From Gordonia insulae (GTDB taxonomy: Bacteria > Actinomycetota > Actinomycetes > Mycobacteriales > Mycobacteriaceae): 64,000 nucleotides of DNA. Under the pieces are notes generated by a model that was given only the letters and a program-made list of their open reading frames with translations, did not search any database and had not been told where the DNA came from. The stretch lies in the NCBI RefSeq assembly GCF_003855095.1, contig NZ_CP033972.1:4464001-4528000 (forward strand), read 5' to 3'. Below, in pieces: positions 1 through 64,000 of this stretch (its first letter is position 1; each line of letters begins with the position of its first letter). A program made the translations under genes and the position numbers.

Positions 1-499
1 CCGCCTCCTGCGTGGTCACACCCTTGACGCCGCCGAAATGGTCGATGTGGGAATGCGTGTAGATGACGGCCTTGACCGGGCGATCGCCGCGCTCCTGTCG
101 ATAGAGCTTCAGGCCGGCGGCCGCGGTTTCCTCGGAGATCAGCGGATCGATGACGATCACGCCCGTGTCTCCTTCGACGATCGTCATGTTGGAGAGGTCG
201 AGACCGCGGAGCTGGTAGATCCGGTCGGTGACCTCGTAGAGGCCTTGTTTGGCGACCAGAGCGGATTGACGCCACAGACTGGGGTTGGCCGTGGGCGGGC
301 AGTCCTCGGTCAGGAAGCCGAATTCGTCACAGTTCCACACGGAGTCACCGTCGGCCCCGCGGATCACGGGCGGGTCGAGCTTGGCGACCAGGCCCCGATC
401 GGCGGCGGCGAAGTCGCGTGTGTCGTCGAAGGGCAAGGATGACACCGCTCCGGAGATCGACTCGGTTACTGCTGGAGTTGCCTCACGTGGGCTCTCCAT
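1..499 (-). CDS. Alkyl sulfatase family metallo-hydrolase, N-terminal part (cut by window edge)
   Basis: Only the first 166 codons are present; the gene runs off the left edge. The peptide ends in the metal-binding signature THSHIDHFGG, the zinc ligand motif of class III alkyl sulfatases (SdsA1/BDS1 type), which release sulfate from primary alkyl sulfates such as SDS. Before it comes the typical N-terminal segment LWRQSALVAKQGLYEV and a beta-lactamase-fold strand IVIDPLISEETA. The ATG start at 499 has AGAGGTGA about 6 bases upstream. No clear signal peptide is seen. The missing part should hold the rest of the metal site and the SCP2-like C-terminal domain. Family assignment is firm; the exact substrate is not known. 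Confidence 0.88.
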   Translation of the reverse strand, partial: MESPREATPAVTESISGAVSSLPFDDTRDFAAADRGLVAKLDPPVIRGADGDSVWNCDEFGFLTEDCPPTANPSLWRQSALVAKQGLYEVTDRIYQLRGLDLSNMTIVEGDTGVIVIDPLISEETAAAGLKLYRQERGDRPVKAVIYTHSHIDHFGGVKGVTTQEA

Positions 500-599
500 G
501 GAGATCACCTCTGTTCGTCGTTGTGGTGTCCGTCGTCGGACACGTCCATTGTCCAGGTTTCTGCTCGCCGGCGAGGAGACCCGGACAATGAACGTCCGA

Positions 600-1598
600 T
601 CAGTTCGCCGCCTCGCGGGCCCCGACGGTGTGTACGACGACGATCTGCGGATCCCATGGCACCAGGTCGTCGACGGTGTGTTGGAGATCGTCGACCGACG
701 GCAGGTCGGGTGGCGCGAGGACACTCACCGTCACCTTGTCGCCGCTCCACTGGACGTTCGTCACCTCGGCCGACGTCAGGCCCGCGTCGGACAGCCACGA
801 ATCGGTGGCCGATGCGATCTGCCGCGACCACAGCGACGACAACGAGTTCAGCACCATCGGCACCGCGACGACGACCAGCGCGATCGCCAGCACCAGGTAG
901 CTGCGGGTCCGATGCGGTCGGGTCCCCGTCCCGGTCGTCTCGGCCTCGGCCGCCTCGCGGTGATATCCGGCGAGCGTCAGGACCACGATGCCGGTGATGA
1001 TCATCGCGACCACGTTGGACGCGAACAACACGAACGCACCGAGCGCGAGCGATGGCGCGCCCGAACCCAGGCACACCCCGACGACGCCGAGCGGAGGTAC
1101 CAGCGAGATCGCGATCGCGACGCCGGGCAGCACGTCCCCGACGTCACGTCGGGTGATCGCGATGGCACCTACCAGGCCGGTGGCGAGTGCGGCCAGCAGG
1201 TCGACGAGCGTCGGTGAGGTCCGCCCGAGAACCTGCGAATTGGCGAGCACGTTGGTGGGATTCGGCAGGAGCTGGGCGACCACCACACCCAGCACCGTGA
1301 CCAGGACGACGCCGGCGAGCACATATCCGAGGCTCGTCAGGATCAGTCGGCCGCGCGCGGTGACGATGCCGAGCCCGATGCCGAGGATCGGCGTCGACAG
1401 CGGCGCGACGATCATCGCGCCGATCACGGTCGCGGTGCTGTCGGCGACCACACCGGACACGGCGATCACCCCGGAGAGCGTGAGCATGATCCAGAAGGCG
1501 GACTGTTTGGCCTTGGCATCGCCGGTGGACAGATCGAGCCGTTCGACGATCTCGTCGAGTGAACGGCGCTGCGAATCAGGGATCAGTGTCGGGACCAT
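600..1598 (-). CDS. DUF389 family integral membrane protein
   Basis: This 332-residue protein has the DUF389 core: a cytoplasmic N-terminus, then a run of about six or seven hydrophobic segments (roughly residues 35-265) containing GAMIVAPLSTPILGIGLG and VAIAISLVPPLGVVGVCLG, both hallmarks of the family. A soluble C-terminal domain of about 60 residues follows. The molecular function of DUF389 proteins is not established. It stands alone between the sulfatase gene and a divergent MFS gene and shows no operon partner. Confidence 0.85.
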   Translation of the reverse strand: MVPTLIPDSQRRSLDEIVERLDLSTGDAKAKQSAFWIMLTLSGVIAVSGVVADSTATVIGAMIVAPLSTPILGIGLGIVTARGRLILTSLGYVLAGVVLVTVLGVVVAQLLPNPTNVLANSQVLGRTSPTLVDLLAALATGLVGAIAITRRDVGDVLPGVAIAISLVPPLGVVGVCLGSGAPSLALGAFVLFASNVVAMIITGIVVLTLAGYHREAAEAETTGTGTRPHRTRSYLVLAIALVVVAVPMVLNSLSSLWSRQIASATDSWLSDAGLTSAEVTNVQWSGDKVTVSVLAPPDLPSVDDLQHTVDDLVPWDPQIVVVHTVGAREAAN

Positions 1599-1752
1599 GC
1601 CAGATGAACCTTCCGGATGACATGTCGGCGCAGCGGACGACTGCCAGGAAAAAGTAGCATCTGAGCAACGCCGCGAGGCGCACCTCGTACGTCAAGGATG
1701 ACTTGCTGCCAGTCGGGCCGTACCGCGCCGGATACCGTCGTACCCTCGACGG

Positions 1753-3336
1753 GTGACTTCGACCGTGCCGCAAGCCGATGAGGGCACCGCACCTGCCCGC
1801 GCGCCCATCATCCTGGCCGCCCTGATCCTGGTGGCCGGCGTCGCGAACATCAACCTCGCGGTGGCCAACGTCGCCCTGCCCGACATCGGCAGAGACCTCG
1901 ACGCGAGCTCCACCCAGTTGAACCTCATCGCGGTCGCGTACTCCCTCGGCCTCGCGGCGTCGGTGCTCTACTTCGGCGCCCTCGGTGACCGGTACGGACG
2001 CAAGCGCATGCTGGTGATGGGCATGTCGCTGTCCATCCCGGCGTCCCTGGTGGCCGGTTTCGCCCCCAACTTCGAGGTGTTGTTCGGGGCCCGGGTCGTC
2101 GGGGGCATCTCGGCCGGTCTCGCCTACCCCACCACGCTCGCGATCATCACGGCGCTCTGGTCGGGCGCCGAGCGCACCAAGGCGATCGCCGCATGGTCGG
2201 CATTCGGCGCCGCGATCTCGGCGTCCGGTCCGGTGATGTCGGGCGGTCTGCTCGAGGTCTTCTCGTGGCATTCGGTGTTCCTGGTGACGGTGCCGCTGGC
2301 CGTGCTCGCGCTGATCGGTGCGTGGTGGCTGGTGCCCAAGGACGGCGGCGACCAGGCGGCCACGGTGGACAACATCGGCGGCGTGACGTCGATCGTGTTG
2401 GTCGGTGCCACCATCCTCGCCCTGAACTTCGCCCCGCTCGGCGACAAACGCACGGCTGTACTCGTCCTCACGGCAGTCGCCGTCCTCGCGCTCGTGCTGT
2501 TCGTGGTGCGGCAGTTGCGGGTTCGGGTACCGCTCTTCGATCTGCGGGTGGCGTCACGTCGCACGTTCTGGGTCGCCGCGGTGGGCGGCATCATCGTGTT
2601 CGGCACCCTCATGGGTGCGATGTTCATCGGCCAGCAATTCCTGCAGAACGTGCTCGAATACTCCACGTTGGAGGCCGGCGCGATGATCATCCCGGCCGCG
2701 CTGGCGATGGTGGTGGTGGCCCCACGATCGGCGAAGCTGGTGGAGGCCAAGGGATCACGATTCACACTGCTCCTCGGCTATCTGTTCATCGTGCTGGGCC
2801 TGGCGCTGGCGCTCGTCACGTGGGACGAGGGCGCCTCGGTGTGGTCGGTCATCGGCGCCTATCTGCTGATCGGTATCGGGGTCGGGTTCGCCGGGACGCC
2901 TGCGTCGCATTCACTCACCGGGTCGGTACCGGTGGAACGCGCCGGGATGGCCTCGAGCATGTCCGATCTCCAGCGTGACCTCGGCGGTGCGATCATGCAG
3001 TCCCTGCTGGGTGCGATCCTCACCGCGGGCTACGCCAAGGCGTTGTCGTCGACCATCTCCTCGTCCCCACAGGCCGATCAGATGACCGCCCAGACCGAGA
3101 GCGCGTTGACGAAGTCGTTCTCCAGTGCCGAGGTGATGTCCGAGCGCTACCCCCAGTACGCCGATCAGATCATCTCCGCGGCACGAGATGCCTTCGTACA
3201 GGGGGACACCCGCGCCTATGCCGCCGCGATCGTCGTGGTGGTGATCGGCGCCATCGTCGTGTTCTTCGGCTATCCGAAGCACGACGCGGAGCGGTCCGCG
3301 ATGCGCCGCTACGCCCAGGAGCGCCTCGCCGGTTAG
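1753..3336 (+). CDS. MFS multidrug exporter, DHA2 (14-TM) type
   Basis: This 527-residue protein has a Major Facilitator fold with motif A, GALGDRYGRKRMLV, between the second and third membrane segments, and a motif C-like stretch (FGAAISASGPVMSGGLL) in helix 5, as in proton-coupled drug exporters of the EmrB/QacA branch. The length and hydrophobic periodicity fit 14 helices. The GTG start at 1753 was chosen because the first helix follows within 20 residues. A large loop rich in Ser/Gln near residues 435-485 precedes the last helix. The substrate cannot be told from sequence, and no regulator is adjacent. Confidence 0.85.
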   Translation: MTSTVPQADEGTAPARAPIILAALILVAGVANINLAVANVALPDIGRDLDASSTQLNLIAVAYSLGLAASVLYFGALGDRYGRKRMLVMGMSLSIPASLVAGFAPNFEVLFGARVVGGISAGLAYPTTLAIITALWSGAERTKAIAAWSAFGAAISASGPVMSGGLLEVFSWHSVFLVTVPLAVLALIGAWWLVPKDGGDQAATVDNIGGVTSIVLVGATILALNFAPLGDKRTAVLVLTAVAVLALVLFVVRQLRVRVPLFDLRVASRRTFWVAAVGGIIVFGTLMGAMFIGQQFLQNVLEYSTLEAGAMIIPAALAMVVVAPRSAKLVEAKGSRFTLLLGYLFIVLGLALALVTWDEGASVWSVIGAYLLIGIGVGFAGTPASHSLTGSVPVERAGMASSMSDLQRDLGGAIMQSLLGAILTAGYAKALSSTISSSPQADQMTAQTESALTKSFSSAEVMSERYPQYADQIISAARDAFVQGDTRAYAAAIVVVVIGAIVVFFGYPKHDAERSAMRRYAQERLAG

Positions 3337-3450
3337 CGGTGCCGCGGCGAGCACCCCCACCCCGCGGTGGTGGGTCCATTTCTGGACGTTCGACCCACCC
3401 CGATTTCCGTGCAGTATTCGCGCACAGTGCATTTGGCCTGCCGAAACAGC

Positions 3451-3480
3451 TTGACACGGCTGTAAGGCAGGGGCTACTTT
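3451..3480 (+). promoter_or_regulatory. Probable sigma-A-type promoter of the ABC importer operon
   Basis: A perfect TTGACA hexamer (3451-3456) is followed after 18 bases by TACTTT (3475-3480). It lies about 135 bases before the lipoprotein start, giving a leader of about 130 bases. The rest of the 280-base gap (3337-3616) shows no gene. Confidence 0.5.
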
Positions 3481-3616
3481 TCGAGTGGCCCAGATCACAT
3501 GTACCCGGTTCGGGCCCACGGATCGCCGCCGGCGATCCGGTGCATCAATCCGTGATTCGGAGGCCCTCCCGGGCTGATCTGTCGTGCCCGGGGGTCGGTG
3601 GGAAAGGCGTGTGGGA

Positions 3617-4879
3617 ATGCGTAGGAGAACTGGTCGGGTCCTCGCAGCGGCGATCGCCGCTGCGTGTGTTTTCTCCGTTGTGTCGTGTAGCAGCGACGAC
3701 AGCGGATCGGGCGGCGAGTCGACCGCCGTGGACGAGAGCGGGGTCAAGGCCGCCGGGGATCCGATCAAGGTCGGCCTCTTCAACCCGTCGAAGGGTCCGG
3801 CCACCCAGGCCGGTGTCACCACCGGCAAGGATGCCGCGGTCAACTACATCAACAACTCGCTCGGTGGCATCAACGGGCGTCCGATCGAGGTCGTGGACTG
3901 CGGGATCGACCAGACCGCACCCGAGTCGACGATCGCCTGCGCCAACCAGTTCGTGCAGGCCGGGGTTGTCGCCGCCGTCGACGGATACGACTCGGAATCG
4001 CTTGCCGCCGTGCCGATCCTGACCTCCGCGGCCATCCCGCTGGTGGGGCAGATCCCGTTCAACACGGCGACCGGCGCCAAGGCCGAGAACCGCGTCTACT
4101 TCGGTCCGCCGCCGGCAGCATTCCTGGTCGGCTTCATGCAGTCGCTCAAGGCGGCCGGTAAGACGTCGCTTACCCTGGCCAATGCCGATCTGCCGCAGGC
4201 GCATCAGGTCTTCGACGGTCTGCTGGCACCGCTGGGCAAGCAGCTCGGCATCGAGGTCAAGAGCGTCTACTACCCGCCGACCGGACCCAACTTCACCGCG
4301 CTGGCAACCACTCTCGCGGAGGGCAATCCCGATGCGGCGGGTCTGATGACGGCACCGAACGACAACACCTGCACCAAGTTGTCCCAGTCGCTGCGGTCGG
4401 TGGGGTACAAGGGCACCATGTTCATGGCCGCCTGCACCGAGTTCATCGACACGATGGGATCGCAGGCCGTCGGTGCGCAGACGTACTCGCCGGGTTGGCA
4501 GCCGCCCGCCGCGGCCTCGGCTCCCGAACCGGCCAAGTCGAACCTGGCCATCGCCGAGAAGTACATCGACGACGCGGACGGTACCGGCGGCTTCTACGCC
4601 TACGGCACCTTCGCGACCCTGGTCGACTTCGTCAACGGGCTGAACACCGCGAAGGTCACCGACGTCACCGGACCCAATGTGCTGTCGGGTCTCAAGGGGC
4701 TCACCGATTTCCAGAGTTTCCTCGGGCCCAAGCTGACCTGCGGTAAGCCCACCACGCCGAACTGCACGACGGAGATGCTGCTGTTCGAGGTGACCGGGGA
4801 CAAGACCACCAAGCCCGTCGGCGGTGGATTCATCACTCCGAGTCCGGAAGTGCTGAAGCTCATCCCGGGCGCCGCCTAG
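3617..4879 (+). CDS. ABC importer substrate-binding lipoprotein, branched-chain amino acid type
   Basis: This 420-residue periplasmic-binding-type protein of the LivJ/LivK (peripla_BP_6) class would capture substrate outside the membrane for the permease and ATPases encoded just downstream. It begins with basic residues MRRRTGR, a hydrophobic stretch and the lipobox VVSC, so it should be lipid-anchored. The ATG at 3617 was preferred over starts further upstream because it gives a proper signal peptide and follows GGAAAGG by about 9 bases. The mature part has the fold's opening strand IKVGLFNPSKGPATQAG and the loop GGINGRPIEVVDCG. Amino acids, amides or urea are all possible ligands; sequence alone does not decide. 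Confidence 0.88.
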   Translation: MRRRTGRVLAAAIAAACVFSVVSCSSDDSGSGGESTAVDESGVKAAGDPIKVGLFNPSKGPATQAGVTTGKDAAVNYINNSLGGINGRPIEVVDCGIDQTAPESTIACANQFVQAGVVAAVDGYDSESLAAVPILTSAAIPLVGQIPFNTATGAKAENRVYFGPPPAAFLVGFMQSLKAAGKTSLTLANADLPQAHQVFDGLLAPLGKQLGIEVKSVYYPPTGPNFTALATTLAEGNPDAAGLMTAPNDNTCTKLSQSLRSVGYKGTMFMAACTEFIDTMGSQAVGAQTYSPGWQPPAAASAPEPAKSNLAIAEKYIDDADGTGGFYAYGTFATLVDFVNGLNTAKVTDVTGPNVLSGLKGLTDFQSFLGPKLTCGKPTTPNCTTEMLLFEVTGDKTTKPVGGGFITPSPEVLKLIPGAA

Positions 4880-4912
4880 GAGCCCGCGGGCTCGTACCGG
4901 TCAACCCTCACC

Positions 4913-4946
4913 GGGCCGGGCGGACGTGAGCACGTCCGCCCGGCCC
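4913..4946. terminator. Strong 16-bp inverted repeat between binding protein and permease
   Basis: The arms 4913-4928 and 4931-4946 are perfectly complementary and nearly all G/C. It lies 34 bases after the lipoprotein stop, without a clear U tract. It could act as a partial terminator or 3' mRNA stabiliser, so that the binding protein is made in excess of the membrane parts, as is common in ABC operons. Confidence 0.6.
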
Positions 4947-5002
4947 GTTCACCGACGTTCACCCCACCAGCGCCACACGCGCACTGATCGATTGGTTCGG
5001 GC

Positions 5003-7009
5003 ATGGGTCAGTTCCTGCAGTTCGTCTTCCTCGGTCTCTCGACCGGCGCCGTCTACGCCGTTCTCGCCTCCTCGCTCGTCGGGGTCTACGCGGCGACCGG
5101 CATCATCAACTTCGCCCAGGGCGCGATGGGTCTCTGGGCCGTCTACGCCGTGGCCGCCCTGCGCACCGACGGCAGCCTGGTCCTGCCGATCGGGACGATC
5201 CCACTCGGCAGTGCCGACGATCCGACGCCGATGGGTCTCGCCGTCGTCATCGGAGTCGGATCCGCTGTGGTGTGGGCGATCCTGGCGCACTATCTCGTGT
5301 TCCGGCCGCTACGGCATGCCCCCGTGCTCGCCCAGGTGGTGGCGTCGGTCGGCCTGATGTTGTTCCTCCAGGCACTGGTGCAGTTGCGGTTCGACACCGA
5401 GAACCTGCTGGCGCTGGCGACACTGCCGGATCGGACCTTCGAATTCGCCGGTGCCGTGGTCAACGTCTCCGACGTGATCCTCGCGGGTATCGCGATCGCC
5501 ATCGCCGTGATCTTCTGGGCGTACTTCCGACTCACCACCCTCGGGGTCGCGACCCGCGCCGGGTCCGAGGACGAACTCGCCGCCCGCCTCGTCGGGTACT
5601 CGCCGGATCGACTCGCCGCCGTCGTCTGGGTCCTGACCGGCGCCGCGACCGGACTGATCGTCATCCTCGCCGCGTTCACCATCGGACTCAGCGTCACCAG
5701 CTACACCTTCTTCGTCATCCCCGCACTCGCGGTGGCGCTGCTCGGACGACTCACCTCGTTCGGCATCGCCTGCGGCGCAGGTCTTCTGCTGGGGTCGTTC
5801 CAGGCTGTCATCACCTGGCTGACCACCAAGGACTGGTGGCCGGAGTGGGCGCAGGCCGGCCTCGGTGAGGCACTGCCGTTCGTCGTGATCGTGGTGGCGC
5901 TGTTCGTCTTCGGCGGGCGCATCCCCTCGCGCGGCTCACTCGGGGAAGTGAAGATGCCGGCCGTCCGCATCCCACGCATCCGGCCGATCCCGACGATCGT
6001 CGTGCTCGCCGCGGTGATCGCGGCGATCCTGCTCACGTCGGGTACCTGGCGCTTCGGTGTGGTGACGTCGGTGATCCTCTCGCTCATCGCGCTCTCGCTG
6101 GTCCTGCTCACCGGCTACCTCGGTCAGATCTCGCTGGCGTCCATGGCCTTTGCCGGCACCGCGGGTTTCGCCCTGTCGAAGCTGACCGTCAACTGGAATG
6201 TGCCATTCCCGTTCAGCATCCTGCTCGCCGCGCTCATCGCGACCGGGCTCGGCATCCTGGTCGGCATCCCGGCCCTGCGCATCCGTGGAGCGCAGCTCGC
6301 GGTGGTGACGCTGGCTGCGGCCATCGCCATCCAGAGCTTCGTGTTCAACAATCCGGAGATCACCGCGTACGAGGGCAACATCATCGTCGACCCGACGCTC
6401 TTCGGACTCGATCTCGGGGTGCGCGACGGAACCAACCTCGTCACCGTCCGATTCGCGCTGATGGTGCTGCTGGTCGTGGCGATCGCGACGCTCGTCGTGA
6501 TGCGCATCATGGCCGGTTCCACCGGGCGCGCCTTCCTCGCGGTCCGCTCCAACGAACGGGCCGCGGCGTCGGTCGGCATCAACGTCGCGTCGACCAAGTT
6601 GCTCGGATTCGCGTTGTCCGCCTTCCTCGCCGGCATCGGTGGCTGTCTGATCGGCTACAGCCGGGGCCAGCTCTCCGCCGGATCCTTCACGGTGGTGGTC
6701 GGTCTGACGCTGCTCGCGATGACCTATGTCGGCGGCATCACGTCGGTCTCCGGTGCGTTCCTCGCCGGGGTGATCGGTCCGCTCGGTGTCGGCTATGTCT
6801 TCCTCAACCAGACCCTCGACCTCGGCGAGTACTACGAGATCATCGCCGCGGGCGGACTGTTGCTGATGGCCGTGCTCAACCCGGTCGGCGTCTCCGGGGC
6901 GGTCACCGAGTTGGTCGACCGGCTGCGCTCCGAGCATCGGAGTGATCACCCGCCATCGACCACAACGATTGTCACACCGTCGAATTCGGAGGCCGGAGCC
7001 AATGCCTGA
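5003..7009 (+). CDS. Fused LivH-LivM branched-chain amino acid type ABC permease
   Basis: This 668-residue protein joins the two membrane subunits of a HAAT-type importer in one chain. Residues 1 to about 305 match LivH (opening FLQFVFLGLSTGAVYAVLAS, then IINFAQGAMG). Residues from about 325 match LivM (LTGYLGQISLASMAFAGTAGF; the EAA-like loop AFLAVRSNERAAASVGIN). A basic linker near residues 305-325 connects them. Normally these are separate proteins forming a heterodimer. The stop overlaps the next ATPase start by 8 bases, so translation is probably coupled. The start at 5003 is the first ATG before the first helix. Confidence 0.9.
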   Translation: MGQFLQFVFLGLSTGAVYAVLASSLVGVYAATGIINFAQGAMGLWAVYAVAALRTDGSLVLPIGTIPLGSADDPTPMGLAVVIGVGSAVVWAILAHYLVFRPLRHAPVLAQVVASVGLMLFLQALVQLRFDTENLLALATLPDRTFEFAGAVVNVSDVILAGIAIAIAVIFWAYFRLTTLGVATRAGSEDELAARLVGYSPDRLAAVVWVLTGAATGLIVILAAFTIGLSVTSYTFFVIPALAVALLGRLTSFGIACGAGLLLGSFQAVITWLTTKDWWPEWAQAGLGEALPFVVIVVALFVFGGRIPSRGSLGEVKMPAVRIPRIRPIPTIVVLAAVIAAILLTSGTWRFGVVTSVILSLIALSLVLLTGYLGQISLASMAFAGTAGFALSKLTVNWNVPFPFSILLAALIATGLGILVGIPALRIRGAQLAVVTLAAAIAIQSFVFNNPEITAYEGNIIVDPTLFGLDLGVRDGTNLVTVRFALMVLLVVAIATLVVMRIMAGSTGRAFLAVRSNERAAASVGINVASTKLLGFALSAFLAGIGGCLIGYSRGQLSAGSFTVVVGLTLLAMTYVGGITSVSGAFLAGVIGPLGVGYVFLNQTLDLGEYYEIIAAGGLLLMAVLNPVGVSGAVTELVDRLRSEHRSDHPPSTTTIVTPSNSEAGANA

Positions 7010-7844
7010 GACCCTCGGCGCCACCGCCGCAGAAACGCTGTTGCAGACTCGCGGGCTGTCCGTCCACTACGGCGGCGTGACGGCCAACGCGGATATCGAT
7101 CTCACCGTCGCGACCGGCGAGATCGTCGGACTCATCGGCCCCAACGGTGCCGGCAAGACCACCTTCGTCGACGCGGTCACCGGCTTCGCACGGTCCACCG
7201 GGGAGGTGGTGTTGGGCGGCCGGCGCGTCGACCGCGCCGCACCGCATCGGCGCCGCAACGCGGGTATGGCACGGACCTGGCAGGCGGGTGAACTCTTCGC
7301 CGATCTGACGGTCGCCCAGAACCTGGCCGTCGCGGTCCAGCGAGTCGGGTTGCGCGCCTTGTTCTCCGACGTCTTCACCGGTTCCACACCGCCTGCGGGC
7401 GTCGTCGAGCAGGCGCTCGAGGTGGTCGGGCTCCTCGACGTCGCCGACCGATTGCCGGGGGAGCTGACCCTCGGGCAGCAGAAGCTCGTCGGTGTCGCGC
7501 GGGCACTCGTCGGTGGGACACGGCTGGTGTTGCTCGATGAACCCGCGGCGGGCCTCGACACCCACGAGAGCCACGAGTTCGGCGCCGAACTCCGCAAGAT
7601 CGCGGCCACCGGGATCGGCATCCTCCTCATCGACCACGACATGTCGCTCGTGCTCGACGTCTGCGATCGGCTCTATGTCCTCGACTTCGGGCGGGTGATC
7701 GCCGACGGGACCCCGGCCGCGATCCGCGACGACCCGGCCGTCGTGGCGGCCTATCTCGGCAGTCCCGAGGTGGAGGCTGATCCCGAGGACCTGACCCCGA
7801 CCTCACCCACGGCTCCCGATTCGTCCGGAGAGGATGCGCGATGA
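7002..7844 (+). CDS. ABC transporter ATPase, LivG type
   Basis: This 280-residue nucleotide-binding subunit of the importer has Walker A GPNGAGKTTF, Walker B LVLLDEPAAGLD and a switch His in LIDHDMSLVLDVCDRLYV. The signature loop reads LTLGQQK instead of the canonical LSGGQ, a change seen in some LivG proteins. The ATG at 7002 lies inside the end of the permease gene and agrees with the conserved first strand LLQTRGLSVHYGG. The next gene overlaps by ATGA. A 30-residue acidic, Pro/Thr-rich tail follows the ATPase domain. Confidence 0.9.
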   Translation: MPETLGATAAETLLQTRGLSVHYGGVTANADIDLTVATGEIVGLIGPNGAGKTTFVDAVTGFARSTGEVVLGGRRVDRAAPHRRRNAGMARTWQAGELFADLTVAQNLAVAVQRVGLRALFSDVFTGSTPPAGVVEQALEVVGLLDVADRLPGELTLGQQKLVGVARALVGGTRLVLLDEPAAGLDTHESHEFGAELRKIAATGIGILLIDHDMSLVLDVCDRLYVLDFGRVIADGTPAAIRDDPAVVAAYLGSPEVEADPEDLTPTSPTAPDSSGEDAR

Positions 7845-8614
7845 GCGACATGAGTGACACCACGACCGACCCGACCACCGACACGACCACCGGCGGCGCG
7901 GTACTCACCTTCGATCAGGTGACCGTCGGCCACGGTGGGGTGCCCGCGGTCCGCGACTTCTCCGCGAATGTCGCGCCCGGCGAGATCCTCGCCCTCCTCG
8001 GTCCCAACGGTGCGGGCAAGACCACCACGCTGCTCGCCGCGGTCGGGGCGTTGCCGGTGATGTCGGGCGCCATCACCGCGCTCGGGGCATCGATCGACGG
8101 CCGGGTGGAACGCAATGCGCGGCGGGGCGTGACCCTGGTCCCCGACAACCGCGGGCTGTTCCACCGGCTGTCGGTCACCGACAACCTGCGGCTCGCGAAG
8201 CGTAAGGGCGGCGGCAGTATCGACAGCGTCTACGAGAACTTCCCCAAGCTGCGCAGCCTGCGCGGACGTCGGTGCGGCAACCTGTCCGGCGGCGAACAGC
8301 AGATGCTGGCGTTGGCCAAAGCGCTGCTCACCAAGCCGTCGGTGCTGCTCATCGACGAACTGAGCCTCGGTCTGTCGCCGATCGCCGTGCAGGACCTGCT
8401 ACCCCGGCTGCGCGCGATCGCCGACGATCAGAAGATGGCCGTGATCCTGGTGGAACAGCACATCGACCTCGCCCTCGGGATCGCCGACTCGGCGATCGTC
8501 CTGCACCACGGGCGGGTGGCATTGCGCGGCTCGGCGCGCGAGCTCCGGGAGCGCCGCGATACCGTCGAGGCTGCCTACTTCGGCCGACTGGGTGAACCGG
8601 ACAACGTCGGCTGA
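7841..8614 (+). CDS. ABC transporter ATPase, LivF type
   Basis: This 257-residue second ATPase of the importer has Walker A GPNGAGKTTTLL, signature LSGGEQQMLALAKAL, Walker B VLLIDELSLGLSP and switch loop VEQHIDLAL. It starts at the ATGA overlap with the LivG-type gene and ends the transporter operon (lipoprotein, fused permease, two ATPases). About 20 Asp/Thr-rich residues precede the ATPase domain. Walker B carries DELSLGL, as usual for LivF. Confidence 0.9.
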   Translation: MSDMSDTTTDPTTDTTTGGAVLTFDQVTVGHGGVPAVRDFSANVAPGEILALLGPNGAGKTTTLLAAVGALPVMSGAITALGASIDGRVERNARRGVTLVPDNRGLFHRLSVTDNLRLAKRKGGGSIDSVYENFPKLRSLRGRRCGNLSGGEQQMLALAKALLTKPSVLLIDELSLGLSPIAVQDLLPRLRAIADDQKMAVILVEQHIDLALGIADSAIVLHHGRVALRGSARELRERRDTVEAAYFGRLGEPDNVG

Positions 8615-8643
8615 GGTGCGTCGGGGGCGGCATCGTTCAGGCA

Positions 8644-8661
8644 CCGGTACAGCCCTACCGG
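8644..8661. promoter_or_regulatory. Inverted repeat, possible TetR operator
   Basis: CCGGTA and TACCGG are separated by six bases, 28 bases before the TetR start at 8689. The position suggests autoregulation, but the repeat is short and GC-rich. Confidence 0.3.
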
Positions 8662-8688
8662 CCCGCGAGGCGACAGCAGGAGACCACA

Positions 8689-9360
8689 GTGACCAACTCC
8701 GGACGGGCCGAGGGCTCGCGTCGCCGTACACGGGGACGCAGCACCCGGAATCGACCGACCGACGATCAGCTTCTCGATGCGGCGCGGGCGGTGATCGCCG
8801 AGGTCGGCGCCCAACGTTCGACGATGGACATGATCGCCGAACGCGGCGGCACGACGCGGGTCACCCTGTATGCACATTTCGGCTCACGGGATGCGTTGGT
8901 GGACCAGGTGATCGAGCGGGAGCTCGGTGAGTTCACGGAGTGGATGTACGCCGCCTACGACGAGATCGCCGACGAACCCTACGGTGCGCGCGCACGGCAC
9001 TCGGTGGAGGCGACGTTCGAGTACGCCCGGCGCAATCCGGAGGGTTTGCGCATCCTGTTGGGACATCGGCAGGAGGCGCAGGACCCGGGCCGGCAGCTGT
9101 ATCAGACCCTCGAGCCGCGGGTGGCGACGCGACTGCGTCAGAACTATGCGACGCGCGGTACCGAGATCGCGGCGAGTGCGGACACTCTCGCGTCGCTGTT
9201 GATCGGGATCAGCCTCGACGTCGCGTATCGCGCGGTGATCGTCGACGACGCGGACATCGACGCGGCCTGCGATCTGGCGGTCACCGCCACCATGGCGGTG
9301 CTGCGCGACGTGCGGCCGGAGCAGCTGTTGGCGCTGGATGCGTCGTTGGGGAGGGAGTGA
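8689..9360 (+). CDS. TetR family transcriptional regulator
   Basis: The 223-residue regulator has an N-terminal helix-turn-helix at about residues 25-70 (LLDAARAVIAEVGAQ ... GGTTRVTLYAHFGSRDALV). The start is a GTG preceded by GGAGACC. A basic Arg-rich N-terminus precedes the domain. It follows the ABC importer by 74 bases in the same direction and may control it or itself; no ligand can be inferred from the variable C-terminal domain. Confidence 0.85.
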   Translation: MTNSGRAEGSRRRTRGRSTRNRPTDDQLLDAARAVIAEVGAQRSTMDMIAERGGTTRVTLYAHFGSRDALVDQVIERELGEFTEWMYAAYDEIADEPYGARARHSVEATFEYARRNPEGLRILLGHRQEAQDPGRQLYQTLEPRVATRLRQNYATRGTEIAASADTLASLLIGISLDVAYRAVIVDDADIDAACDLAVTATMAVLRDVRPEQLLALDASLGRE

Positions 9361-9551
9361 GAGGGTGAGCCCCGCTCTGGCTGACATCCCGAGGTCGTGC
9401 AACCCGTCTGACGAGATCCGACGCCTAGATGTCGGCGAAAGGCTGTTGGCTGGCGCGTTTCGCGTACACGGATTCCCGAAGTCAGGCATCCTTGCATCGA
9501 ATTGCGCTCGCATTCGCCGGGCGCCACCGGGCTTGGAGGCGAGGGAACGCG

Positions 9552-10491
9552 TTGTCGAAGATTCTCGTTCTACATCGTGGGTACGATAAAGAGAAATACC
9601 GCTTGTACGAGAACGGCCAACCTGTCACAACAATAAAAGCAGGATCGGATGGTTACGCAGGTGGGAAGGGTGACGTCGGTCTGTCGTCTGACCCATCTGC
9701 TGTCACGAGGGACGGTCAGATCTTCGTTTTTCACGAGGACAACGACCATCACGGTGACCTGTGGATGACCAAGCGGGACGCTAGTGGGCTCGGTCTCTAC
9801 TCGGAGGACAAGAAGATAGCCAGCGAACTCATGACAGAGTCTCCGGGTGCTTTCGCAGACGACAACGGGGTCCATGTCTACTACCAACAGCATAAGAAGG
9901 ACGGCTTCTGGCTCGCGGGTCTGGAGGTCGACGGCGCCGGGGAGATCAGCAGCCAAAGCCTGGGCTTTCCCGACACGGGCATTACCGGAAGCCCGAGCGC
10001 GCTCCAGTTCGATGGCCGCGTCCTCCTTTTCCATCGCGGCCGAACCGACGGATACGGAAACGAGGGACGCCTCTTCTTCAATACCGGAAGTTCGTATTTC
10101 GCCTTCGATCGAGAACGGGCGATTCCGGGAGTCTCGATTGCGCACAATCCCTGCGCGGCATTCATGGGGAGACCCTTGGGTTCTTTACCAAGGTGGATCG
10201 GGGGACCGTGGTGATGGCTCGTTGTGGCTTTCGATGTTGATCAGTGACAGCTACACGGACGCCAAGTGGGAGCACCGGCGCATTGCAGAGAAGTGCATGT
10301 CGGGAAGTCCGTCCGCTGTTTTCGCGTACGACAAGGCGGCGGATCTCTACCGTCTGTATGTCTACTATCACGGTTACGGCGAAGACGGTTCATTGCACGT
10401 GAACACATTCGACGGCCATAACTGGTCCGGCGACAGATTGATCGGCGCAAAATATCTCTATGGCAGCCCGAGTGCCGTCGTAGTCGCGTGA
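9552..10491 (+). pseudogene. Propeller-lectin-like repeat protein interrupted by a +1 frameshift
   Basis: The protein consists of about six repeats of roughly 45 residues, each opening with a motif such as DPSAVTRDGQIFVFHED, SPGAFADDNGVHVYYQQ, SPSALQFDGRVLLFHRG or SPSAVFAYDK, and ending with SPSAVVVA as a possible closing strand. This pattern suggests a six-bladed beta-propeller lectin-like fold. The first four repeats are in one frame; after the GGGG run at 10166-10169 they continue in the +1 frame (DPWVLYQGGSGDRGDG). Deleting one G restores an open frame of about 312 codons. The TTG at 9552 (after GGAGG) was chosen because homology-like sequence (KILVLHRGYDKEKY) begins there. No signal peptide is seen. 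Codon use is less GC-rich than in neighbouring genes, suggesting acquisition. A true pseudogene, a sequencing error or programmed slippage are all possible. Confidence 0.65.
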
Positions 10492-10585
10492 GATCTCGCT
10501 CAGCGACTAGCAGAATGCCGACGATAACCGAGCTCTGCGGACGATCTTGGTGTTTGACCGACTCCGGAACTGTGCAACGGCATTC

Positions 10586-10609
10586 GCCGTCGACCTTGCG
10601 GTCGACGGC
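10586..10609. terminator. Hairpin between convergent genes
   Basis: Ten paired bases (10586-10595 with 10600-10609) enclose a TTGC loop. It lies between the end of the lectin-like gene (+) and the end of the sugar-porter gene (-), where a bidirectional terminator is expected. The rest of the 154-base gap shows no gene. Confidence 0.55.
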
Positions 10610-10645
10610 AAATGGCACCGGTATGGCGCAGTGGGCGTCAGCCCG

Positions 10646-12097
10646 CTATCTGAGATTGAAATTGCCGGCAGCGAATTCTTCCTCGAGCTGCTCGAGTGAG
10701 CGACCGCCGGTGTTGGGCAGGAACTTCCAGACGAATGCGATCAGGAGGAGTCCGATGAGGAAGAACATCAGGAATGCGCCCTGGAGTCCGCTGGCGGCCA
10801 CGATCGACGGGAACAGGAAGGTGATCGCGGTGTTGACCAACCACAACACTGTCACGCTGAGGCCCATGGCAAACCCCCGCATCCGCAGCGGGAAGATCTC
10901 GGACAGACACACCCACATCGGCACGTTCAGCATGAGCTGCATGAAGAACAAGAAGATCGCACAGAGGATCAGGATCACGTAGGCGCGCCCCACACTCGGC
11001 GCCATCAGCGTGGCCGCGAGCGCGATGAACCCGTGACAGGTGGTCGTGGCCACGAACCCCCACAACAGAATTGAGCGCCTGCTCACTCGGTCGATCAGAT
11101 AGAAGAGGCAGATCGCGGAACCGATGACGGGAAGGACACCGTTGGCGATGTTGGCGATGATCGCCGACTGGGCCGAGAAACCCGCCTGCGTGAGAAGCTG
11201 CGTTCCGTAGTACTGGATCGTGTTGACCCCGGTCAGCTGTTGGGCGGCCGCCAGGCCGCACGCGGTGAGCACGATCCGTCGGATCCAGGGCACCGCGAGG
11301 TCGGTCCAACCACCGGTCTGCGTTTCTGCCTCCTCCTGGGCCAGATGCTCGACCTCGGCCATCTCGGCCCGAGCACGATCCTCGGTACGAACCTGTGTGA
11401 GCACAGCCAGTGCGTCGTCGTGCCTGCCCTGCGATATCAGCCACCGCGGCGATTCGGGCATCCGCAGCATGCCGACGAAGAGCGCGACGGCCGGGAGTGC
11501 GGCGACGGCAAGCATGATGCGCCAGACGCCGTGGTACTCGCCCCAGAGACTGAAGATGATGGCGTTCATGACGAACGCCAGCAACTGTCCGACGACGATC
11601 GCGAGCTCGTTGCGACCCGAGAGCGTACCGCGTCGTTCCGTCGGAGAGAGCTCGGCGAGGTACACCGGGACGCTGACCGATGCGGCGCCGACTGCGAATC
11701 CGAGAATGACTCGGAACGGCAGCATGACCTCGACATTCGGCGCGAACACTCCGCCGATGGTTCCCACGAAGAACAGAACGGCGATGATCGTCAGCGTCCG
11801 CCGGCGACCCAATTGGTCGTTCATCTTGCCGCCGACGAGCGCACCGAGCGCTGCACCGGCGAGCAGTGTCGCCGTGACCAGGCCTTCCAGGGTGGTGGTG
11901 AGGTGCAGTTCGTTCTTCATCGGCTCGAGCGCACCGTTGATGACGCCTGTGTCGTAGCCGAACAGCAGCCCACCGAAGGTCGCGACGAGTGCGATGACGT
12001 CGAGCCGCCGCTGGTGCGGACCCGGTCTCAGTGGCGGTAGCGTGAATCCGCCACTCTCGCTGTCGCTTTTCTCACTGGGTGATGTTGCGTGGGACAT
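10646..12097 (-). CDS. MFS sugar porter family transporter
   Basis: This 483-residue protein is a 12-helix transporter of the sugar porter family (inositol/hexose proton symporters). Diagnostic motifs are FGGLLFGYDTGVINGAL in helix 1, the loop GGKMNDQLGRRRTL, PESPRWLISQGR before the central loop, QQLTGVNTIQYYG in helix 7, and LPNTGGRSLEQLEEEF replacing the usual PETKG at the end. It is the last gene on the minus strand after the P450 and a UspA gene, 86 bases from the latter, and probably imports the substrate of the LacI-controlled pathway. A polyol, cyclitol or sugar-like substrate is the family expectation. Confidence 0.9.
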   Translation of the reverse strand: MSHATSPSEKSDSESGGFTLPPLRPGPHQRRLDVIALVATFGGLLFGYDTGVINGALEPMKNELHLTTTLEGLVTATLLAGAALGALVGGKMNDQLGRRRTLTIIAVLFFVGTIGGVFAPNVEVMLPFRVILGFAVGAASVSVPVYLAELSPTERRGTLSGRNELAIVVGQLLAFVMNAIIFSLWGEYHGVWRIMLAVAALPAVALFVGMLRMPESPRWLISQGRHDDALAVLTQVRTEDRARAEMAEVEHLAQEEAETQTGGWTDLAVPWIRRIVLTACGLAAAQQLTGVNTIQYYGTQLLTQAGFSAQSAIIANIANGVLPVIGSAICLFYLIDRVSRRSILLWGFVATTTCHGFIALAATLMAPSVGRAYVILILCAIFLFFMQLMLNVPMWVCLSEIFPLRMRGFAMGLSVTVLWLVNTAITFLFPSIVAASGLQGAFLMFFLIGLLLIAFVWKFLPNTGGRSLEQLEEEFAAGNFNLR

Positions 12098-12183
12098 GGG
12101 TACTCCTGGGTGTTGTGAATGTAGCGCGATTTCCGGCGGCTACGTGGTGGTCTGGCGAACTGCAGACGTCCGCGGTTGCGGCA

Positions 12184-12540
12184 CTACGTCGCCTTCACGG
12201 CGAGGACGGGAATCGGGCTTGCAAGCAGCACTCGCTGGCTGATGCTGCCGATCAAGGCCTTGCCGACGGGCGATCTGCGGCGCACGCCGATGACCACGCG
12301 GGAGATCTCCGGATCGGTCTCGATCGTGTGGAGCACGAGGTCGACGGGGTCCTGGTCGTCCTTGCCGCGCCGATCGATCTTCTGCAACGGAATGGAGTCG
12401 GGAATGGCGCTCAGGTCGAGGTCACGCAGACCGAGATTGAGCACGATCATGGGTTCCCGGAACGTGCGTGCCTCGAAGACGCCCGCGTCGAGTGCGGCCT
12501 GGCCTTCCTCGCTGTCGGTGACGGCAATCAGGATTGACAT
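12184..12540 (-). CDS. Small universal stress protein (UspA family)
   Basis: This 118-residue single-domain protein starts with the Usp strand MSILIAVTDSEEG and ends in RVLLASPIPVLAVKAT. The nucleotide-binding loop typical of ATP-binding Usps (G-2x-G-9x-G-S/T) is only partly kept, as GVRRRSPVGKALIGSISQR. ATG at 12540 was chosen over an upstream in-frame ATG because it follows AGAAGGGA. It lies between the P450 (100 bases upstream) and the sugar porter, so it is probably co-expressed with them. Its role may be to bind a nucleotide or ligand during induction of the pathway; this is inference. Confidence 0.8.
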   Translation of the reverse strand: MSILIAVTDSEEGQAALDAGVFEARTFREPMIVLNLGLRDLDLSAIPDSIPLQKIDRRGKDDQDPVDLVLHTIETDPEISRVVIGVRRRSPVGKALIGSISQRVLLASPIPVLAVKAT

Positions 12541-12640
12541 GTGCTTCGTCCCTTCTGGTGGCGGGCACACGGCGCGCCGAGGTGGTCGGATTTCCGACGG
12601 TTGTCGGTTGGGGAGGGATCGGTGTGATGCGGGGATTCGG

Positions 12641-14884
12641 TCACACGTCGAGTACGAGGCGTGGACACTTCGCCCGCGAAACGCAGACCATCATGCAGTC
12701 GTTTCGCGCTTGTTCCTCCGCGGTCAGGATGGAGTCGCGGTGGTCGATCTCGCCCGCGACGACAGGTGTCTCACAGGTTCCGCAGGTCCCTTCGCCGCAG
12801 GACGAGAGGATGTGGACACCGGCGTCGGCGAGTGAGGTGAGCACGCTTTGATCGGCGGGCACGGTGATGACCCGTCCCGATGAGGCGAGTTCGATCTCGA
12901 ACTCCGAGTCCGCGCTGTGGTCAATCACTTTGGGAGTGAACCGCTCCACATGGCAGGCTCCGGAAGGCCACGACGCGTTGCAGATCTCTTCGACGGCGGT
13001 CAGCAGCGGTTCGGGTCCGCACGTGTAGACCGCGGTGCCGGTGTCGGGCGATCCCAGAACCTGGGGCAGATCGATGATGCCGTGTGTGTCCTGCGGCCAG
13101 AGGGTCACCCGGTCGATGCCGAACGCCTCGAACTCCTTGCGCAGGGCCATCGATTCGAGGGTGCGGCCGCCGTAGACGAGGGTCCATGCTTTGCCCCTGG
13201 CCTCGGCCGCACGCACCATCGCGGCAATCGGCGTGATCCCGATGCCGCCCGCGATGAACAGGTACCGCTGCGCGTCGACCAGCGGGAAATGATTCCGCGG
13301 TCCGCGGATGACGACGGTGTCGCCGAGGTGAATCGAGGAGTGGACGTAGCGCGACCCGCCTCGGCTGGCCGGCGCGTTCAACACGCCGATGGTGTAGCTC
13401 CGTCGGTCGGCAGGATCGCCGCACAGCGAGTACTGGCGGACGAGGTCCGGACCGAGCTGGACGTCGATGTGCGCGCCGGGTGCCCAGGGCGGCAGGGGTG
13501 ACCCGTCCTGCGCGGCGAAGGTGATGAAGACGACGTCATCGGCTGCGTCGACCCTGTTGATCACGGTCGCCTCGATGACGCTCTCGTGATCGATCTCGGG
13601 TGTCGCGCCACGCCCGGCCAATTCGCTTGACGCGGTCGAGGTCCGAAAGCCGTTGAAGGAAACCGGCACCCGGTCGAGCACGTAGCCGTTGGGCGTGGTG
13701 ACGTAGCGTCGGGGCACACCGTTGAGTTCGAAGATCTCCTTGCGCGCGACCAACTGCTCGAGAGCGACTGTCGTCTCCAGACGGGCAAGAGGATTGCCGA
13801 GACACCCGTGCAGTCCCTCGCCGAAGGCCAGGTGCGGCTTGGGCGTACGCAGGATGTCGAACTTTTCGGCGTTCTCGAAGACGGTCTCGTCGAGATTGGC
13901 CGAGCCGAGGATCAGGAATACGCGCTTGCCTTGCGGGATGTGGACGCCGTTGACCTCGACGGGCCGGCTGGTCGTTCGGGCGGTGACCTGGAAGATCGTG
14001 CGGAAGCGGAGCGACTCCTCGACCGCGCGCGGGATCAGCGACGGATCGTCGTGCAGCGCTTGCTGCTGGTCGGGCGCGAGCGCCAACTGCTCGAACAGCG
14101 TCGACATTGTTCCCGCCGTCGTCTCGACCCCGCCGAGGTACAGCGCGAACGCCAGGCCGGTTGCCTCTGCGGCGAAGTCGATCTCCTCCGGTGCCAGCGG
14201 CTGGCCGTCGATCTCGGCCTGCACGATTGCGGTGAGGACGTCGTCTCGCGGCTCGTTGCGGCGTTCACGCAGCAGGAAGGCCAGATACTCGCGCAGTTGC
14301 TGCGAGGACTCACGAGCGACCTCGGTCAGTTCCGGGGTTCCAGGATGCCGGTCCTTGATGCCGTGGGTCCACTCCACGAACTTGTCGCGAATCTCGCCCT
14401 CGGGCATGCCGAGGAAGTTGTAGAACACCTCGAACGGGATCGGCCACGCGTAGTCGGCCGAGATGTCGACCTCGCTCTGGTAGGCGAACCCATCGATCAG
14501 TCGGTCGCAGACCTCGCGGACCTCTTCGGTCAGCGCACGGATGCTGCGTGGCATGAACGACCGCTGAACCGCGGCGCGGAGCTGGTCGTGACGCGGGTTG
14601 TCGATGTTGGGCAACATGCCGGGATAGCGGCTCTGCTCTTGTTCGGGATCGTCGATGTCGACGCCCTCGAAGCTCAAGTAGGTCTCGTGGTCGCGCAGCG
14701 CGGTGCGCACATCGTCATAGCGGCTCAGCGCGTAGAAGTCCCATTTCTCGTTGTAGTACACCGGGGCTTCGCGGCGTAGCCGGGCATAGACCGAGAACGG
14801 ATCGTTCTGGAACTCGTCGGTGAACGGGTCGTAGATCGGGTCGTATCCGTTCTCGACGAAAGGCTTCTCGATGGAGATCGTCAT
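12641..14884 (-). CDS. Self-sufficient cytochrome P450 (P450 - FMN reductase - 2Fe2S ferredoxin fusion)
   Basis: This 747-residue one-chain monooxygenase has the CYP116B-type layout. The heme domain (about 1-410) has the I-helix motif GGVETT, the ExxR pair in EESLRFR and the heme loop FGEGLHGCLGN with Cys about 361. A phthalate-dioxygenase-reductase-like part (about 435-660) has the flavin motif RQYSLCGDPADRRSYTIGV and the NAD-binding region IAGGIGITPIAAM. A plant-type ferredoxin domain carries Cys at about 696, 701, 704 and 734. Electrons should pass from NAD(P)H through FMN and 2Fe2S to heme. ATG 14884 follows GAGGAGG at good spacing. Two LacI-type operators lie 57-90 bases upstream. Hydroxylation or O-dealkylation of the pathway substrate is likely. 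Confidence 0.93.
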   Translation of the reverse strand: MTISIEKPFVENGYDPIYDPFTDEFQNDPFSVYARLRREAPVYYNEKWDFYALSRYDDVRTALRDHETYLSFEGVDIDDPEQEQSRYPGMLPNIDNPRHDQLRAAVQRSFMPRSIRALTEEVREVCDRLIDGFAYQSEVDISADYAWPIPFEVFYNFLGMPEGEIRDKFVEWTHGIKDRHPGTPELTEVARESSQQLREYLAFLLRERRNEPRDDVLTAIVQAEIDGQPLAPEEIDFAAEATGLAFALYLGGVETTAGTMSTLFEQLALAPDQQQALHDDPSLIPRAVEESLRFRTIFQVTARTTSRPVEVNGVHIPQGKRVFLILGSANLDETVFENAEKFDILRTPKPHLAFGEGLHGCLGNPLARLETTVALEQLVARKEIFELNGVPRRYVTTPNGYVLDRVPVSFNGFRTSTASSELAGRGATPEIDHESVIEATVINRVDAADDVVFITFAAQDGSPLPPWAPGAHIDVQLGPDLVRQYSLCGDPADRRSYTIGVLNAPASRGGSRYVHSSIHLGDTVVIRGPRNHFPLVDAQRYLFIAGGIGITPIAAMVRAAEARGKAWTLVYGGRTLESMALRKEFEAFGIDRVTLWPQDTHGIIDLPQVLGSPDTGTAVYTCGPEPLLTAVEEICNASWPSGACHVERFTPKVIDHSADSEFEIELASSGRVITVPADQSVLTSLADAGVHILSSCGEGTCGTCETPVVAGEIDHRDSILTAEEQARNDCMMVCVSRAKCPRLVLDV

Positions 14885-14940
14885 CGATGGCCTCCTCTCA
14901 GGGGGCTGCATCAGTGGGTCTGCCAGGTAGGCGCTTGGGC

Positions 14941-14973
14941 TATAGATCGATCTATGTTGTAGATCGATCTATA
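14941..14973 (-). promoter_or_regulatory. Tandem LacI-type operators at the P450 promoter
   Basis: Two near-palindromes, TATAGATCGATCTATG (14941-14956) and TGTAGATCGATCTATA (14958-14973), lie with centres 17 bases apart. On the minus strand a TTGACT box at 15001-14996 could be the -35 element, which would place the -10 on the upstream operator. Binding there should block transcription of P450, UspA and porter. The same 16-bp motif recurs at 17942 and 18010 beside the LacI gene. Confidence 0.8.
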
Positions 14974-15091
14974 CAATGACAGAGAGCCAGGTCACAGTCA
15001 AGGAAAACTTGTGATCTCCGAGGAACGGTCCGAGCACGTCGTGCGCGCTGCGCGGGGACGACCGCATGGCATTGCCCGCAATACGACGAAA

Positions 15092-15116
15092 GCGGCTTGC
15101 GCAGTGCGCAAGCCGC
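15092..15116 (-). terminator. Terminator hairpin after the aldo/keto reductase gene
   Basis: GCGGCTTGCGCA at 15092-15103 is repeated inverted at 15105-15116, giving an 11-bp stem with a 3-base loop. It starts 22 bases beyond the aldo/keto reductase stop and separates that operon from the P450 promoter. Confidence 0.75.
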
Positions 15117-15137
15117 CTTCTTATCGCCGGGGGACGG

Positions 15138-16121
15138 TCAGTCCCAATGGGTGGCGTTGTTGAAGTTCTTGATGAACCGGTGGCGGGTGCGGATCGTGTC
15201 GAAGACGTCGTCGGGTAGGTCCGGACCCTCGACTGCGGCGATGTTCGCGACGGCGTGTTCGGGTTGGTGCATGCTCGTGAGAGCAGTGGTGATGCCGCCG
15301 GCCTGGGTGACGAACTTCAGGGCGAGGGCGGCCAGGCTCGGCGCGTACTCGGGGACGAATTCGCGCAGCGCTTCGACCTTGTCGAGGTACACGTCCCGCG
15401 GCAGCGTCGCATCGAAGTAGCCGTCGAGGTAGTGGCCGGCCGGAAACGCGGTATCGGCCGTGATCGCCCCGGTCAAGCCGCCTTCGTCGAGCACGCAGCG
15501 GGCCATGACCGCGACGCCGTGACTGTGCGCCAACGGGACGAGTGCGTCGAGCGCCAACGGGTCGAAGATGTTGACAATGGTCTGGACCGAATCGATCAGA
15601 CCGCTGGTGACCAGGCCGAGCGCAACGTCGGATCGGTGATCGGGCAGGGACACTCCGATGCTGTCGACCAGGCCTTCGTCCTTGAGTTCGGTCAACTCGT
15701 CCATCCAATGGCCTGTCAGACCCCACGTCGGCCACCACAGGTGCAGTTGGAGCAGGTCGAGTCTGTCGAGACCGAGTTCTTTGAGTGACAGTTCGGCGCT
15801 GGCCCGAACCTGCCCCCGGGGGAAGACCGTCTCGACGTCGACCGGCATACCCCATCGCCGGCGTGGCCCCAGCGATTCGACCTTCGTCGCCACGATCGGC
15901 ATCTCACCCGTCCAGCCGCGTAACGCTCTGCCCACCAACGATTCCGATGGTCCGTAGGCTCTCGCCGTGTCGATCAGGGTGACGCCGGAGTCCAGCGCTC
16001 GATGTATCGCGGTGGTGCCGGCGGACTCATCCGGCGTGCCGAACCAGTGCGATAGTCCCATCGCACCGAAACCCAATCGGCTGACGCGTTTTCCGGCGAT
16101 CTCGAGGTCTGCGTAGTGCAT
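15138..16121 (-). CDS. Aldo/keto reductase
   Basis: The 327-residue TIM-barrel oxidoreductase has all four catalytic residues of the family: Asp and Tyr in LIDTARAYGPSE, Lys in IVATKVESLG, and His in LDLLQLHLWWP. It uses NAD(P)H to interconvert carbonyls and alcohols. The sequence GKRVSRLGFGAMGLSHWFG at the start supports the ATG at 16121. It is 30 bases after the SDR gene in the same direction and is the last gene of the creatininase-SDR-AKR unit. Relatives include sugar 1-dehydrogenases, which fits a polyol or sugar-like pathway, but the substrate is not known. Confidence 0.88.
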   Translation of the reverse strand: MHYADLEIAGKRVSRLGFGAMGLSHWFGTPDESAGTTAIHRALDSGVTLIDTARAYGPSESLVGRALRGWTGEMPIVATKVESLGPRRRWGMPVDVETVFPRGQVRASAELSLKELGLDRLDLLQLHLWWPTWGLTGHWMDELTELKDEGLVDSIGVSLPDHRSDVALGLVTSGLIDSVQTIVNIFDPLALDALVPLAHSHGVAVMARCVLDEGGLTGAITADTAFPAGHYLDGYFDATLPRDVYLDKVEALREFVPEYAPSLAALALKFVTQAGGITTALTSMHQPEHAVANIAAVEGPDLPDDVFDTIRTRHRFIKNFNNATHWD

Positions 16122-16151
16122 CGTGTCGTACCTTTCTGGATTGGCTCGATC

Positions 16152-16922
16152 TCACCCGCGGGGAGTTCCGGACGAAGCCGAGACTCCCCCGTCGACGGGG
16201 ATGATCGCGCCGGTGATGTAGCTCGCGTCGGGACTGCACAGAAACAGTGCCGCCCGCGCGATGTCTTCAGGGTCTGCGACGCGGCGCAGGGCTGTGCGAT
16301 CCATCAGCCGGTCGTAAAAATCATCGTCGGACAACCGCTCTTCGGTCAGGCGTGATCGTGTGAAGCCCGGGGCCAGCGCGTTGACCCGGACGCCGTCGGC
16401 GCCCAGATCCAATGCGAGGCTCTGCATCAGCGCGTTGACGGCTGCTTTCGTGGCGTTGTAGCCGAACATCCCCCAGTCCCCGCGCAGTCCGGCGATCGAG
16501 GAGATCGCGAGAAAGCTGCCGCGCGTGCGACGCAGGTGCGGCACACTGGCGTCGGCGAGTGCGACCATCGCGTCCAGATTGATGCGCCGCAACCGCTCCC
16601 AGGATGAGAGGTCGCCGATGCGACTGGGTTCGCTGGTGCCCGCACTGGCAACCACGGCGTCGAGCTTGCCGAACCGGGCCGCCGCTGCGGCCACCGCGCC
16701 CGCGGGGGCGCCGTCCTGCGCGAGGTCGGTGGGATGCACCAGCGCCTGCTCCGCCGGAAACCCGCTCACGGCCTCGTGCAGCGACGTGGCCGATCGACCG
16801 GTCACGGCGACCCGAGCGCCTTGTTCGAGGAAGGCCCGCGCCACCGAGCGGCCGATGCCCGTGCCAGCACCGGTGACGAGGACAACTGAATCACTGAAGG
16901 GGTAGATGACCGTGGTGATCAT
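16152..16922 (-). CDS. Short-chain dehydrogenase/reductase
   Basis: This 256-residue classical SDR has the cofactor motif TGAGTGIGR, a Ser in ISSIAG, the catalytic YNATK pair and a C-terminal IPVDGG strand. It should oxidise a secondary alcohol or reduce a ketone with NAD(P). ATG 16922 was chosen because it is preceded by GAGGGGA and gives the normal length; it overlaps the end of the creatininase-family gene by 32 bases, so the two are translated from one message. The usual NNAG segment is changed to VASAG, a common SDR variation. Confidence 0.88.
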   Translation of the reverse strand: MITTVIYPFSDSVVLVTGAGTGIGRSVARAFLEQGARVAVTGRSATSLHEAVSGFPAEQALVHPTDLAQDGAPAGAVAAAAARFGKLDAVVASAGTSEPSRIGDLSSWERLRRINLDAMVALADASVPHLRRTRGSFLAISSIAGLRGDWGMFGYNATKAAVNALMQSLALDLGADGVRVNALAPGFTRSRLTEERLSDDDFYDRLMDRTALRRVADPEDIARAALFLCSPDASYITGAIIPVDGGVSASSGTPRG

Positions 16923-17799
16923 GCCGTTCCCCTCGAACGGTCGACGACGCAACACGGCCGAGTGCCGCCGGCCCGCGGATGTGCTGAGGCGAGGGATTCT
17001 CGTCGGGATCCTGCTCGGACAGCGTCCGCCATTCGGCACGCCGGGCGAGTATGCGTCGCCAGATGAGTTCGGTGTCGTCGATGCTCAGCGGATCGATCGT
17101 GGTGTCGAGCGGGCCGAGGTCGGTGATCCTCCGGCCGAGTTCGTCCAGGGCGGCCTCCATGATGGCGCGCCCATGTTCACCCGAGGCCTCGACGGCGTCA
17201 TCGCCCTGAGCGAATCGGCCCAACGGACTGGAGCTCTCGTCCGGCACCCGTCCGAGATCGACCAGATCGGGGCGCACGTGAAGGAGCTGTGACAGTTCGT
17301 AGTTGCCGGCATGATCGCCGGCGAACACTCCGCTGACGAGCTCTGGGTCGCTGACGGCCAGGATCTGAATCGGGCGGGTGATGGTGAACTCCTCTGCCAC
17401 GAGGCGTAGATCGGCCTGGTTTCCGTGGTGCCCGGTCACGATGACGATTCCGCGGAAACCGGCGTTCGCGAACGCCCGCATCTGGAAGAGCAGCATCCGC
17501 AGCAGGACATCCGGCGGTACGGCGGCCAGATAGGGGTTGGGTCCGCCGATGACCTCGGCGAGCCATGGGCGGTGATAGCCGGTCTCGTGGATGTGATAGC
17601 CCTGCGTGGGCGCAACGACGCCACCGTGCCGCCTGGCCGCCTGCTCGCACAGCCATACGGCCTTGAAGGTGTCGAGTCCGAAGGCCGCCGGGTGGCCATG
17701 CGGTTCACATAACCCCATCGGCAAATACACGAGTGGCTGCTCTGCTTGACGCGCGACGAACTCACGCGGCATCAGTTCCTCCCACCGGACGATGGTCAT
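16891..17799 (-). CDS. Creatininase family hydrolase
   Basis: The 302-residue protein belongs to the creatininase (creatinine amidohydrolase) family of metal-dependent amidases and cyclic-ketone or lactone-type hydrolases. The first metal motif, usually EQHGPHLPLGTD, reads CEPHGHPAAFGLD, keeping the Glu, His and Asp ligands. The second, VTGHHGNQADL, is typical. The third region DHAGNYELSQLL resembles the usual DxHAGxxETS motif with Tyr replacing the Glu-adjacent position. It is the first gene of a minus-strand operon (creatininase, SDR, AKR) facing the LacI regulator, with an operator about 143 bases upstream. Likely it opens a ring or cleaves a C-C or C-N bond of the oxidised pathway intermediate; creatinine itself is unlikely in this context. 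Confidence 0.8.
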   Translation of the reverse strand: MTIVRWEELMPREFVARQAEQPLVYLPMGLCEPHGHPAAFGLDTFKAVWLCEQAARRHGGVVAPTQGYHIHETGYHRPWLAEVIGGPNPYLAAVPPDVLLRMLLFQMRAFANAGFRGIVIVTGHHGNQADLRLVAEEFTITRPIQILAVSDPELVSGVFAGDHAGNYELSQLLHVRPDLVDLGRVPDESSSPLGRFAQGDDAVEASGEHGRAIMEAALDELGRRITDLGPLDTTIDPLSIDDTELIWRRILARRAEWRTLSEQDPDENPSPQHIRGPAALGRVASSTVRGERHDHHGHLPLQ

Positions 17800-17941
17800 G
17801 AGTTCTCCTCGGTAGACGTGGTGGGCGACCGCATCCGTTATGGGTCAGCGGAGTGGCCGGGAGGCGTGTTCATGGCAAGATGTCACTCGGGTCGGGTACC
17901 TGCCATCGCGCCGCCGTCGAGCGCGAAGTGGCACCGACCTC

Positions 17942-17957
17942 TATAGCTCGATCTATA
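17942..17957. promoter_or_regulatory. LacI-type operator between creatininase and lacI genes
   Basis: TATAGCTCGATCTATA matches its own reverse complement at 14 of 16 positions (one mismatched pair) and has the central CG usual for LacI-family sites. It lies 142 bases before the creatininase start and should control that operon. Confidence 0.8.
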
Positions 17958-18009
17958 CGGAAATTAGCAGCACTGTGGCCCGGGACACAAGGGTCTCGGT
18001 AGATATTCC

Positions 18010-18025
18010 TATAGTTCGATCTATA
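18010..18025. promoter_or_regulatory. LacI-type operator just before the lacI-family gene
   Basis: TATAGTTCGATCTATA differs from the operator at 17942 at one base. It ends 31 bases before the regulator's ATG, a position suited to autorepression. The centres of the two sites are 68 bases apart, so looping by a tetramer or two separate promoters are both possible. Confidence 0.8.
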
Positions 18026-18056
18026 TGTGGTCCATTTGATGGTCGGAAGGAGCGCG

Positions 18057-19076
18057 ATGCCCGAGCACACGAACGGGTCGACCAAGGCGCCGACGATGGC
18101 AGACGTCGCCGCACGTGCCGGAGTCTCGCGTGCACTCGTGTCGACGGTGTTCCGAAACGTGCCGGGTGCCAGTCCGACGACCCGCGAACGCGTGCTCAAG
18201 GCCGCCGCCGACCTCGGCTACCGCGTGGACAACCGTGCCCGTACGTTGCGGAGCAATCGGACTGGTTTGGTGGGAGTCGTCTTTCGCGTCCAGGATGCTT
18301 TTCACTCCGACTTCGTCGAGGCGCTGTACCCGGTGGCCGACAAGAGTCGCTTCAACCTCGTCCTGAGCGCCACGACACGCGCCCGATCCGAAGTGGACGC
18401 GGCCGAGGCGTTGTTCGACGACAGGTGCGAGGCGCTGATCCTGGTGGCACCGCAGATGCCGGACACCCAGTTGATCGATCTGGCCCAGCGCAGCCCGACG
18501 ATCGTCGTCGGCCGCAAGATCCGCTCCACCGCAGTCGATGTCGTTCGCACCCCCGACGAGGAAGTGGTGCGCCTCGCCGTCGACCACCTCGTGTCGCAGG
18601 GGCACCGCCGAATCGCACACCTTGACGGAAGGTCCATCCGCGGCTCGGTCGACCGGCGGCGCAGCTACCTCAAGGCCATGCGCGGACTCGGCCTCGAGGA
18701 GCACGCCACCGTCATCGCCGGCGGCAACACGGAGATCGAAGGCATGCGGGCTGCCGAGACCATCCTCGCCGCGCCAGTGCGCCCGACAGCGATCCTGGCG
18801 TTCAACGACACCCTCGCCGTTGGCCTCATGTTCGGCCTCCGGCAAAGCGGAGTCGCTGTCCCCGAAGAGATCTCGGTGATCGGCTACGACGACATCCACA
18901 TGTCGGCGCTGCCGTTCATCAATCTGACCACCGTTGGCCAGGACGCCACCGCGACGGCGCGCGGGGTGCTCGACCAGGTGGCCGGACGCCTCGACGACAA
19001 GTCTCCGGCAGGCAGCGAAAGGCTCGTCCCGCCCTACCTCAAAGTCCGCACCACCACGGCGAGACCGACGAGCTGA
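18057..19076 (+). CDS. LacI family transcriptional regulator
   Basis: The 339-residue regulator starts with a LacI helix-turn-helix (TMADVAARAGVSRALVSTVF, about residues 8-27), a hinge region ending in NRARTLRSNRTG, and a periplasmic-binding-like effector domain with VIGYDDIHMSAL and PPYLKVRTTT at the end. ATG 18057 was chosen because GGAAGGAG lies 4-11 bases before it. Four matching operators (14941, 14958, 17942, 18010) flank its own gene and the P450 and creatininase operons, so it is very probably the repressor of both and of itself. The inducer is unknown; sugars and cyclitols are usual for the family. Confidence 0.92.
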   Translation: MPEHTNGSTKAPTMADVAARAGVSRALVSTVFRNVPGASPTTRERVLKAAADLGYRVDNRARTLRSNRTGLVGVVFRVQDAFHSDFVEALYPVADKSRFNLVLSATTRARSEVDAAEALFDDRCEALILVAPQMPDTQLIDLAQRSPTIVVGRKIRSTAVDVVRTPDEEVVRLAVDHLVSQGHRRIAHLDGRSIRGSVDRRRSYLKAMRGLGLEEHATVIAGGNTEIEGMRAAETILAAPVRPTAILAFNDTLAVGLMFGLRQSGVAVPEEISVIGYDDIHMSALPFINLTTVGQDATATARGVLDQVAGRLDDKSPAGSERLVPPYLKVRTTTARPTS

Positions 19077-19195
19077 GCCGGCCGCGGCCGCGTCGCCGAA
19101 GTGGACCTACCACCGTTCACGCACCGGTGTGCGCGCACGATCGCGACGACCTCGGTCAGGAAGCGCAGGCCAGGAGGGGTGGCCACGTCACCGCC

Positions 19196-20101
19196 TCAGC
19201 CGAACTCGGCGGCCACCTGGGCGGCCCGACGCAGTTGTTCGGGATCGGAGCTGGTGGGGATGAGCTGGACCTCGTCGGTCCCGAGGTCGGCGAAACGCCG
19301 AAGTGTGGCAGCGAGCTCCTTCTCGGTGCCGGCCCATCCGGTGGTCGGCGCGATGGCGTCGACGAAGTCGGCGGGGATCCAGTTCATGTAGTGACGGAGA
19401 TGGCGGTGCACCTGTTCGCGTGGGTCGTCGCCGGTCCCGTCGCGATTGCCGAGTGCGAACCAGAACGACGTGGCCAGGTGGGGAGCCGGTTTGGCGGCGT
19501 CTGCCCACGCGGCGCGGGCGACGTCGAACAGTTCGTTCTGCTTGGCCAGGTCGAGGTCGAGGGTCACCCCGGCGACGCCGCTCGCCCAGGCCGCGGCGCT
19601 GCGGATCGTCTTGGGGCCGGTCGTCCCGACGTGGAGCTCGGGTCCGCCCGCCTGCACCGGGCCGGGTCCGACGGGCAGCACCGACTCGGTGATCTTCTCC
19701 CCGGCCCAGACGCGGCGCATGATGTCGACCCGATCGGCCATGCCGCGGATGTTCTGGGTCGCGGTGTCGGCGCCCACGGCGTGGTAATCCTCGTGACGAC
19801 CGCCGATGCCGAGGCCGACGGTCAGCCGCCCGCCACAGAGCATGTCGCCGGTCGCCAGGGCCTTGGCGAGCATCACCGGGTCGTGCAACTGCGGGACGAC
19901 GACGGTGGTCACCAGCCGGACGCGGCGCGTCCACGCCGACAACGCGCCGAGCAGGGTGAGGGCGTCGGGATTGTCGAACGCGATGCGCTCACCCCAGCAG
20001 AGGGAGGAGAAGGGGCCGTCGTCGATCTCGGTGGCCCAGGTCCGCAGCAGGTCGGCGTCGAGACCGGGTTCCATCACCGGCATGGTCATTCCGATGCGCA
20101 T
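19196..20101 (-). CDS. Luciferase-like (LLM class) probably F420-dependent oxidoreductase
   Basis: This 301-residue bacterial-luciferase-fold protein has strands and loops typical of actinobacterial F420-dependent enzymes: MRIGMTMPVME at the start, RVRLVTTVVVPQLHDPVMLA in the middle and GGRLTVGLGIGGRHEDY around the cofactor site. Such enzymes use F420 or FMN for hydride transfer; the substrate cannot be inferred. It converges on the LacI gene across a 119-base gap in which nothing else was seen, and lies 56 bases downstream of the methylase gene on the same strand. Confidence 0.82.
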   Translation of the reverse strand: MRIGMTMPVMEPGLDADLLRTWATEIDDGPFSSLCWGERIAFDNPDALTLLGALSAWTRRVRLVTTVVVPQLHDPVMLAKALATGDMLCGGRLTVGLGIGGRHEDYHAVGADTATQNIRGMADRVDIMRRVWAGEKITESVLPVGPGPVQAGGPELHVGTTGPKTIRSAAAWASGVAGVTLDLDLAKQNELFDVARAAWADAAKPAPHLATSFWFALGNRDGTGDDPREQVHRHLRHYMNWIPADFVDAIAPTTGWAGTEKELAATLRRFADLGTDEVQLIPTSSDPEQLRRAAQVAAEFG

Positions 20102-20157
20102 CCCGGAGTTGTAGCACGACGGACCGTCCCCGCGGTGACGTGTGCGTCGGATGGGCC

Positions 20158-21306
20158 TCAGCGTTTGTCGACGAGGAACAGGTGTTCGGTGACGTGAACA
20201 CCTCGGCCTCGCAGATTCCGGCTGCCGCGGAAGGTGTTGTAGCGCGACCGGAACTCGGTCACGGTGCCGACAGCGGAAAGGATCTCGAGCATCTGCGCGG
20301 GAGGGATGAACCCCTCGTCGTTGAACGAGACGATGAGGAACCGGGCGTCGAGGGCGACGGCCAGATCCGCGAACAGCGTCGCCGATTCCCGACGGACGTT
20401 GTAGCCCGACCGTTTCCAGTCGACCGGGATGCCGGACACCGGGCTGATCTCCGTTGGTCGACGGTGATCCACCAGGAGGTTGAGCATGAAGTAGTTGGAG
20501 CCGTAGGGATGCTGGTTGTACGGCGGATCGAGGTAGGCGAGGTCGACCGGGCCGACGACGTCGGGCAGGGCGTTGGCGTCGATCTGCAGCACACGTTTGA
20601 CGGCGTCGTGGCGACTCAGCACGGGCGGCGACAGCCGGATCGCACCCAGGATGCGCACCAGCGCGTCGTCGCCGGAACCGCCGAAGCGGCCGAGGCCGGT
20701 GAGGCGATCCTTGTGGAATCCCTTGAAGATGCCGGACGTGTTCGCATGGATCGACGCGGCGGAGAGCAACGGCGCCAACAGAAATGGCCGATATCGGAGT
20801 TCGGTCTGCTGGATGAGGGTCGCGTACGCGTCGAGTCGGCGGGCGTTGTCACGGGTGTAGAAGACGCGTTCGCCCGGGCGGATCGCGAGGTCGTCGGCCG
20901 GTGCGTAGAGATCCTCGATGAACCCGCCGACCGAGAACCCGTCGTCGACGGTGGCATTGATCCGGTCCATCAGCGACGCGACGGTACCGAGGTCGACGTC
21001 GGCCCGGTTGGTGAGATGGCACTCGCTCATCACCCGCGCATACGACTCGAGATCATTGGCGATGACCGTGTGGGCGCGTGATTTCAGCAGCCTGGAGACG
21101 ACGCCACTGCCCGAGAAGGCGTCGAGCACGCTCATCTTGTGGCCGAGCTGCGCCTGGACCTGCGCGGCGGCCCGATCGATGAGGGGGAGCAGGGCCCGCT
21201 TGTTGCCGATGTAGGTGAGCAGCTGATCGGACAGGAAACGCGGATCCTCGGGCGCGGCAACGTCCATCGTGGGTGGCTCGGGATCGCGGCTCACCTGCGT
21301 GGTCAC
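20158..21306 (-). CDS. D12 class DNA adenine N6-methyltransferase
   Basis: This 382-residue protein has motif X-like YIGNKRALLPLI near residue 32, SAM-binding motif I VLDAFSGSGVVSRLL and the catalytic motif IV DPPYNQHPYGSNYF, in the order of alpha-class (D12, Dam/DpnM-like) adenine methyltransferases. The GTG start at 21306 is the first good start; an ATG 13 codons later is an alternative. No restriction endonuclease or specificity gene lies nearby, so it seems to be an orphan methylase. Its target is unknown. A methylase this close to core genes could serve regulation or defence against a restriction enzyme elsewhere. Confidence 0.85.
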   Translation of the reverse strand: MTTQVSRDPEPPTMDVAAPEDPRFLSDQLLTYIGNKRALLPLIDRAAAQVQAQLGHKMSVLDAFSGSGVVSRLLKSRAHTVIANDLESYARVMSECHLTNRADVDLGTVASLMDRINATVDDGFSVGGFIEDLYAPADDLAIRPGERVFYTRDNARRLDAYATLIQQTELRYRPFLLAPLLSAASIHANTSGIFKGFHKDRLTGLGRFGGSGDDALVRILGAIRLSPPVLSRHDAVKRVLQIDANALPDVVGPVDLAYLDPPYNQHPYGSNYFMLNLLVDHRRPTEISPVSGIPVDWKRSGYNVRRESATLFADLAVALDARFLIVSFNDEGFIPPAQMLEILSAVGTVTEFRSRYNTFRGSRNLRGRGVHVTEHLFLVDKR

Positions 21307-21350
21307 CTCGCAGCTCGGCAGGGCGTCTGATGGACTGCGGCCTCATCGTC

Positions 21351-22568
21351 TCACGAGGAGGCACCTGTCGGGGTGCGGTCGGCCGGTTCCGTCGTCCGCG
21401 ACCGCCCGGTCCGGTGCAGTCGCGCATAGCTGCTGTGCCAGAGCCATTCGAGGGGACCACGCTCGAATCGTCGGAGCCACAGCCGCGAGAGCACCATCAG
21501 CACGACGGTGATGCCGAGGAACAGTCCGATCGTCGCGGGCACCACGGTGGTCGGGTCGAGGCGTGCGGCCAGGCCGAGTCCCCACCCGTAACAGATCGCA
21601 CCGGCCAGTGCGTTCTGGAAGACATAGCAGCTCAACGCCGTCCGGCCGATCGGGGAGAGGGCGCGGCCGAGGACTCCAGGCGACCGGCCGTCGGCGTAGA
21701 ACGCCGCGATCGCCGCGAGGATCCCGAGTGCGACGATCGGCGCGAGCAGGTAGCGGCCGATGATCAGGCCGGCGTCGCCGCCGGTGATGCCGACGACGAG
21801 GTCGATCGGAAACGCGACGCCGAGTCCGAAAACCATCAGCCGCCTCCGCAGCCGGCCGGCCGACGGTACGCGTGTCGTCGGTTCGAGGACGCCTGCCCGC
21901 AGGAGCGCGGCGCCGACGAGGAACAGCGCCACCGACATCGGCAGGATCATGACGACCTCGGCGCGGAACAGCGCGATGTGCTCGGCACGGAACACGACGA
22001 GATCGAGGAACGAGCCGTCGGCGTACGGATTGGGGGACAGCGGTTGTGCTCGGTCGGTCGGTGGGGCGGTCGCGAGCGCGGTGACGATCAGGGTCAGCAG
22101 CAGCAGATGGATGACTGCGGCGATGATCAGCGCGACATGTTGTCGCCGGATGGTCGTCGACAGGATGAACGCCACGATCAGGCCGGTGACGGCGTAACCC
22201 ATCAGGACGTCGAACTCGGTGAAGAGGAAGTAGTTGACGGTGCCGTCGACGAAGAGCAGTGCTGCGCGCCAGGGATAACCGCCGGGCCACGGTTCGCCAC
22301 GACGTTCCGCGGAACGTTGCTGGATGGCGAGACCGATGCCGAACATGATCGTGAGCAGGCCGAGGAACTTACCCTGGGCGAGCTGCTGCAGGACGTCCTG
22401 GACCAGGGACCACGCCCCGGTCGCCTCGTGGGTGCCGTTGAGGTAGCCGACCAGGCCGTCGACGTTGGTGAAGATCCAGATGTTGGTGGCCAGCGTCCCG
22501 AGAATGGCGACGCCACGCGCGACGTCGAGGGCGGCGAAGCGTCGGGGTGCGGTGGGCAGGTCCGTCAC
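21351..22568 (-). CDS. DUF418 family membrane protein
   Basis: The 405-residue protein begins with the family signature RFAALDVARGVAILGTLATN and ends with the DUF418 domain (ALSPIGRTALSCYVFQNALA; RFERGPLEWLWHS). About ten membrane helices are visible. DUF418 proteins are related to acyltransferase-3-like membrane enzymes but have no settled function. The GTG start at 22568 directly follows GGAGGAACC and gives the conserved N-terminus. It is divergent from a TetR gene with an inverted repeat between them, so it is probably repressed by that TetR. Confidence 0.85.
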   Translation of the reverse strand: MTDLPTAPRRFAALDVARGVAILGTLATNIWIFTNVDGLVGYLNGTHEATGAWSLVQDVLQQLAQGKFLGLLTIMFGIGLAIQQRSAERRGEPWPGGYPWRAALLFVDGTVNYFLFTEFDVLMGYAVTGLIVAFILSTTIRRQHVALIIAAVIHLLLLTLIVTALATAPPTDRAQPLSPNPYADGSFLDLVVFRAEHIALFRAEVVMILPMSVALFLVGAALLRAGVLEPTTRVPSAGRLRRRLMVFGLGVAFPIDLVVGITGGDAGLIIGRYLLAPIVALGILAAIAAFYADGRSPGVLGRALSPIGRTALSCYVFQNALAGAICYGWGLGLAARLDPTTVVPATIGLFLGITVVLMVLSRLWLRRFERGPLEWLWHSSYARLHRTGRSRTTEPADRTPTGASS

Positions 22569-22655
22569 GGTTCCTCCGTCGTCGTCGGGAGTCGTCCAGG
22601 GGGCAATGCGCACTCGATCTTGGTGGCACGACTGTGTTGGCAACGCGGCCTAAGC

Positions 22656-22671
22656 TAGCACAGCTGAGCTA
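22656..22671. promoter_or_regulatory. Probable TetR operator between divergent genes
   Basis: TAGCACAGCTGAGCTA is a 16-base palindrome with one mismatched pair. It ends 10 bases before the TetR start codon and 88 bases before the DUF418 start, so it could control both. Confidence 0.6.
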
Positions 22672-22681
22672 CCATGCGGAA

Positions 22682-23266
22682 GTGCCCAAACTGATCGACC
22701 ACGACGCCCGACGAGCCGAGATCGCGGAGGCGCTCTGGCGGGTGGTGCTCCGCGACGGGGTGTCGGCGGTGTCGATCCGGGACGTCGCCGCCGAGGCGGG
22801 GATCTCCGCCGGGTCGTTGCGACATGTGTTCGCCGACAAGGAGGAGATGCTCGCGTTCTCGATGCGGCTGATCTACCTGCGGGTCGGCGAACGCGTCGTC
22901 GAGCATGCGGCGATCCGCGACCCGCTGCGGCGCGCGGAGGCGATGCTGTCGGAGGTCCTGCCCTTCGACGATGTGCGCCGGGTCGAGATGCACGTGAATC
23001 TGGCGCTGGTCACCGATGCGGTCGCACATCCGGGGCTGGCCGAGGCCGGACTCGAGGCGCACGACGGTCTGCGGGCACTGTGTCGGCGGGTGCTCACCGA
23101 TCTGAGCGACCACGGGCTCGTCGACGGGCGGCACGATCTGGAGGCGGAGGCGATGAGACTGCACGCTCTTGTCGACGGGCTGGCGGTGCATCTGCTGCTC
23201 GGGCACAACGACGCGCCCGCCCGGGTGCGGCGGCTGGTCCGGGATCACCTGGGGTCGTTGCGATGA
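22682..23266 (+). CDS. TetR family regulator (BetI-like)
   Basis: The 194-residue regulator has its helix-turn-helix at residues 10-55 (AEIAEALWRVVLRDG; VAAEAGISAGSLRHVFADKE). GTG 22682 was chosen because PKLIDHDARRAEIAEAL is the usual start of this subgroup; it has no good ribosome site, and the palindrome at 22656 leaves little room for a leader, so the mRNA may be nearly leaderless. It is divergent from the DUF418 gene, which is the obvious target. Confidence 0.85.
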   Translation: MPKLIDHDARRAEIAEALWRVVLRDGVSAVSIRDVAAEAGISAGSLRHVFADKEEMLAFSMRLIYLRVGERVVEHAAIRDPLRRAEAMLSEVLPFDDVRRVEMHVNLALVTDAVAHPGLAEAGLEAHDGLRALCRRVLTDLSDHGLVDGRHDLEAEAMRLHALVDGLAVHLLLGHNDAPARVRRLVRDHLGSLR

Positions 23267-23291
23267 GGGGCGCGCCCGCAGGTCCCGCTCT

Positions 23292-23355
23292 CCGGAAACC
23301 GCCCCGCCGGAAACCGCCCCGCCGGAAAACCGCCCCCGCCGGAAAAGCGCCCCCG
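23292..23355. repeat. Four tandem 15-17 bp GC-rich units
   Basis: Units CCGGAAACCGCCCCG (twice, 15 bp) and two 17-bp variants follow each other from 23292, 23307, 23322 and 23339. They start 26 bases after the TetR stop and run into the left arm of the hairpin at 23350. Confidence 0.75.
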
Positions 23356-23426
23356 AAATGCGCCCTCCGTAGCAGGGCCATCGACGCATTGTCGACGGGT
23401 TCGCTACGGAGGGCGCTTTTCGGGGG
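23350..23426. terminator. Long inverted repeat between convergent genes
   Basis: Arms 23350-23373 and 23403-23426 pair over 24 bases with one mismatch and enclose a 29-base loop. It lies between the TetR gene (+) and the end of the MarR operon (-), 22 bases past the latter's stop. It fits a bidirectional terminator, although 24 bp is unusually long. Confidence 0.7.
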
Positions 23427-23447
23427 CCGGGCCTGCCCGGGTAGTCG

Positions 23448-26111
23448 CTACGACACAGCCGGACTCCGGCCCGCACCCAAACCGATGTCGGCGACGTTGC
23501 GCTCACCCGCCACGACCTGAACCTGGACGGCGGCGGGCTCGTACATGTTGGCGACGATGGTGAACTGGGCGTCGGTGAGACCCTCGATCCGGTATCGACC
23601 GTCCGCGTCGGTGGTCACCGATGCGACGATCGTCTGCTCGGGTCCGATGGCCGACACGGTGGCACCCTCCAGCGGTGTGCCGTCGGCGGTGCGCACCGAA
23701 CCCTGCACGCCGCCGATGGCGACCAGCAGCAGTTCGATCCCGTTGTGCGAGGACGCGTCCACGGTCACCAGCTGGCTCGTCGGCTGGTAACCGGGAACCG
23801 ACGCCGTCACCGCGACCGTGTCACCCTGCGCCAGGCCGGCGATGGCGAAGCGGCCCTCGGAGTCGGCGTGCACCTGGGTGACCACCGCGCCGGACTGATC
23901 GGTGACGACCAGACTCGCGGCCAGGGGCCGCTGCGCGTCACGCACGACGCCCCGCACCGTCGATCCGCCGGCCAGCGCGAAGTCCCGCCGGAAGATCAGG
24001 TCGCCGACCACCGACACCGTGAGGGCGCGCGGAGAGCGGCCCGGTGCCGTCGCGATCACCGTGTAGGTCCCGTCGGCCAGATCGTGGATGCCGTACGACC
24101 CGTCGGCGTGCACCGCGGCGGAGCCCGCCTGATGGCCGCGGACATCGGTCACGGTGACCGCGGAATCAGCCAGCGGCACTCCGTCGGCCGTGGTGATCCG
24201 ACCGGCGATACGCGGCCGCTCGGCCTGCGATCCGGCCGTTCCGGCCGACGTCAGACGATGCCGGGGCAGGGAGTCCGCTGCCGCGGCCGACCGCGGTTCG
24301 TCGATCAACTCCGACGGTGTCCCGACTCCCGCGTCGGCGGCCACCGCCGCCAGTTCCGCTCCCACGGTCTCCGGCATCAGCGGTGCCTTCTTCGATCCAC
24401 CGGTGAACAGCGACGCGATCGCACCCAGGACGCAGCAGATCAGGGCGAAGGTGAACGCCGCCGTCAGGCCGTCGGAGAACGGATCGCTGATCAGATGCGG
24501 GAAGAACTCCAGTCCGGTGAGGTGATCGACGCTCGACTGTGGAAGTCCCTGCAGCGCTTGACCACCCACCTCCCGAATGGGGTTGTAGCCGAGGAAGGCG
24601 GCGAACAGGATGCCGACCGTCGGCAGATGTGCGATGCCGTTGGCGGTCGCGTCCGGCATGCCGTTGGCGGTCAGTCCACTCAGCATGGCGGTCGGCAGGT
24701 GCTTGCTCAGACCCGCGATCATCAGTGAGAAGAACAGTCCGATCGACAACACCATGGCCGCGTTCTGGAACGTCGTCATCATGCCCGCGCCCGATCCCCG
24801 CGACGTGATCGGCAGGCTGTTCATCACCTCGGCGCGGTTCGGCGAGGCGAAGAGCCCCATGCCGATTCCGTTGATGAGCATGATCACCGCGAACACCCAG
24901 TAGGTGAAGTCCACGGGGATCGCGATCAGCGCCGCGAACGTACCCGCGGTGATCAGCATGCCGATGGTGGTGAACCACTTGGTGCCCAGGCGGTCGGAGA
25001 GGAAGCCGGAGACCGGCGCGCTCAGCAGGAAGCCGATGGTCATCGGCACCATGTAGATGCCCGCCCACAGCGGGGTGCGGGAGTAGTCGAAGCCGTGCTG
25101 CGGCAGCCAGATGCCCTGCAACCAGATGATCAGGATGAACTGCAGGCCACCACGTCCGATGGAGGCCATCAGGTTGGCGAGGTTGCCGAATGCGAACGAC
25201 CGGTTCTTGAACAGCGACAGTTCGAAGAGGGGACTGTCGACCTTGGTCTCGATGAACACGAACGCGATCAACACGATCACGCCACCGATGAGCCCGGTGA
25301 GGACCCACGGGTTGCCCCACCCCATGTTGGATGTCCCGTACGGCTGGATGCCGTAGGTGATCGCGATCAGGATCGCGATGAGTCCGACCGCGAACGTGAT
25401 GTTGCCCCACCAGTCCATCTTGGCGCGACGGCGCTCGCCGGTGTCGTGCAGCTTGAGGTAGGCCCAGATGGTGCCGACGACGCCGAAGGGCACCGAGACG
25501 AGGAAGATGAAGTGCCACTGGATCGGTGCGAGCACGCCGCCGATCAGCAGGCCCAGGAACGAACCGGCGATCGCCGCGACACCGTTGATGCCCATGGCGA
25601 GTCCGCGTTGGTTGGCGGGGAAGGCGTCGGTGAGGATGGCCGAGGAGTTCGCCATCAGGAACGCGCCGCCGACGCCCTGGATGATGCGCCAGAAGATCAG
25701 CCAGATCGCGGCCTCGCTGCCGTCGAACCAGGTGATCGCCAGAAAGATCGATGACACGGTGAAGATGGCGAAGCCCATGTTGTACATGCGGGCTCGGCCG
25801 AACATGTCGCCGAGACGGCCGAAGCTCACCACCAGCACGGCGGTGACGACCAGGAAGCCCATCATCATCCACAGCAGATAGCTGGTGTTCTGCGGCTCGA
25901 GGGGATTGAGGTTGATGCCCTTGAAGATGTCCGGCAGGGCGATGAGCACGATCGAGCTGTTGATCGTGGCGATGAGCATGCCCAACGTGGTGTTCGACAG
26001 CGCGATCCACTTGTAGTTGGGCCCGAGTTCGTCGAGCGTTCGTTGCCGGGACGGTCGCGCGGCGCTACCCGCGGCGCGCGCGTCGGCTTCGGCGACTGCA
26101 TGATTCGACAT
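23448..26111 (-). CDS. 14-TM MFS exporter with three C-terminal carboxypeptidase-regulatory-like domains
   Basis: The 887-residue protein is a DHA2-type MFS pump (about 40-570) with motif A SFGRLGDMFGRARMYN and a helix-5 segment GINGVAAIAGSFLGLLIGG. After a linker of about 60 residues come three beta-sandwich repeats (about 634-713, 714-799, 800-880), each with a start like RIAGRITTADGVPLADSAVT, a DGSYGIHDLADGTY-type centre and a closing strand. These resemble carboxypeptidase-D regulatory / Cna-B-like domains. Normal DHA2 pumps end near residue 550. Last gene of the MarR operon, 35 bases after the YceI-fusion gene. The tail may bind substrate or the partner proteins of the operon; this is inference. 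Confidence 0.88.
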   Translation of the reverse strand: MSNHAVAEADARAAGSAARPSRQRTLDELGPNYKWIALSNTTLGMLIATINSSIVLIALPDIFKGINLNPLEPQNTSYLLWMMMGFLVVTAVLVVSFGRLGDMFGRARMYNMGFAIFTVSSIFLAITWFDGSEAAIWLIFWRIIQGVGGAFLMANSSAILTDAFPANQRGLAMGINGVAAIAGSFLGLLIGGVLAPIQWHFIFLVSVPFGVVGTIWAYLKLHDTGERRRAKMDWWGNITFAVGLIAILIAITYGIQPYGTSNMGWGNPWVLTGLIGGVIVLIAFVFIETKVDSPLFELSLFKNRSFAFGNLANLMASIGRGGLQFILIIWLQGIWLPQHGFDYSRTPLWAGIYMVPMTIGFLLSAPVSGFLSDRLGTKWFTTIGMLITAGTFAALIAIPVDFTYWVFAVIMLINGIGMGLFASPNRAEVMNSLPITSRGSGAGMMTTFQNAAMVLSIGLFFSLMIAGLSKHLPTAMLSGLTANGMPDATANGIAHLPTVGILFAAFLGYNPIREVGGQALQGLPQSSVDHLTGLEFFPHLISDPFSDGLTAAFTFALICCVLGAIASLFTGGSKKAPLMPETVGAELAAVAADAGVGTPSELIDEPRSAAAADSLPRHRLTSAGTAGSQAERPRIAGRITTADGVPLADSAVTVTDVRGHQAGSAAVHADGSYGIHDLADGTYTVIATAPGRSPRALTVSVVGDLIFRRDFALAGGSTVRGVVRDAQRPLAASLVVTDQSGAVVTQVHADSEGRFAIAGLAQGDTVAVTASVPGYQPTSQLVTVDASSHNGIELLLVAIGGVQGSVRTADGTPLEGATVSAIGPEQTIVASVTTDADGRYRIEGLTDAQFTIVANMYEPAAVQVQVVAGERNVADIGLGAGRSPAVS

Positions 26112-26146
26112 GTGTGCCTTTCAGGTCAGGAGGAGTTCGGGTCGGT

Positions 26147-26956
26147 TCAGGAGCTGGTGCGGACGGCCTGGATGTCGAGGCTCACGGTCGCGGTGCTGCC
26201 GATCTGAGCCACTCCGCTGATCAGCTTGTCGTCGAAACTGATCCCGAAGTCGTTGCGTTGCAGCGACCCGGTGGCGCGGAAGCCGGCGCGGTGACCACCC
26301 CACGGGTCGTCGACCTCACCGAGATAGGTCAGTTCGAGGGACACCGGCACTGCGGTGCCGCGCAGCGTCAGAGTGCCCGAGAGCGTCCACGCCTCATCGG
26401 TCGACGGCCGCACCTGCGACGCCCGGAACTCGGCGATCGGGTACTGCTCGGCGTCGAAGAACGCGTCGGAACGAAGGTGGTCGTCGCGGGTCCGGTTGTC
26501 GGTGTCGATGCTCGCCGTCTTGATCTCGGCGATCACCGCCGACTTCTCGATGTCCTCGGCCACCTCGATCTGACCGGTGAAGTCGCCGAAACGTCCTCGG
26601 ATGGTGGCGATCCCGAAATGACGGACACTGATCTCGATGGTCGAATGGCCGGGGTCGATCTCCCAGCGGCCGGTCGCCGGGACGGGTGCGCCGCCCGCGC
26701 GGGCAGCGGTGATCTGTCCGAGATTCAGCGCGCCGGAACCGGATACGACCGCAACGCGAGCGGTCGGTTGATAGCCCTCGGCCGTGATCACCGCGGTATA
26801 GGTGCCGGTGCCGATGTCGGCGGCGACCAGGGCGCCATCCGCGTCGGCGCGCACGATGGCCTGCTGTTCGCCGGCCTGCGACATGACGGTCATCACCGCT
26901 CCCTCGAGGGCACGGCCGGTGGAGGTCGACACGCGTGCCGTGATCGTTCCGCTCAT
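26147..26956 (-). CDS. YceI-family lipid-binding protein with N-terminal carboxypeptidase-regulatory-like domain
   Basis: The 269-residue protein has a beta-sandwich repeat at about 1-85 (SGTITARVSTSTGRALEGAV; GTGTYTAVITAEGYQPTARV) and a YceI lipocalin-like domain at about 93-266 (WEIDPGHSTIEISVRHFG; RTRDDHLRSDAFFDAEQYP; GLRNDFGI-type strand LQRNDFGISFDDKL). YceI proteins bind isoprenoid or long-chain lipids in a barrel. No signal peptide is visible, so it is probably cytoplasmic, unlike most exported YceI proteins. The ATG overlaps the preceding stop (ATGA), pointing to coupled translation. Confidence 0.9.
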   Translation of the reverse strand: MSGTITARVSTSTGRALEGAVMTVMSQAGEQQAIVRADADGALVAADIGTGTYTAVITAEGYQPTARVAVVSGSGALNLGQITAARAGGAPVPATGRWEIDPGHSTIEISVRHFGIATIRGRFGDFTGQIEVAEDIEKSAVIAEIKTASIDTDNRTRDDHLRSDAFFDAEQYPIAEFRASQVRPSTDEAWTLSGTLTLRGTAVPVSLELTYLGEVDDPWGGHRAGFRATGSLQRNDFGISFDDKLISGVAQIGSTATVSLDIQAVRTSS

Positions 26957-27786
26957 GCCTGCCCCCTTGCCCCGAGGACGAACTCGTGCGTGACGACCCG
27001 TCCGGCCTCGATGTCGATGGTCGCCGCGACCGGCGCATAGCCGTTGGCGATGACGGTGTAGTCGCCGGGCGCGAGGTTGGCGAACAGGTAGCGCCCGTGC
27101 TCGTCGGTCAGTGCGCTGGCCGCCATCTCGCCGGCGTCGTCGAGCAGCGCTACCTGGCTGTGCGCCACCGGCGAGCCGTCGGCGGCGGTGCCGTCGGTGA
27201 TCACTCCGCCGAGTTCGGCGGCGGTGCGCAGGACCACGTCGATCGTCGCGGCGGCGGTCCCGTCGATGGTCACGGTCTCGGCGACCGGATCACAGCCGGA
27301 TGCGGTGACGATGACGGTGTAGGTGCCGCCCGACAGTCCGCTCACGTCCCACCGGCCGTCCGCGCTGGTGACGGCGGTGGCGGTGACCTGTCCGGTGCGG
27401 TCGGCGACCGCGACGGTCGCCTTGGCGACGGGCTCGCCGGTGGCGGAGGTGGTCACGACGCCGCCCAGCGCGGCCATCGACGACAAGGTGACCTCGACGT
27501 CGACCGGACTGCTGCCGACGGCCACGGTGACCGCAGACGGTTCGTGGCCGTTCGCCGAGACGACGAGCACGTAGTGGCCACCCGCGGCGACCCGGATGAC
27601 GAACGTGCCGTCGGGATTTCCGACGGACCGGGCGGCCTGACGGCCGTTCGGGTCGATGACCGTCACCGTCGCGTCGGCGATTGCGCTACCGTCCGCGCGA
27701 CGGATGTCGCCGCGGATAGTGCCACCGGGGCTCGAAGGCGGTGACGAGTCGCCCTCGTCGCGGTGTCCGTTGATGTTGGGCTGCAT
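26953..27786 (-). CDS. Three-domain carboxypeptidase-regulatory-like protein
   Basis: The 277-residue protein is composed only of three beta-sandwich repeats (about 22-105, 106-190, 191-277) after a polar N-terminus. Each repeat has the pattern GxI/VT...G.PVAKATVAV...DGRWDVSGLSGGTYTVIV. No signal peptide, enzyme motif or membrane segment was seen. The ATG at 27786 shares one base with the MarR stop (TGATG) and follows GAGGAG. The domains match those fused to YceI and to the MFS pump in the next two genes, so the three proteins probably act together. Confidence 0.82.
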   Translation of the reverse strand: MQPNINGHRDEGDSSPPSSPGGTIRGDIRRADGSAIADATVTVIDPNGRQAARSVGNPDGTFVIRVAAGGHYVLVVSANGHEPSAVTVAVGSSPVDVEVTLSSMAALGGVVTTSATGEPVAKATVAVADRTGQVTATAVTSADGRWDVSGLSGGTYTVIVTASGCDPVAETVTIDGTAAATIDVVLRTAAELGGVITDGTAADGSPVAHSQVALLDDAGEMAASALTDEHGRYLFANLAPGDYTVIANGYAPVAATIDIEAGRVVTHEFVLGARGQA

Positions 27787-28307
27787 CAGTTCTCCTCCTC
27801 TGTCGGGGCGTCGTCTGTGGTGGGAACAGCGGGGGCGTGGGCGCCGGGATGGACGGCGAGCTCGCACAAGGTGTCGGCGAGCAACCGCATGGCCTGTTCG
27901 ACCTTCTCTCGGTCGTCCGAGTCGAGATGGTCGAGTGCCACCTCGAACAGCTGCGATTTGCGCGACGATGCGCCCCGGATGAAATCGAGCCCCGCTGCCG
28001 TCGGTGTGAGCAGGCAGACCCGCCCGTCGTGCGGATCGGCGGTGCGCACCACCATCTCGTGCCGTTCGAGTGTTGCCACCACCCGGGACATCGTCGGTCC
28101 CGCCACGCCCTCGCGGTCGGCGAGTTCGGTGGCGCGAATCGGCGCATGCTGCGCGATGGTCCACAGCGCACACATCTGACCCGCGGACAGCGGACCCTCG
28201 CCGGATCTCGACCGAACCGCGCGTCCGATCCGGATCAGATCGCGATGGACGGCCGCGGCACCGGTCGGTGTGGTGGTCGTCAGATCGATCGTGCGGGATC
28301 CGGACAC
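27786..28307 (-). CDS. MarR family transcriptional regulator
   Basis: The 173-residue winged-helix regulator has its recognition region in LADREGVAGPTMSRVVATLE and the wing in MVVRTADPHDGRVCLLTPTA. It is the first gene of an operon continuing with the three-domain protein, the YceI fusion and the MFS fusion, all overlapping or closely spaced. Two matching palindromes lie at 28336-28376, 29-69 bases before its start, so it should repress its own operon until a ligand (probably a phenolic or lipophilic compound, as usual for the family) binds. Confidence 0.9.
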   Translation of the reverse strand: MSGSRTIDLTTTTPTGAAAVHRDLIRIGRAVRSRSGEGPLSAGQMCALWTIAQHAPIRATELADREGVAGPTMSRVVATLERHEMVVRTADPHDGRVCLLTPTAAGLDFIRGASSRKSQLFEVALDHLDSDDREKVEQAMRLLADTLCELAVHPGAHAPAVPTTDDAPTEEEN

Positions 28308-28335
28308 GGAGACACGCCCCCTCCAACAGACAACT

Positions 28336-28376
28336 ACTTAGTAAAGCTAAATGAAAATTACTTAGCCAGACTAAGT
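28336..28376 (-). promoter_or_regulatory. Two MarR-type operator boxes
   Basis: ACTTAGTAAAGCTAAAT (28336-28352) and ACTTAGCCAGACTAAGT (28360-28376) share the form ACTTAG-N5-CTAAGT; the second is perfect and the first has one mismatch. Centres are 24 bases apart. The stretch is markedly AT-rich and overlaps the expected promoter of the MarR operon. Confidence 0.82.
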
Positions 28377-28455
28377 GAATCACCGCCCCGGAGTCGCCTC
28401 GGGACGGTGTGAGTTGGGCTACATCTGTGGCGAAAAGACCGGCAAAGCAGTCGAT

Positions 28456-28495
28456 TTCGGACATAGGCGGCATCGGTTCGCCGGATATGTCCGAA
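28456..28495 (-). terminator. Hairpin after the DoxX gene
   Basis: TTCGGACATA (28456-28465) pairs perfectly with TATGTCCGAA (28486-28495), with an inner GGCG/CGCC pairing. It begins 48 bases past the DoxX stop, so it may end that transcript. An operator role is also possible. Confidence 0.5.
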
Positions 28496-28542
28496 GTCGC
28501 GACGGTGCCCACGACCGCCGCAGAAGGGTCGTCGAACGGTGA

Positions 28543-29031
28543 TCAGCGGTGCACATCCGGTATCGCGGCCCGACTCGTCCGACGACTGACCAGCAGCGTG
28601 GGCAGTGACCACCCTGACGCGGCGTGCGGGAACGCGACGACGGCGACCGACAGCAGGACCATGATCGGGTACTGGCCGATCAGCTGGTCGGCCATCCAGT
28701 AGGTCATCAGCATGACGGCGGACAGCGCTGCGGCGGGACGGACCAGCACGCCGATGACCAGGACGATGCCCAGGCCGGTCTCCATCGCCGGGATGGCAAC
28801 GCCGAAGAGTTCGGTGAGAGGGTCCATCACGAGCGTCGCGAACTCGGTGAAGTAGCCGGGCACTCGGCTGTTGGACATGGCGCCGTCGACCACCAACTGG
28901 ATGTCGGCACTGCCGAAGTGAGCGCGGTACTTCAGGATTCCCTCGTTGAGCCAGAGGATGCCGAGGGCGATCCTCGCCGCACCCATGAGCACGGGTGCGG
29001 CGAGGACGCGAAGGTTCGACGACAGTGTCAT
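28543..29031 (-). CDS. DoxX-family membrane protein
   Basis: The 162-residue protein has four hydrophobic segments and the DoxX features RIALGILWLNEGILKYRAHFG near the start and METGLGIVLVIGVLVRPAAAL in the middle. DoxX proteins are small inner-membrane proteins linked in some bacteria to thiol and oxidant stress complexes; biochemical function is uncertain. Its ATG overlaps the stop of the preceding DM13 lipoprotein gene (ATGA), so they are co-translated. Confidence 0.82.
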   Translation of the reverse strand: MTLSSNLRVLAAPVLMGAARIALGILWLNEGILKYRAHFGSADIQLVVDGAMSNSRVPGYFTEFATLVMDPLTELFGVAIPAMETGLGIVLVIGVLVRPAAALSAVMLMTYWMADQLIGQYPIMVLLSVAVVAFPHAASGWSLPTLLVSRRTSRAAIPDVHR

Positions 29032-29507
29032 GACATCAGCGGTGCGGCACCGAAGACGGCCTTCGCCTTGTCGCAGTTGATCACGACCGTGGTGTAGGAG
29101 GAGGCGTCGACACCCTCGAGCATGAAGGTCTGGGAGTCCTTGTCGTAGGCGACGGTGCCGATCTCCTTGCCGGCGCCGACCGCGGTCTGGTCGGTGCCGT
29201 TCGTCAGGTAGACGTGCAGATCGGGTCCTTCGTCGGAGGAGAATCCCGACAGGACGATCTCGTCGTCGCTGACCATCGCCATGCCGGACACGGCTTTTCC
29301 GTTGAGCCCGCCGAACTGGCCCGTCCGGGACATCTGGGCCTGCGGCGACATCATCTCCGGTGACGACATCATGCTCTGTGGCGACATCATCGCCGCGGAC
29401 GACGTCGCGGCGGCCGGTTGGTCCGCGTCCGAGCTGCACCCGGTGAGCGACACCGCCGCGGCGATGAGCGTCGCGCCGACGGCGCCGGTGATTGCTGACT
29501 TGCGCAT
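29028..29507 (-). CDS. Met-rich DM13-domain lipoprotein
   Basis: The 159-residue protein has a signal peptide with lipobox LTGC (about residue 24), a linker with seven Met in about 22 residues as MMS/MMSPQ repeats (about 40-62), and a DM13 domain (about 63-155: GQFGGLNGKAVSGMAMVS; GPDLHVYLTNG). DM13 domains are thought to carry electron-transfer or redox chemistry using a conserved Cys; here a single Cys lies in VVINCDKAKAVFG. The Met cluster resembles copper-binding segments of exported metal proteins. It pairs with DoxX downstream and is divergent from a two-component system, which may control it. Confidence 0.85.
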   Translation of the reverse strand: MRKSAITGAVGATLIAAAVSLTGCSSDADQPAAATSSAAMMSPQSMMSSPEMMSPQAQMSRTGQFGGLNGKAVSGMAMVSDDEIVLSGFSSDEGPDLHVYLTNGTDQTAVGAGKEIGTVAYDKDSQTFMLEGVDASSYTTVVINCDKAKAVFGAAPLMS

Positions 29508-29639
29508 GAGTGTTTCTCCCTCTCGATGGTGTGTGACGTCCCGAACGGTAGGAGGGAAATCGGCACCGAGACCGAAGATTTCAAGAGCGTAAGAACTTCA
29601 CGGCGATTATCGCGGCCACCGAGGTCTATCGTCGATGAC

Positions 29640-30338
29640 GTGGAAGAACGCCCACGCGTGATGATCGTGGAAGATGATCCCACCGTGCTGACGGTGGTGG
29701 GTGACTACCTGCGTGCGGCAGGTTATCCGGTGGCCCAGTTCGCCGACGGAGACGCTGCCCGGATCGCGTTGTCCGCCGACGTTCCCGACGTGCTCGTCCT
29801 CGATCGCATGCTGCCGGGGGTCAGCGGCGACGAGCTCTGTCGCGAGGTGCGGGCCTCGGCACCCCAGGTCGCGATCATCATGCTCACCGCGCTCGACTCC
29901 GTTGATGAGCGGATCAACGGACTCGAATACGGCGCCGACGACTATGTCGCCAAGCCGTTTGCGCTGCGGGAGTTGCAACTTCGCATCGACGCCACGATCC
30001 GGCGTGCCCGCGGCGCCACCACCTCGGTGTCTCCGTTCGCGGTGGGACCGTTCCGCGTCGACCCCGCTCGCCGTCGCATCTGGCTCGACGACCACGAGAT
30101 ATCGCTGACCACAAGAGAGTACGAGCTGTTCCTGTTCTTCCTGCAGAATCCCGAGCGGATCCACTCGCGTGACGAGATCCTGCGCGAGGTGTGGGGATGG
30201 TCGTTCGGGGAGGCGTCGACGGTCACCGTTCACGTCCGGCGTCTGCGCGAGAAGATCGAACCCGAACCGCGCTTTCCCCGCCACCTGCTCACCGAGTGGG
30301 GAGCCGGTTATCGATTCACGGTGCAGGAGTCCGAATGA
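29640..30338 (+). CDS. OmpR-family response regulator
   Basis: The 232-residue protein has a receiver domain with acidic pocket EDD (about 11-13), phosphorylation site Asp at about 55 (VLVLDRMLPG) and Lys at about 105 (YVAKPFALREL), followed by a winged-helix DNA-binding domain (about 135-230; TREYELFLFFLQNPERIHSR). GTG 29640 was chosen because it gives the normal receiver start; no ribosome site precedes it, so the mRNA may be leaderless. The stop overlaps the kinase start by ATGA. It is divergent from the DM13-DoxX pair. Confidence 0.9.
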   Translation: MEERPRVMIVEDDPTVLTVVGDYLRAAGYPVAQFADGDAARIALSADVPDVLVLDRMLPGVSGDELCREVRASAPQVAIIMLTALDSVDERINGLEYGADDYVAKPFALRELQLRIDATIRRARGATTSVSPFAVGPFRVDPARRRIWLDDHEISLTTREYELFLFFLQNPERIHSRDEILREVWGWSFGEASTVTVHVRRLREKIEPEPRFPRHLLTEWGAGYRFTVQESE

Positions 30339-31480
30339 TGCTGAGTGTCAAGGATATTCTCCTGATCGTCGGGATCACCGCGGTGTGTACGGCGGTGGTC
30401 ACCGGCGTCGCGCTGCTCATCATGCGACTCAACCGGCGCGGTTCGATCACCTCCCAGTTCGCGGTGGTGGTGGCCGCGGCGCCGGTTGCCGTTGTCGCGT
30501 CGACGATGGCGATCGCGTCGGAGATGTATGTGTCGCAGCATGATCTGCAGGTGTTGATCTGGGTGGTGCTGATCTCGGCGCTGTTGAGTCTGCTCGCGGC
30601 GGTCGTGACCGGCCGGTCGGCGCGGGCCAGGATGGGTGCGATCAGGGAATCGGCTCTGCGCATCGGCGACGGCGAGGTCGTCGATGACGACGCGCACGGC
30701 TGGAAGGAGTTCGCCGACGTCTCGACCGCGCTTGCCGACACCTCCGAACGTCTGGCGGCCGCGCGGGCGGAGATCGCCCGGCTCGACGCCTCCCGCCGGC
30801 AGTTCTTCGCGTGGATCTCCCACGACCTGCGCACGCCCCTGACCGGCGTCCGGGCGATGGCCGAGGTCCTCGAGGACGGGGCCGCAGAGGACCCCGCCGA
30901 CTACGCACGCCGAATCCGCGTCCAGGTCGACACCATGAGCCGCCTGGTGGACGACCTGTTCGACCTCTCCAGAATTCAGAGCGACGCGTTGGCGCTGCAC
31001 TGCGAATCCGTCGGGTTGCTCGACATCGTGTCGGATGCGGTCGCCGACGTCGCGCACATCGCAACCGACCGCGACGTCCGGGTGGTGCAGGCCGGCATTG
31101 CCGACTGCATGCTGTGGGCCGACCCGCACGAGCTGACCCGCGTGGTGGTCAACCTTCTGACCAACAGCCTGCGGCATGCCCCGTCGGGGTCGGAGATCCT
31201 CGTCTCGGCCCATCGCAGCGATGATGCGCGCGTGGTCCTGAGCGTGCTGGACCACGGCAGCGGCGTGGCCGCGGAGGACCTTGGGCACATGTTCGAGATC
31301 GGTTGGCGGGCGAATACGGCCCGGACCCCGGACAAGCCGACCGGCACCGCGTCGGCGGGCGCCGGCCTGGGGTTGGCCATCGTCCGGGGGATCGTCGAGG
31401 CGCACGGCGGCGACGTGAGCGCCCAGCATGTTCCGGAGGGCTTCCGTCTCGACGTCGTGCTGCCCACGGCGGCCGGCTGA
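30335..31480 (+). CDS. Sensor histidine kinase
   Basis: The 381-residue membrane kinase has two transmembrane segments (about 8-30 and 42-92, the latter possibly double), no large extracellular sensor, a HAMP-like linker, the H-box FFAWISHDLRTPLTG with His at about 163, the N-box LTRVVVNLLTNSLRHA, and G-boxes DHGSGVAAEDL and GAGLGLAIVRGIVEAHGG. The tiny extracytoplasmic part suggests sensing within the membrane. ATG 30335 overlaps the regulator stop; a second ATG follows directly. Confidence 0.9.
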   Translation: MMLSVKDILLIVGITAVCTAVVTGVALLIMRLNRRGSITSQFAVVVAAAPVAVVASTMAIASEMYVSQHDLQVLIWVVLISALLSLLAAVVTGRSARARMGAIRESALRIGDGEVVDDDAHGWKEFADVSTALADTSERLAAARAEIARLDASRRQFFAWISHDLRTPLTGVRAMAEVLEDGAAEDPADYARRIRVQVDTMSRLVDDLFDLSRIQSDALALHCESVGLLDIVSDAVADVAHIATDRDVRVVQAGIADCMLWADPHELTRVVVNLLTNSLRHAPSGSEILVSAHRSDDARVVLSVLDHGSGVAAEDLGHMFEIGWRANTARTPDKPTGTASAGAGLGLAIVRGIVEAHGGDVSAQHVPEGFRLDVVLPTAAG

Positions 31481-31581
31481 TCGCACGATGTCAGGCGTCG
31501 CGCGAGCACCAGTGCCGTAGGATTCGTCGGACGCGTTGTCGGGGTCGTCGACGCGGCGCACGCGATCGGAGGAGGACACTC

Positions 31582-32463
31582 ATGGGCAAGAAGAAGAAGT
31601 CCAAGAAGGTGAAGTCGCACAAGCATGCGAACCGCGGCACGATCGCTCCGTTGCCGGACATCGACGACCGCGAATCCGACTCCGCAACAGAGCCTCTGAT
31701 GAAGAACAAAGAGTTCCGGGAGCTGATCAAACCCCTGCATGCGGAACTCGTCGCGATGCAGGAATGGGTGAAGTCCACCGGCGCGAAGGTGTGCGTGATC
31801 TTCGAGGGGCGCGACACCGCCGGCAAGGGTGGCGTCATCAAGGCGATCACCGAGCGGGTGAGCCCCCGCGTGTTCCGGGTGGTGGCGTTGCCGACGCCGA
31901 CCGAACGCGAGAAGTCGCAGATGTTCCTGCAGCGGTACGTATCGCACCTGCCTGCGGCGGGAGAGGTCGTGATCTTCGACCGCAGTTGGTACAACCGGGC
32001 GGGCGTCGAGCGCGTGATGGGCTTCTGCACCGAAGAACAGTCCATGCAGTTCCTCGCCGACGTGCCGGAGTTCGAGCGGGCCGTCGTGCGTTCGGGAATC
32101 CTGCTCATCAAGTACTGGCTCGAGGTGAGCGAGGAGGAGCAGACGCTCCGGCTGCAGAGCCGAATCGAGGACCCGCGCAAATACTGGAAGCTGTCGCCGA
32201 TGGACGTGAAGTCGTACACGCGTTGGGACGACTACTCGAAGGCCCGTGACGACATGTTCCGCTACACCGACACGGGCTGGGCGCCGTGGTACGTCGCCAA
32301 CACCGATGACAAGAAGCGTGGCCGGCTCAACATCATCACCCACCTGCTCGGCCAGGTGCCGTACACGCCGCTCGAGGCGCCGGACATCACGCTGCCCGAG
32401 CGGGAGCTCTCCGGCTACAGCAGCCCGAATCTGGCCATCACCACGGTTCCGGTGCGCTACTGA
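31582..32463 (+). CDS. ppk2: Polyphosphate kinase 2 (PPK2 family)
   Basis: The 293-residue enzyme transfers phosphate between polyphosphate and nucleoside diphosphates. Walker A is FEGRDTAGKGGVIKAI (about 75-90), followed by the family motif FDRSWYNRAGVERVMGF and the lid region RLQSRIEDPRKYWKLSP. Length and motifs fit single-domain class I PPK2. An unusual Lys-rich N-terminus (MGKKKKSKKVKSHKHANRG) precedes the domain. ATG 31582 follows GGAGGA at 7 bases. It stands alone about 100 bases after the kinase gene. Confidence 0.9.
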   Translation: MGKKKKSKKVKSHKHANRGTIAPLPDIDDRESDSATEPLMKNKEFRELIKPLHAELVAMQEWVKSTGAKVCVIFEGRDTAGKGGVIKAITERVSPRVFRVVALPTPTEREKSQMFLQRYVSHLPAAGEVVIFDRSWYNRAGVERVMGFCTEEQSMQFLADVPEFERAVVRSGILLIKYWLEVSEEEQTLRLQSRIEDPRKYWKLSPMDVKSYTRWDDYSKARDDMFRYTDTGWAPWYVANTDDKKRGRLNIITHLLGQVPYTPLEAPDITLPERELSGYSSPNLAITTVPVRY

Positions 32464-32548
32464 GCCAGGTTGCTCGCCGAGCTACAACAAATGTTGAAAA
32501 ACGCGGCAGCTCTGTGCATTTCACGCATCGCTGCTACCGTTGGCAAGC

Positions 32549-32977
32549 ATGCGAAACAAGATTCTGGGTTCTGTGCTCGCCGTGGGAGCGGCTGTCGGAC
32601 TCGGGTTCGTCGGCTCGGGGGCGGCGAGTGCCGCACTGCCGGCATTCGACCTGACCGATGGCGGCAGTAGTGCGACGACCTCGACCGTCGTGATCGACCG
32701 CTCCGCCGACGGCCGCGGCCCCTACACGTGTATCGCCGTCGCACGGCCGAACGGGTTGCCGCCGGGGGTGAACATCGCCATCCCGAGCAATCCGACCGTC
32801 GTACCCGCCGACCGCGCGACGCGGCTCACGATCTCCAATCTCGCTCCGAACACCGCCTACACGGTGACGGCGACCTGCACCGAGCTGCCGGGCCTCGACG
32901 TCGGCAGCGCGACCGTCGCGGTGCAGACCACCGCCGGTGGTGGGGGCGGCGGCGGGACCGGGAGTCTCAGCTTCTAA
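32549..32977 (+). CDS. Small secreted protein of unknown function
   Basis: The 142-residue protein has a Sec signal peptide with cleavage expected after GAASA (about residue 28). The mature part has one pair of Cys (YTCIAV, TATCTEL) and strands such as RLTISNLAPNTAYTVTATC that resemble a fibronectin-III or similar beta-sandwich. It ends in a run of seven Gly. No ribosome site is clear at ATG 32549; a TTG three codons earlier is an alternative. Its stop overlaps that of the convergent DUF222 gene by 4 bases. Confidence 0.75.
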   Translation: MRNKILGSVLAVGAAVGLGFVGSGAASAALPAFDLTDGGSSATTSTVVIDRSADGRGPYTCIAVARPNGLPPGVNIAIPSNPTVVPADRATRLTISNLAPNTAYTVTATCTELPGLDVGSATVAVQTTAGGGGGGGTGSLSF

Positions 32978-34608
32978 CCGTCTGTTTCGTTGCTGATTCG
33001 GCGTCTGCGGTTGCGTTCGCGTTCCTGCTGTCTGCGGGTGTGCTTGGCTGACACCCGACTCTGCGAACGAGTGGGCGCTGCTGGTGTCTCCACGGTTGGA
33101 GCAGGCGTCGTGAGATCCGGCGGACCCTGGGCAGGCGCCGCGAACCGGATGCGGCGTAGCCCGGGGAACAGCACGTCGAGATGCTCGGGATCGCCCGTGA
33201 CGACCAGGCCTTCGGGGGTGGTGAACTCGGTGTGCAGGCGGCCGGTGAGGTCGCGGTACTGATCGTCGATCCAGTCGCCGAACGTCTTGAGCAGATGCCC
33301 GAAGCGGTCTTTGGAATTCAGGTTGTCCGCCGTCGTCTGACCGCCACGCGCCGGATGCCGGTGGTCGTACTCGACGACGTGGTCGACGTCGGCGACGAAC
33401 GACGACACCGACGAACCCGGGATCACGCTGTAGGCGTCACGAATCCGAACGAACAGATCCAACGCCGACGACGGCCGGTACGGATCCGACGGCCGATACG
33501 CGGGCAGCGTGATCGTGCCGTCCGAATTCTGCGGTGTACCCGGCGGTACGAGTGGCCTGACGACGGCATCCGGGCGGGCGATCAGGTCACGGACGTGGGC
33601 GTCGGAGACGACGCCGTGCCCTGCGACGAACCCGGCGTTGTGGGCGGTGCCGGCGGCGGTGGATTCGTCGCACACCACGTGGATGACGACCTTCGAGTCG
33701 ACCGGTGGGATCGTCGAAGATTCCGGAATCTGCGCGCTGCAATCAACGTGGCCGCACTGGCATTCGAACGGAGTTCCGGTCAGCAACGCGAATGCCGCAT
33801 CCGACGCACGCTGCTGCCTCGTGCGGCCATCGAACTCGCATGCGGCCGCGGCGAGAGCCTTGACCGCGGCAGCCGCGATCTGTGCGTTCTCCGCCGCCAT
33901 CGTCGCGGTCAACGTCGCGGTGCCGTCCTTGCCGTCGCGCACCCACATACCGCGCGCATCCAGGGCGCGGCGACGGCGCTCGCGGACGGCGTCGGGGTCG
34001 TGGCGGAACACGATGCGATCGACCATGTCCTGCACGCGTTCGCGTGACCACGCACCCTCATGAAGATCCAGGGCCGCCGCGACCTCGACATCCACCACCG
34101 CCGCATACTCGTGACCGTCGACCAGGTCGCTGCGGGAGATGATCGTCGCCACCAGGTCCGCCGAGATTCGTCCATCACGCAGCCGTTCGGCGACCTGCGG
34201 TAGCCGGTCCCGCAAGGCGAGAGCCTGGTTGATGATCTTCTCCGCAGCGTGTTGGGAGATGCTCAGCGAGATGGCGATCCGCGCGGCACAGTCGGCGAAA
34301 CCGTCCTTGAGGAACAGTGCATGCGGATCCGGATCAGACCCGACGATGCGGGCATGCAACTCGGCGGCGGTCTGGTACTTCTGCCACGCCAGAAACGACT
34401 GGCCGCGCTGCAGCGAGACGAAAGAGCCGACAAGGTCATTGGTGTCGGCGGCGGGAATCTCCTCGGCAGACACCCCGCCCGTGAACAGCGGCGCCACATC
34501 CGGCCACGGCGAGGGGACTCCCCACCACGACGACAGCGACCACGCTGAACCCGACACCGAGAACACCTTCCGCACGAAGAAACCAGGGAACACCAGGACC
34601 GTTCCCAC
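32974..34608 (-). CDS. DUF222 / HNH endonuclease domain protein (13E12 type)
   Basis: The 544-residue protein has an N-terminal DUF222 helical region (about 60-350; AARIAISLSISQHAAEKIINQ; LPQVAERLRDGRISADLVATI) and an HNH nuclease motif near residue 425 (ADVDHVVEYDHRHPARGGQ with N downstream in TTADNLNSKDRF). The C-terminus is strongly basic. Such proteins occur in many copies in actinobacterial genomes and have no proven role; nuclease activity is inferred from motif. The GTG at 34608 gives a longer N-terminus than usual, so the real start may be further in. Confidence 0.88.
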   Translation of the reverse strand: MGTVLVFPGFFVRKVFSVSGSAWSLSSWWGVPSPWPDVAPLFTGGVSAEEIPAADTNDLVGSFVSLQRGQSFLAWQKYQTAAELHARIVGSDPDPHALFLKDGFADCAARIAISLSISQHAAEKIINQALALRDRLPQVAERLRDGRISADLVATIISRSDLVDGHEYAAVVDVEVAAALDLHEGAWSRERVQDMVDRIVFRHDPDAVRERRRRALDARGMWVRDGKDGTATLTATMAAENAQIAAAAVKALAAAACEFDGRTRQQRASDAAFALLTGTPFECQCGHVDCSAQIPESSTIPPVDSKVVIHVVCDESTAAGTAHNAGFVAGHGVVSDAHVRDLIARPDAVVRPLVPPGTPQNSDGTITLPAYRPSDPYRPSSALDLFVRIRDAYSVIPGSSVSSFVADVDHVVEYDHRHPARGGQTTADNLNSKDRFGHLLKTFGDWIDDQYRDLTGRLHTEFTTPEGLVVTGDPEHLDVLFPGLRRIRFAAPAQGPPDLTTPAPTVETPAAPTRSQSRVSAKHTRRQQERERNRRRRISNETDG

Positions 34609-34736
34609 ATATCTCTTCGAACATCAGCCACTCCGGTGGGGGCCGACCTCGGGTTCATCAACAACCGATCCTGCTGACAACCACTCTACGAAACCGGTCC
34701 GACAAGAATCGATCGCGAACCTGTCGTCGCCTGGTG

Positions 34737-35342
34737 TCAGGCCGCCTCGACCGCGCGCAGACAGTAGCCGAGCGAATTCGGCTGGGAGAACGACCACTTG
34801 GTCTGGTCCTCGGTACAGGTCAGCGACTCGTCCGAACGGGAGACCGCCTCGGCGATGACCGTCGTCTGCGCGGGTGTCGCCGAGCAGTCGCTCTCCCGGT
34901 AGTCCACGAGCTGACCGCCGGGCATCGGGATCTGATAGCACTCGCCGTTGACGAAATTGGGTGTCATGCAGAGTTTCTGGGAGTCGCCGGCGAAGGTGAG
35001 GCTGGCACTGTTCTCGGCCGCGCAGTCGGCGCCGGTCGAGACCGTCGACGCGGCGTAGAAGGTGAGTCCGTCGGAATCACAGGTGACCTTGGTGGCGCGC
35101 ACCTTTCCCTCGTCGTCGGTCTTGTCCGCGATCCGCAGACATTCGCCGACCGCGATGTCGGAGGTCTTCTCGACCGGCTTCTCACTCTCGGTGCCGATGG
35201 ACACGCTGCATGCGGCGACCAACATGAAGCCCATACACGCCAGCAGGAGACCGCCGTGCCGGGCGAGCTGCCATCGCCGGCGCGGCGGGGCGTCGGCGAT
35301 GTAGGTGATGTCGGGTCGGGGAGAGGAATCGTGGAACGTCAT
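34737..35342 (-). CDS. LppU-like exported protein
   Basis: The 201-residue protein has one membrane or lipobox-like segment (LLLACMGFMLVAAC, about 31-45) and an extracellular part with eight Cys, a pattern of the LppU/SCO3897 family. It begins with the septum-formation-type motif DIAVGECLRIADKTDD. Disulfides probably stabilise it. Function is unknown. ATG 35342 follows GGAGG-type AAAGGCTCC weakly. Confidence 0.78.
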   Translation of the reverse strand: MTFHDSSPRPDITYIADAPPRRRWQLARHGGLLLACMGFMLVAACSVSIGTESEKPVEKTSDIAVGECLRIADKTDDEGKVRATKVTCDSDGLTFYAASTVSTGADCAAENSASLTFAGDSQKLCMTPNFVNGECYQIPMPGGQLVDYRESDCSATPAQTTVIAEAVSRSDESLTCTEDQTKWSFSQPNSLGYCLRAVEAA

Positions 35343-35491
35343 CGGAGGAGCCTTTCGGTTGCTTGTTGTGCGACGAGCATCCCGATCGGCTCTTGTGACG
35401 GACTTGAGGTCGGCTTGGTGCGCTGCGGCGCGTCCACTGCTCAGATGACGACGCTCTCGTCGCCGCGTGACGCCATCCGCTCCCCGGATCG

Positions 35492-35536
35492 GTATCCGCT
35501 CCCTCGATCGAAGGAGCGGATACGGATCGAGGGAGC
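35492..35536. repeat. Two overlapping, mutually exclusive hairpins
   Basis: Stem A pairs GTATCCGCTCC (35492-35502) with 35513-35523 (11 bp, perfect). Stem B pairs GCTCCCTCGATC (35498-35509) with 35525-35536 (12 bp, perfect). Their left arms share five bases, so only one can form at once. This could be a switch in RNA, a recombination remnant or a protein-binding site. Confidence 0.6.
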
Positions 35537-35569
35537 GAGGATGGTCGAGCGGGAAGCCAGAGGTGGCTC

Positions 35570-35859
35570 AGCGGCCGAGGAATGCGTTGCAGGCCTTCTA
35601 TGGCTTTGCCTCGCAACAGATGTCGGGCACAGCCCAGCTGGTGACCAACACGAAGGGCGGTGTCAGTTCACAGGTGGGCATGTCGATGGCGCCGCCGCTG
35701 TGGATCGTGAACTTCGCCCTGCTCTACATCCTGAAGCCTTCACTGGCGGCAGCGATGCCTGCCCACTGGGCTCCGATTCCTCCCGCGGTGGCTCGCGCCG
35801 TGCGGTCGAGTCCCAGCGGGCAGGTGCCTTTCGGCGACTACGCGTCGTACTTCCGGTGA
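35570..35859 (+). pseudogene. 3' remnant of an unrecognised gene
   Basis: About 95 codons ending at TGA 35859 have coding-like third-position GC bias and a peptide that looks like a conserved C-terminus (NALQAFYGFASQQMSGTAQL; MSMAPPLWIVNFALLYILKP; PSGQVPFGDYASYFR). Upstream the frame becomes Arg/Ser-rich and unlike a protein, and no start with ribosome site was found. It reads as the end of a truncated gene in the 527-base gap 35343-35869. The family was not recognised. The hairpin pair at 35492 sits right before it. Confidence 0.45.
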
Positions 35860-35869
35860 CCGATCGGCG

Positions 35870-36394
35870 CTACGGGGTCTGCCGGGGCTCCTGCGTCTGC
35901 CGGGGGTCTTGGGTCTGTCGCGGATCCTGAGTCTGCCGAGGATCCTGGAGGTGACGCGGGTCGGATGATCCGTTGGTGTCCGGCACCTGCCCGTGGCGCG
36001 GTGACTGCGCGGAGTCCTGTCCGGGCGCCGGCTGGCGACGATTCCCGTCCCGACCGACATCGGGGTCGATCTTGTCGGCACGGGCGTACTCGCTGTCGAG
36101 TTCCTGCCGGGATTCGACGGCTTGCTCCTGATGGGAGCGGGCATGCTCGTTGAGGCGCTTGGCCTCGGCGGCCTTCGCGTCGGCCTCGGCCTGGACCTGT
36201 CGTGCTCGGGCCTCGGACTCCTCCGCGATCGCTTCACGGTGTCGCACGGCTGACGCCTGCTCGGACGCATTCTCACGAATTTCCTGTGCCTTGACCCGCT
36301 GGTGCGATTTGCGCTGGCGCAAGATCACCAGCAAGGCGACGAGCAGGACGATCACGACGACGATGGCGATGACGACCCAGATTGCGGTATCCAC
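35870..36394 (-). CDS. Single-pass membrane protein with coiled coil and QDPRQT repeats
   Basis: The 174-residue protein starts with a membrane helix (IWVVIAIVVVIVLLVALLVI, about 5-24), then a charged Ala/Glu/Lys-rich coiled coil (about 25-105), and ends in a Pro/Gln-rich tail with four tandem copies of a QDPRQT unit. GTG 36394 was chosen because GAGGAG precedes it by 7 bases. Orientation suggests a cytoplasmic coiled coil. Similar short proteins are common in Gordonia-type genomes; function unknown. Confidence 0.72.
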   Translation of the reverse strand: MDTAIWVVIAIVVVIVLLVALLVILRQRKSHQRVKAQEIRENASEQASAVRHREAIAEESEARARQVQAEADAKAAEAKRLNEHARSHQEQAVESRQELDSEYARADKIDPDVGRDGNRRQPAPGQDSAQSPRHGQVPDTNGSSDPRHLQDPRQTQDPRQTQDPRQTQEPRQTP

Positions 36395-36605
36395 GGTGTA
36401 CTCCTCGGCTGACGGTGTTGTCGCGGAGGGGTACCCAGAACGGGGCGGAACCAATCCTCGGCGGGGATACGGGTATCCGTGCTCGCGGTCGGGAGATCAG
36501 CGCCCGGATGTTTGATCCGGCGCGACGCGGAAACTCTGCGTGTGCGCCCGACGTCGATCCGACGGCGCCGACATGTTGTCCGACCGAGTCGAAAGCCGGC
36601 TCCCC

Positions 36606-37067
36606 ATGGCCACACTTCGTTCCAGCCTGACGCGCACGCCAGTGCAGACCGCCGCATTCGCGGTCGGCGTCGGCTTTGTCGTCGCGGGTGTCCTGGGCTT
36701 CATCCCGGGTATCACCCGCCGCTTCGACATGCTCGGCCCCGCCGGGCTCGACTCCGGCGCGATGCTCGTCGGGGTATTCGAGGTCTCGGTGTTGCACAAC
36801 GTCGTTCATCTGTTGTTCGGCGTCGCCGGGGTGATCTGCGCCCGGCGCGGATACACCGCGCACCTCTACCTGATCTTCGGCGGGATGATCTATCTGGTGA
36901 TGTGGCTGTACGGGTTCCTCGTCGATCGCGAGAGTCCAGCCAACTTCATGCCGGTCAACGATGCCGACAACTGGCTGCATCTCGGGCTCGGAGTCGGCAT
37001 GATCGGGCTCGGCGCGCTATTGCGCTCGCGGCGACAGCGCGACCTGTCGAAACCGCGCCGCCGATGA
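36606..37067 (+). CDS. DUF4383 family membrane protein
   Basis: The 153-residue protein has four hydrophobic segments and the DUF4383 signature LHNVVHLLFGVAGVICARR plus NWLHLGLGVGMIGLG. Function unknown. The start is uncertain: ATG 36606 gives a normal N-terminus, and ATG 36573 is 11 codons earlier. No operon partner is evident; the reductase gene follows after 61 bases. Confidence 0.8.
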   Translation: MATLRSSLTRTPVQTAAFAVGVGFVVAGVLGFIPGITRRFDMLGPAGLDSGAMLVGVFEVSVLHNVVHLLFGVAGVICARRGYTAHLYLIFGGMIYLVMWLYGFLVDRESPANFMPVNDADNWLHLGLGVGMIGLGALLRSRRQRDLSKPRRR

Positions 37068-37128
37068 ACTCTTGCCGCCGAGCCGGTCAACCCCTAGAGA
37101 ACGCACTGCCATTCGACGAGGAGGACCC

Positions 37129-37680
37129 ATGCGAAAGCTGGCCGTCACGCAGAACATCACACTCGACGGATCGATCGAGATGCTGGAATCCTGGTTCGAT
37201 CCGGGCGACACCACTCCGGACCTGATCGAGGAATCGCATCGTCAGGACGCCGAGGCCGACGCGTTGTTGGTCGGCAGGCAGACATTCGAGGACTTCCGCG
37301 GGTACTGGCCGCACCAGACCGACGACCAGACCGGCGTGACCGACTACCTGAACACGGTGGACAAGTACGTGGTGACCTCGACGATGACCGACCCCGACTG
37401 GGCGAACTCGACGATCATTCCCGGCGACTCGATGACCGACGGTGTCGCGGAGCTGAAGCGGCAGGACGGCAAGGACATCGTCGTGACCGGCAGCATCACC
37501 TTGACCCATGCGCTGATCGAGGCCGGACTCGTCGACGAGTATCGGCTCTTCGTGTACCCCAGCGTGCAGGGCCGCGGCCGACGATTGTTCCCGGATGGAT
37601 ACGAGGTCCCGACGTTGGATCTCGTCGAGGCGAAGTCGTTCGGTAACGGGGTTGCGCTGCTGAGGTACACGGCGAAGTGA
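37129..37680 (+). CDS. Dihydrofolate reductase family protein (RibD C-terminal type)
   Basis: The 183-residue protein has the DHFR-like fold: first strand MRKLAVTQNITLDGSIE, GRQTFEDFRGYWP as the cofactor region, and the closing GRGRRLFPDG loop. It is typical of the actinobacterial DHFR-like reductases that are not true FolA; an NADPH-dependent reductase of a pteridine-like or other small molecule is likely. ATG 37129 follows GAGGAGGA. Confidence 0.87.
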   Translation: MRKLAVTQNITLDGSIEMLESWFDPGDTTPDLIEESHRQDAEADALLVGRQTFEDFRGYWPHQTDDQTGVTDYLNTVDKYVVTSTMTDPDWANSTIIPGDSMTDGVAELKRQDGKDIVVTGSITLTHALIEAGLVDEYRLFVYPSVQGRGRRLFPDGYEVPTLDLVEAKSFGNGVALLRYTAK

Positions 37681-37696
37681 CCGAAGCTCTCATCGG

Positions 37697-37767
37697 AGCC
37701 GATGACGGGAATCGAACCCGCGTATTCAGCTTGGGAAGCTGATGTTCTGCCATTGAACTACATCGGC
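37697..37767 (-). tRNA. tRNA-Gly (anticodon CCC)
   Basis: The minus strand folds into a 71-nt cloverleaf: acceptor GCCGATG with CATCGGC, anticodon stem TCAGC/GCTGA with loop TTCCCAA (anticodon CCC, Gly), and T arm GCGGGTTCGATTCCCGT. The discriminator is T and the 3' CCA is not encoded. No integrase or attachment-site repeat is seen beside it. Confidence 0.95.
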
Positions 37768-37855
37768 GTGCAAGGCGTTGACCTCGCGATCGACAGACTA
37801 GCAAACGGTCGGCGGACTGGCGTGAGGGCGGTCACCGGCGGGTCTTAGAAGTGAA

Positions 37856-37895
37856 AAACCTACCGGATGGTTTGTCAAAACCTACCGAGCGGTTT
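37856..37895 (+). promoter_or_regulatory. Two ARE-like operators of the following TetR gene
   Basis: AAACC-N8-GGTTT occurs at 37856-37873 and again at 37878-37895, exactly 22 bases apart, with inner sequence TACCGGAT and TACCGAGC. This resembles the A-factor-receptor (ARE) boxes bound by ArpA/ScbR-type TetR proteins. The boxes end 11 bases before the GTG of the TetR gene. Confidence 0.75.
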
Positions 37896-37906
37896 ATTCT
37901 GGCCTC

Positions 37907-38542
37907 GTGAGTCCAGTCGAGCCATCCACCGCAAAGGGTGCGGCCACCCGCGCCCGCCTACTCGACGTGGCAGCACGAGTATTTGCTGAGAAGGGCTATG
38001 GCGCAGCCAAGTTCAGCGAGCTGATCAGCGAGTCCGGGCTCACCAAGGGCGCGTTCTACTTCTACTTCCCGTCCAAGGCGGCACTGGCCCGTGCGGTCAT
38101 CGACGATCAGGAGCGTCGGTGGGTGGCCGAGGTCCAGCAGCGTGTCCTCGCGCAAGCCACGCCGACGCAACAGCTCGCCGACGTCATGCCGGCGATGCTC
38201 GAGCTCCTCGCCCGGGAGCCGGGCGCGTGGAGTGTCGTGCGCCTCGTGCGCGAGTTGGGCGCCGACGCCGGGCTCGCGGACGACGTCGTCAAGCCGATGG
38301 ACGCGTGGATCGCGTTGGTGGCCGGAATCATCCGCGACGGACAGCAGGCCCGGGAGTTCCGCGCCGACCTCGACGCCGACGGCCTCGCCACGGTCCTGGT
38401 CGGCGCCTTCGACGGCATCAAGGGTCTGGTCGATTCGACGTCCCCCGAGGATCGCGAGCAGCGCCTCACGCGATACACCGGCATCCTCGGCGACATGGCC
38501 TTCGCCGAGCTCGGCATCCTCGCCCATCCACGCGACCTCTGA
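37907..38542 (+). CDS. TetR family regulator of the ArpA/ScbR (gamma-butyrolactone receptor-like) subgroup
   Basis: The 211-residue regulator has the helix-turn-helix AARVFAEKGYGAAKFSELIS followed by GLTKGAFYFYFPSKAALARAV, a close match to the recognition helix of gamma-butyrolactone receptors (TKGALYFHFxSKExLA). The GTG at 37907 has no clear ribosome site. Two ARE-like boxes overlap the promoter, pointing to autoregulation, and an SDR gene follows 38 bases after the stop, probably co-transcribed. Whether it binds a butyrolactone or another small ligand cannot be told. Confidence 0.85.
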   Translation: MSPVEPSTAKGAATRARLLDVAARVFAEKGYGAAKFSELISESGLTKGAFYFYFPSKAALARAVIDDQERRWVAEVQQRVLAQATPTQQLADVMPAMLELLAREPGAWSVVRLVRELGADAGLADDVVKPMDAWIALVAGIIRDGQQAREFRADLDADGLATVLVGAFDGIKGLVDSTSPEDREQRLTRYTGILGDMAFAELGILAHPRDL

Positions 38543-38580
38543 AGCCCGACCACCCCGATCCCCGAAACCGAGGAGCAATC

Positions 38581-39366
38581 ATGGACTACCGTCAGCGCAC
38601 CACCCTCATCACCGGCGCCAGCGGCGGGATCGGTGCGGAATTCGCGAAGACCCTGGCGGACAAGGGCTCCGATCTGATCCTCGTCGCACGCAGCGAGGAC
38701 AAGCTGGAGGCCCTCGCCGCGGACCTGCGGTCCCGGCACGGGATCCGCGCAGAGGTGATCGCTGCCGACCTGTCAGTCCCCGGTGCCGGCGACGGTCTCG
38801 TCACCGAGGTCGGGAAGCGCGGCCTCGACGTCGACATCCTGATCAACAACGCGGGCTTCGGCACCCACGGAGATCTCATCGACGCCGATCCGGCGCGCAT
38901 CCGCGACGAGGTGTCACTGAACGTCGCGGTCCTCACCGATCTCACCACCGCTTACCTGAAGACGATGGCGGCCAAGCAGTCCGGCGCGATCATCAATGTC
39001 GCGAGCACCGCGGGCTTTCAGCCGGTCCCGCACATGGCGGTCTACGCGGCCACCAAGGCCTATGTGCTCTCACTCAGCGAGGCACTCTGGTGGGAGGGCA
39101 AGCAGCACGGGGTGAAGGTGCTCGCGCTGTGCCCCGGCGCCACCGACACCGAGTTCTTCGACATCGCCGGCTCCGACGATGCCGCCGTCGGGTCGCGACG
39201 GTCCACCCGGCAGGTCGTCGACACGGCGCTGGATGCGCTCGAGGCGGGTAAGCCGAGTGTCATCGACGGTGCGCAGAATCGGATCAGCGCGATCGGTAGC
39301 CGTTTCGCACCGCGACGTCTCGTGATCGCGATCGCCGAGCGGGCGGTCCGGCCCAAGAAGGGTTAA
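38581..39366 (+). CDS. Short-chain dehydrogenase (DltE-like)
   Basis: The 261-residue SDR has TLITGASGGIGAEFA, DILINNAGFGTHG, the catalytic Ser-Tyr-Lys set (NVASTAGF; YAATKAYVLSLS) and the family's LCPGATDTEFF loop. ATG 38581 follows GAGGAG at 8 bases. It is encoded right after the ArpA-like TetR, so it is the likely regulated partner; in Streptomyces, SDR-type ketoreductases act in making butyrolactone signals, but here this is only suggestive. Confidence 0.88.
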   Translation: MDYRQRTTLITGASGGIGAEFAKTLADKGSDLILVARSEDKLEALAADLRSRHGIRAEVIAADLSVPGAGDGLVTEVGKRGLDVDILINNAGFGTHGDLIDADPARIRDEVSLNVAVLTDLTTAYLKTMAAKQSGAIINVASTAGFQPVPHMAVYAATKAYVLSLSEALWWEGKQHGVKVLALCPGATDTEFFDIAGSDDAAVGSRRSTRQVVDTALDALEAGKPSVIDGAQNRISAIGSRFAPRRLVIAIAERAVRPKKG

Positions 39367-39386
39367 GGCCGAAGGGTTAGCGCCGC

Positions 39387-40814
39387 TCACCACCGGGCAG
39401 CCGACACCGGCACGCGCTTCCCGTCGGTCTTCGTCGGCGCCGGACGCTTGTCCTCGGCGAGACACATCGACCGAAGTACGTTGTGGTACACGACGAGTCC
39501 GTACAGATTCGGCGCACCGATGATGCCCGCGGACCGTGGCACCATGTCCGCGGTGATCCCGGCACCGGGGAAGAGGTCGTTGAGCAGTGCGGCCGACGGA
39601 TCGGTGCCGCCCTCCTGCCAGGCCAGCTCCACGACGTGGGCGGCGAGTGCATACGCGTAGTAGGCGGCGGTGAGCGTCTTGGTGACCGTGAGCGACGAGA
39701 CCGGCACCGTCGCGCCCAGGTCGGCACCCTGGTTTCGGTTGTGGGCCAGACCGATACCGATGTCGAGTGGCGTGCCGCCCACATAGGGGATGAGGACGCC
39801 GAGCTGGGACAGCGCGTACTCGGGGGTGGTGAAGTCCGCCGGGTCGGCGGGGATGAGGTTCTGATGGACGCGCGCGTGGCGCATCCAGTCCTGTACCTGG
39901 CCCGCGGCCGCCGCGATCTGGCGATCGGTACGCGGGTCGGTGGTGATCAACTGTAGATAGTTCGACGTGCGGGTCACGATGCGCGACAACGGGATGCTGC
40001 CGATCGACGGGCAGGTGTCCGCATCCGCGATGTCGACCTGGCCGGCGATCTCCCGGACGATCGCGGGAACCGACTGGGTGAACCGGAGATCCTTCACCGG
40101 TTTGCCCGCATTCTCCTTCTGCGAGCGGGTCACCGACGCGATACACGAATCGATCAGCTTCTCGCTGACCACCTTGTAGATCTGGGTCGATGCGAACACA
40201 CCCAACAGGATCGGGAACGTGAGCAGCGTCCCGACGGTGATGGGGCCGGCGACCGTGGCGATCGCCGGCACCGTGCGTCGGAGGATGGTGAGCGGAACCA
40301 TCACGGTGACATACAGATACAGCCAGACCGTCTCCACGGCCTGGGCGACGGTGAGGTTCTCCACCTCGATCGCCTGGCCCGACCGGCCTTCGCGGACATC
40401 GATCAGCTGGCTGACGATCCACTGCGAGATCGGGTCCCGATACGTCATGATCGGGTCCTTCTCGTCCGCGCCCAGGTGGGCGGGATGGTTGGAGACGGCG
40501 AGGCTCGAGATCCGCAGGCCCTTCATGTCCCGATGCGCGCGAGCGCGGATCGTCGAGGACTGGCGCTTGATCTCGGCCGGCAGCATCGGCAGCAGCGAGT
40601 CGAAGATCGCGTCGTAGACGGCGCCGAACGTCGCGAATCTCGACCCGACGCATTCCTTCGGCTCGTCGGGCGGCTTCGCGACTGGGGTCACGGACTGCTG
40701 CGTCGGTTGTGCCGATGCCACCGCACCGACGCCACGTTCACCGCCGAGCGCCACCGCCAGGCACGCCACCACCACGACCACGGTCGACGACACCAGCCAC
40801 TTGTAGTTCCGCAT
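39387..40814 (-). CDS. Exported or membrane protein of unknown function (Gordonia-type)
   Basis: The 475-residue protein has an N-terminal signal or anchor segment (WLVSSTVVVVVACLAVAL, about 6-24) and two further hydrophobic stretches near the middle (VWLYLYVTVMVPLTIL; VGTLLTFPILLGVFASTQIY), with four Cys. No enzyme motif was recognised. ATG 40814 after CAGGGGCGG gives the best signal peptide; another ATG lies 12 codons upstream. It converges with the SDR gene. Function unknown. Confidence 0.7.
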   Translation of the reverse strand: MRNYKWLVSSTVVVVVACLAVALGGERGVGAVASAQPTQQSVTPVAKPPDEPKECVGSRFATFGAVYDAIFDSLLPMLPAEIKRQSSTIRARAHRDMKGLRISSLAVSNHPAHLGADEKDPIMTYRDPISQWIVSQLIDVREGRSGQAIEVENLTVAQAVETVWLYLYVTVMVPLTILRRTVPAIATVAGPITVGTLLTFPILLGVFASTQIYKVVSEKLIDSCIASVTRSQKENAGKPVKDLRFTQSVPAIVREIAGQVDIADADTCPSIGSIPLSRIVTRTSNYLQLITTDPRTDRQIAAAAGQVQDWMRHARVHQNLIPADPADFTTPEYALSQLGVLIPYVGGTPLDIGIGLAHNRNQGADLGATVPVSSLTVTKTLTAAYYAYALAAHVVELAWQEGGTDPSAALLNDLFPGAGITADMVPRSAGIIGAPNLYGLVVYHNVLRSMCLAEDKRPAPTKTDGKRVPVSAARW

Positions 40815-41028
40815 CCGCCCCTGATCCCCGACTCGCGCGGGCCGATGCACCTCGGCCGCGACCCCCTATGACGTCTCGTGACCGTCACGCCGCGATCACA
40901 CGACAATCACGGAGGTCACTGTAGAAGACGCGACCGTCGGTTGACCATGGTTCGGGTCAGGTTGCATCTGGTTCGACAGCTCGCGGTCACGCGCCATTCA
41001 CCGGAGGTCGTCGGCTAACCTCACAGGC

Positions 41029-41604
41029 GTGCTGCTCTCCGATCGCGACATCCGTTCCGAGATCGCCGACGGCCGGTTGGCGCTCGACCCGTTCGACCCG
41101 ACGCTCGTTCAGCCGTCGAGCATCGACGTGCGCCTCGACCGCCTGTTCCGGGTGTTCAACAACACGCGCTACACCCACATCGACCCCGCACAGCGGCAGG
41201 ACGAGCTGACCTCCCTCGTCGAGCCCACCGAGGGTGAACCGTTCGTGCTCCATCCGGGTGAGTTCGTCCTGGGCTCCACGCTGGAGGTCTGCTCCCTGCC
41301 CGACGACCTCGCCGGCCGGCTCGAAGGCAAATCATCGCTCGGGCGGCTGGGTCTGCTCACCCATTCGACGGCGGGCTTCATCGATCCCGGCTTCTCGGGG
41401 CACATCACGCTGGAGCTGTCGAACGTCGCCAACCTGCCGATCACGTTGTGGCCGGGCATGAAAATCGGGCAGCTGTGTCTGATCCGGCTGTCGAGTCCGG
41501 CCGAGAATCCCTACGGCAGCGCCTCGGTGGGCTCGAAGTACCAGGGGCAGCGCGGACCGACGCCGTCGAAGGCGTATCTGAACTTCACCCTCCCGTCGGA
41601 CTGA
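41029..41604 (+). CDS. dcd: Bifunctional dCTP deaminase / dUTP diphosphatase
   Basis: The 191-residue enzyme converts dCTP to dUMP for thymidylate synthesis. The core [20 protein letters not shown] with [11 protein letters not shown] is essentially the mycobacterial bifunctional sequence; the Ser/Arg pair and the catalytic Glu of TLELSN are in place. It starts at GTG 41029. As in mycobacteria it is followed by a UDP-glucose dehydrogenase gene. Confidence 0.95.
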
Positions 41605-41740
41605 CCTGGCCGAACGGCAGCAGTTCACGAACGTCGTTCGACGGTCGTTCATCTCCGATGATCGGAGTTCATCCGATCGATCAGGGCGGGCCATGTCGTG
41701 GTCGCGTCGTCGCAGTGCAGCGCGCGTACTCACTGAAGAC

Positions 41741-43159
41741 ATGAAGCTCACTGTGATCGGATGCGGATACCTGGGTGCCACCCATGCGGCCTGCATGGCC
41801 GAACTCGGGCACGACGTCCTCGGTGTGGATGTCGATGCCGACAAGGTCTCCCGGCTGCAGGCCGGGGAGGTGCCGTTCTTCGAGCCCGGACTCGCCGACG
41901 TGCTGCGTCGCAACCTCGCGGCCGGTCGGTTGCGCTTCACCACCGACCACCGGGACGCCGCCGCCTTCGCATCGGTGCACTTCCTCGGTGTCGGGACGCC
42001 GCAGGTGCGACGCGGGTACGGCGTCGACCTCTCGCATGTCGAGTCCGCGATCGACGCGCTCACGCCGCTGGTGCGCGGAGAGCATCTGATCATCGGCAAA
42101 TCGACCGTGCCGGTGGGCACTGCGGCCGCGCTGTCGCAACGGATGGCGGTGCTCACCGCGCCGGGCTCGCGCGTGGACCTCGCGTGGAGTCCGGAGTTCC
42201 TGCGGGAGGGCTTTGCGGTGGAGGACACTCTCGAACCCGACCGCCTGGTGCTGGGCACCGACCCCGACGACGAGGATGATCGCGCCGAACAGGTGATCAC
42301 CGAGATCTATCGGGAAATCCTGGAGACCGGCGTGCCCTTCGTCCGAACCGATTGGGCGACGGCCGAACTGGTGAAGGTGTCGGCCAATGCGTTTCTGGCG
42401 ACCAAGATCTCGTTCATCAACGCGGTCAGTGAGATCTGCGAGAACGTCGGCGCCGACGTCTCGACGCTGGCCGATGCCATCGGCTACGACGCACGGATCG
42501 GCCGGCGATTCCTCAACGCGGGCCTGGGATTCGGCGGGGGCTGCCTGCCCAAGGACATCCGCGGTTTCATGGCGCGGGCCGACGAGGTCGGTGCGGGTCA
42601 GGCGCTGCGCTTCCTGCGGGAGGTCGATGCGATCAACACCCGCCGCCGCAGCGCGATGGTCGAACTGGTCGCCGACGCGGTCGGCGGCGATGTCCTCGGC
42701 ACCAACATCGCCGTCCTCGGTGCCGCGTTCAAACCGGAGAGCGACGACGTGCGGGACTCGCCGGCGCTGAACGTCGCGGGACAACTCGCCCTGCGTGGGG
42801 CGTCGGTGGCGGTGTTCGATCCGAAGGCCAACGACAACTCCCGGCGCCTCTATCCGACGCTGGCGTACGCACAGAGCGCGGTGGAGGCATGTGAGCAGGC
42901 CGATGCGGTCGTGGTGGCGACCGATTGGGCCGAGTTCGTCCACATGGCCCCGGAAGAGCTCGCCGACGTCGTGCGGGCGCGGGTCATCGTCGACGGGCGG
43001 CGCTGCCTCGACGCCGCCGCATGGCGGTCGGCGGGCTGGCGCTTCTATGCGATCGGCGGCCCCATGCGGGCCGTGCCCAGGTCGCCGATCGCACGTCGCG
43101 CGAACTCTGACAGTGAGTTGCCGCAGGTCGCAACGGTCGCGACCCCGCCGACGCGCTGA
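41741..43159 (+). CDS. ugd: UDP-glucose 6-dehydrogenase
   Basis: The 472-residue enzyme oxidises UDP-glucose to UDP-glucuronate with NAD. The N-terminal Rossmann motif is MKLTVIGCGYLGATHAACM, the hinge region FLREGFAVEDTLEPDRLVLG, and the catalytic Cys lies in GFGGGCLPKDIRGF. C-terminal UDP-binding motif AAFKPESDDVRDSPALNVA is present. ATG 41741 was chosen because it starts the Rossmann strand; an upstream in-frame start would add 16 basic residues unlike the family. A 20-residue polar tail ends the protein. Confidence 0.92.
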   Translation: MKLTVIGCGYLGATHAACMAELGHDVLGVDVDADKVSRLQAGEVPFFEPGLADVLRRNLAAGRLRFTTDHRDAAAFASVHFLGVGTPQVRRGYGVDLSHVESAIDALTPLVRGEHLIIGKSTVPVGTAAALSQRMAVLTAPGSRVDLAWSPEFLREGFAVEDTLEPDRLVLGTDPDDEDDRAEQVITEIYREILETGVPFVRTDWATAELVKVSANAFLATKISFINAVSEICENVGADVSTLADAIGYDARIGRRFLNAGLGFGGGCLPKDIRGFMARADEVGAGQALRFLREVDAINTRRRSAMVELVADAVGGDVLGTNIAVLGAAFKPESDDVRDSPALNVAGQLALRGASVAVFDPKANDNSRRLYPTLAYAQSAVEACEQADAVVVATDWAEFVHMAPEELADVVRARVIVDGRRCLDAAAWRSAGWRFYAIGGPMRAVPRSPIARRANSDSELPQVATVATPPTR

Positions 43160-43176
43160 ACCCGTGTTAACCTCGG

Positions 43177-43231
43177 GCGTCCGCACTTCATCGTGAACTT
43201 CGGACGCGGGGGGTGCACTCTGGGGGAGTGC
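43177..43231 (+). promoter_or_regulatory. Two small hairpins in the leader of the Hsp70-like gene
   Basis: GCGTCCG (43177-43183) pairs with CGGACGC (43201-43207), and GCACTC (43215-43220) with GAGTGC (43226-43231). They fill most of the 97-base gap after ugd and could be a terminator plus leader structure. No known riboswitch class was recognised. Confidence 0.4.
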
Positions 43232-43256
43232 GCATGGACGCAGGACATCGGATCTG

Positions 43257-44573
43257 ATGACAGACGACGCGACGGAGCGCGGTCGCACGGCAATCGCCAC
43301 GACCGCAGCTGACCTGCGCCCACTCGACCCCGTCCTGCTGGGTGACATCGCCGCACGCCAACTCTCCCGCGGCATCCCCGCCGACCTCCCGTTCGTGCTG
43401 CTCGACGTCGCGGAGGACGGACTGCACCTCACGGTCGTCGACCCGACCGCCGAATCGGTGATCGAACAACAGGTCGTGCCGACGGTGAGGCCGTCGGTGC
43501 TGGACCACCTCCTCGCCGACCATCTCGTGCGCACCGGACGGGTGGAGCAACCCGCGACGCAGGTGTGGACCGCGGAGCTCCTCGATCTGGCGTCCCGTGG
43601 GCGGAAACGTCTCGCGTCGTCCGACGGCACCTTCATCATGGGCCGTGAGCACGTCAAGTTCTTCCGCGTCGCCCAGCGCGACCTCGACGAGGCGAGCGCG
43701 GGTCAGCTCGCCGAGGTGGTGCGGCTGTCCGCCGATGCGGGTGCGTCCGTGCCCGGCGGGGTGACCTCGCTCGTGTTGGCCCCGGGGCACGAGGCGTGGC
43801 CGGGATTCGACAGTGCGCTTGCGCAGTCCGCCGCCGTGCCGGTCCTGGCACTCGACGCCGCGACCATGCCGATCGACGACGCGGGCCGCAATCGTCACGA
43901 CTCGGGCGCCGAGGTGCCGGCCGCGGCCGACGCCGGGTCCTCCACCGTCGCAACCCCGATCGAACCCTTGGTGATCGCCGCGTCCGCGCTCGACACCGTG
44001 CCCGAGATCACCATCGAGCCCGAGAACATCGTCGAACCTCCTCTGCCTGAACCTCCTCTGCCCGAACGCCTTCCGTCGAACCCGACACCGATCGTCCGGC
44101 CCGTGTACGAGCCCCGGGAATGGGAGCTCGAGCCGGTGTTCACGAGTCCGCCGGTCACCCGTCCGCGCGCGCTACGGACCTCGGGAGCCAGGGGTTCGGG
44201 CACGCGCATGTCGGGGAGGCGCTTGCTGGCGGGCATCATCGCGGTGTTCGCGATCGTCGGGATCGGCACCGCCACAGCGGTTGCGGTGACCGGCGACGAC
44301 GGCGGGTCCGCCGATCGTCCGATGAGCCTGGCCGATTCGTCGTCAGAGTCCGCCGACGCGGACCCGACCTATGCCGACCCCGCCGACTTCGCGGAGGCCC
44401 GCCAGCCCGCCGCGCGGTACGTCGCGCCGCCACCCCCACCGCCGCCGACCGCGGAGAGCACCACCGAGGCGCCATCCCAGCAACAGCCGCGTCCACGGCC
44501 GCGACCTCGGCCGCGTCAGCGGACGATTCCCAATCCGATCCCCGGACTGCCGCCGATCGTGCTGCCCGGCTGA
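43257..44573 (+). CDS. Degenerate Hsp70-like membrane protein with proline-rich tail
   Basis: The 438-residue protein has an N-terminal part (about 1-210) that resembles subdomains of the Hsp70/actin-type fold: FVLLDVAEDGLHLTVVD, LLDLASRGRKRLASSDGT, and a strand-loop VTSLVLAPGHEAWPGFDSAL, but phosphate loops are not preserved. A single membrane helix (LLAGIIAVFAIVGIGTATAV, about 323-342) follows, then an extracellular Pro-rich tail with PPPPPPT and Arg-Pro repeats. The layout suggests a cytoplasmic pseudo-ATPase joined to a wall-spanning tail. Function is unknown; the Hsp70 link is tentative. Confidence 0.6.
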   Translation: MTDDATERGRTAIATTAADLRPLDPVLLGDIAARQLSRGIPADLPFVLLDVAEDGLHLTVVDPTAESVIEQQVVPTVRPSVLDHLLADHLVRTGRVEQPATQVWTAELLDLASRGRKRLASSDGTFIMGREHVKFFRVAQRDLDEASAGQLAEVVRLSADAGASVPGGVTSLVLAPGHEAWPGFDSALAQSAAVPVLALDAATMPIDDAGRNRHDSGAEVPAAADAGSSTVATPIEPLVIAASALDTVPEITIEPENIVEPPLPEPPLPERLPSNPTPIVRPVYEPREWELEPVFTSPPVTRPRALRTSGARGSGTRMSGRRLLAGIIAVFAIVGIGTATAVAVTGDDGGSADRPMSLADSSSESADADPTYADPADFAEARQPAARYVAPPPPPPPTAESTTEAPSQQQPRPRPRPRPRQRTIPNPIPGLPPIVLPG

Positions 44574-44574
44574 G

Positions 44575-45375
44575 TCACCCGTCGGCGGCGTCGTCTCCGG
44601 TCGTCGCCGCGTCGCCTGCTGCACCGGCGGCCGACTGTCGTGCCCGGCCGAGGTATTCGCTGAGCTGACGGGCGAGGTCGCGGTCGAGCGCACGGTCGAG
44701 GGCGTTGTGCGCCGACACCGAACCGGCGCGGCGAAGCTCGCTGAGAAGCTCTGTCGCCCATTCGGATTCGGCCGATGTCTGCGGTAGCCAACCGTCCGCG
44801 TGCCCCTCGGTGACAGCGCGTCGGCCGGCCGAGATGACCACTTCGGCGACCGCGGCCATCTCGCGGTCGAGCCGGCCGTGCACGTCGAGGATGCCGCTCA
44901 GCGGCAAGCCCAATCGGACGAGCCGCCCATACGCCGACACGGTCTCCTGATCGAGGATCGTGTAGTGGTGGGGATGCTTGTGATCGCCCTTCGGCTCGAT
45001 GAGCCCGAACTCGATGAGCCGCTCGAAGTGGGCCGGGTTCCCCGAGTTGAGAAGCGACTTGAGGTCGTCGGCGGAGATCGACGTCGACGTGGCGGTGGAC
45101 CAGGGTTCGGAGACGATCTCCTCGAGGCCGAGCACCTCGGCCAGGTTGTCGCCACGTTGGATGCCGGACAGGAAATCGCCGATGTGGCGGATGGTGAACC
45201 CGCGCTTGAGCAGATCGTTGATGACCTTCAGCCGGGCCAGATGGGCGTCGGTGTAGATCGCGATGCGTCCACGCCGGACCGGGCGGGGGAGCAGGCCGCG
45301 GTCCTGATAGCCACGCACGTTGCGGGTCGTGGTACCCGCGGCTCGTGCCAGATCGTCGATCCGGTATTCGGTCAC
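44575..45375 (-). CDS. MerR family transcriptional regulator
   Basis: The 266-residue protein has the MerR helix-turn-helix (YRIDDLARAAGTTTRNVRGY, residues 3-22) and wing (RIAIYTDAHLARLKVINDLL), then a long helical C-terminal domain without the Cys metal site of MerR proper. GTG 45375 gives the conserved start. It converges with the Hsp70-like gene, stops one base apart from it, and is preceded on the same strand by a TetR gene 35 bases upstream. Confidence 0.87.
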   Translation of the reverse strand: MTEYRIDDLARAAGTTTRNVRGYQDRGLLPRPVRRGRIAIYTDAHLARLKVINDLLKRGFTIRHIGDFLSGIQRGDNLAEVLGLEEIVSEPWSTATSTSISADDLKSLLNSGNPAHFERLIEFGLIEPKGDHKHPHHYTILDQETVSAYGRLVRLGLPLSGILDVHGRLDREMAAVAEVVISAGRRAVTEGHADGWLPQTSAESEWATELLSELRRAGSVSAHNALDRALDRDLARQLSEYLGRARQSAAGAAGDAATTGDDAADG

Positions 45376-45410
45376 CGCGACATTGTCCCAGATGGTGCCC
45401 CGTCTTCGGC

Positions 45411-45986
45411 TCAGGCTGCGACACCCCGGGCGATGAGACGGATGACCTGCTCGTACGCCGCCGAGGGATCGATGAACGGCGGATACGACGATGCCAGCTC
45501 CAGCGCCACCGCGCCGTGCACGCACGCCCAGATCTGCGCGGCCAGCTGCTCGGGCTCACCGGGCCGGATCATCCCCGCGACCTGGCCGTATTTGACGATG
45601 TCGACCAGCTCGAAGAACGCGCGGGCGGCGACCTCGGACTCGGCCTCGCAGTCCATCGAGAACATCAGGGTGTACAGGGTCGGGTTGGCGACCGCGAAGC
45701 CCCGATAGTTGCGGCCGCTGTTGAGCAGCCGTGTGGACGGGTCGGCGTCGGTCGCGGCGATCAATCCGGCGAACTCCGCGAAACCATCGGTGACCAGTGC
45801 GTTCAGCAGGCCTTCCTTGCCGTCGAAGTGGTTGTAGACACCCATCGGCGCGACCCCGGCCTTGGTGGCGACGGCCCGGACCGTCAGGGCGGCCACTCCG
45901 TCGCGTTCGAGGATGCGACGTCCGGCGGCCAACAGGTTGGCGCGCACTTCGGTGGCAGGGGTTCGGGCGGATTTCGGTGGTGACAC
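45411..45986 (-). CDS. TetR family regulator
   Basis: The 191-residue regulator has its helix-turn-helix at about 12-58 (LLAAGRRILERDGVAALTVR; TKAGVAPMGVYNHFDGKEG). The C-terminal domain resembles the TetR_C_33/WHG class. GTG 45986 is the only reasonable start; no ribosome site is seen. The divergent MFS gene at 46079 and two AGAAC-type boxes in between show the probable target. Confidence 0.87.
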   Translation of the reverse strand: MSPPKSARTPATEVRANLLAAGRRILERDGVAALTVRAVATKAGVAPMGVYNHFDGKEGLLNALVTDGFAEFAGLIAATDADPSTRLLNSGRNYRGFAVANPTLYTLMFSMDCEAESEVAARAFFELVDIVKYGQVAGMIRPGEPEQLAAQIWACVHGAVALELASSYPPFIDPSAAYEQVIRLIARGVAA

Positions 45987-46001
45987 ATTGACAACCCTAC
46001 T

Positions 46002-46035
46002 AGAACAATGTTCTTCTTGAATAGAACAACGTACT
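46002..46035. promoter_or_regulatory. Two TetR boxes in the divergent promoter
   Basis: AGAACAATGTTCT (46002-46014, perfect 5-3-5 palindrome) and AGAACAACGTACT (46023-46035, one mismatch) are 21 bases apart, i.e. two helical turns, between the TetR and MFS starts. Confidence 0.72.
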
Positions 46036-46078
46036 ACAACGGTGTGACGACGTTCCAGAACTGACTCGAGGAGAGAAC

Positions 46079-47650
46079 ATGAGAACCCGTTGGCTCGCTC
46101 TGGCGGCGCTGTGCTTCGCCGAACTACTCGTGATGGTCGACAACACGATCGTCAACGTCGCGCTCCCCACCATGGCGCGCGACCTCGACGCCGGGATCTC
46201 CGGTCTGCAATGGATCGTCGACGCCTACACCCTCGTCTTCGCCGGTCTGCTGCTCACCGGCGGCTATCTCGGTGATCGCTTCGGTCATCGGCGGATGCTG
46301 CTCACCGGCATCGCCGGATTCGCCGCGATCTCCGCACTGGCCGCATCGTCGCAGACCCTCGGCCAACTCATCGCCACCCGCGGGGGCCTCGGTTTGTTTG
46401 CCGCACTGGTCTTCCCCGCGACCCTGGCGATCATCACGTCGATCTTCACCGAGCCGAAGCAGCGCGCTGCGGCGGTGGGGATCTGGGCCGCGACGTCGGG
46501 TATCGCGGTCGCCATCGGTCCGGTGCTCGGCGGCTGGCTGCTCGAGCACTATTCGTGGTCGTCGGTGTTCTGGGTCAATCTGCCGATGGCCGCGGTGGCG
46601 GTGATCGCCATCGTGATGGTGGTGCCGGGCACACGCCCGGAGGCCGTATCCCGTTTCGACGCAATCGGTCTGGTGCTGTCGATCATCGGACTCGGGCTGC
46701 TCACCTACTCGGTGATCGAGGGGCCGCACTTCGGCTGGGCCGATCTTCGGACCATCGGTGGGTTGGTTGTCGCAGGCATCGCCCTGGGCTTGTTCGCGCG
46801 GCGGGAACTGACCATCGCGCACCCGATTCTCGACATCCGGCTGTTCGCCAACCGCCACTTCGCCGCGGCGGCCGGGATGATCAGTGTCGCGTTCTTCGCG
46901 CTGTTCGGCTTCATCTTCCTGATCACCCAGTTCTTCCAGGCGGTCAAGGGCTACGGACCGTTGGAGGCGGGCCTGCGGACCCTGCCGTTCGCCGTGGTGA
47001 TGGCGGTGTTCTCGCCGATCGCGATGGCACTGTCGCACAGGTTCGGCCCCCGGTTGGTCTCGGTCGCCGGCGGACTCTTGATGTCGGGCGGCTTCGCGCT
47101 CGTCGAGGTGTCGTCGCGGATGTCGGGGTACTGGGAGTTGATCATCTGGTCGATGTCGCTGATGGCGATGGGCCTCGCGTTCATCTCCGGTCCGTGCACC
47201 CAGGTGATCATGGATGCGCTGAGACCGGAGCAGGCGGGCGCCGGTTCGGCCGTCAACGACACCACCCGCGAGATCGGCGGCACGCTCGGCGTCGCGGTGC
47301 TGGGGTCGGTGCTCACCTCGGTCTACACCTCGGGCGTCGGAGATCGACTGTCGCAGTTGGGCGTACCCCGCGCCGCAACGACCGTCGCCGAGGACTCGGT
47401 GATGGCGGGGATCGAGGTGGCCGCCCGTGCGCCGTCCCAGATCGATCAGCAGGTGCGGTTCGCGGTGCAGGACGTGTTCGTGGACGGCTTGCACAGCGCG
47501 GTCTGGGTGGCCGTGGCGATCACCGCCGCAGCCGCGCTCGCGGCGGCGTACTTCCTCCGGGGCGCCGTCGGCGGACGGACCGCAGCGCCGGTCGTCGACG
47601 ACGCGCCCGGGTCAGAGATCGACGGTGACGTTCCCGCCCGCACTGCGTGA
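46079..47650 (+). CDS. MFS multidrug exporter, DHA2 (EmrB/QacA) type
   Basis: The 523-residue 14-helix exporter has ELLVMVDNTIVNVALPTMAR in helix 1 (motif D1 of the DHA2 branch), motif A GGYLGDRFGHRRML and motif C SGIAVAIGPVLGGWLL. ATG 46079 follows GGAGAG. Divergent TetR with paired operators suggests ligand-induced efflux. The last 39 bases overlap the 3' end of the convergent reductase gene. Confidence 0.9.
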   Translation: MRTRWLALAALCFAELLVMVDNTIVNVALPTMARDLDAGISGLQWIVDAYTLVFAGLLLTGGYLGDRFGHRRMLLTGIAGFAAISALAASSQTLGQLIATRGGLGLFAALVFPATLAIITSIFTEPKQRAAAVGIWAATSGIAVAIGPVLGGWLLEHYSWSSVFWVNLPMAAVAVIAIVMVVPGTRPEAVSRFDAIGLVLSIIGLGLLTYSVIEGPHFGWADLRTIGGLVVAGIALGLFARRELTIAHPILDIRLFANRHFAAAAGMISVAFFALFGFIFLITQFFQAVKGYGPLEAGLRTLPFAVVMAVFSPIAMALSHRFGPRLVSVAGGLLMSGGFALVEVSSRMSGYWELIIWSMSLMAMGLAFISGPCTQVIMDALRPEQAGAGSAVNDTTREIGGTLGVAVLGSVLTSVYTSGVGDRLSQLGVPRAATTVAEDSVMAGIEVAARAPSQIDQQVRFAVQDVFVDGLHSAVWVAVAITAAAALAAAYFLRGAVGGRTAAPVVDDAPGSEIDGDVPARTA

Positions 47651-48751
47651 CACGCACGTGAGGAACATGCCCTCGGCGCGTTCCGGCTCGGTGAGGATGT
47701 TGTCCCGGTGATCCGGTTCACCGGCCAGCGTCCTCACCTTGCACGTTCCGCAGAAACCCTGTTGGCACGAATACGGCACCGAGGGCAGGACTTTCAGGAT
47801 CGCTGCGAGGGCTGTCTGATCGGCGGCGACCGGGATCTCCTGCCCGGTGGAGGCGAGGGTCACGGTGAAGGGCACGCCGTTCTCGACCGGCGGTGGACTG
47901 AACCGCTCGTAGTGCAGTTCGATGTCCGGCCGGTCGCCCAGGTGAGTTCGGAGACGTTCGAGCATCGGCACCGGTCCGCAGCAGTAGACGGCGAGACCGC
48001 TCGGTGCACGCCCGGTCTCGGGATCGACCGGACCGAGGAGATCCTCCATCGTCGGCAGACCGTGCCGGTCGTCGGTCCAGATCGTCACCTTGTCGCCGTA
48101 GCGGGCGAGCTCCTGTTGGAACGGAATGGATTCCGACGTGCGACCCGTGTAGATCATCGACCAGTCGAGACCGAACCGATCGGCTGCGGCGAGCATCGGC
48201 AGGATCGGGGTGATGCCGATGCCGGCGGCGACGAAACGCAGTGACTGCGCCGGCGATCCGTGGCCCGGGACGGCAAGCGGAAAAGCATTGCGCGGTCCCT
48301 TGATCGAGACGAGATCGCCCACCCGCAGAGCGTCATGCACCTCGATGGAGCCGCCGCCACCGTCGGGGATGCGGCGGACCGCGATCCGATAGGTGTTCCG
48401 GTCGGCCGGGTCGCCGCACAGCGAGTACTCTCGCATCCGTCCCGACGGGAGCAGCAGGTCCAGGTGCGCACCCGGATGCCAACGCGCGAGAAGTCCTCCG
48501 TCCGGCGCTGCGAAGGTCAGCGCGACGACGTTCTCGTCCTCGGCCACCACCTCCCGGCCGATCAGTCGCACCGTCGTCACGCCGTCGTCGGCCTCGGTGG
48601 GGCGCAGCGGCGCCAGTGGTCGCCAGATCGGCCACCACATCTTCGCGATCACCGTTCCCACCGTGAGGAATGGGTCGTGGCGCCATCGCCCGTACAGATG
48701 CGGTGGCGGCGTCGTCATCGAGGTGTTGTGGGGGTGTGCGCGGTGGTTCAT
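47612..48751 (-). CDS. Ferredoxin reductase (FMN, NAD and 2Fe2S; PDR-like)
   Basis: The 379-residue protein has a flavin domain with REYSLCGDPADRNTYRIAV, an NAD domain with RFVAAGIGITPILPML, and a C-terminal 2Fe2S domain with C-x4-C-x2-C in SCQQGFCGTCKVRTL and a fourth Cys in FLTCVS. It is the same architecture as the reductase half of the P450 fusion at 12641. About 60 residues precede the flavin domain. ATG 48751 was chosen with GAGGTGA upstream; ATG 48718 is an alternative. It follows the diiron-like gene by 17 bases and probably supplies electrons to it. Confidence 0.88.
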   Translation of the reverse strand: MNHRAHPHNTSMTTPPPHLYGRWRHDPFLTVGTVIAKMWWPIWRPLAPLRPTEADDGVTTVRLIGREVVAEDENVVALTFAAPDGGLLARWHPGAHLDLLLPSGRMREYSLCGDPADRNTYRIAVRRIPDGGGGSIEVHDALRVGDLVSIKGPRNAFPLAVPGHGSPAQSLRFVAAGIGITPILPMLAAADRFGLDWSMIYTGRTSESIPFQQELARYGDKVTIWTDDRHGLPTMEDLLGPVDPETGRAPSGLAVYCCGPVPMLERLRTHLGDRPDIELHYERFSPPPVENGVPFTVTLASTGQEIPVAADQTALAAILKVLPSVPYSCQQGFCGTCKVRTLAGEPDHRDNILTEPERAEGMFLTCVSRSAGGNVTVDL

Positions 48752-48768
48752 CAGCGACGTCACCTCGC

Positions 48769-49704
48769 TCAACTCGCGTTTCGCGCGGCCGGCGACGCGG
48801 CGAGATATGCGACTGCCTGTGCGGTGCTGCCGATCTCGTTGGGGTGGAAGCCGGGTCGGAAGTAGCTGAAGGTGGCGAACACGATGTGCCGCATCTTCGG
48901 CAGGACGCCGGCCCGGACACCCCGGAAGTAGTGGTACTGCTGCTGAACGTAGTTGTACCGCAACGACGAATCCTGCCTCATGATGAACCGGAAGCCGCGG
49001 TTGATGAGGAGCAGCAGGACCGGCAGCACCACCAGCATCGCGCGTCCGCGGCGGAGATAGCTGTCGCCGAAGTACACGGCCACCTCGTGTGCGACGGCCC
49101 GGTGCTCGACCTCCTCGGCGCCGTGCCAGGTGAACAGGTCGGTCATCGTCGGGTCGGCGCCCGACTCCACCCACGTGTTGTTCAGCGCGAAGTCCCCGAG
49201 GATCGCGGTGTAGTGCTCGAGCGCCGCGATGAGCCACAGCCGTTCGATGAGATGCTTCTGGCGTGCCCGGGGTGTGCCGGATTCCATGGGCCCGAGGATC
49301 TTCCGGAAGATCCACTCCATCTGCCGCTGGTAGGGGCGCGGGTCGACGCCGTGGTGGTCGAGGAACTCCCAGAGCACGTGATCGTGGGCCTCGGCGTGCA
49401 TCGCCTCCTGTCCGATGAAGCCGCGCATGGTGGCCGCGAGTTCGTCATCGCCTACCAGGGGCAGGGCCTCGTTGTAGGTCTGCACGAACCAACGCTCACC
49501 TTCGGGCAGCAGGAGATTCAGCACGCTGATGAAGTTGGCGGCCACGGGGTGGTCGGGAATCCAGTGCAGCGGGGTCTCGGACCAGTCGAAGGCGACGTTG
49601 CGGGCATGGAGCTCGACAGGGCCCGGGTCGGACCCGTCGACATCCCGCGGTTCGCGGGCGTCGTTGATCGGATGGGCGTGGTGCGCGTGTGCGGTCGCGG
49701 ACAT
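48769..49704 (-). CDS. Predicted metal-dependent hydrolase / diiron protein (COG3687 type)
   Basis: The 311-residue protein has conserved Glu/His clusters GQEAMHAEAHDHVLWEFL and HGAEEVEHRAVAHEVAVYF, the likely carboxylate-His metal site of a ferritin-like helix bundle, and one hydrophobic segment (AMLVVLPVLLLLI). The family is annotated as metal-dependent hydrolases, but the ligand pattern also fits a diiron oxygenase. It lies between EphD (14 bases) and the ferredoxin reductase (17 bases), which supports an oxidative role on lipids; that is inference. Confidence 0.8.
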   Translation of the reverse strand: MSATAHAHHAHPINDAREPRDVDGSDPGPVELHARNVAFDWSETPLHWIPDHPVAANFISVLNLLLPEGERWFVQTYNEALPLVGDDELAATMRGFIGQEAMHAEAHDHVLWEFLDHHGVDPRPYQRQMEWIFRKILGPMESGTPRARQKHLIERLWLIAALEHYTAILGDFALNNTWVESGADPTMTDLFTWHGAEEVEHRAVAHEVAVYFGDSYLRRGRAMLVVLPVLLLLINRGFRFIMRQDSSLRYNYVQQQYHYFRGVRAGVLPKMRHIVFATFSYFRPGFHPNEIGSTAQAVAYLAASPAARNAS

Positions 49705-49717
49705 CGTCGGATCCTCT

Positions 49718-51505
49718 CTACTGCGTGACCTTGCGACGTGCCGCGATGCGCGACACCCAGGGCGTGAAGCGATAGATGCGATAGCCGACCTTGGCCTCCG
49801 GCGTCACCGGCACCACCGCCTTGTTGCGGATGATGGCGCGCACGATGTCGCGGGCCACCCGATCCGGCGTGAAGCCGCGTCGCCGGTACAGGCCGTCGAT
49901 CCGATTCCGTTCGGCCACTTCGGTTTCGGCGTCGAGTCCGGCGATCGGGGTGTTGCCGACGATGTTGGTGTCGACGATGCCCGGGCAGATCGCGCTGACA
50001 CCGATCCGATGCTCGGCCAGCTCGGCGCGCAGCGACTCGGAGAACAGCAGCACCCCGGCTTTGGACGCCGAGTACAGTCCGAGCGAGCGCTGCGGGGTGA
50101 AAGCCGCGGCCGACGCGATGTTGACGATGTGTCCACCGACCCCGCGCTCCACCATCTGCCGCCCGAAGGCGCGGCTGCCGGAGATGACCCCACGCAGATT
50201 CACGTCGAGTAGCCGGTCGACCTGCTCGTCGGTCGCGTCCAGAGCGCTGCCGGCCAGGCCGATCCCGGCGTTGTTGATGACGATGTCGGGCACGCCGTGG
50301 GCTCGTCGGACCTCGTCGGCGAACGTGCTGACGGCGGAGGTGTCCGAGACGTCGAGTTCGTAGGGCGACGCCTGGGCGCCGAAAGCCTTGCTCTCCCGCG
50401 CGGTCTCCTCGGCGGCGGCGACGTCGATGTCGGCGAGGACGAGTTCGCAGCCCTGCTCGGCGAGTGCGTATGCGGTCTCCCGGCCGATGCCGCTGCCCGC
50501 GCCGGTGATCACGGCGAGCTTGCCGGACAACGGCTTCGGCGGTCCGAACAGTCGGTTGCGATCGAGCCGGCCGGCGACGTCGGCCGGGGTTCGGGGAGCG
50601 TGAGCCGAGATGAAGTCGTGCGCCGTCTGCGCCAGATAGGCCGGATTGGTATACGGCAGCCAGTGTCCGGTGGCGGTGCTGCGTCGCCAGAGCCGCTGGG
50701 TGTGGCGGTGCGTGCCGTCGAAGATCGCCGGGCGCAAGGCGATGTCGCGTTCGTTGACCACTTCGAGGACCGGCACGAACGTGGGGGAGGTGTGCGGATC
50801 GCGCAACTTGGTGCGGATGTTGGCACGGTACAGGCGAAGTCCGGAGATCATGTCCTCGCGCAGCGTGTCCCCGACGACGACGTTCTCTCTCGGGGTGCCC
50901 TCGACCCGGTGCAGGAATGCCCGCCACACGGCGGGCGACCCCGCGGCTCCGAAGAACAGCTTCGGCAGTAGCGGCATCTGGAAGAAGACCGTGTAGGCCG
51001 ACGATGCGGCCTGCGACAACGCATTCCCCAGGTTGCGCGGAGTGGGACGGCTCAGGTTGTCGCGCGCCCAATCGCCCAGCTGATCCAGATTGGGGCCGGA
51101 CACCGAGACGAACGAAGCGATCCGATGGTCGGCGCCCGGGCGGGTGACCGCCTCCCATGCCTGCACGGAGCCCCAGTCGTGCGCGACGATGTGCACCGGT
51201 TGGTCGGGGCTGACGGCCTCGGCCACCGCGAACACGTCGTCGGCTAGCTCACTCAGTCGGTACGGGTCGTCGCCGTCGGGGCGGTCGCTTTCGCCGAATC
51301 CGCGGCAGTCGTAGGCGACGACGTGGAAATCCGCGGCGAGAATGGGCGCGACGTGGGTCCACAGGTGGTGGGTATCGGGCCATCCGTGGATCAGCAGAAC
51401 CGTTGGACGGGGTCGCTCGTCCGCACCGTGTGCCGAGTCCCCGACCTCGAAAACGGCCAGGTTGACCCCGTTGTTGCTGACGACGCGCTTACGCCACTCC
51501 ACCAT
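49718..51505 (-). CDS. ephD: EphD-like fusion of alpha/beta hydrolase and short-chain dehydrogenase
   Basis: The 595-residue protein has an epoxide-hydrolase-type alpha/beta-hydrolase domain (about 1-305; HGWPDTHHLW, nucleophile Asp in AHDWGSVQAW) and a classical SDR domain (about 325-595; VITGAGSGIGRETAYALAE, NNAGIG, YSASKAG). This is the layout and length of mycobacterial EphD, implicated in epoxy-mycolate metabolism. ATG 51505 starts the domain directly. It heads a minus-strand set with the diiron-like protein and the ferredoxin reductase. Confidence 0.9.
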   Translation of the reverse strand: MVEWRKRVVSNNGVNLAVFEVGDSAHGADERPRPTVLLIHGWPDTHHLWTHVAPILAADFHVVAYDCRGFGESDRPDGDDPYRLSELADDVFAVAEAVSPDQPVHIVAHDWGSVQAWEAVTRPGADHRIASFVSVSGPNLDQLGDWARDNLSRPTPRNLGNALSQAASSAYTVFFQMPLLPKLFFGAAGSPAVWRAFLHRVEGTPRENVVVGDTLREDMISGLRLYRANIRTKLRDPHTSPTFVPVLEVVNERDIALRPAIFDGTHRHTQRLWRRSTATGHWLPYTNPAYLAQTAHDFISAHAPRTPADVAGRLDRNRLFGPPKPLSGKLAVITGAGSGIGRETAYALAEQGCELVLADIDVAAAEETARESKAFGAQASPYELDVSDTSAVSTFADEVRRAHGVPDIVINNAGIGLAGSALDATDEQVDRLLDVNLRGVISGSRAFGRQMVERGVGGHIVNIASAAAFTPQRSLGLYSASKAGVLLFSESLRAELAEHRIGVSAICPGIVDTNIVGNTPIAGLDAETEVAERNRIDGLYRRRGFTPDRVARDIVRAIIRNKAVVPVTPEAKVGYRIYRFTPWVSRIAARRKVTQ

Positions 51506-51612
51506 GTGACACCCCTCCGAGACAATCGAACGGAGTTGACGTTACCAACGGTCACATGAATTGACCAGAGTGTCCGTGACTCGGCGTCACGTATAGATTT
51601 GCGGGGGCGCGC

Positions 51613-52866
51613 TCACTGCCGATACGACGACAGGAAGTTGCCGATCCGTTCGATGGCGCCGCCCAGGTCACGTGACCACGGCAGCGTGACGATCCGGAAG
51701 TGGCTGTGATCGGTCAGGTTGAAGCCGGTGCCCTGCACCACCAGGATCTTCTCCTGCAACAGCAGGTCCTGGACGAACAGTTCGTCGTTGTGGATCTCGT
51801 GCACCTCGGGGTCGAGCCGCGGGAAGGCGTAGAGCGCGCCCATCGGCTTCACACAGCTGACGCCGGGGATCTCGTTGAGCTTCTCCCAGGTGACATTGCG
51901 TTGCTCGAACAACCGCCCGCCGGGTGCGACGAGCGCGTCGATGCTCTGGTACCCGCCGAGTGCGACCTGGATGGCGTGTTGGCCGGGCACGTTGGAACAG
52001 AGTCGGGTGGATGCCAGGATGCCGAGTCCTTCGATGAACCCCTTGGCGTGGTCCTTGGGGCCGGTGAGGACCAGCCAGCCGGCGCGATAGCCACAGACGC
52101 GATACGCCTTGGACAGTCCGTTGAACGTCAGACACAGCAGATCCGGTGCGAGGGAGGCGACGTTGATGTGTTCGGCGTCGTCGTAGAGGATCTTGTCGTA
52201 GATCTCGTCGGCCATGATCAGCAACGAGTGCTGTCGGGCCAGTTCGACGAGCTGTTCGAGCACCTCACGTGAGTAGACGGCGCCCGTCGGGTTGTTCGGG
52301 TTGATGATCACGATCGCCTTGGTGCGGTCGGTGATCTTCGACGCGATGTCGGCGATGTCGGGGTTCCAGCCGTTGTCCTCGTCGCAGCGGTAGTGCACCG
52401 CGCGCCCACCCGACAGCGCGGTCATCGCCGTCCAGAGCGGGTAGTCGGGGGCCGGGATCAACACCTCGTCGCCGTCGTTGAGCAGCGACTGCATCGTCAT
52501 GGTGATCAGCTCGGACACCCCGTTGCCCAGGATCACGTCGTCGACGTCGAAGTAGGGGAAGTCGGGGATCAGTTCGTACCGGGTGACCACCGCACGTCGC
52601 GCCGACAGCACGCCCGCCGACTCCGAATAGCCCTGCGAGTACGGCAATGCGTGGATCATGTCGCGCATGATCACGTCGGGCGCCTCGAAGCCGAAGAGCG
52701 CGGGATTGCCGATGTTGAGCTTCATGATCCGGTGGCCCTCGGCCTCCAGCCGCGCCGCGTGCGCATGCACCGGCCCCCTGATCTCGTAGCACACGTTCTG
52801 CAGCTTCTGCGACTGCTCGAGTGGCTTGAGGTTCTGGTTCAGGTGCGATACATGCGGTCTACTCAC
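51613..52866 (-). CDS. Aspartate/alanine-type aminotransferase (class I/II)
   Basis: The 417-residue PLP enzyme has NIGNPALFGFEAPD near the start, the Asn/Pro pair in IVIINPNNPTGAVYS, Asp-Tyr in MADEIYDKILYD, the Schiff-base Lys in FNGLSKAYRVCGYRAGW and the substrate Arg in HFRIVTLPW. It matches the alanine aminotransferase called AspC/AlaA in mycobacteria, also found next to the Fe-S reductase gene. The start is uncertain: GTG 52866 is taken here and a TTG lies 9 codons upstream; no ribosome site is clear, so the mRNA may be leaderless. Confidence 0.92.
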   Translation of the reverse strand: MSRPHVSHLNQNLKPLEQSQKLQNVCYEIRGPVHAHAARLEAEGHRIMKLNIGNPALFGFEAPDVIMRDMIHALPYSQGYSESAGVLSARRAVVTRYELIPDFPYFDVDDVILGNGVSELITMTMQSLLNDGDEVLIPAPDYPLWTAMTALSGGRAVHYRCDEDNGWNPDIADIASKITDRTKAIVIINPNNPTGAVYSREVLEQLVELARQHSLLIMADEIYDKILYDDAEHINVASLAPDLLCLTFNGLSKAYRVCGYRAGWLVLTGPKDHAKGFIEGLGILASTRLCSNVPGQHAIQVALGGYQSIDALVAPGGRLFEQRNVTWEKLNEIPGVSCVKPMGALYAFPRLDPEVHEIHNDELFVQDLLLQEKILVVQGTGFNLTDHSHFRIVTLPWSRDLGGAIERIGNFLSSYRQ

Positions 52867-52952
52867 GAGTTCAATTGTGACAGCCCAGGGCAAACCGGTT
52901 TTCGCGACACCGGCGACCGGTCACCGGAAGCGCTGCACACCCCTCAACGACA

Positions 52953-52984
52953 ACACCACCTCGGTTTCCAAACCGAGGTGGTGT
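52953..52984 (-). terminator. 15-bp perfect inverted repeat after the Fe-S reductase gene
   Basis: Arms 52953-52967 and 52970-52984 pair without mismatch around CC. It lies 32 bases past the reductase stop and before the aminotransferase start, so it should end the reductase transcript. Confidence 0.78.
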
Positions 52985-53015
52985 CGTGAAACGGGGTGAG
53001 CGTTGCGCCGTCCGA

Positions 53016-54230
53016 TCAGGAGTGCCCGGGCCGCTTCTTGCCGGCCGCGATGCCGAATCCCTTCGCCTTCGAGGCGCCTGCCTCCGAGATCGTCTTCGCC
53101 GACGACCCGTTCGGCGACGGCGCGGGCGCGTCGTCGCCGGCCGGGGTCGTGTCGGTCTCCGTCGTCGACTCGGCAGGTGTCTCCGACGAATCCTCCGCCG
53201 GTGTCGCGGTCTCGCTCGGGGCCGGAGCGGCGGCCTTGGCCGGTGCCGCCTTGCCGATCCCGCCGGGACGCTTCTTGCCGGCGGCCATGCCGAATCCCTT
53301 GGCCTTGCCGGGCTTGGCCTCCGTGGCCGCTGTCTCCGTCGACTCCGTCGTGGAGACCGAACCGCCGTCGGCGGGAGTCTCCTGCGTCGCCGTCGACTCG
53401 GCAGCAGCAGATTCGGCGGGCTCAGCGGCAGCGGATTCGGCTGCCGCGGAATCGGATTCGGCCGGGGCCTCGGCGGGCGCCGACGATCCGGCGCCACCGG
53501 GGCGCTTCTTGCCCGCGGCCATGCCGAATCCCTTGGCCTTACCGGGCTTGGCCTCCGTCGAAGCCGCCACCGTCGATGCCGCCTCGGTGGCGGGCGCGCT
53601 CGGTGCGGGCTCGCTCGTCGTCGGCTCGGATTCGGCCGGGGCTGACTCGGATTCGGCCGGGGCCTCGGCGGGCGCCGACGCAGCAGGCTTGGGCGCCGAC
53701 GATCCGGCGCCACCGGGGCGCTTCTTGCCCGCGGCCATGCCGAATCCCTTGGCCTTACCGGCCTTGGCCTCCGTGGATGCCGCCTCCGTCGATGCCGCCA
53801 CCGTGGCCGCTGCAGCCGACGACTCGGTGTCGGCGGTCGGGGCCGCCTCGGGTGCGGACTCTGTCTCGGCGACCTGGTTCTCGGCCGGGGCCGTCACGCC
53901 CGCCTCAGATGCGGCCGCGTTGGGCTTCGCGGCTCCGGGCTTCTTCGCCTTGCTGCCCATGCCGAATCCCTTGGCGGCGGGCTTTTTCTCGGCGGGGGCT
54001 GCCTCGGCGGCGGACTCGACCGCAGCCGACGACTCGGCCTCGGCGGGTGCGGGAGCGGCCGATCCGCCGGACGCTGCGCCCGGCTTCTTGGCCTTGCCCA
54101 TGCCGAATCCCTTGGCGGCAGGCTTCTTCTCGGCAGGCGCCGACTCTGCCGGCGCGGCCGGGGCATCCGCCTTCGCGGTCGCTCCGGGCTTCTTCCCGCC
54201 CTTCATGCCCAGGCCGACCTTCGGTTTCGC
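53016..54230 (-). repeat. Repeat-encoding 3' part of the Fe-S reductase gene
   Basis: About seven copies of a unit encoding (A/G)KAKGFGMAAGKKRPGG are spaced by 30-70 residues of Ala/Glu/Ser/Pro-rich spacer. DNA repeats such as those near 53270, 53505 and 53720 are close to identical, which suggests expansion by slippage or recombination. Confidence 0.8.
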
Positions 54231-56639
54231 CTTGGCCTCGGTGGCGGTGGCCGTCGCGGCCGCCGCAGCGGCCGGCTCGGGCTCCTTCTCCTCCGCAGCC
54301 GGTGCTGGCTCGGCGATACCCGGAATGGATGCCGGGCCGAGATAACGACCGCCGCGACTCACCTCGGGTGCACCACGTTTGACCGATTCGAGAAGCAACT
54401 GCGCAACGTCGACGACCTCGACCTTGCCCTCCTGCTCGGTGCCGCTCGTCCGGGCGGTCACGCCGTCGGTCAGCATCACGCGGCAGAACGGGCAGCCGGT
54501 CGCGACCTTCTGCGGTGCATCACCCTTCGATGCGCCGAGGGTGTCGAGCGCCTCGTCGACGCGATCGATGTTGATGCGCTTACCGATCTGCTCTTCCATC
54601 CACATGCGGGCGCCGCCGGCGCCACAGCACATGGACCGTTCGCCGTGACGCGGCATCTCGGTCAGCTGCGAGCCGGATGCGGCCATCAGCTCACGCGGGG
54701 CGTCGTAGACCTTGTTGTGGCGACCCAGGTAGCACGGGTCGTGATAGGTGACACCCTCGCCGAGCGGCGCCACCGGAACCAGCCGCTTCTCGCGGACCAG
54801 CCGGTTCAGCAACTGGGTGTGGTGGACGACCTCATACTGTGCGCCGAGCTGCGGGTACTCGTTGCCCAGCGCGTTGAAGCAGTGCGCACATGTGACGACG
54901 ATCTTCTTGCGCTGTTCGGGCGCCGTCGCGAAGACCTCGCCGAGCATCTCGATGTTCTGCTGGGCGAGCATCTGGAACAGGAACTCATTGCCCGCGCGGC
55001 GAGCCGAGTCGCCGGTGCAGGTCTCGCCCTCGCCGAGGACGAGGAAGTTGACCGCGGAGATGTCGAGCAGTTCGGCGACGGCCTTGGTGGTCTTCTTCGC
55101 GCGGTCCTCGTAGGCGCCGGCGCAACCGACCCAGAACAGGTACTCGAAGCCGGCGAACGATTCGACGTCCTTGCCGAACACCGGGATCTCGATGTCCATC
55201 TCGTCGATCCAGTTGGTGCGCGCCGAGGAGTTCTGGCCCCACGGGTTGCCCTTGTTCTCCAGGTTCTTGAACATGCCGGCGAGCTCGGTCGGGAAATCCG
55301 ACTCGATCAGCACCTGGTAGCGACGCATGTCCAGGATGTGGTCGACGTGCTCGATGTCGACCGGGCACTGCTCCACGCAGGCGCCACAGGTGGTGCAGCT
55401 CCACAGGGTCTCGGTGTCGATCACGGCGCCGAGTTCCTCGGGATCGAACTCGCCGTCGACGGCGCTGACGCCGTCGAGCGCACCCTTGCTGTCGCCGACC
55501 AGCTTGCGCGCTGCCTCGGCGCGGGCCGCTTCCGGGATGGCATTGAGCTTGTCCTCGAGGACGTTGCCGTCGGCGTCGACCAGCCCGACCTCGTCGCCGC
55601 CCATGTCCTTGCGGCCGCCGGCCATCAGGTAGGGCGCCTTCGCGTAACCGTGATCGCGGAGCGACATGATGAGCAGCTTCGGCGACAGCGGTTTACCGGT
55701 GTTCCATGCCGGACACTGGCTCTGGCAGCGACCGCATTCGGTACACGTGGTGAAGTCGAGCCAGCCCTTCCAGCTGAAGTCCTCGACCTTGCCCGCGCCG
55801 AACGCGTCGACATCGGGGTCGGCGGTCTCCATGTCGAGGACCTTGCCCTGACTCATCATCGGCTTGAGGGCGCCGAGTGCGACGCCGCCGTCGGCCTCAC
55901 GCTTGAAGTAGATGTTGGGGAACGCGGAGAAGCGGTGCCATGCGACGCCCCAGTTGATGTTGCGGCCCACCACGGCCAGCCACACCATGCCACTCATCAG
56001 TTTGATGACCGCGAAGATGGACACCAGGGTGGGGCTCGCGGGCAGGATCTTGGCGACCTGCATGGTGAAGAAGTCGGAGTAGGGGTCCGAATGGTGGTAG
56101 GTGGCGATCTTGCTGGCCTTCACCAGGATCATGCCGAGACCTTCGAGGAGCACCACGATCTCGACGAAGTAGGCCGCGCCGAATCGCGAACCACTGAACC
56201 GTGACAGCCGCTCGGGTACGCGCGGGTGATTGAGCTGCCGGATCGCGATCAGCACGAGGATGCCCACAACGGTGCCGATGCCCAGGAGCTCGTCCCACAG
56301 GTGCCAGATGAACCAGTCGCCGAAGACCGGCCAGTGGAACTCCGGATCGATCGACTGTCCGTATGCCTCGAACCAGAGCAGGAAGCCGCCGAGGAAGCCG
56401 ATCATCACGAGCCAGTGCGCCCAGCCGACGGTGCGGAACTTCGTCATCCGGGTATGGGCGATGAATTCCTTGATCATCGTGCCCAGTCGGGGCAGCAACG
56501 GCCAGAACCGTCCGCTGTCGACCTTCTGTCCCTGGGCGATGGTGCGCACCATGCGCCAGACGCCTCCGAGGAACAGTGCCCAGCAGAACAAACTGATGAT
56601 GGCGGCAGTGGTACCGATGGCGATCGTCGTGGATGTCAC
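53016..56639 (-). CDS. Membrane Fe-S oxidoreductase (HdrD/CCG-domain) with long repetitive tail
   Basis: The 1207-residue protein has five or so membrane helices (about 8-28, 73-92, 115-135, 155-175, 205-225), two 4Fe4S clusters (Cys about 299/302/305/309 and 415/418/421/425), and two CCG domains (about 500-750; CCGAGGARMW) that would bind a further Fe-S cofactor as in heterodisulfide reductase and GlpC-like proteins. It resembles the mycobacterial Fe-S reductase next to AspC. From about residue 780 a tail of about 430 residues, rich in Ala, Pro, Glu and Lys, carries seven copies of a GKAKGFGMAAGKKRPGG-type unit. Start: GTG 56639, with the first helix following. The gap 56640-56904 shows no gene and probably holds the promoter. 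Confidence 0.9.
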   Translation of the reverse strand: MTSTTIAIGTTAAIISLFCWALFLGGVWRMVRTIAQGQKVDSGRFWPLLPRLGTMIKEFIAHTRMTKFRTVGWAHWLVMIGFLGGFLLWFEAYGQSIDPEFHWPVFGDWFIWHLWDELLGIGTVVGILVLIAIRQLNHPRVPERLSRFSGSRFGAAYFVEIVVLLEGLGMILVKASKIATYHHSDPYSDFFTMQVAKILPASPTLVSIFAVIKLMSGMVWLAVVGRNINWGVAWHRFSAFPNIYFKREADGGVALGALKPMMSQGKVLDMETADPDVDAFGAGKVEDFSWKGWLDFTTCTECGRCQSQCPAWNTGKPLSPKLLIMSLRDHGYAKAPYLMAGGRKDMGGDEVGLVDADGNVLEDKLNAIPEAARAEAARKLVGDSKGALDGVSAVDGEFDPEELGAVIDTETLWSCTTCGACVEQCPVDIEHVDHILDMRRYQVLIESDFPTELAGMFKNLENKGNPWGQNSSARTNWIDEMDIEIPVFGKDVESFAGFEYLFWVGCAGAYEDRAKKTTKAVAELLDISAVNFLVLGEGETCTGDSARRAGNEFLFQMLAQQNIEMLGEVFATAPEQRKKIVVTCAHCFNALGNEYPQLGAQYEVVHHTQLLNRLVREKRLVPVAPLGEGVTYHDPCYLGRHNKVYDAPRELMAASGSQLTEMPRHGERSMCCGAGGARMWMEEQIGKRINIDRVDEALDTLGASKGDAPQKVATGCPFCRVMLTDGVTARTSGTEQEGKVEVVDVAQLLLESVKRGAPEVSRGGRYLGPASIPGIAEPAPAAEEKEPEPAAAAAATATATEAKAKPKVGLGMKGGKKPGATAKADAPAAPAESAPAEKKPAAKGFGMGKAKKPGAASGGSAAPAPAEAESSAAVESAAEAAPAEKKPAAKGFGMGSKAKKPGAAKPNAAASEAGVTAPAENQVAETESAPEAAPTADTESSAAAATVAASTEAASTEAKAGKAKGFGMAAGKKRPGGAGSSAPKPAASAPAEAPAESESAPAESEPTTSEPAPSAPATEAASTVAASTEAKPGKAKGFGMAAGKKRPGGAGSSAPAEAPAESDSAAAESAAAEPAESAAAESTATQETPADGGSVSTTESTETAATEAKPGKAKGFGMAAGKKRPGGIGKAAPAKAAAPAPSETATPAEDSSETPAESTTETDTTPAGDDAPAPSPNGSSAKTISEAGASKAKGFGIAAGKKRPGHS

Positions 56640-56904
56640 GGGCGCGTACCGGCCTTTCTTCTAGGTCGTCGCCGAACCATTTGCGCAGGGCTCAGGCGCA
56701 CGCGGGCCGACGTGTACTACAGGTAACCGTAGTTCGTCACGGCGGTGCAGCGCTGCCAAGGATGACCTAACTAACGCTCGGTGCCCGCCGGACTGACACC
56801 ATGGATGATACCCACCAGTAACTTACTGTCGAGTCAGTTGCGGTGATTTCGCGGTCCATGTGGGAAGCATCACGCAAAGCCGGTGTACGCCGCCGGTATT
56901 GGGC

Positions 56905-58287
56905 TCACCCGACGATGCCCGCGACCTTCTCCAGTTCTTCGAGGGCGGTGTCGAGGTGGGTGAGGAGACGCTGCAGGCTGGGCAGCTGTGCGCGCGCGCC
57001 GATCAGGCCGAAGTTGACATGATCGACCGTGCTCGTGACGGTGATGTTGAGCGCGAGCCCCTCCATCGGTATCGACACCGGGTAGACGCCCTCGAGGCGT
57101 GCTCCGTTCCAGTACAGATGCTGCGACGGACCGGGCACGTTGCTGATGATGATGTTGAACTGCGGCGGCGTGTACTGCACGAAGCCGGGCACGGTCGCAA
57201 ACGCCAGCGGCGCGAAGTTCGCCGCACCCAGTGCGAGGGCCTGCAGTGGCTTCAGCCCCCGCACCACCTGCTTGCTCGTGCGGGTCGAGGCCACGATCGT
57301 CGCCAGCCGACGTTCCGGATCGGGCTGGTCCGTCGCCAGATTCACCATGATGGCCGTGATGGAGTTGCCGACCGTCTCGCTGTCGGTGTGCATGGACACC
57401 GGGACCGAGGCGATCAGCGGCTTGTCGGGTAGTGCATCTTGATCGATCAGGTAGGAGCGCAGGGCCCCCGCGCACATGGCGACCACGACGTCGTTGAGGG
57501 TGATCTGCATGTCCGTCGCCACCGCGCGGAGTCGCTCGATCGGCCACTGCTGTGCGGCGAAACGACGGGCACTGCCGATCGCGACGTCGAGGATGGTGCG
57601 TGGCGCCCCGTTGCCGGGGCTGATGAAGTCCGGATCGGTGATGCCCCGCAGCGCCACCTTCGCCGTGGCCGGGATCATGCCGGCGATCTGACCGCCGACG
57701 CCGACCGCGGCACCGATCCGTGAGCGGAGACCCACGCCTGTCGACGGCTTCTTGGTACGGCGCCGGGTGAGGCTCGGGTCCCAGGGGGCGGTGCCGCTGC
57801 GGTCGTCGGGATCGGTAGTGAGGGTCCGCTGCAGCAGCTTGAGAGCCGACACACCGTCCACGAGCGAGTGATGCACCTTGGTGTAGAGCGCGACCCGGCC
57901 GTCCTCGAGGCCCTCGATGACATGGACCTCCCACATCGGCCGGAATCGGTCGAGCAGCGCGCCGTGCTGAAGCGACACGTAGCGGAGGAGTTCGCGCACG
58001 CGTCCCGGGCGGGGGAGGACCGTCCGCCGGACGTGGTACTCGAAGTCGATGTCCTCGTCGAAGGACCATGCCAGGTTGCCCAGGATCGTCACCGGCGATG
58101 CCGGACGCTTGCGGAAGAGCGGTTGGACGTCGGTGCATTCCTGGAAGGTGGTGAAGATCTCCTCCGCGAGGTCGGTCGCCGACTGTCCCGCGCGGGGCAC
58201 GAAGAGTTGGAGCCCGCCGACGTGCATGGGCTGCTCGCGCGTCTCGGCGATCAGGAACATCGATTCGGTGACCGGCATGTAGGGCAT
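56905..58287 (-). CDS. Wax ester synthase / diacylglycerol acyltransferase (WS/DGAT)
   Basis: The 460-residue enzyme has the active-site motif HHSLVDG (about residue 132) of condensation-type acyltransferases and the C-terminal NIIISNVPGP(S/T) and PVSIPMEGLALNIT motifs. It should make triacylglycerol or wax esters from acyl-CoA. ATG 58287 (MPYMPVTESMFLIAE) matches the usual start and has AAGGA at 7 bases; an ATG 35 codons upstream is unlikely. It is divergent from the SanA-like gene. Confidence 0.92.
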   Translation of the reverse strand: MPYMPVTESMFLIAETREQPMHVGGLQLFVPRAGQSATDLAEEIFTTFQECTDVQPLFRKRPASPVTILGNLAWSFDEDIDFEYHVRRTVLPRPGRVRELLRYVSLQHGALLDRFRPMWEVHVIEGLEDGRVALYTKVHHSLVDGVSALKLLQRTLTTDPDDRSGTAPWDPSLTRRRTKKPSTGVGLRSRIGAAVGVGGQIAGMIPATAKVALRGITDPDFISPGNGAPRTILDVAIGSARRFAAQQWPIERLRAVATDMQITLNDVVVAMCAGALRSYLIDQDALPDKPLIASVPVSMHTDSETVGNSITAIMVNLATDQPDPERRLATIVASTRTSKQVVRGLKPLQALALGAANFAPLAFATVPGFVQYTPPQFNIIISNVPGPSQHLYWNGARLEGVYPVSIPMEGLALNITVTSTVDHVNFGLIGARAQLPSLQRLLTHLDTALEELEKVAGIVG

Positions 58288-58413
58288 CGCAGAGTCCTTC
58301 GGGGTGACGGCGGGCAACGAACTCGTCCGCGTGACCTCCAGTATCGGTAGTGGACCCGACAGCATCGTGCGATTGGGGAAGTTGGTGACCAACGGCTCAT
58401 CTACCGTGAGTAC

Positions 58414-59007
58414 GTGCAGCCGGTGTCGCGTGTGTTCGTGGCGGTGCTGGTGGCCGTCGAACTGGTGATCACGATCGGCGCGACGTGGGTGTACGTCTCG
58501 TCGTCGGGCCGGATCATCGACGACGTCGAGGTCCCGGCCGGATCGACGGCGCTGGTTCTCGGCTCATTGGTCGACGACGGCGAACCCGGCGACTACGTCC
58601 GCGGCCGGCTCGACACCACCGTCGACCTCTACCGTTCCGGTTTGGTCACACGAATCATCAACTCCGGCAACGGCTCCGCCGCCGCAGGCAACGAGCCCGC
58701 GGTGATGCGCGGCTACCTCGAGGAGCGTGGTGTGCCCACCGCGGCGATCGCCGACGATCCGCTCGGATTCGACACCGAGGCCAGCTGTCGCCGTGCCCGC
58801 GACGTGTTCGACGCCGATCGGGTGGTGATCATCACCCAGGATTTCCACCTGTCCCGCGCGATCGCCCTGTGCAGTAGCCGTGGTGTCGATGCGACCGGAG
58901 TTGCTGCCGGATGCGACTGTCCGACTTGGACGTTGGCGCGTAACCATCTTCGCGAGCTGGTGCTCGCCCGGCCCCGCGCGTTGCTGAGCGCCGTCGCCGC
59001 CGACTGA
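58414..59007 (+). CDS. SanA/YdcF-like (DUF218) membrane-anchored protein
   Basis: The 197-residue protein has an N-terminal membrane helix (VFVAVLVAVELVITIGATWV) and a DUF218 domain with LVLGSLVDDGEPGDYVRGRL, SGNGSAAAGNEPAVMRGYL and FDTEASCRRARDVFDADRVVI. SanA-type proteins affect envelope permeability in other bacteria; activity is unknown. GTG 58414 is the first start before the helix. It converges with the acyltransferase gene at 59026. Confidence 0.82.
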   Translation: MQPVSRVFVAVLVAVELVITIGATWVYVSSSGRIIDDVEVPAGSTALVLGSLVDDGEPGDYVRGRLDTTVDLYRSGLVTRIINSGNGSAAAGNEPAVMRGYLEERGVPTAAIADDPLGFDTEASCRRARDVFDADRVVIITQDFHLSRAIALCSSRGVDATGVAAGCDCPTWTLARNHLRELVLARPRALLSAVAAD

Positions 59008-59025
59008 TGGTGTCGGCCGCGGGTG

Positions 59026-60270
59026 TCAGCCGCGCGCGGGCCGTAGCGGAAGTCGCGGCCGTCCCGTGAGATACAGCGATCCGGGCAGGCGGCGCAGGGC
59101 TTCGACGAGGAGCAGCGATCCGCCGATCGTGGTGATGTACGCGACGATGGTGCCCCATGGCTGGCCCAGGGTGGCGATCAGCCAGGGCTGGTCACCGGAC
59201 TTCGGCTCGAGGATGAACCACAGCACCAGCACGTGGGCGAGGAACACTCCGAAGGAGCGATTCGATGCGAATGTGACGACGCGGGCGAACCTGGGGGTGA
59301 AGTCGCGCCAGTGCGTACCCCAGTGCAGGGCGGCCGAGTACAGGCACGCGATCGCCACCACCAGGAACGGCAACAGCGTGGGGTAGAAGGCCGAATTGTT
59401 GTCGTGGACCGGCTTTCCGCCGAACCAGACGCCCGCGACGTAGCTACCGACGGCGAGTGCGCCGGTCAGCACGAGGGCGCCGAACAGCCACCAACCCTTG
59501 CCGCTGAGCCATCTCGCGATCGCGTCGCGATGCACCGCGGCGACGGCGCCGTAGAGGATGAAGAACTGATACGGGACGAACGTCGCGTAGTGATGCCACC
59601 AGTACGCGGCGATCGACGCGGGCGGCTGCCACGAGGTGATCGTCACGGTGATGGCGATCTGCAGGGCGAGGCTGCCCGCGAGCAGCATGCCGTGATGGCG
59701 GGCGGTGGCCCGGACGAGCCACAGCACGAGCGGGAACAGCAGGTAGACCTGCAGCATCACGAACAAGAAGTACATCTGGAAGCCGGACAGACCCCAACCG
59801 GCCAGCTTGCCGAACTCGACCAGACCGTCGACCGGGTGCGACACGACGTCGCCGATGCGGCCCTCCGCCCACACTTTCTGGACGAGCCAGTAGATCGCCG
59901 ACCAGATGATGTACGGGAAGATGACGAGCTTGATTCGTTTGCGCCAGAACGCGGTGGTGCTGAAGTCGCGCTTGTCGAAGTTCTGGTACATCAGCACGAA
60001 GCCGGTCAGCGCGAAGAACGTATTACGTGTGAAGTGCAGCAGCAGCGACGTGATGTTGACCGGCATGCTGGTGAACTCGTCGGTGGTCTGGGTGAGGCAG
60101 TGCACAAAGATGACCAGCGAGAAGGTGGTCGCGCGGACCAGATCCACGTGGTGCAGATAGGCACGTTTGCCAGCGCCACGGACCTTGTCGACCGTCCGGG
60201 GCACGCGCGTGATGGTGTCGGTGCCGGCTGTCGCGGCGGCAGGGTCGTGCCCCGGTGCATACGTGGTCAT
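59026..60270 (-). CDS. Acyltransferase 3 (OafA/NodX-like) membrane enzyme
   Basis: The 414-residue protein has about ten membrane helices and the acyltransferase-3 motif HHVDLVRATTFSLVIFVH near residue 40, where the family's catalytic His lies. Such proteins O-acylate sugars or envelope glycans. ATG 60270 was taken; the N-terminus is polar. Next to it upstream on the same strand is a second acyltransferase of the same superfamily. Confidence 0.88.
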   Translation of the reverse strand: MTTYAPGHDPAAATAGTDTITRVPRTVDKVRGAGKRAYLHHVDLVRATTFSLVIFVHCLTQTTDEFTSMPVNITSLLLHFTRNTFFALTGFVLMYQNFDKRDFSTTAFWRKRIKLVIFPYIIWSAIYWLVQKVWAEGRIGDVVSHPVDGLVEFGKLAGWGLSGFQMYFLFVMLQVYLLFPLVLWLVRATARHHGMLLAGSLALQIAITVTITSWQPPASIAAYWWHHYATFVPYQFFILYGAVAAVHRDAIARWLSGKGWWLFGALVLTGALAVGSYVAGVWFGGKPVHDNNSAFYPTLLPFLVVAIACLYSAALHWGTHWRDFTPRFARVVTFASNRSFGVFLAHVLVLWFILEPKSGDQPWLIATLGQPWGTIVAYITTIGGSLLLVEALRRLPGSLYLTGRPRLPLRPARG

Positions 60271-60489
60271 TCGCGCGTATCAGCCTCAACCGTCGGACGG
60301 ACTCTGCTCCGAGGTGGCTCGACAGCGAGTCCTCGGCGCTCGCAGCATGTCGGTCGCAATCCGCGGTACCAGCGCGGACGCCCGGCCACAAGCATCGTTT
60401 GCCACCCTAACAGCCGAACCTTGGGGCAGCCTGAGATGGCGGGAGAGAAGGGTCTCAGGCGACGGAAGGTGCCGCGGGTGTGACCGGGA

Positions 60490-62625
60490 TCACCACCACT
60501 GCAACGACTTTCCCAGGTCGGCGTCGACCGCCGGGATGAGGCTGCGGACGAACGTCGCGGACAGGTGGTGGTAGTCGTGCCACACGAGGATGTTGCCGAC
60601 GACCGCCGGGCAGTACGCCGGCCCGCACATGGCGTTGCTGTAGTCCAGGAAGTTCATGTTCGGGAAGTCGGCAGCGATCGCCAGTGCGGGATCGGTCGGC
60701 GCCAGGGCCAGGTCCCGCGCGACGCCGCAGACCTGTGGCTTCTTGCCTTCGGCCAGGCACTCCGGCGGCTTCAGCTTGCCGTGCGCCCACGGGTTGTCGC
60801 GCACCGCGACGACCCGCTGTCCCCGGTCGCGGAACTGGGCGAAGATGTCCTCGTAGTCCTTCGGGACGTAGTCGCCGCGGGCGCCGGGGCCCTCTTCCGG
60901 GCGGGTCGAGTTGGTGAACACGACGTCCGGCTTGTCGACGGCGAGGCGGTCCATCACCCGGTTCGACCAGTCGTTGCACTGGTAGTACTTCTGTCCGAAC
61001 CAGATGAACACGTGACTCGTGGTCAACGCGCAGCCGACCTTGAGGTAGGTGGTCACCTTGAATCCGCGTTGCTTCCCAATGGCGTCGAGCGCGGTGATCC
61101 AGTACTCGGCGTGCGAACCGCCGACCAGCGCGACGGTCCGGGCGGCATTCTTGTCGCCGTAGACCCCGACCTTGATCGAGGGGTCCTTCCACCCGCTGAT
61201 CACCGAGTCGTACGACGTGATCGGCCAGTCCTTGTCGACCACCTCGGGGCTCGGCTGCGGATCGACCTTCGGCACGGGCGCGCCGTCGAGGTAGGCGCGC
61301 GCACCGGGGTAGAGCCGGGGGTCCAGGTTCTCGGTGTTGACCGTCGCGTTGGCCGCGTTGCGTTGCCAGATGACGACCGTCGAGCCCGCGACGATGGTGG
61401 AGATCAGGATCACTGCGAGCAACGACCGCCGATACCGCGGGCCGAAGGAGATCCCCTTCCCCGCACGCAGAGGTGCCTCGATGAACTTTGTGGTCGCCCA
61501 GGCGAGGACCGTCGAGACCGCGAGGATCGCGGTGCCCTCCAGCCAGTTCACGTCGTCCTGATAGCGCCAGGCCAGATAGAAGATGAGCAGCGGCCAGTGC
61601 CAGAGGTACAGCGCGTAGGCGATGGATCCCAGCCACACCAGCCGGGGGTGTGCCAGCCCGACGCTGACCTGACTCGGTCCGGCGGTCGGCTCGGGTCGGG
61701 TGGCCGCCGATCCGGTCCAGATCAGCAGCAACGTCGCGCCGACGGGCACCAGGGCGAGCATGCCGGGGTACTGCTGCACACCCGCGATCCACCACCCACA
61801 CGTGATGATCAGCCCGAGCGCGACCACACCGAGTGCGTTGCGCATCCACGGCCGTAGCGCGACGCGCGGCATCCAGACCGCGAGCAGGCCACCGACGAGC
61901 GGTTCCCACAGACGCGCGACGGTGTCGTAGTAGTTGAAGGGCTGATTCACCGAATGCCGGTAGTTGGCCCACGCGAACGACAGCACCGCGACCGCGAGCA
62001 GGGAGAACCCGACCACGCCGCGGATCACCGACGGGTTGGCGAGCGCCGGCAGACGCCGCGACAACGCCCGCAGAAGGCCGCCCAAGGCCAGCGCGCACAC
62101 CAGCGTCAGGACAAAGAACTGGCCCTGCATCGACATCGACCACAGGTGCTGCATCGGGCTGTTGGCCGAGTCGGCGGCCTGATAGTCCTGTGAATCGAAG
62201 GCGAGGTGCCAGTTCTGGTAATACAGCGCACTGGCCTGGACCTCTGCGCCCAGGGGGCCCCACCGTGTCTTCGGCATGACCAGGGCGATCATCGCGGTGA
62301 TGAAGACCAGCACCACCAACAGGGCGGGAAGCAGACGGCGCAGGAGGCGCCAGAGCCGCGGCCACGGGTTGATCGCCGTGCTCCACGGCACCGACGCCGG
62401 TTGGGTCGCCAGGACGTGCTTGAGCAGGGATGCGACGAAGAAGTAGCCGGACAGCGTCAGGAACACGTCGACGCCGCCGGACACCCGCCCGAACCAGACA
62501 TGGAAGATCGCGACCAGTGCGATCGCGATTCCGCGCAGGCCGTCCAGATCCAGCCGGTAGCCGGAGGTGTTTCCGGTCGCGGCGTCCTCGTTGGGCGTCG
62601 CGGTGGTGGTTACGGCCGTGCTCAC
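60490..62625 (-). CDS. Acyltransferase 3 fused to SGNH hydrolase-like domain (OafA type)
   Basis: The 711-residue protein has the membrane acyltransferase domain (about 1-400; YRLDLDGLRGIAIALVAIFH, HVWFGRVSGGVDVFLTLSG) followed by a periplasmic SGNH-like domain (about 470-711) with VALVGGSHAEYWITAL as the nucleophile block and WHDYHHLSATFVRSL as the His block near the end. Probably transfers an acyl group to an outer glycan. ATG 62625; the StyA-like gene is divergent. Confidence 0.9.
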   Translation of the reverse strand: MSTAVTTTATPNEDAATGNTSGYRLDLDGLRGIAIALVAIFHVWFGRVSGGVDVFLTLSGYFFVASLLKHVLATQPASVPWSTAINPWPRLWRLLRRLLPALLVVLVFITAMIALVMPKTRWGPLGAEVQASALYYQNWHLAFDSQDYQAADSANSPMQHLWSMSMQGQFFVLTLVCALALGGLLRALSRRLPALANPSVIRGVVGFSLLAVAVLSFAWANYRHSVNQPFNYYDTVARLWEPLVGGLLAVWMPRVALRPWMRNALGVVALGLIITCGWWIAGVQQYPGMLALVPVGATLLLIWTGSAATRPEPTAGPSQVSVGLAHPRLVWLGSIAYALYLWHWPLLIFYLAWRYQDDVNWLEGTAILAVSTVLAWATTKFIEAPLRAGKGISFGPRYRRSLLAVILISTIVAGSTVVIWQRNAANATVNTENLDPRLYPGARAYLDGAPVPKVDPQPSPEVVDKDWPITSYDSVISGWKDPSIKVGVYGDKNAARTVALVGGSHAEYWITALDAIGKQRGFKVTTYLKVGCALTTSHVFIWFGQKYYQCNDWSNRVMDRLAVDKPDVVFTNSTRPEEGPGARGDYVPKDYEDIFAQFRDRGQRVVAVRDNPWAHGKLKPPECLAEGKKPQVCGVARDLALAPTDPALAIAADFPNMNFLDYSNAMCGPAYCPAVVGNILVWHDYHHLSATFVRSLIPAVDADLGKSLQWW

Positions 62626-62802
62626 AGGCTGCGATGCTACTTGGCCCGGCCCGGGTTTCCGGTGACCAGCCTGCCGACGTCACAGTAGATCTCCGCGAAT
62701 CGGGCATGCATTTGCGCGCGCTGCGCGTAACCCTTCAACACCACTCCCCGCCACGGCACGCTGACGCCGACACCACACCGGAGAACGACAGAGGGGACCG
62801 AC

Positions 62803-64000
62803 ATGGCACATGAGGGAAAGAAGAGCGTGGCGATCGTCGGGGCGGGGCTGGCCGGGACCAGCGCCGCGCTCGGCTTCACCGACGCCGGTCACGACGTGAC
62901 GCTCTACAGCGACCGCGATCGGGAATCGTTGCGCGACAAGGTGCCCCCGACCGGAGTCGGCGTCCTCTTCGGCAAGCCGCGCGAGTGGGACGCCGAGATC
63001 ATCGACGACCTGTACGAGGTCGGCAACACCACCGGCATCAGTGTCCGGCTGCACTCGGGCAGCGGTGACGACCGTGCCGATGTCCTGGAGTTCAATCCCG
63101 ACTACGGCTACGTCGCGCAGGCCGTCGACCTGCGCCTGCGCGCCGACGATCGGCTCGAACGATTCCTGGACCGCGGCGGGCGTTTCGAGGTCGCCTCGGT
63201 GGACGTCGACCGGCTCGACGAGATCGCCGGCGCGCACGATCTGACCCTGGTGGCCACGGGCAAGGGCGGATTGTCGGCGCTGTTCCCGGTCAACGAGTCG
63301 CGCTCGCACTACCGCGAACCGCAACGCAAGCTGCTCCAGGTGACGCTGACCGGCCTCGACCACGGGCCCGGGTCCTTCGCCTACCGCAGCAGTGCGGGCG
63401 GCGACCATTCCCTGTTCAACCTCGACAGCGAGAACGGCGAGGTCTTCGTCGGACCGTTCCTGCACAAGGATGCCGGCGCCACCTGGTCGTTCATCGTCTT
63501 CGCCAAGCCAGAAGGCGCGTGGGCGCCCAAGGTGGACGAGGTCACCGACGCGTCGTCGGCGCGCCAGGCGATCGTGGACATCTTCACCGAGTACTTCCCG
63601 GCCGACGCCTCGGTCATCGAGCAACTCCGGATCATCGAGTCCGACCCGGTGTCGTGGCTGAAGGGTGCGGTCACCCCGACCGTCCGCCACGCCGTCGCCA
63701 CCACCCGTGGTGGTCATCCTGTCGCCGCGATCGGCGACACCGCCATCGCGGTCGATCCGGTCGCCGGCCAGGGTGCGGCGAACACACTGATCCAGGTCGC
63801 CGAGCTGGTGAAGGCCGCCAAGGAGCACGACGGCGCCTTCACCGAGGATTGGCTGGAGGCCGAGTTCGAGAAGCACTGGGAGCGGCGCGGCCGGGCTGCC
63901 GTCGAGGTCACCCGTCTCTACCTCGGCGATCCCGATTACGCGACCCATCTCGAGTTGTCGTTCCCCGCTGCTGCCGTCGACACCAACATCGCCGCCGCCC
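62803..64000 (+). CDS. StyA-like FAD-dependent oxidoreductase (3' end beyond window)
   Basis: About 399 codons are present; the frame is open at the right edge. The N-terminus has an FAD-binding motif (VAIVGAGLAGTSAALGF), followed by PPTGVGVLFG and, later, AIGDTAIAVDPVAGQGAANT, the GD...P motif of group A/E flavin monooxygenases. The overall layout resembles the styrene monooxygenase oxygenase component (StyA) family. ATG 62803 follows GAGGGGACC. Its reductase partner, if any, would lie outside the window. Substrate unknown. Confidence 0.85.
   Translation, partial: MAHEGKKSVAIVGAGLAGTSAALGFTDAGHDVTLYSDRDRESLRDKVPPTGVGVLFGKPREWDAEIIDDLYEVGNTTGISVRLHSGSGDDRADVLEFNPDYGYVAQAVDLRLRADDRLERFLDRGGRFEVASVDVDRLDEIAGAHDLTLVATGKGGLSALFPVNESRSHYREPQRKLLQVTLTGLDHGPGSFAYRSSAGGDHSLFNLDSENGEVFVGPFLHKDAGATWSFIVFAKPEGAWAPKVDEVTDASSARQAIVDIFTEYFPADASVIEQLRIIESDPVSWLKGAVTPTVRHAVATTRGGHPVAAIGDTAIAVDPVAGQGAANTLIQVAELVKAAKEHDGAFTEDWLEAEFEKHWERRGRAAVEVTRLYLGDPDYATHLELSFPAAAVDTNIAAA

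Follow-up and report, generated by a model that had tools for sequence, protein, structure and literature searches.

A marR-linked operon of Gordonia insulae combining a CPD-tailed MFS pump with a leaderless CPD-YceI protein: a candidate for a fed efflux pump

Introduction

Multidrug pumps are usually thought to take up greasy substrates alone, from the membrane. How they find such substrates inside the cell is a question on which natural gene losses and domain swaps bear. The closest described pumps are QacA, EmrB, EfpA and the MarR-regulated type represented by SCO4121/SCO4122; SCO4121 with SCO4122 is presented in a review as a MarR-regulated DHA2-type pump. The YceI proteins whose roles are described in the papers considered are periplasmic or secreted.

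Here we analyze a 64-kb window of the genome of the soil actinobacterium Gordonia insulae (contig NZ_CP033972.1 of GCF_003855095.1, positions 4,464,001 to 4,528,000) that encodes a pump of this kind. It resembles the pumps named above in its MFS_1 body, its predicted 14 helices and the marR gene in its operon, but differs from the solved pumps among them in carrying a tail of CPD domains and in having a YceI partner. The open-licence literature, covered largely by title and abstract, gave no published description of a marR/MFS-CPD3/CPD-YceI system.

Results

The operon and its regulator

The original prediction described one tight marR operon whose other three proteins have a common domain, and the arrangement of the four minus-strand genes bears this out (Table 1): the cpd3 ATG overlaps the marR stop by one base, cpd3 and cpd-yceI overlap by 4 bases, and a gap of 35 bases separates cpd-yceI from mfs-cpd3. 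A promoter and terminator scan of 23250-28620 found none. The marR product matches PF01047 in Pfam (50.1 bits against a cut-off of 24.6, E 2.5e-13), and lies below the cut-off for the Rv0880 family regulators NF052438 (77 against 220 bits).

Both of the MarR boxes proposed upstream of the operon are found. A search of all 5.96 Mb of the genome for AYTTAGTNNNRCTAAGT with at most one mismatch hits these two sites alone; at two mismatches the sequence is not commoner than its backward control (12 matches against 18). By inspection, box 1 is recognisable at its place in all seven distinct Gordonia upstream regions (the window and L034-L039, with L090 duplicating the L039 sequence) and box 2 in six of the seven, while L040, L041 and L134 yielded no marR match in this comparison. 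We regard the boxes as putative sites of the operon's own MarR.

Table 1. Features of the operon, in window coordinates
Feature	Position	Strand	Description
marR	27786..28307	-	MarR-family regulator, 173 aa
cpd3	26953..27786	-	stand-alone, three CPD (PF13620) domains, 277 aa, no leader seen
cpd-yceI	26147..26956	-	CPD domain + YceI lipocalin-like domain, 269 aa, no leader seen
mfs-cpd3	23448..26111	-	DHA2-like MFS pump + linker + three CPD domains, 887 aa
CPD3 tail of pump	23448..24224	-	part exchanged between pump bodies; cytoplasmic side predicted
MarR box 1	28360..28376	-	perfect 7-base arms, ACTTAGT-CTG-GCTAAGT on minus strand
MarR box 2	28336..28352	-	imperfect, ATTTAGCTTTACTAAGT

Seven copies of one domain

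Pfam detects PF13620 in three stretches of cpd3 (E 5.5e-41), in three stretches of the pump (E 2.1e-34) and once in the CPD-YceI fusion, there at 33.0 bits against a cut-off of 32.3. When scored singly, all seven domains exceed this gathering cut-off (34.6 to 58.8 bits). They are also mutually alignable, with pairwise identities of 21-45%, and since every pair lies at least 5.5 sd above 200 shuffles, the seven form one family. Pfam and the alignments thus agree on the seven copies originally counted in the operon; far from being unrelated, the domains are related in sequence, and the one that was searched by structure has a transthyretin-like beta-sandwich fold. Many of its solved relatives in the fold search are pilins, adhesins and other surface or secreted proteins.

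Of the 11 PF13620 matches that pass the cut-off genome-wide, seven belong to the operon, three to the tail of a second MFS pump ~84 kb away, and one lies elsewhere. The 14 kb stretch examined around the second pump holds no YceI gene; a tailed pump thus need not have a YceI partner nearby.

The soluble fusion, the pump and the side of the membrane

In the model of CPD-YceI, the CPD domain takes up about residues 1-87 (starting at residue 2-4) and the YceI domain about residues 96-267. The YceI part matches the profile PF04264 (E 6e-42), and its residues D101, H113, R157, D158, G194, G213 and D217 show no variation across 66 fusions and 54 plain YceI proteins. A plain hydropathy scan shows no hydrophobic segment in either cpd3 or CPD-YceI, in agreement with the earlier reading that both are without a signal peptide; by inspection, none is obvious in 16 CPD-YceI relatives either, some of whose start sites are unsure.

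The pump body matches MFS_1 (E 1.1e-37, Pfam), and the pump scores below the NCBI cut-off for the DHA2 EmrB subfamily TIGR00711 (176.2 against 230.2 bits). Nearest by sequence and fold are QacA, EfpA, EmrB and MHAS2168, and the solved structures closest to the pump model include MHAS2168, an Rv1410 homologue, and EfpA with lipids. The solved pumps matched have a pump part of at most 411-629 residues and match only the body of the window pump. The 14 transmembrane helices proposed for it are present in the AlphaFold model (14 helices of at least 15 residues), but a plain hydropathy scan gives 12. Beyond the body, the linker (573-629) is disordered with low pLDDT, and the three CPD domains follow at about 635-878. 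The K/R content is 17.4 inside and 2.5 outside, assuming that the N-terminus is inside. Because the helices are even in number and the charge pattern points the same way, the CPD3 tail is predicted to lie in the cytoplasm. The protein as a whole is predicted to be a 14-helix DHA2-like MFS exporter with both ends inside, putatively for proton-coupled drug export.

Conservation of the system

In many genera these genes have been conserved as a group, and the core of marR, MFS-CPD3 and CPD-YceI recurs over the actinobacteria. Counted per genome across the order (397 genomes), a CPD array is matched in 55 of 55 genomes with CPD-YceI and in 11 of 342 without it, a co-occurrence for which shared descent accounts in part. 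In 7 of the 55 no array lies within 1 kb of CPD-YceI. The total of 55 is not raised by 12 weaker second matches of 35-39% identity. Within Gordonia the system is patchy (14 of 59 genomes).

The original prediction offered, as one model, a cytoplasmic scaffold that collects a lipophilic compound. Its cytoplasmic setting agrees with the even helices, the charge pattern and the missing leader. The stand-alone cpd3, however, is not the core, because in 23 of the 30 non-Gordonia class-I loci scanned it is absent and the array is on the pump only. Class II loci (L083-L089, from Streptomyces-like genomes) are set apart, since CPD-YceI is without a linked CPD-tailed pump in all seven.

An all-against-all comparison of the ORFs of 36 loci gave, among the listed ORFs common to at least 16 loci, only marR, MFS, CPD arrays, CPD-YceI and shadow frames, with no biosynthetic gene. 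No single-chain MFS-CPD-YceI fusion was found in the scanned loci. Long frames at CPD-YceI in L118, L119, L120 and L121 (1109-1527 aa) were considered as pump-YceI fusions and rejected: three of these frames (L118, L119, L121) overlap a pump that has an ORF of its own (in L118 the two starts are 67 bases apart, which places the pump in another frame), and in L120 the CPD array lies just beyond the fetched stretch on the opposite strand. At L137 the CPD plug may occur on a DUF1275 membrane protein.

SCO4121/SCO4122 was also considered as a characterised Streptomyces member of the system, and the link could not be established. SCO4120 is reported as a sigma-E target. In the 17 loci fetched, its published promoter was not found upstream of CPD-YceI; a single match of at least 22 of 29 bases turned up, in L085, and there the CPD-YceI gene is 3.5 kb away.

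Exchange and loss of the tail

Two types of pump body are 26% identical, and their tails average 60% and reach 77%. Over 31 operons the YceI distances track the tail (partial correlation 0.82 given the body) and not the body (-0.17 given the tail), with shared descent accounting for part of these correlations. As judged from these comparisons, the CPD tail is exchanged between unrelated pump bodies. In the tail tree, from which four duplicates or near-duplicates were left out, forks of moderate support (83-90) keep two Gordonia B-type tail groups apart.

Losses are seen as well. Among 37 window-type pumps in the 59 Gordonia genomes, CPD-YceI adjoins 11 of 11 that are tailed and 0 of 26 that are untailed; one genome (G815) was left out of this set because its CPD-YceI stops 162 bases short of a contig end and the tail is near the start of another contig. 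Two untailed pumps nest within the tailed clade; one of these occupies the same locus, from which marR, cpd3 and CPD-YceI have disappeared. G. insulae itself has an untailed close relative that is 82% identical. Such relatives show that the pump persists where tail and YceI are missing. The count of 13 tail changes, made after dropping 27 near-identical rows, is an overcount, since some of the untailed rows are partial (P0329) or perhaps truncated, and no conclusion is drawn from it here. Neither the untailed relatives nor the swapping of tails was part of the original prediction. Co-occurrence, tail swapping and joint loss together suggest that the shared CPD domain couples the pump and its soluble partners.

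Discussion

We propose that a cytoplasmic lipocalin-like binder docks on a MarR-controlled efflux pump through CPD domains, a reading whose chances we consider about evenly balanced. A small inducer would free MarR from the two boxes, allowing the operon to be expressed. The DHA2-like pump would reach into the cytoplasm with a flexible tail made of three CPD domains of transthyretin-like fold, and the leaderless CPD-YceI would bind hydrophobic molecules, with its one CPD domain as a docking tag. Through CPD-CPD contacts, bridged in Gordonia by the additional cpd3 array, the binder would stay on the inner side of the pump, and any hydrophobic compound that it captured from the cytosol or the inner leaflet would be handed over and expelled. 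That the cargo is lipophilic and is carried to the pump by YceI we infer from the YceI family. Several observations count against this reading: the second pump, tailed without a local YceI, the untailed relatives, the unlinked class II proteins, the exported YceI proteins described, the lack of a single-chain fusion in the scanned loci, the 11 genomes with an array but no CPD-YceI and the 7 of 55 in which the two are not close. Shared descent behind part of the correlations and co-occurrence, and the moderate support for the two B-type tail groups, weaken it further.

A more tentative proposal, with the balance somewhat against it, is that the CPD3 tail is an interchangeable intracellular plug giving any efflux pump a shared CPD-YceI feeder. 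If this is true, a pump acquiring the tail gains access to a common cytoplasmic lipocalin-like feeder, and the system would be, to our knowledge, the first in the MFS with a dedicated cytoplasmic substrate-delivery protein. The losses and tail exchanges described here point to a delivery module that is separable and can be removed piece by piece, which opens the notion that an MFS pump is fed to direct test. Cytoplasmic transthyretin-like domains and leaderless YceI proteins, now family names only, would gain a role.

The CPD arrays might instead cluster or gate the pump while CPD-YceI only sequesters a toxic compound in the cytosol, so that all parts are needed with no hand-over. Joint loss and co-occurrence fit this equally well, cpd3 has no further domain, and sequestration alone protects in the system of PMC5350466. 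We nevertheless think it unlikely, because by itself it leaves unexplained why the same CPD domain sits on the YceI protein and why the YceI distances follow the tail and not the body. Less probable still is an endogenous lipid or isoprenoid cargo (quinone, polyprenol or carotenoid) in place of a toxic foreign compound, with an exporter like Rv1410/LprG whose carrier is inside. This would be in keeping with MHAS2168 and lipid-bound EfpA being among the structures closest to the pump model, with the role of Rv1410 and periplasmic LprG in triacylglyceride transport (PMC10576003), and with the title of 1wub, which names TT1927b a polyisoprenoid-binding protein; but the patchy presence, the dedicated MarR and the exchange of bodies suit an optional defence better, and the widely shared ORFs listed include no biosynthetic gene. 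That the CPD parts are outside the membrane, the soluble proteins being exported by an unknown route, is very improbable despite the many surface or secreted CPD relatives and the exported YceI proteins described, given a CPD domain that starts at residue 2-4, no leader in the window protein or obvious in its 16 relatives, and 14 helices and a charge pattern that place the tail inside.

The docked binder that we favour has partial counterparts among known systems. Compared with the YceI-family bacterial lipocalins BcnA, BcnB, PA0423 and TT1927b, CPD-YceI is leaderless, fused to CPD and linked in an operon to a CPD-tailed pump. In the complex of transthyretin with retinol-binding protein, which is extracellular in vertebrates, a transthyretin-like fold likewise docks a lipocalin-type carrier; the likeness is one of analogy only and implies no common descent. 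SusC-type transporters with an N-terminal extension domain differ in being outer-membrane importers. Rv1410/LprG likewise combines an MFS transporter with a hydrophobic-ligand protein; LprG, however, is a periplasmic lipoprotein (PMC10576003), whereas the partner here is a leaderless YceI fusion predicted to be cytoplasmic.

The shared domain in the operon

Pfam places the carboxypeptidase-regulatory-like domain (CPD, PF13620) in three proteins of the operon, with three copies in the stand-alone protein cpd3, one in cpd-yceI and three in the C-terminal tail of the pump mfs-cpd3, and also finds YceI on the second protein and MFS_1 on the third. The seven domains can be aligned pairwise at 21–45% identity, 5.5 to 24 standard deviations over shuffled sequences. 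The original prediction of a MarR operon with three proteins sharing one domain is confirmed. A short gap preceding the motif AN-x-Y-x-P is common to the third domain of cpd3 and that of the pump tail, and the two arrays thus resemble duplicates of a single array. The 5.96 Mb genome holds 11 PF13620 matches above cut-off: seven lie in the operon and three belong to the tail of another MFS protein, some 84 kb distant.

Features of the operon, its surroundings and related loci (unprefixed coordinates refer to the window)
Feature	Location	Strand	Basis
marR, cpd3, cpd-yceI and mfs-cpd3, packed as one operon	23448-28307	minus	gene reading
Inverted repeat	23350-23426
Block TGTGAGTTGGGCTACA	28408-28423
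DoxX-like and DM13 protein genes	28543-29507
Tail of second tailed MFS pump (L032), body unrelated to the operon pump's	G000:C1:4576731-4577507, outside the window
Untailed pump in the host genome	G000:5638956-5640581
CPD-tail fragments (L199)	G010:C1:4667831-4668338
Stand-alone cpd3 copy with in-frame TGA	G817:C62:117929-118672
Locus with five CPD-bearing proteins	L137:823-7067

Family and distribution

The CPD-YceI fusion can be regarded as a real family. The best 66 of 335 protein matches all carry both domains, with sources that include Gordonia, Tsukamurella, Actinomadura, Saccharopolyspora, Streptomyces and Nonomuraea; the other 54 of the best 120 have YceI without CPD. Protein searches find CPD-tailed MFS proteins to be as widespread as the fusion. 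Across 397 genomes of the host's order, CPD-YceI (E ≤ 1e-45) occurs in 55 and a cpd3 match (E ≤ 1e-20) in 66, and all 55 fall within the 66 (Fisher p = 8e-57 for genomes and 4e-16 for genera, both without kinship correction). In 48 of the 55, CPD-YceI has a CPD array no more than 1 kb away. The exceptions are at 5.7 kb (G435), at over 600 kb (G441, G635), or have the array match absent from the contig of CPD-YceI (G447, G450, G458, G644); in G447 (L133) split CPD frames nonetheless adjoin CPD-YceI.

Beyond the first Gordonia set we scanned 31 class I loci, 30 from other genera and one (L134) again from Gordonia. A MarR match is present somewhere in the stretch in 23 of the 31, and 23 of the 30 non-Gordonia loci lack a separate cpd3 and have the array on the pump reading frame adjoining CPD-YceI. 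L137 has a stand-alone array as well, and L125 and L129 perhaps do too. Locus L137, from a genome of the same order (G668, family f14), encodes a single-CPD MFS protein, two DUF1275 membrane proteins with a CPD at the end of each, and a divergent cpd3 and CPD-YceI; to judge from this locus, other membrane proteins may likewise carry the CPD as a tag. A second class of CPD-YceI (class II; L083–L089, from Streptomyces-like genomes) is 35–37% identical and has no obvious leader, and no linked CPD-tailed pump was found in any of its seven loci.

Exchange of the tail between pump bodies

Grouped by pump body, 147 tailed proteins fell into five clusters. In the host genome, the bodies of the operon pump and of the second tailed pump share 27% identity over 350 residues, whereas their tails are 66% identical over 258 residues; no YceI gene lies within the 14 kb fetched around the second pump. 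Clusters A (the window's type) and B, which hold the Gordonia pumps, have a mean body identity of 26% but a mean tail identity of 60%, with a maximum of 77%. The tail tree places the B-type pumps at three separate positions, one of which is a Streptomyces protein, and well supported branches force at least two changes; the forks that split the two Gordonia B groups have moderate support (83–90). Two Gordonia loci (L041, L134) have the B-type pump in the operon itself. Over 31 operons, YceI distance tracks that of the tail rather than that of the body, with a partial r of 0.79 with the tail given the body and 0.24 with the body given the tail, and the CPD domain of CPD-YceI gives 0.82 and −0.17 respectively, values that are descriptive, with rows related by descent and no significance claimed. 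The tail is, on these comparisons, best described as a cassette moved among pump bodies.

Joint loss of the tail and its partners

Untailed close relatives of the pump body are common among the matches listed, and one in the host genome is 82% identical. In 59 Gordonia genomes we found 37 pump bodies at E ≤ 1e-200; the tail lies directly downstream in 11, all beside CPD-YceI, and the remaining 26 have neither tail nor CPD-YceI adjoining (0/26). CPD-tail matches occur in 15 of the 59 genomes. Fourteen of these have CPD-YceI: the eleven with a tailed A-type body, two with a B-type pump (G829, G686), and G815, whose pump seems to be cut by contig ends. The last, G010, has only fragments, with neither pump nor YceI matched in the 12 kb covered, and these we take as a decayed remnant. 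The cpd3 copy of G817 has one in-frame TGA and is therefore broken or misread.

A single clade of tailed bodies is rejected (AU p = 1.5e-8), and the untailed pumps of G001 and G812 nest among tailed ones. The G812 pump (607 aa, 88% identical over 609 residues) lies between a PPK2 and a luciferase-like gene that are related to those of the window and placed on the same sides, although other intervening genes differ. Matches to marR, CPD and YceI are absent from the 19 kb around it, and its genome has no CPD-YceI or CPD tail anywhere. In G001 a MarR gene directly precedes the untailed pump, and no CPD or YceI lies in the 19 kb around it. In both genomes, then, partners and tail have been lost and the pump has been kept. 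Recombination with an untailed copy that replaced the tailed gene would look no different and would lead to the same inference.

Regulatory sites and flanks

Upstream of the operon are two MarR boxes that follow the pattern AYTTAGTNNNRCTAAGT, one of them with a mismatch. Scanning the 5.96 Mb genome at up to one mismatch gave no further site; at two mismatches the motif is not commoner than its backward control (12 versus 18 matches). The boxes therefore have the look of a switch specific to this locus. Upstream of the boxes, the block TGTGAGTTGGGCTACA resembles a CRP/GlxR site, and by inspection a similar block is present in all 7 distinct upstream regions compared in Gordonia. Between the pump stop and a convergent tetR-like gene is an inverted repeat (24-base arms, one mismatch), perhaps a two-way terminator; a terminator scan with a loop limit of 8 found none, and the loop of this repeat is 29 bases. 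Upstream of the operon, a DoxX-like membrane protein gene adjoins a DM13 protein gene.

A proposed fed pump and its precedents

The original prediction had a cytoplasmic scaffold collect a lipophilic compound, with YceI as carrier and the pump as exit. It is partly supported. Co-occurrence, tail swapping and joint loss add evidence that the shared CPD couples the proteins functionally and is no chance decoration, and the contact, hand-over, substrate and inducer are what we infer. A fed pump is the simplest reading that uses all the results, the observed anatomy, co-occurrence, swapping and joint loss together with the predicted folds and location. The leaderless, lipocalin-like CPD-YceI would bind a compound and dock by its own CPD onto the tail of whichever pump wears it, and cpd3 could be an additional bridge in Gordonia. 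The main rival, in which the tail would gate the pump or cluster it and YceI would merely sequester, accounts for the losses equally well; we consider it unlikely.

Precedents for a fed pump come from outside the CPD-YceI family. The YceI lipocalin BcnA is reported to sequester rifampin, polymyxin B, norfloxacin and ceftazidime, not gentamicin, and to bind alpha-tocopherol and menaquinone more tightly (PMC5350466). Another YceI is reported to raise the pinene tolerance of E. coli (PMC4596283). Rv1410 is an MFS transporter paired with the lipoprotein LprG (PMC10576003), which sits on the opposite side of the membrane from the proposed CPD-YceI partner. As a whole, the operon is a MarR-linked MFS pump, a known kind, in a new form, and it may well turn out to be a transport system of a new kind.
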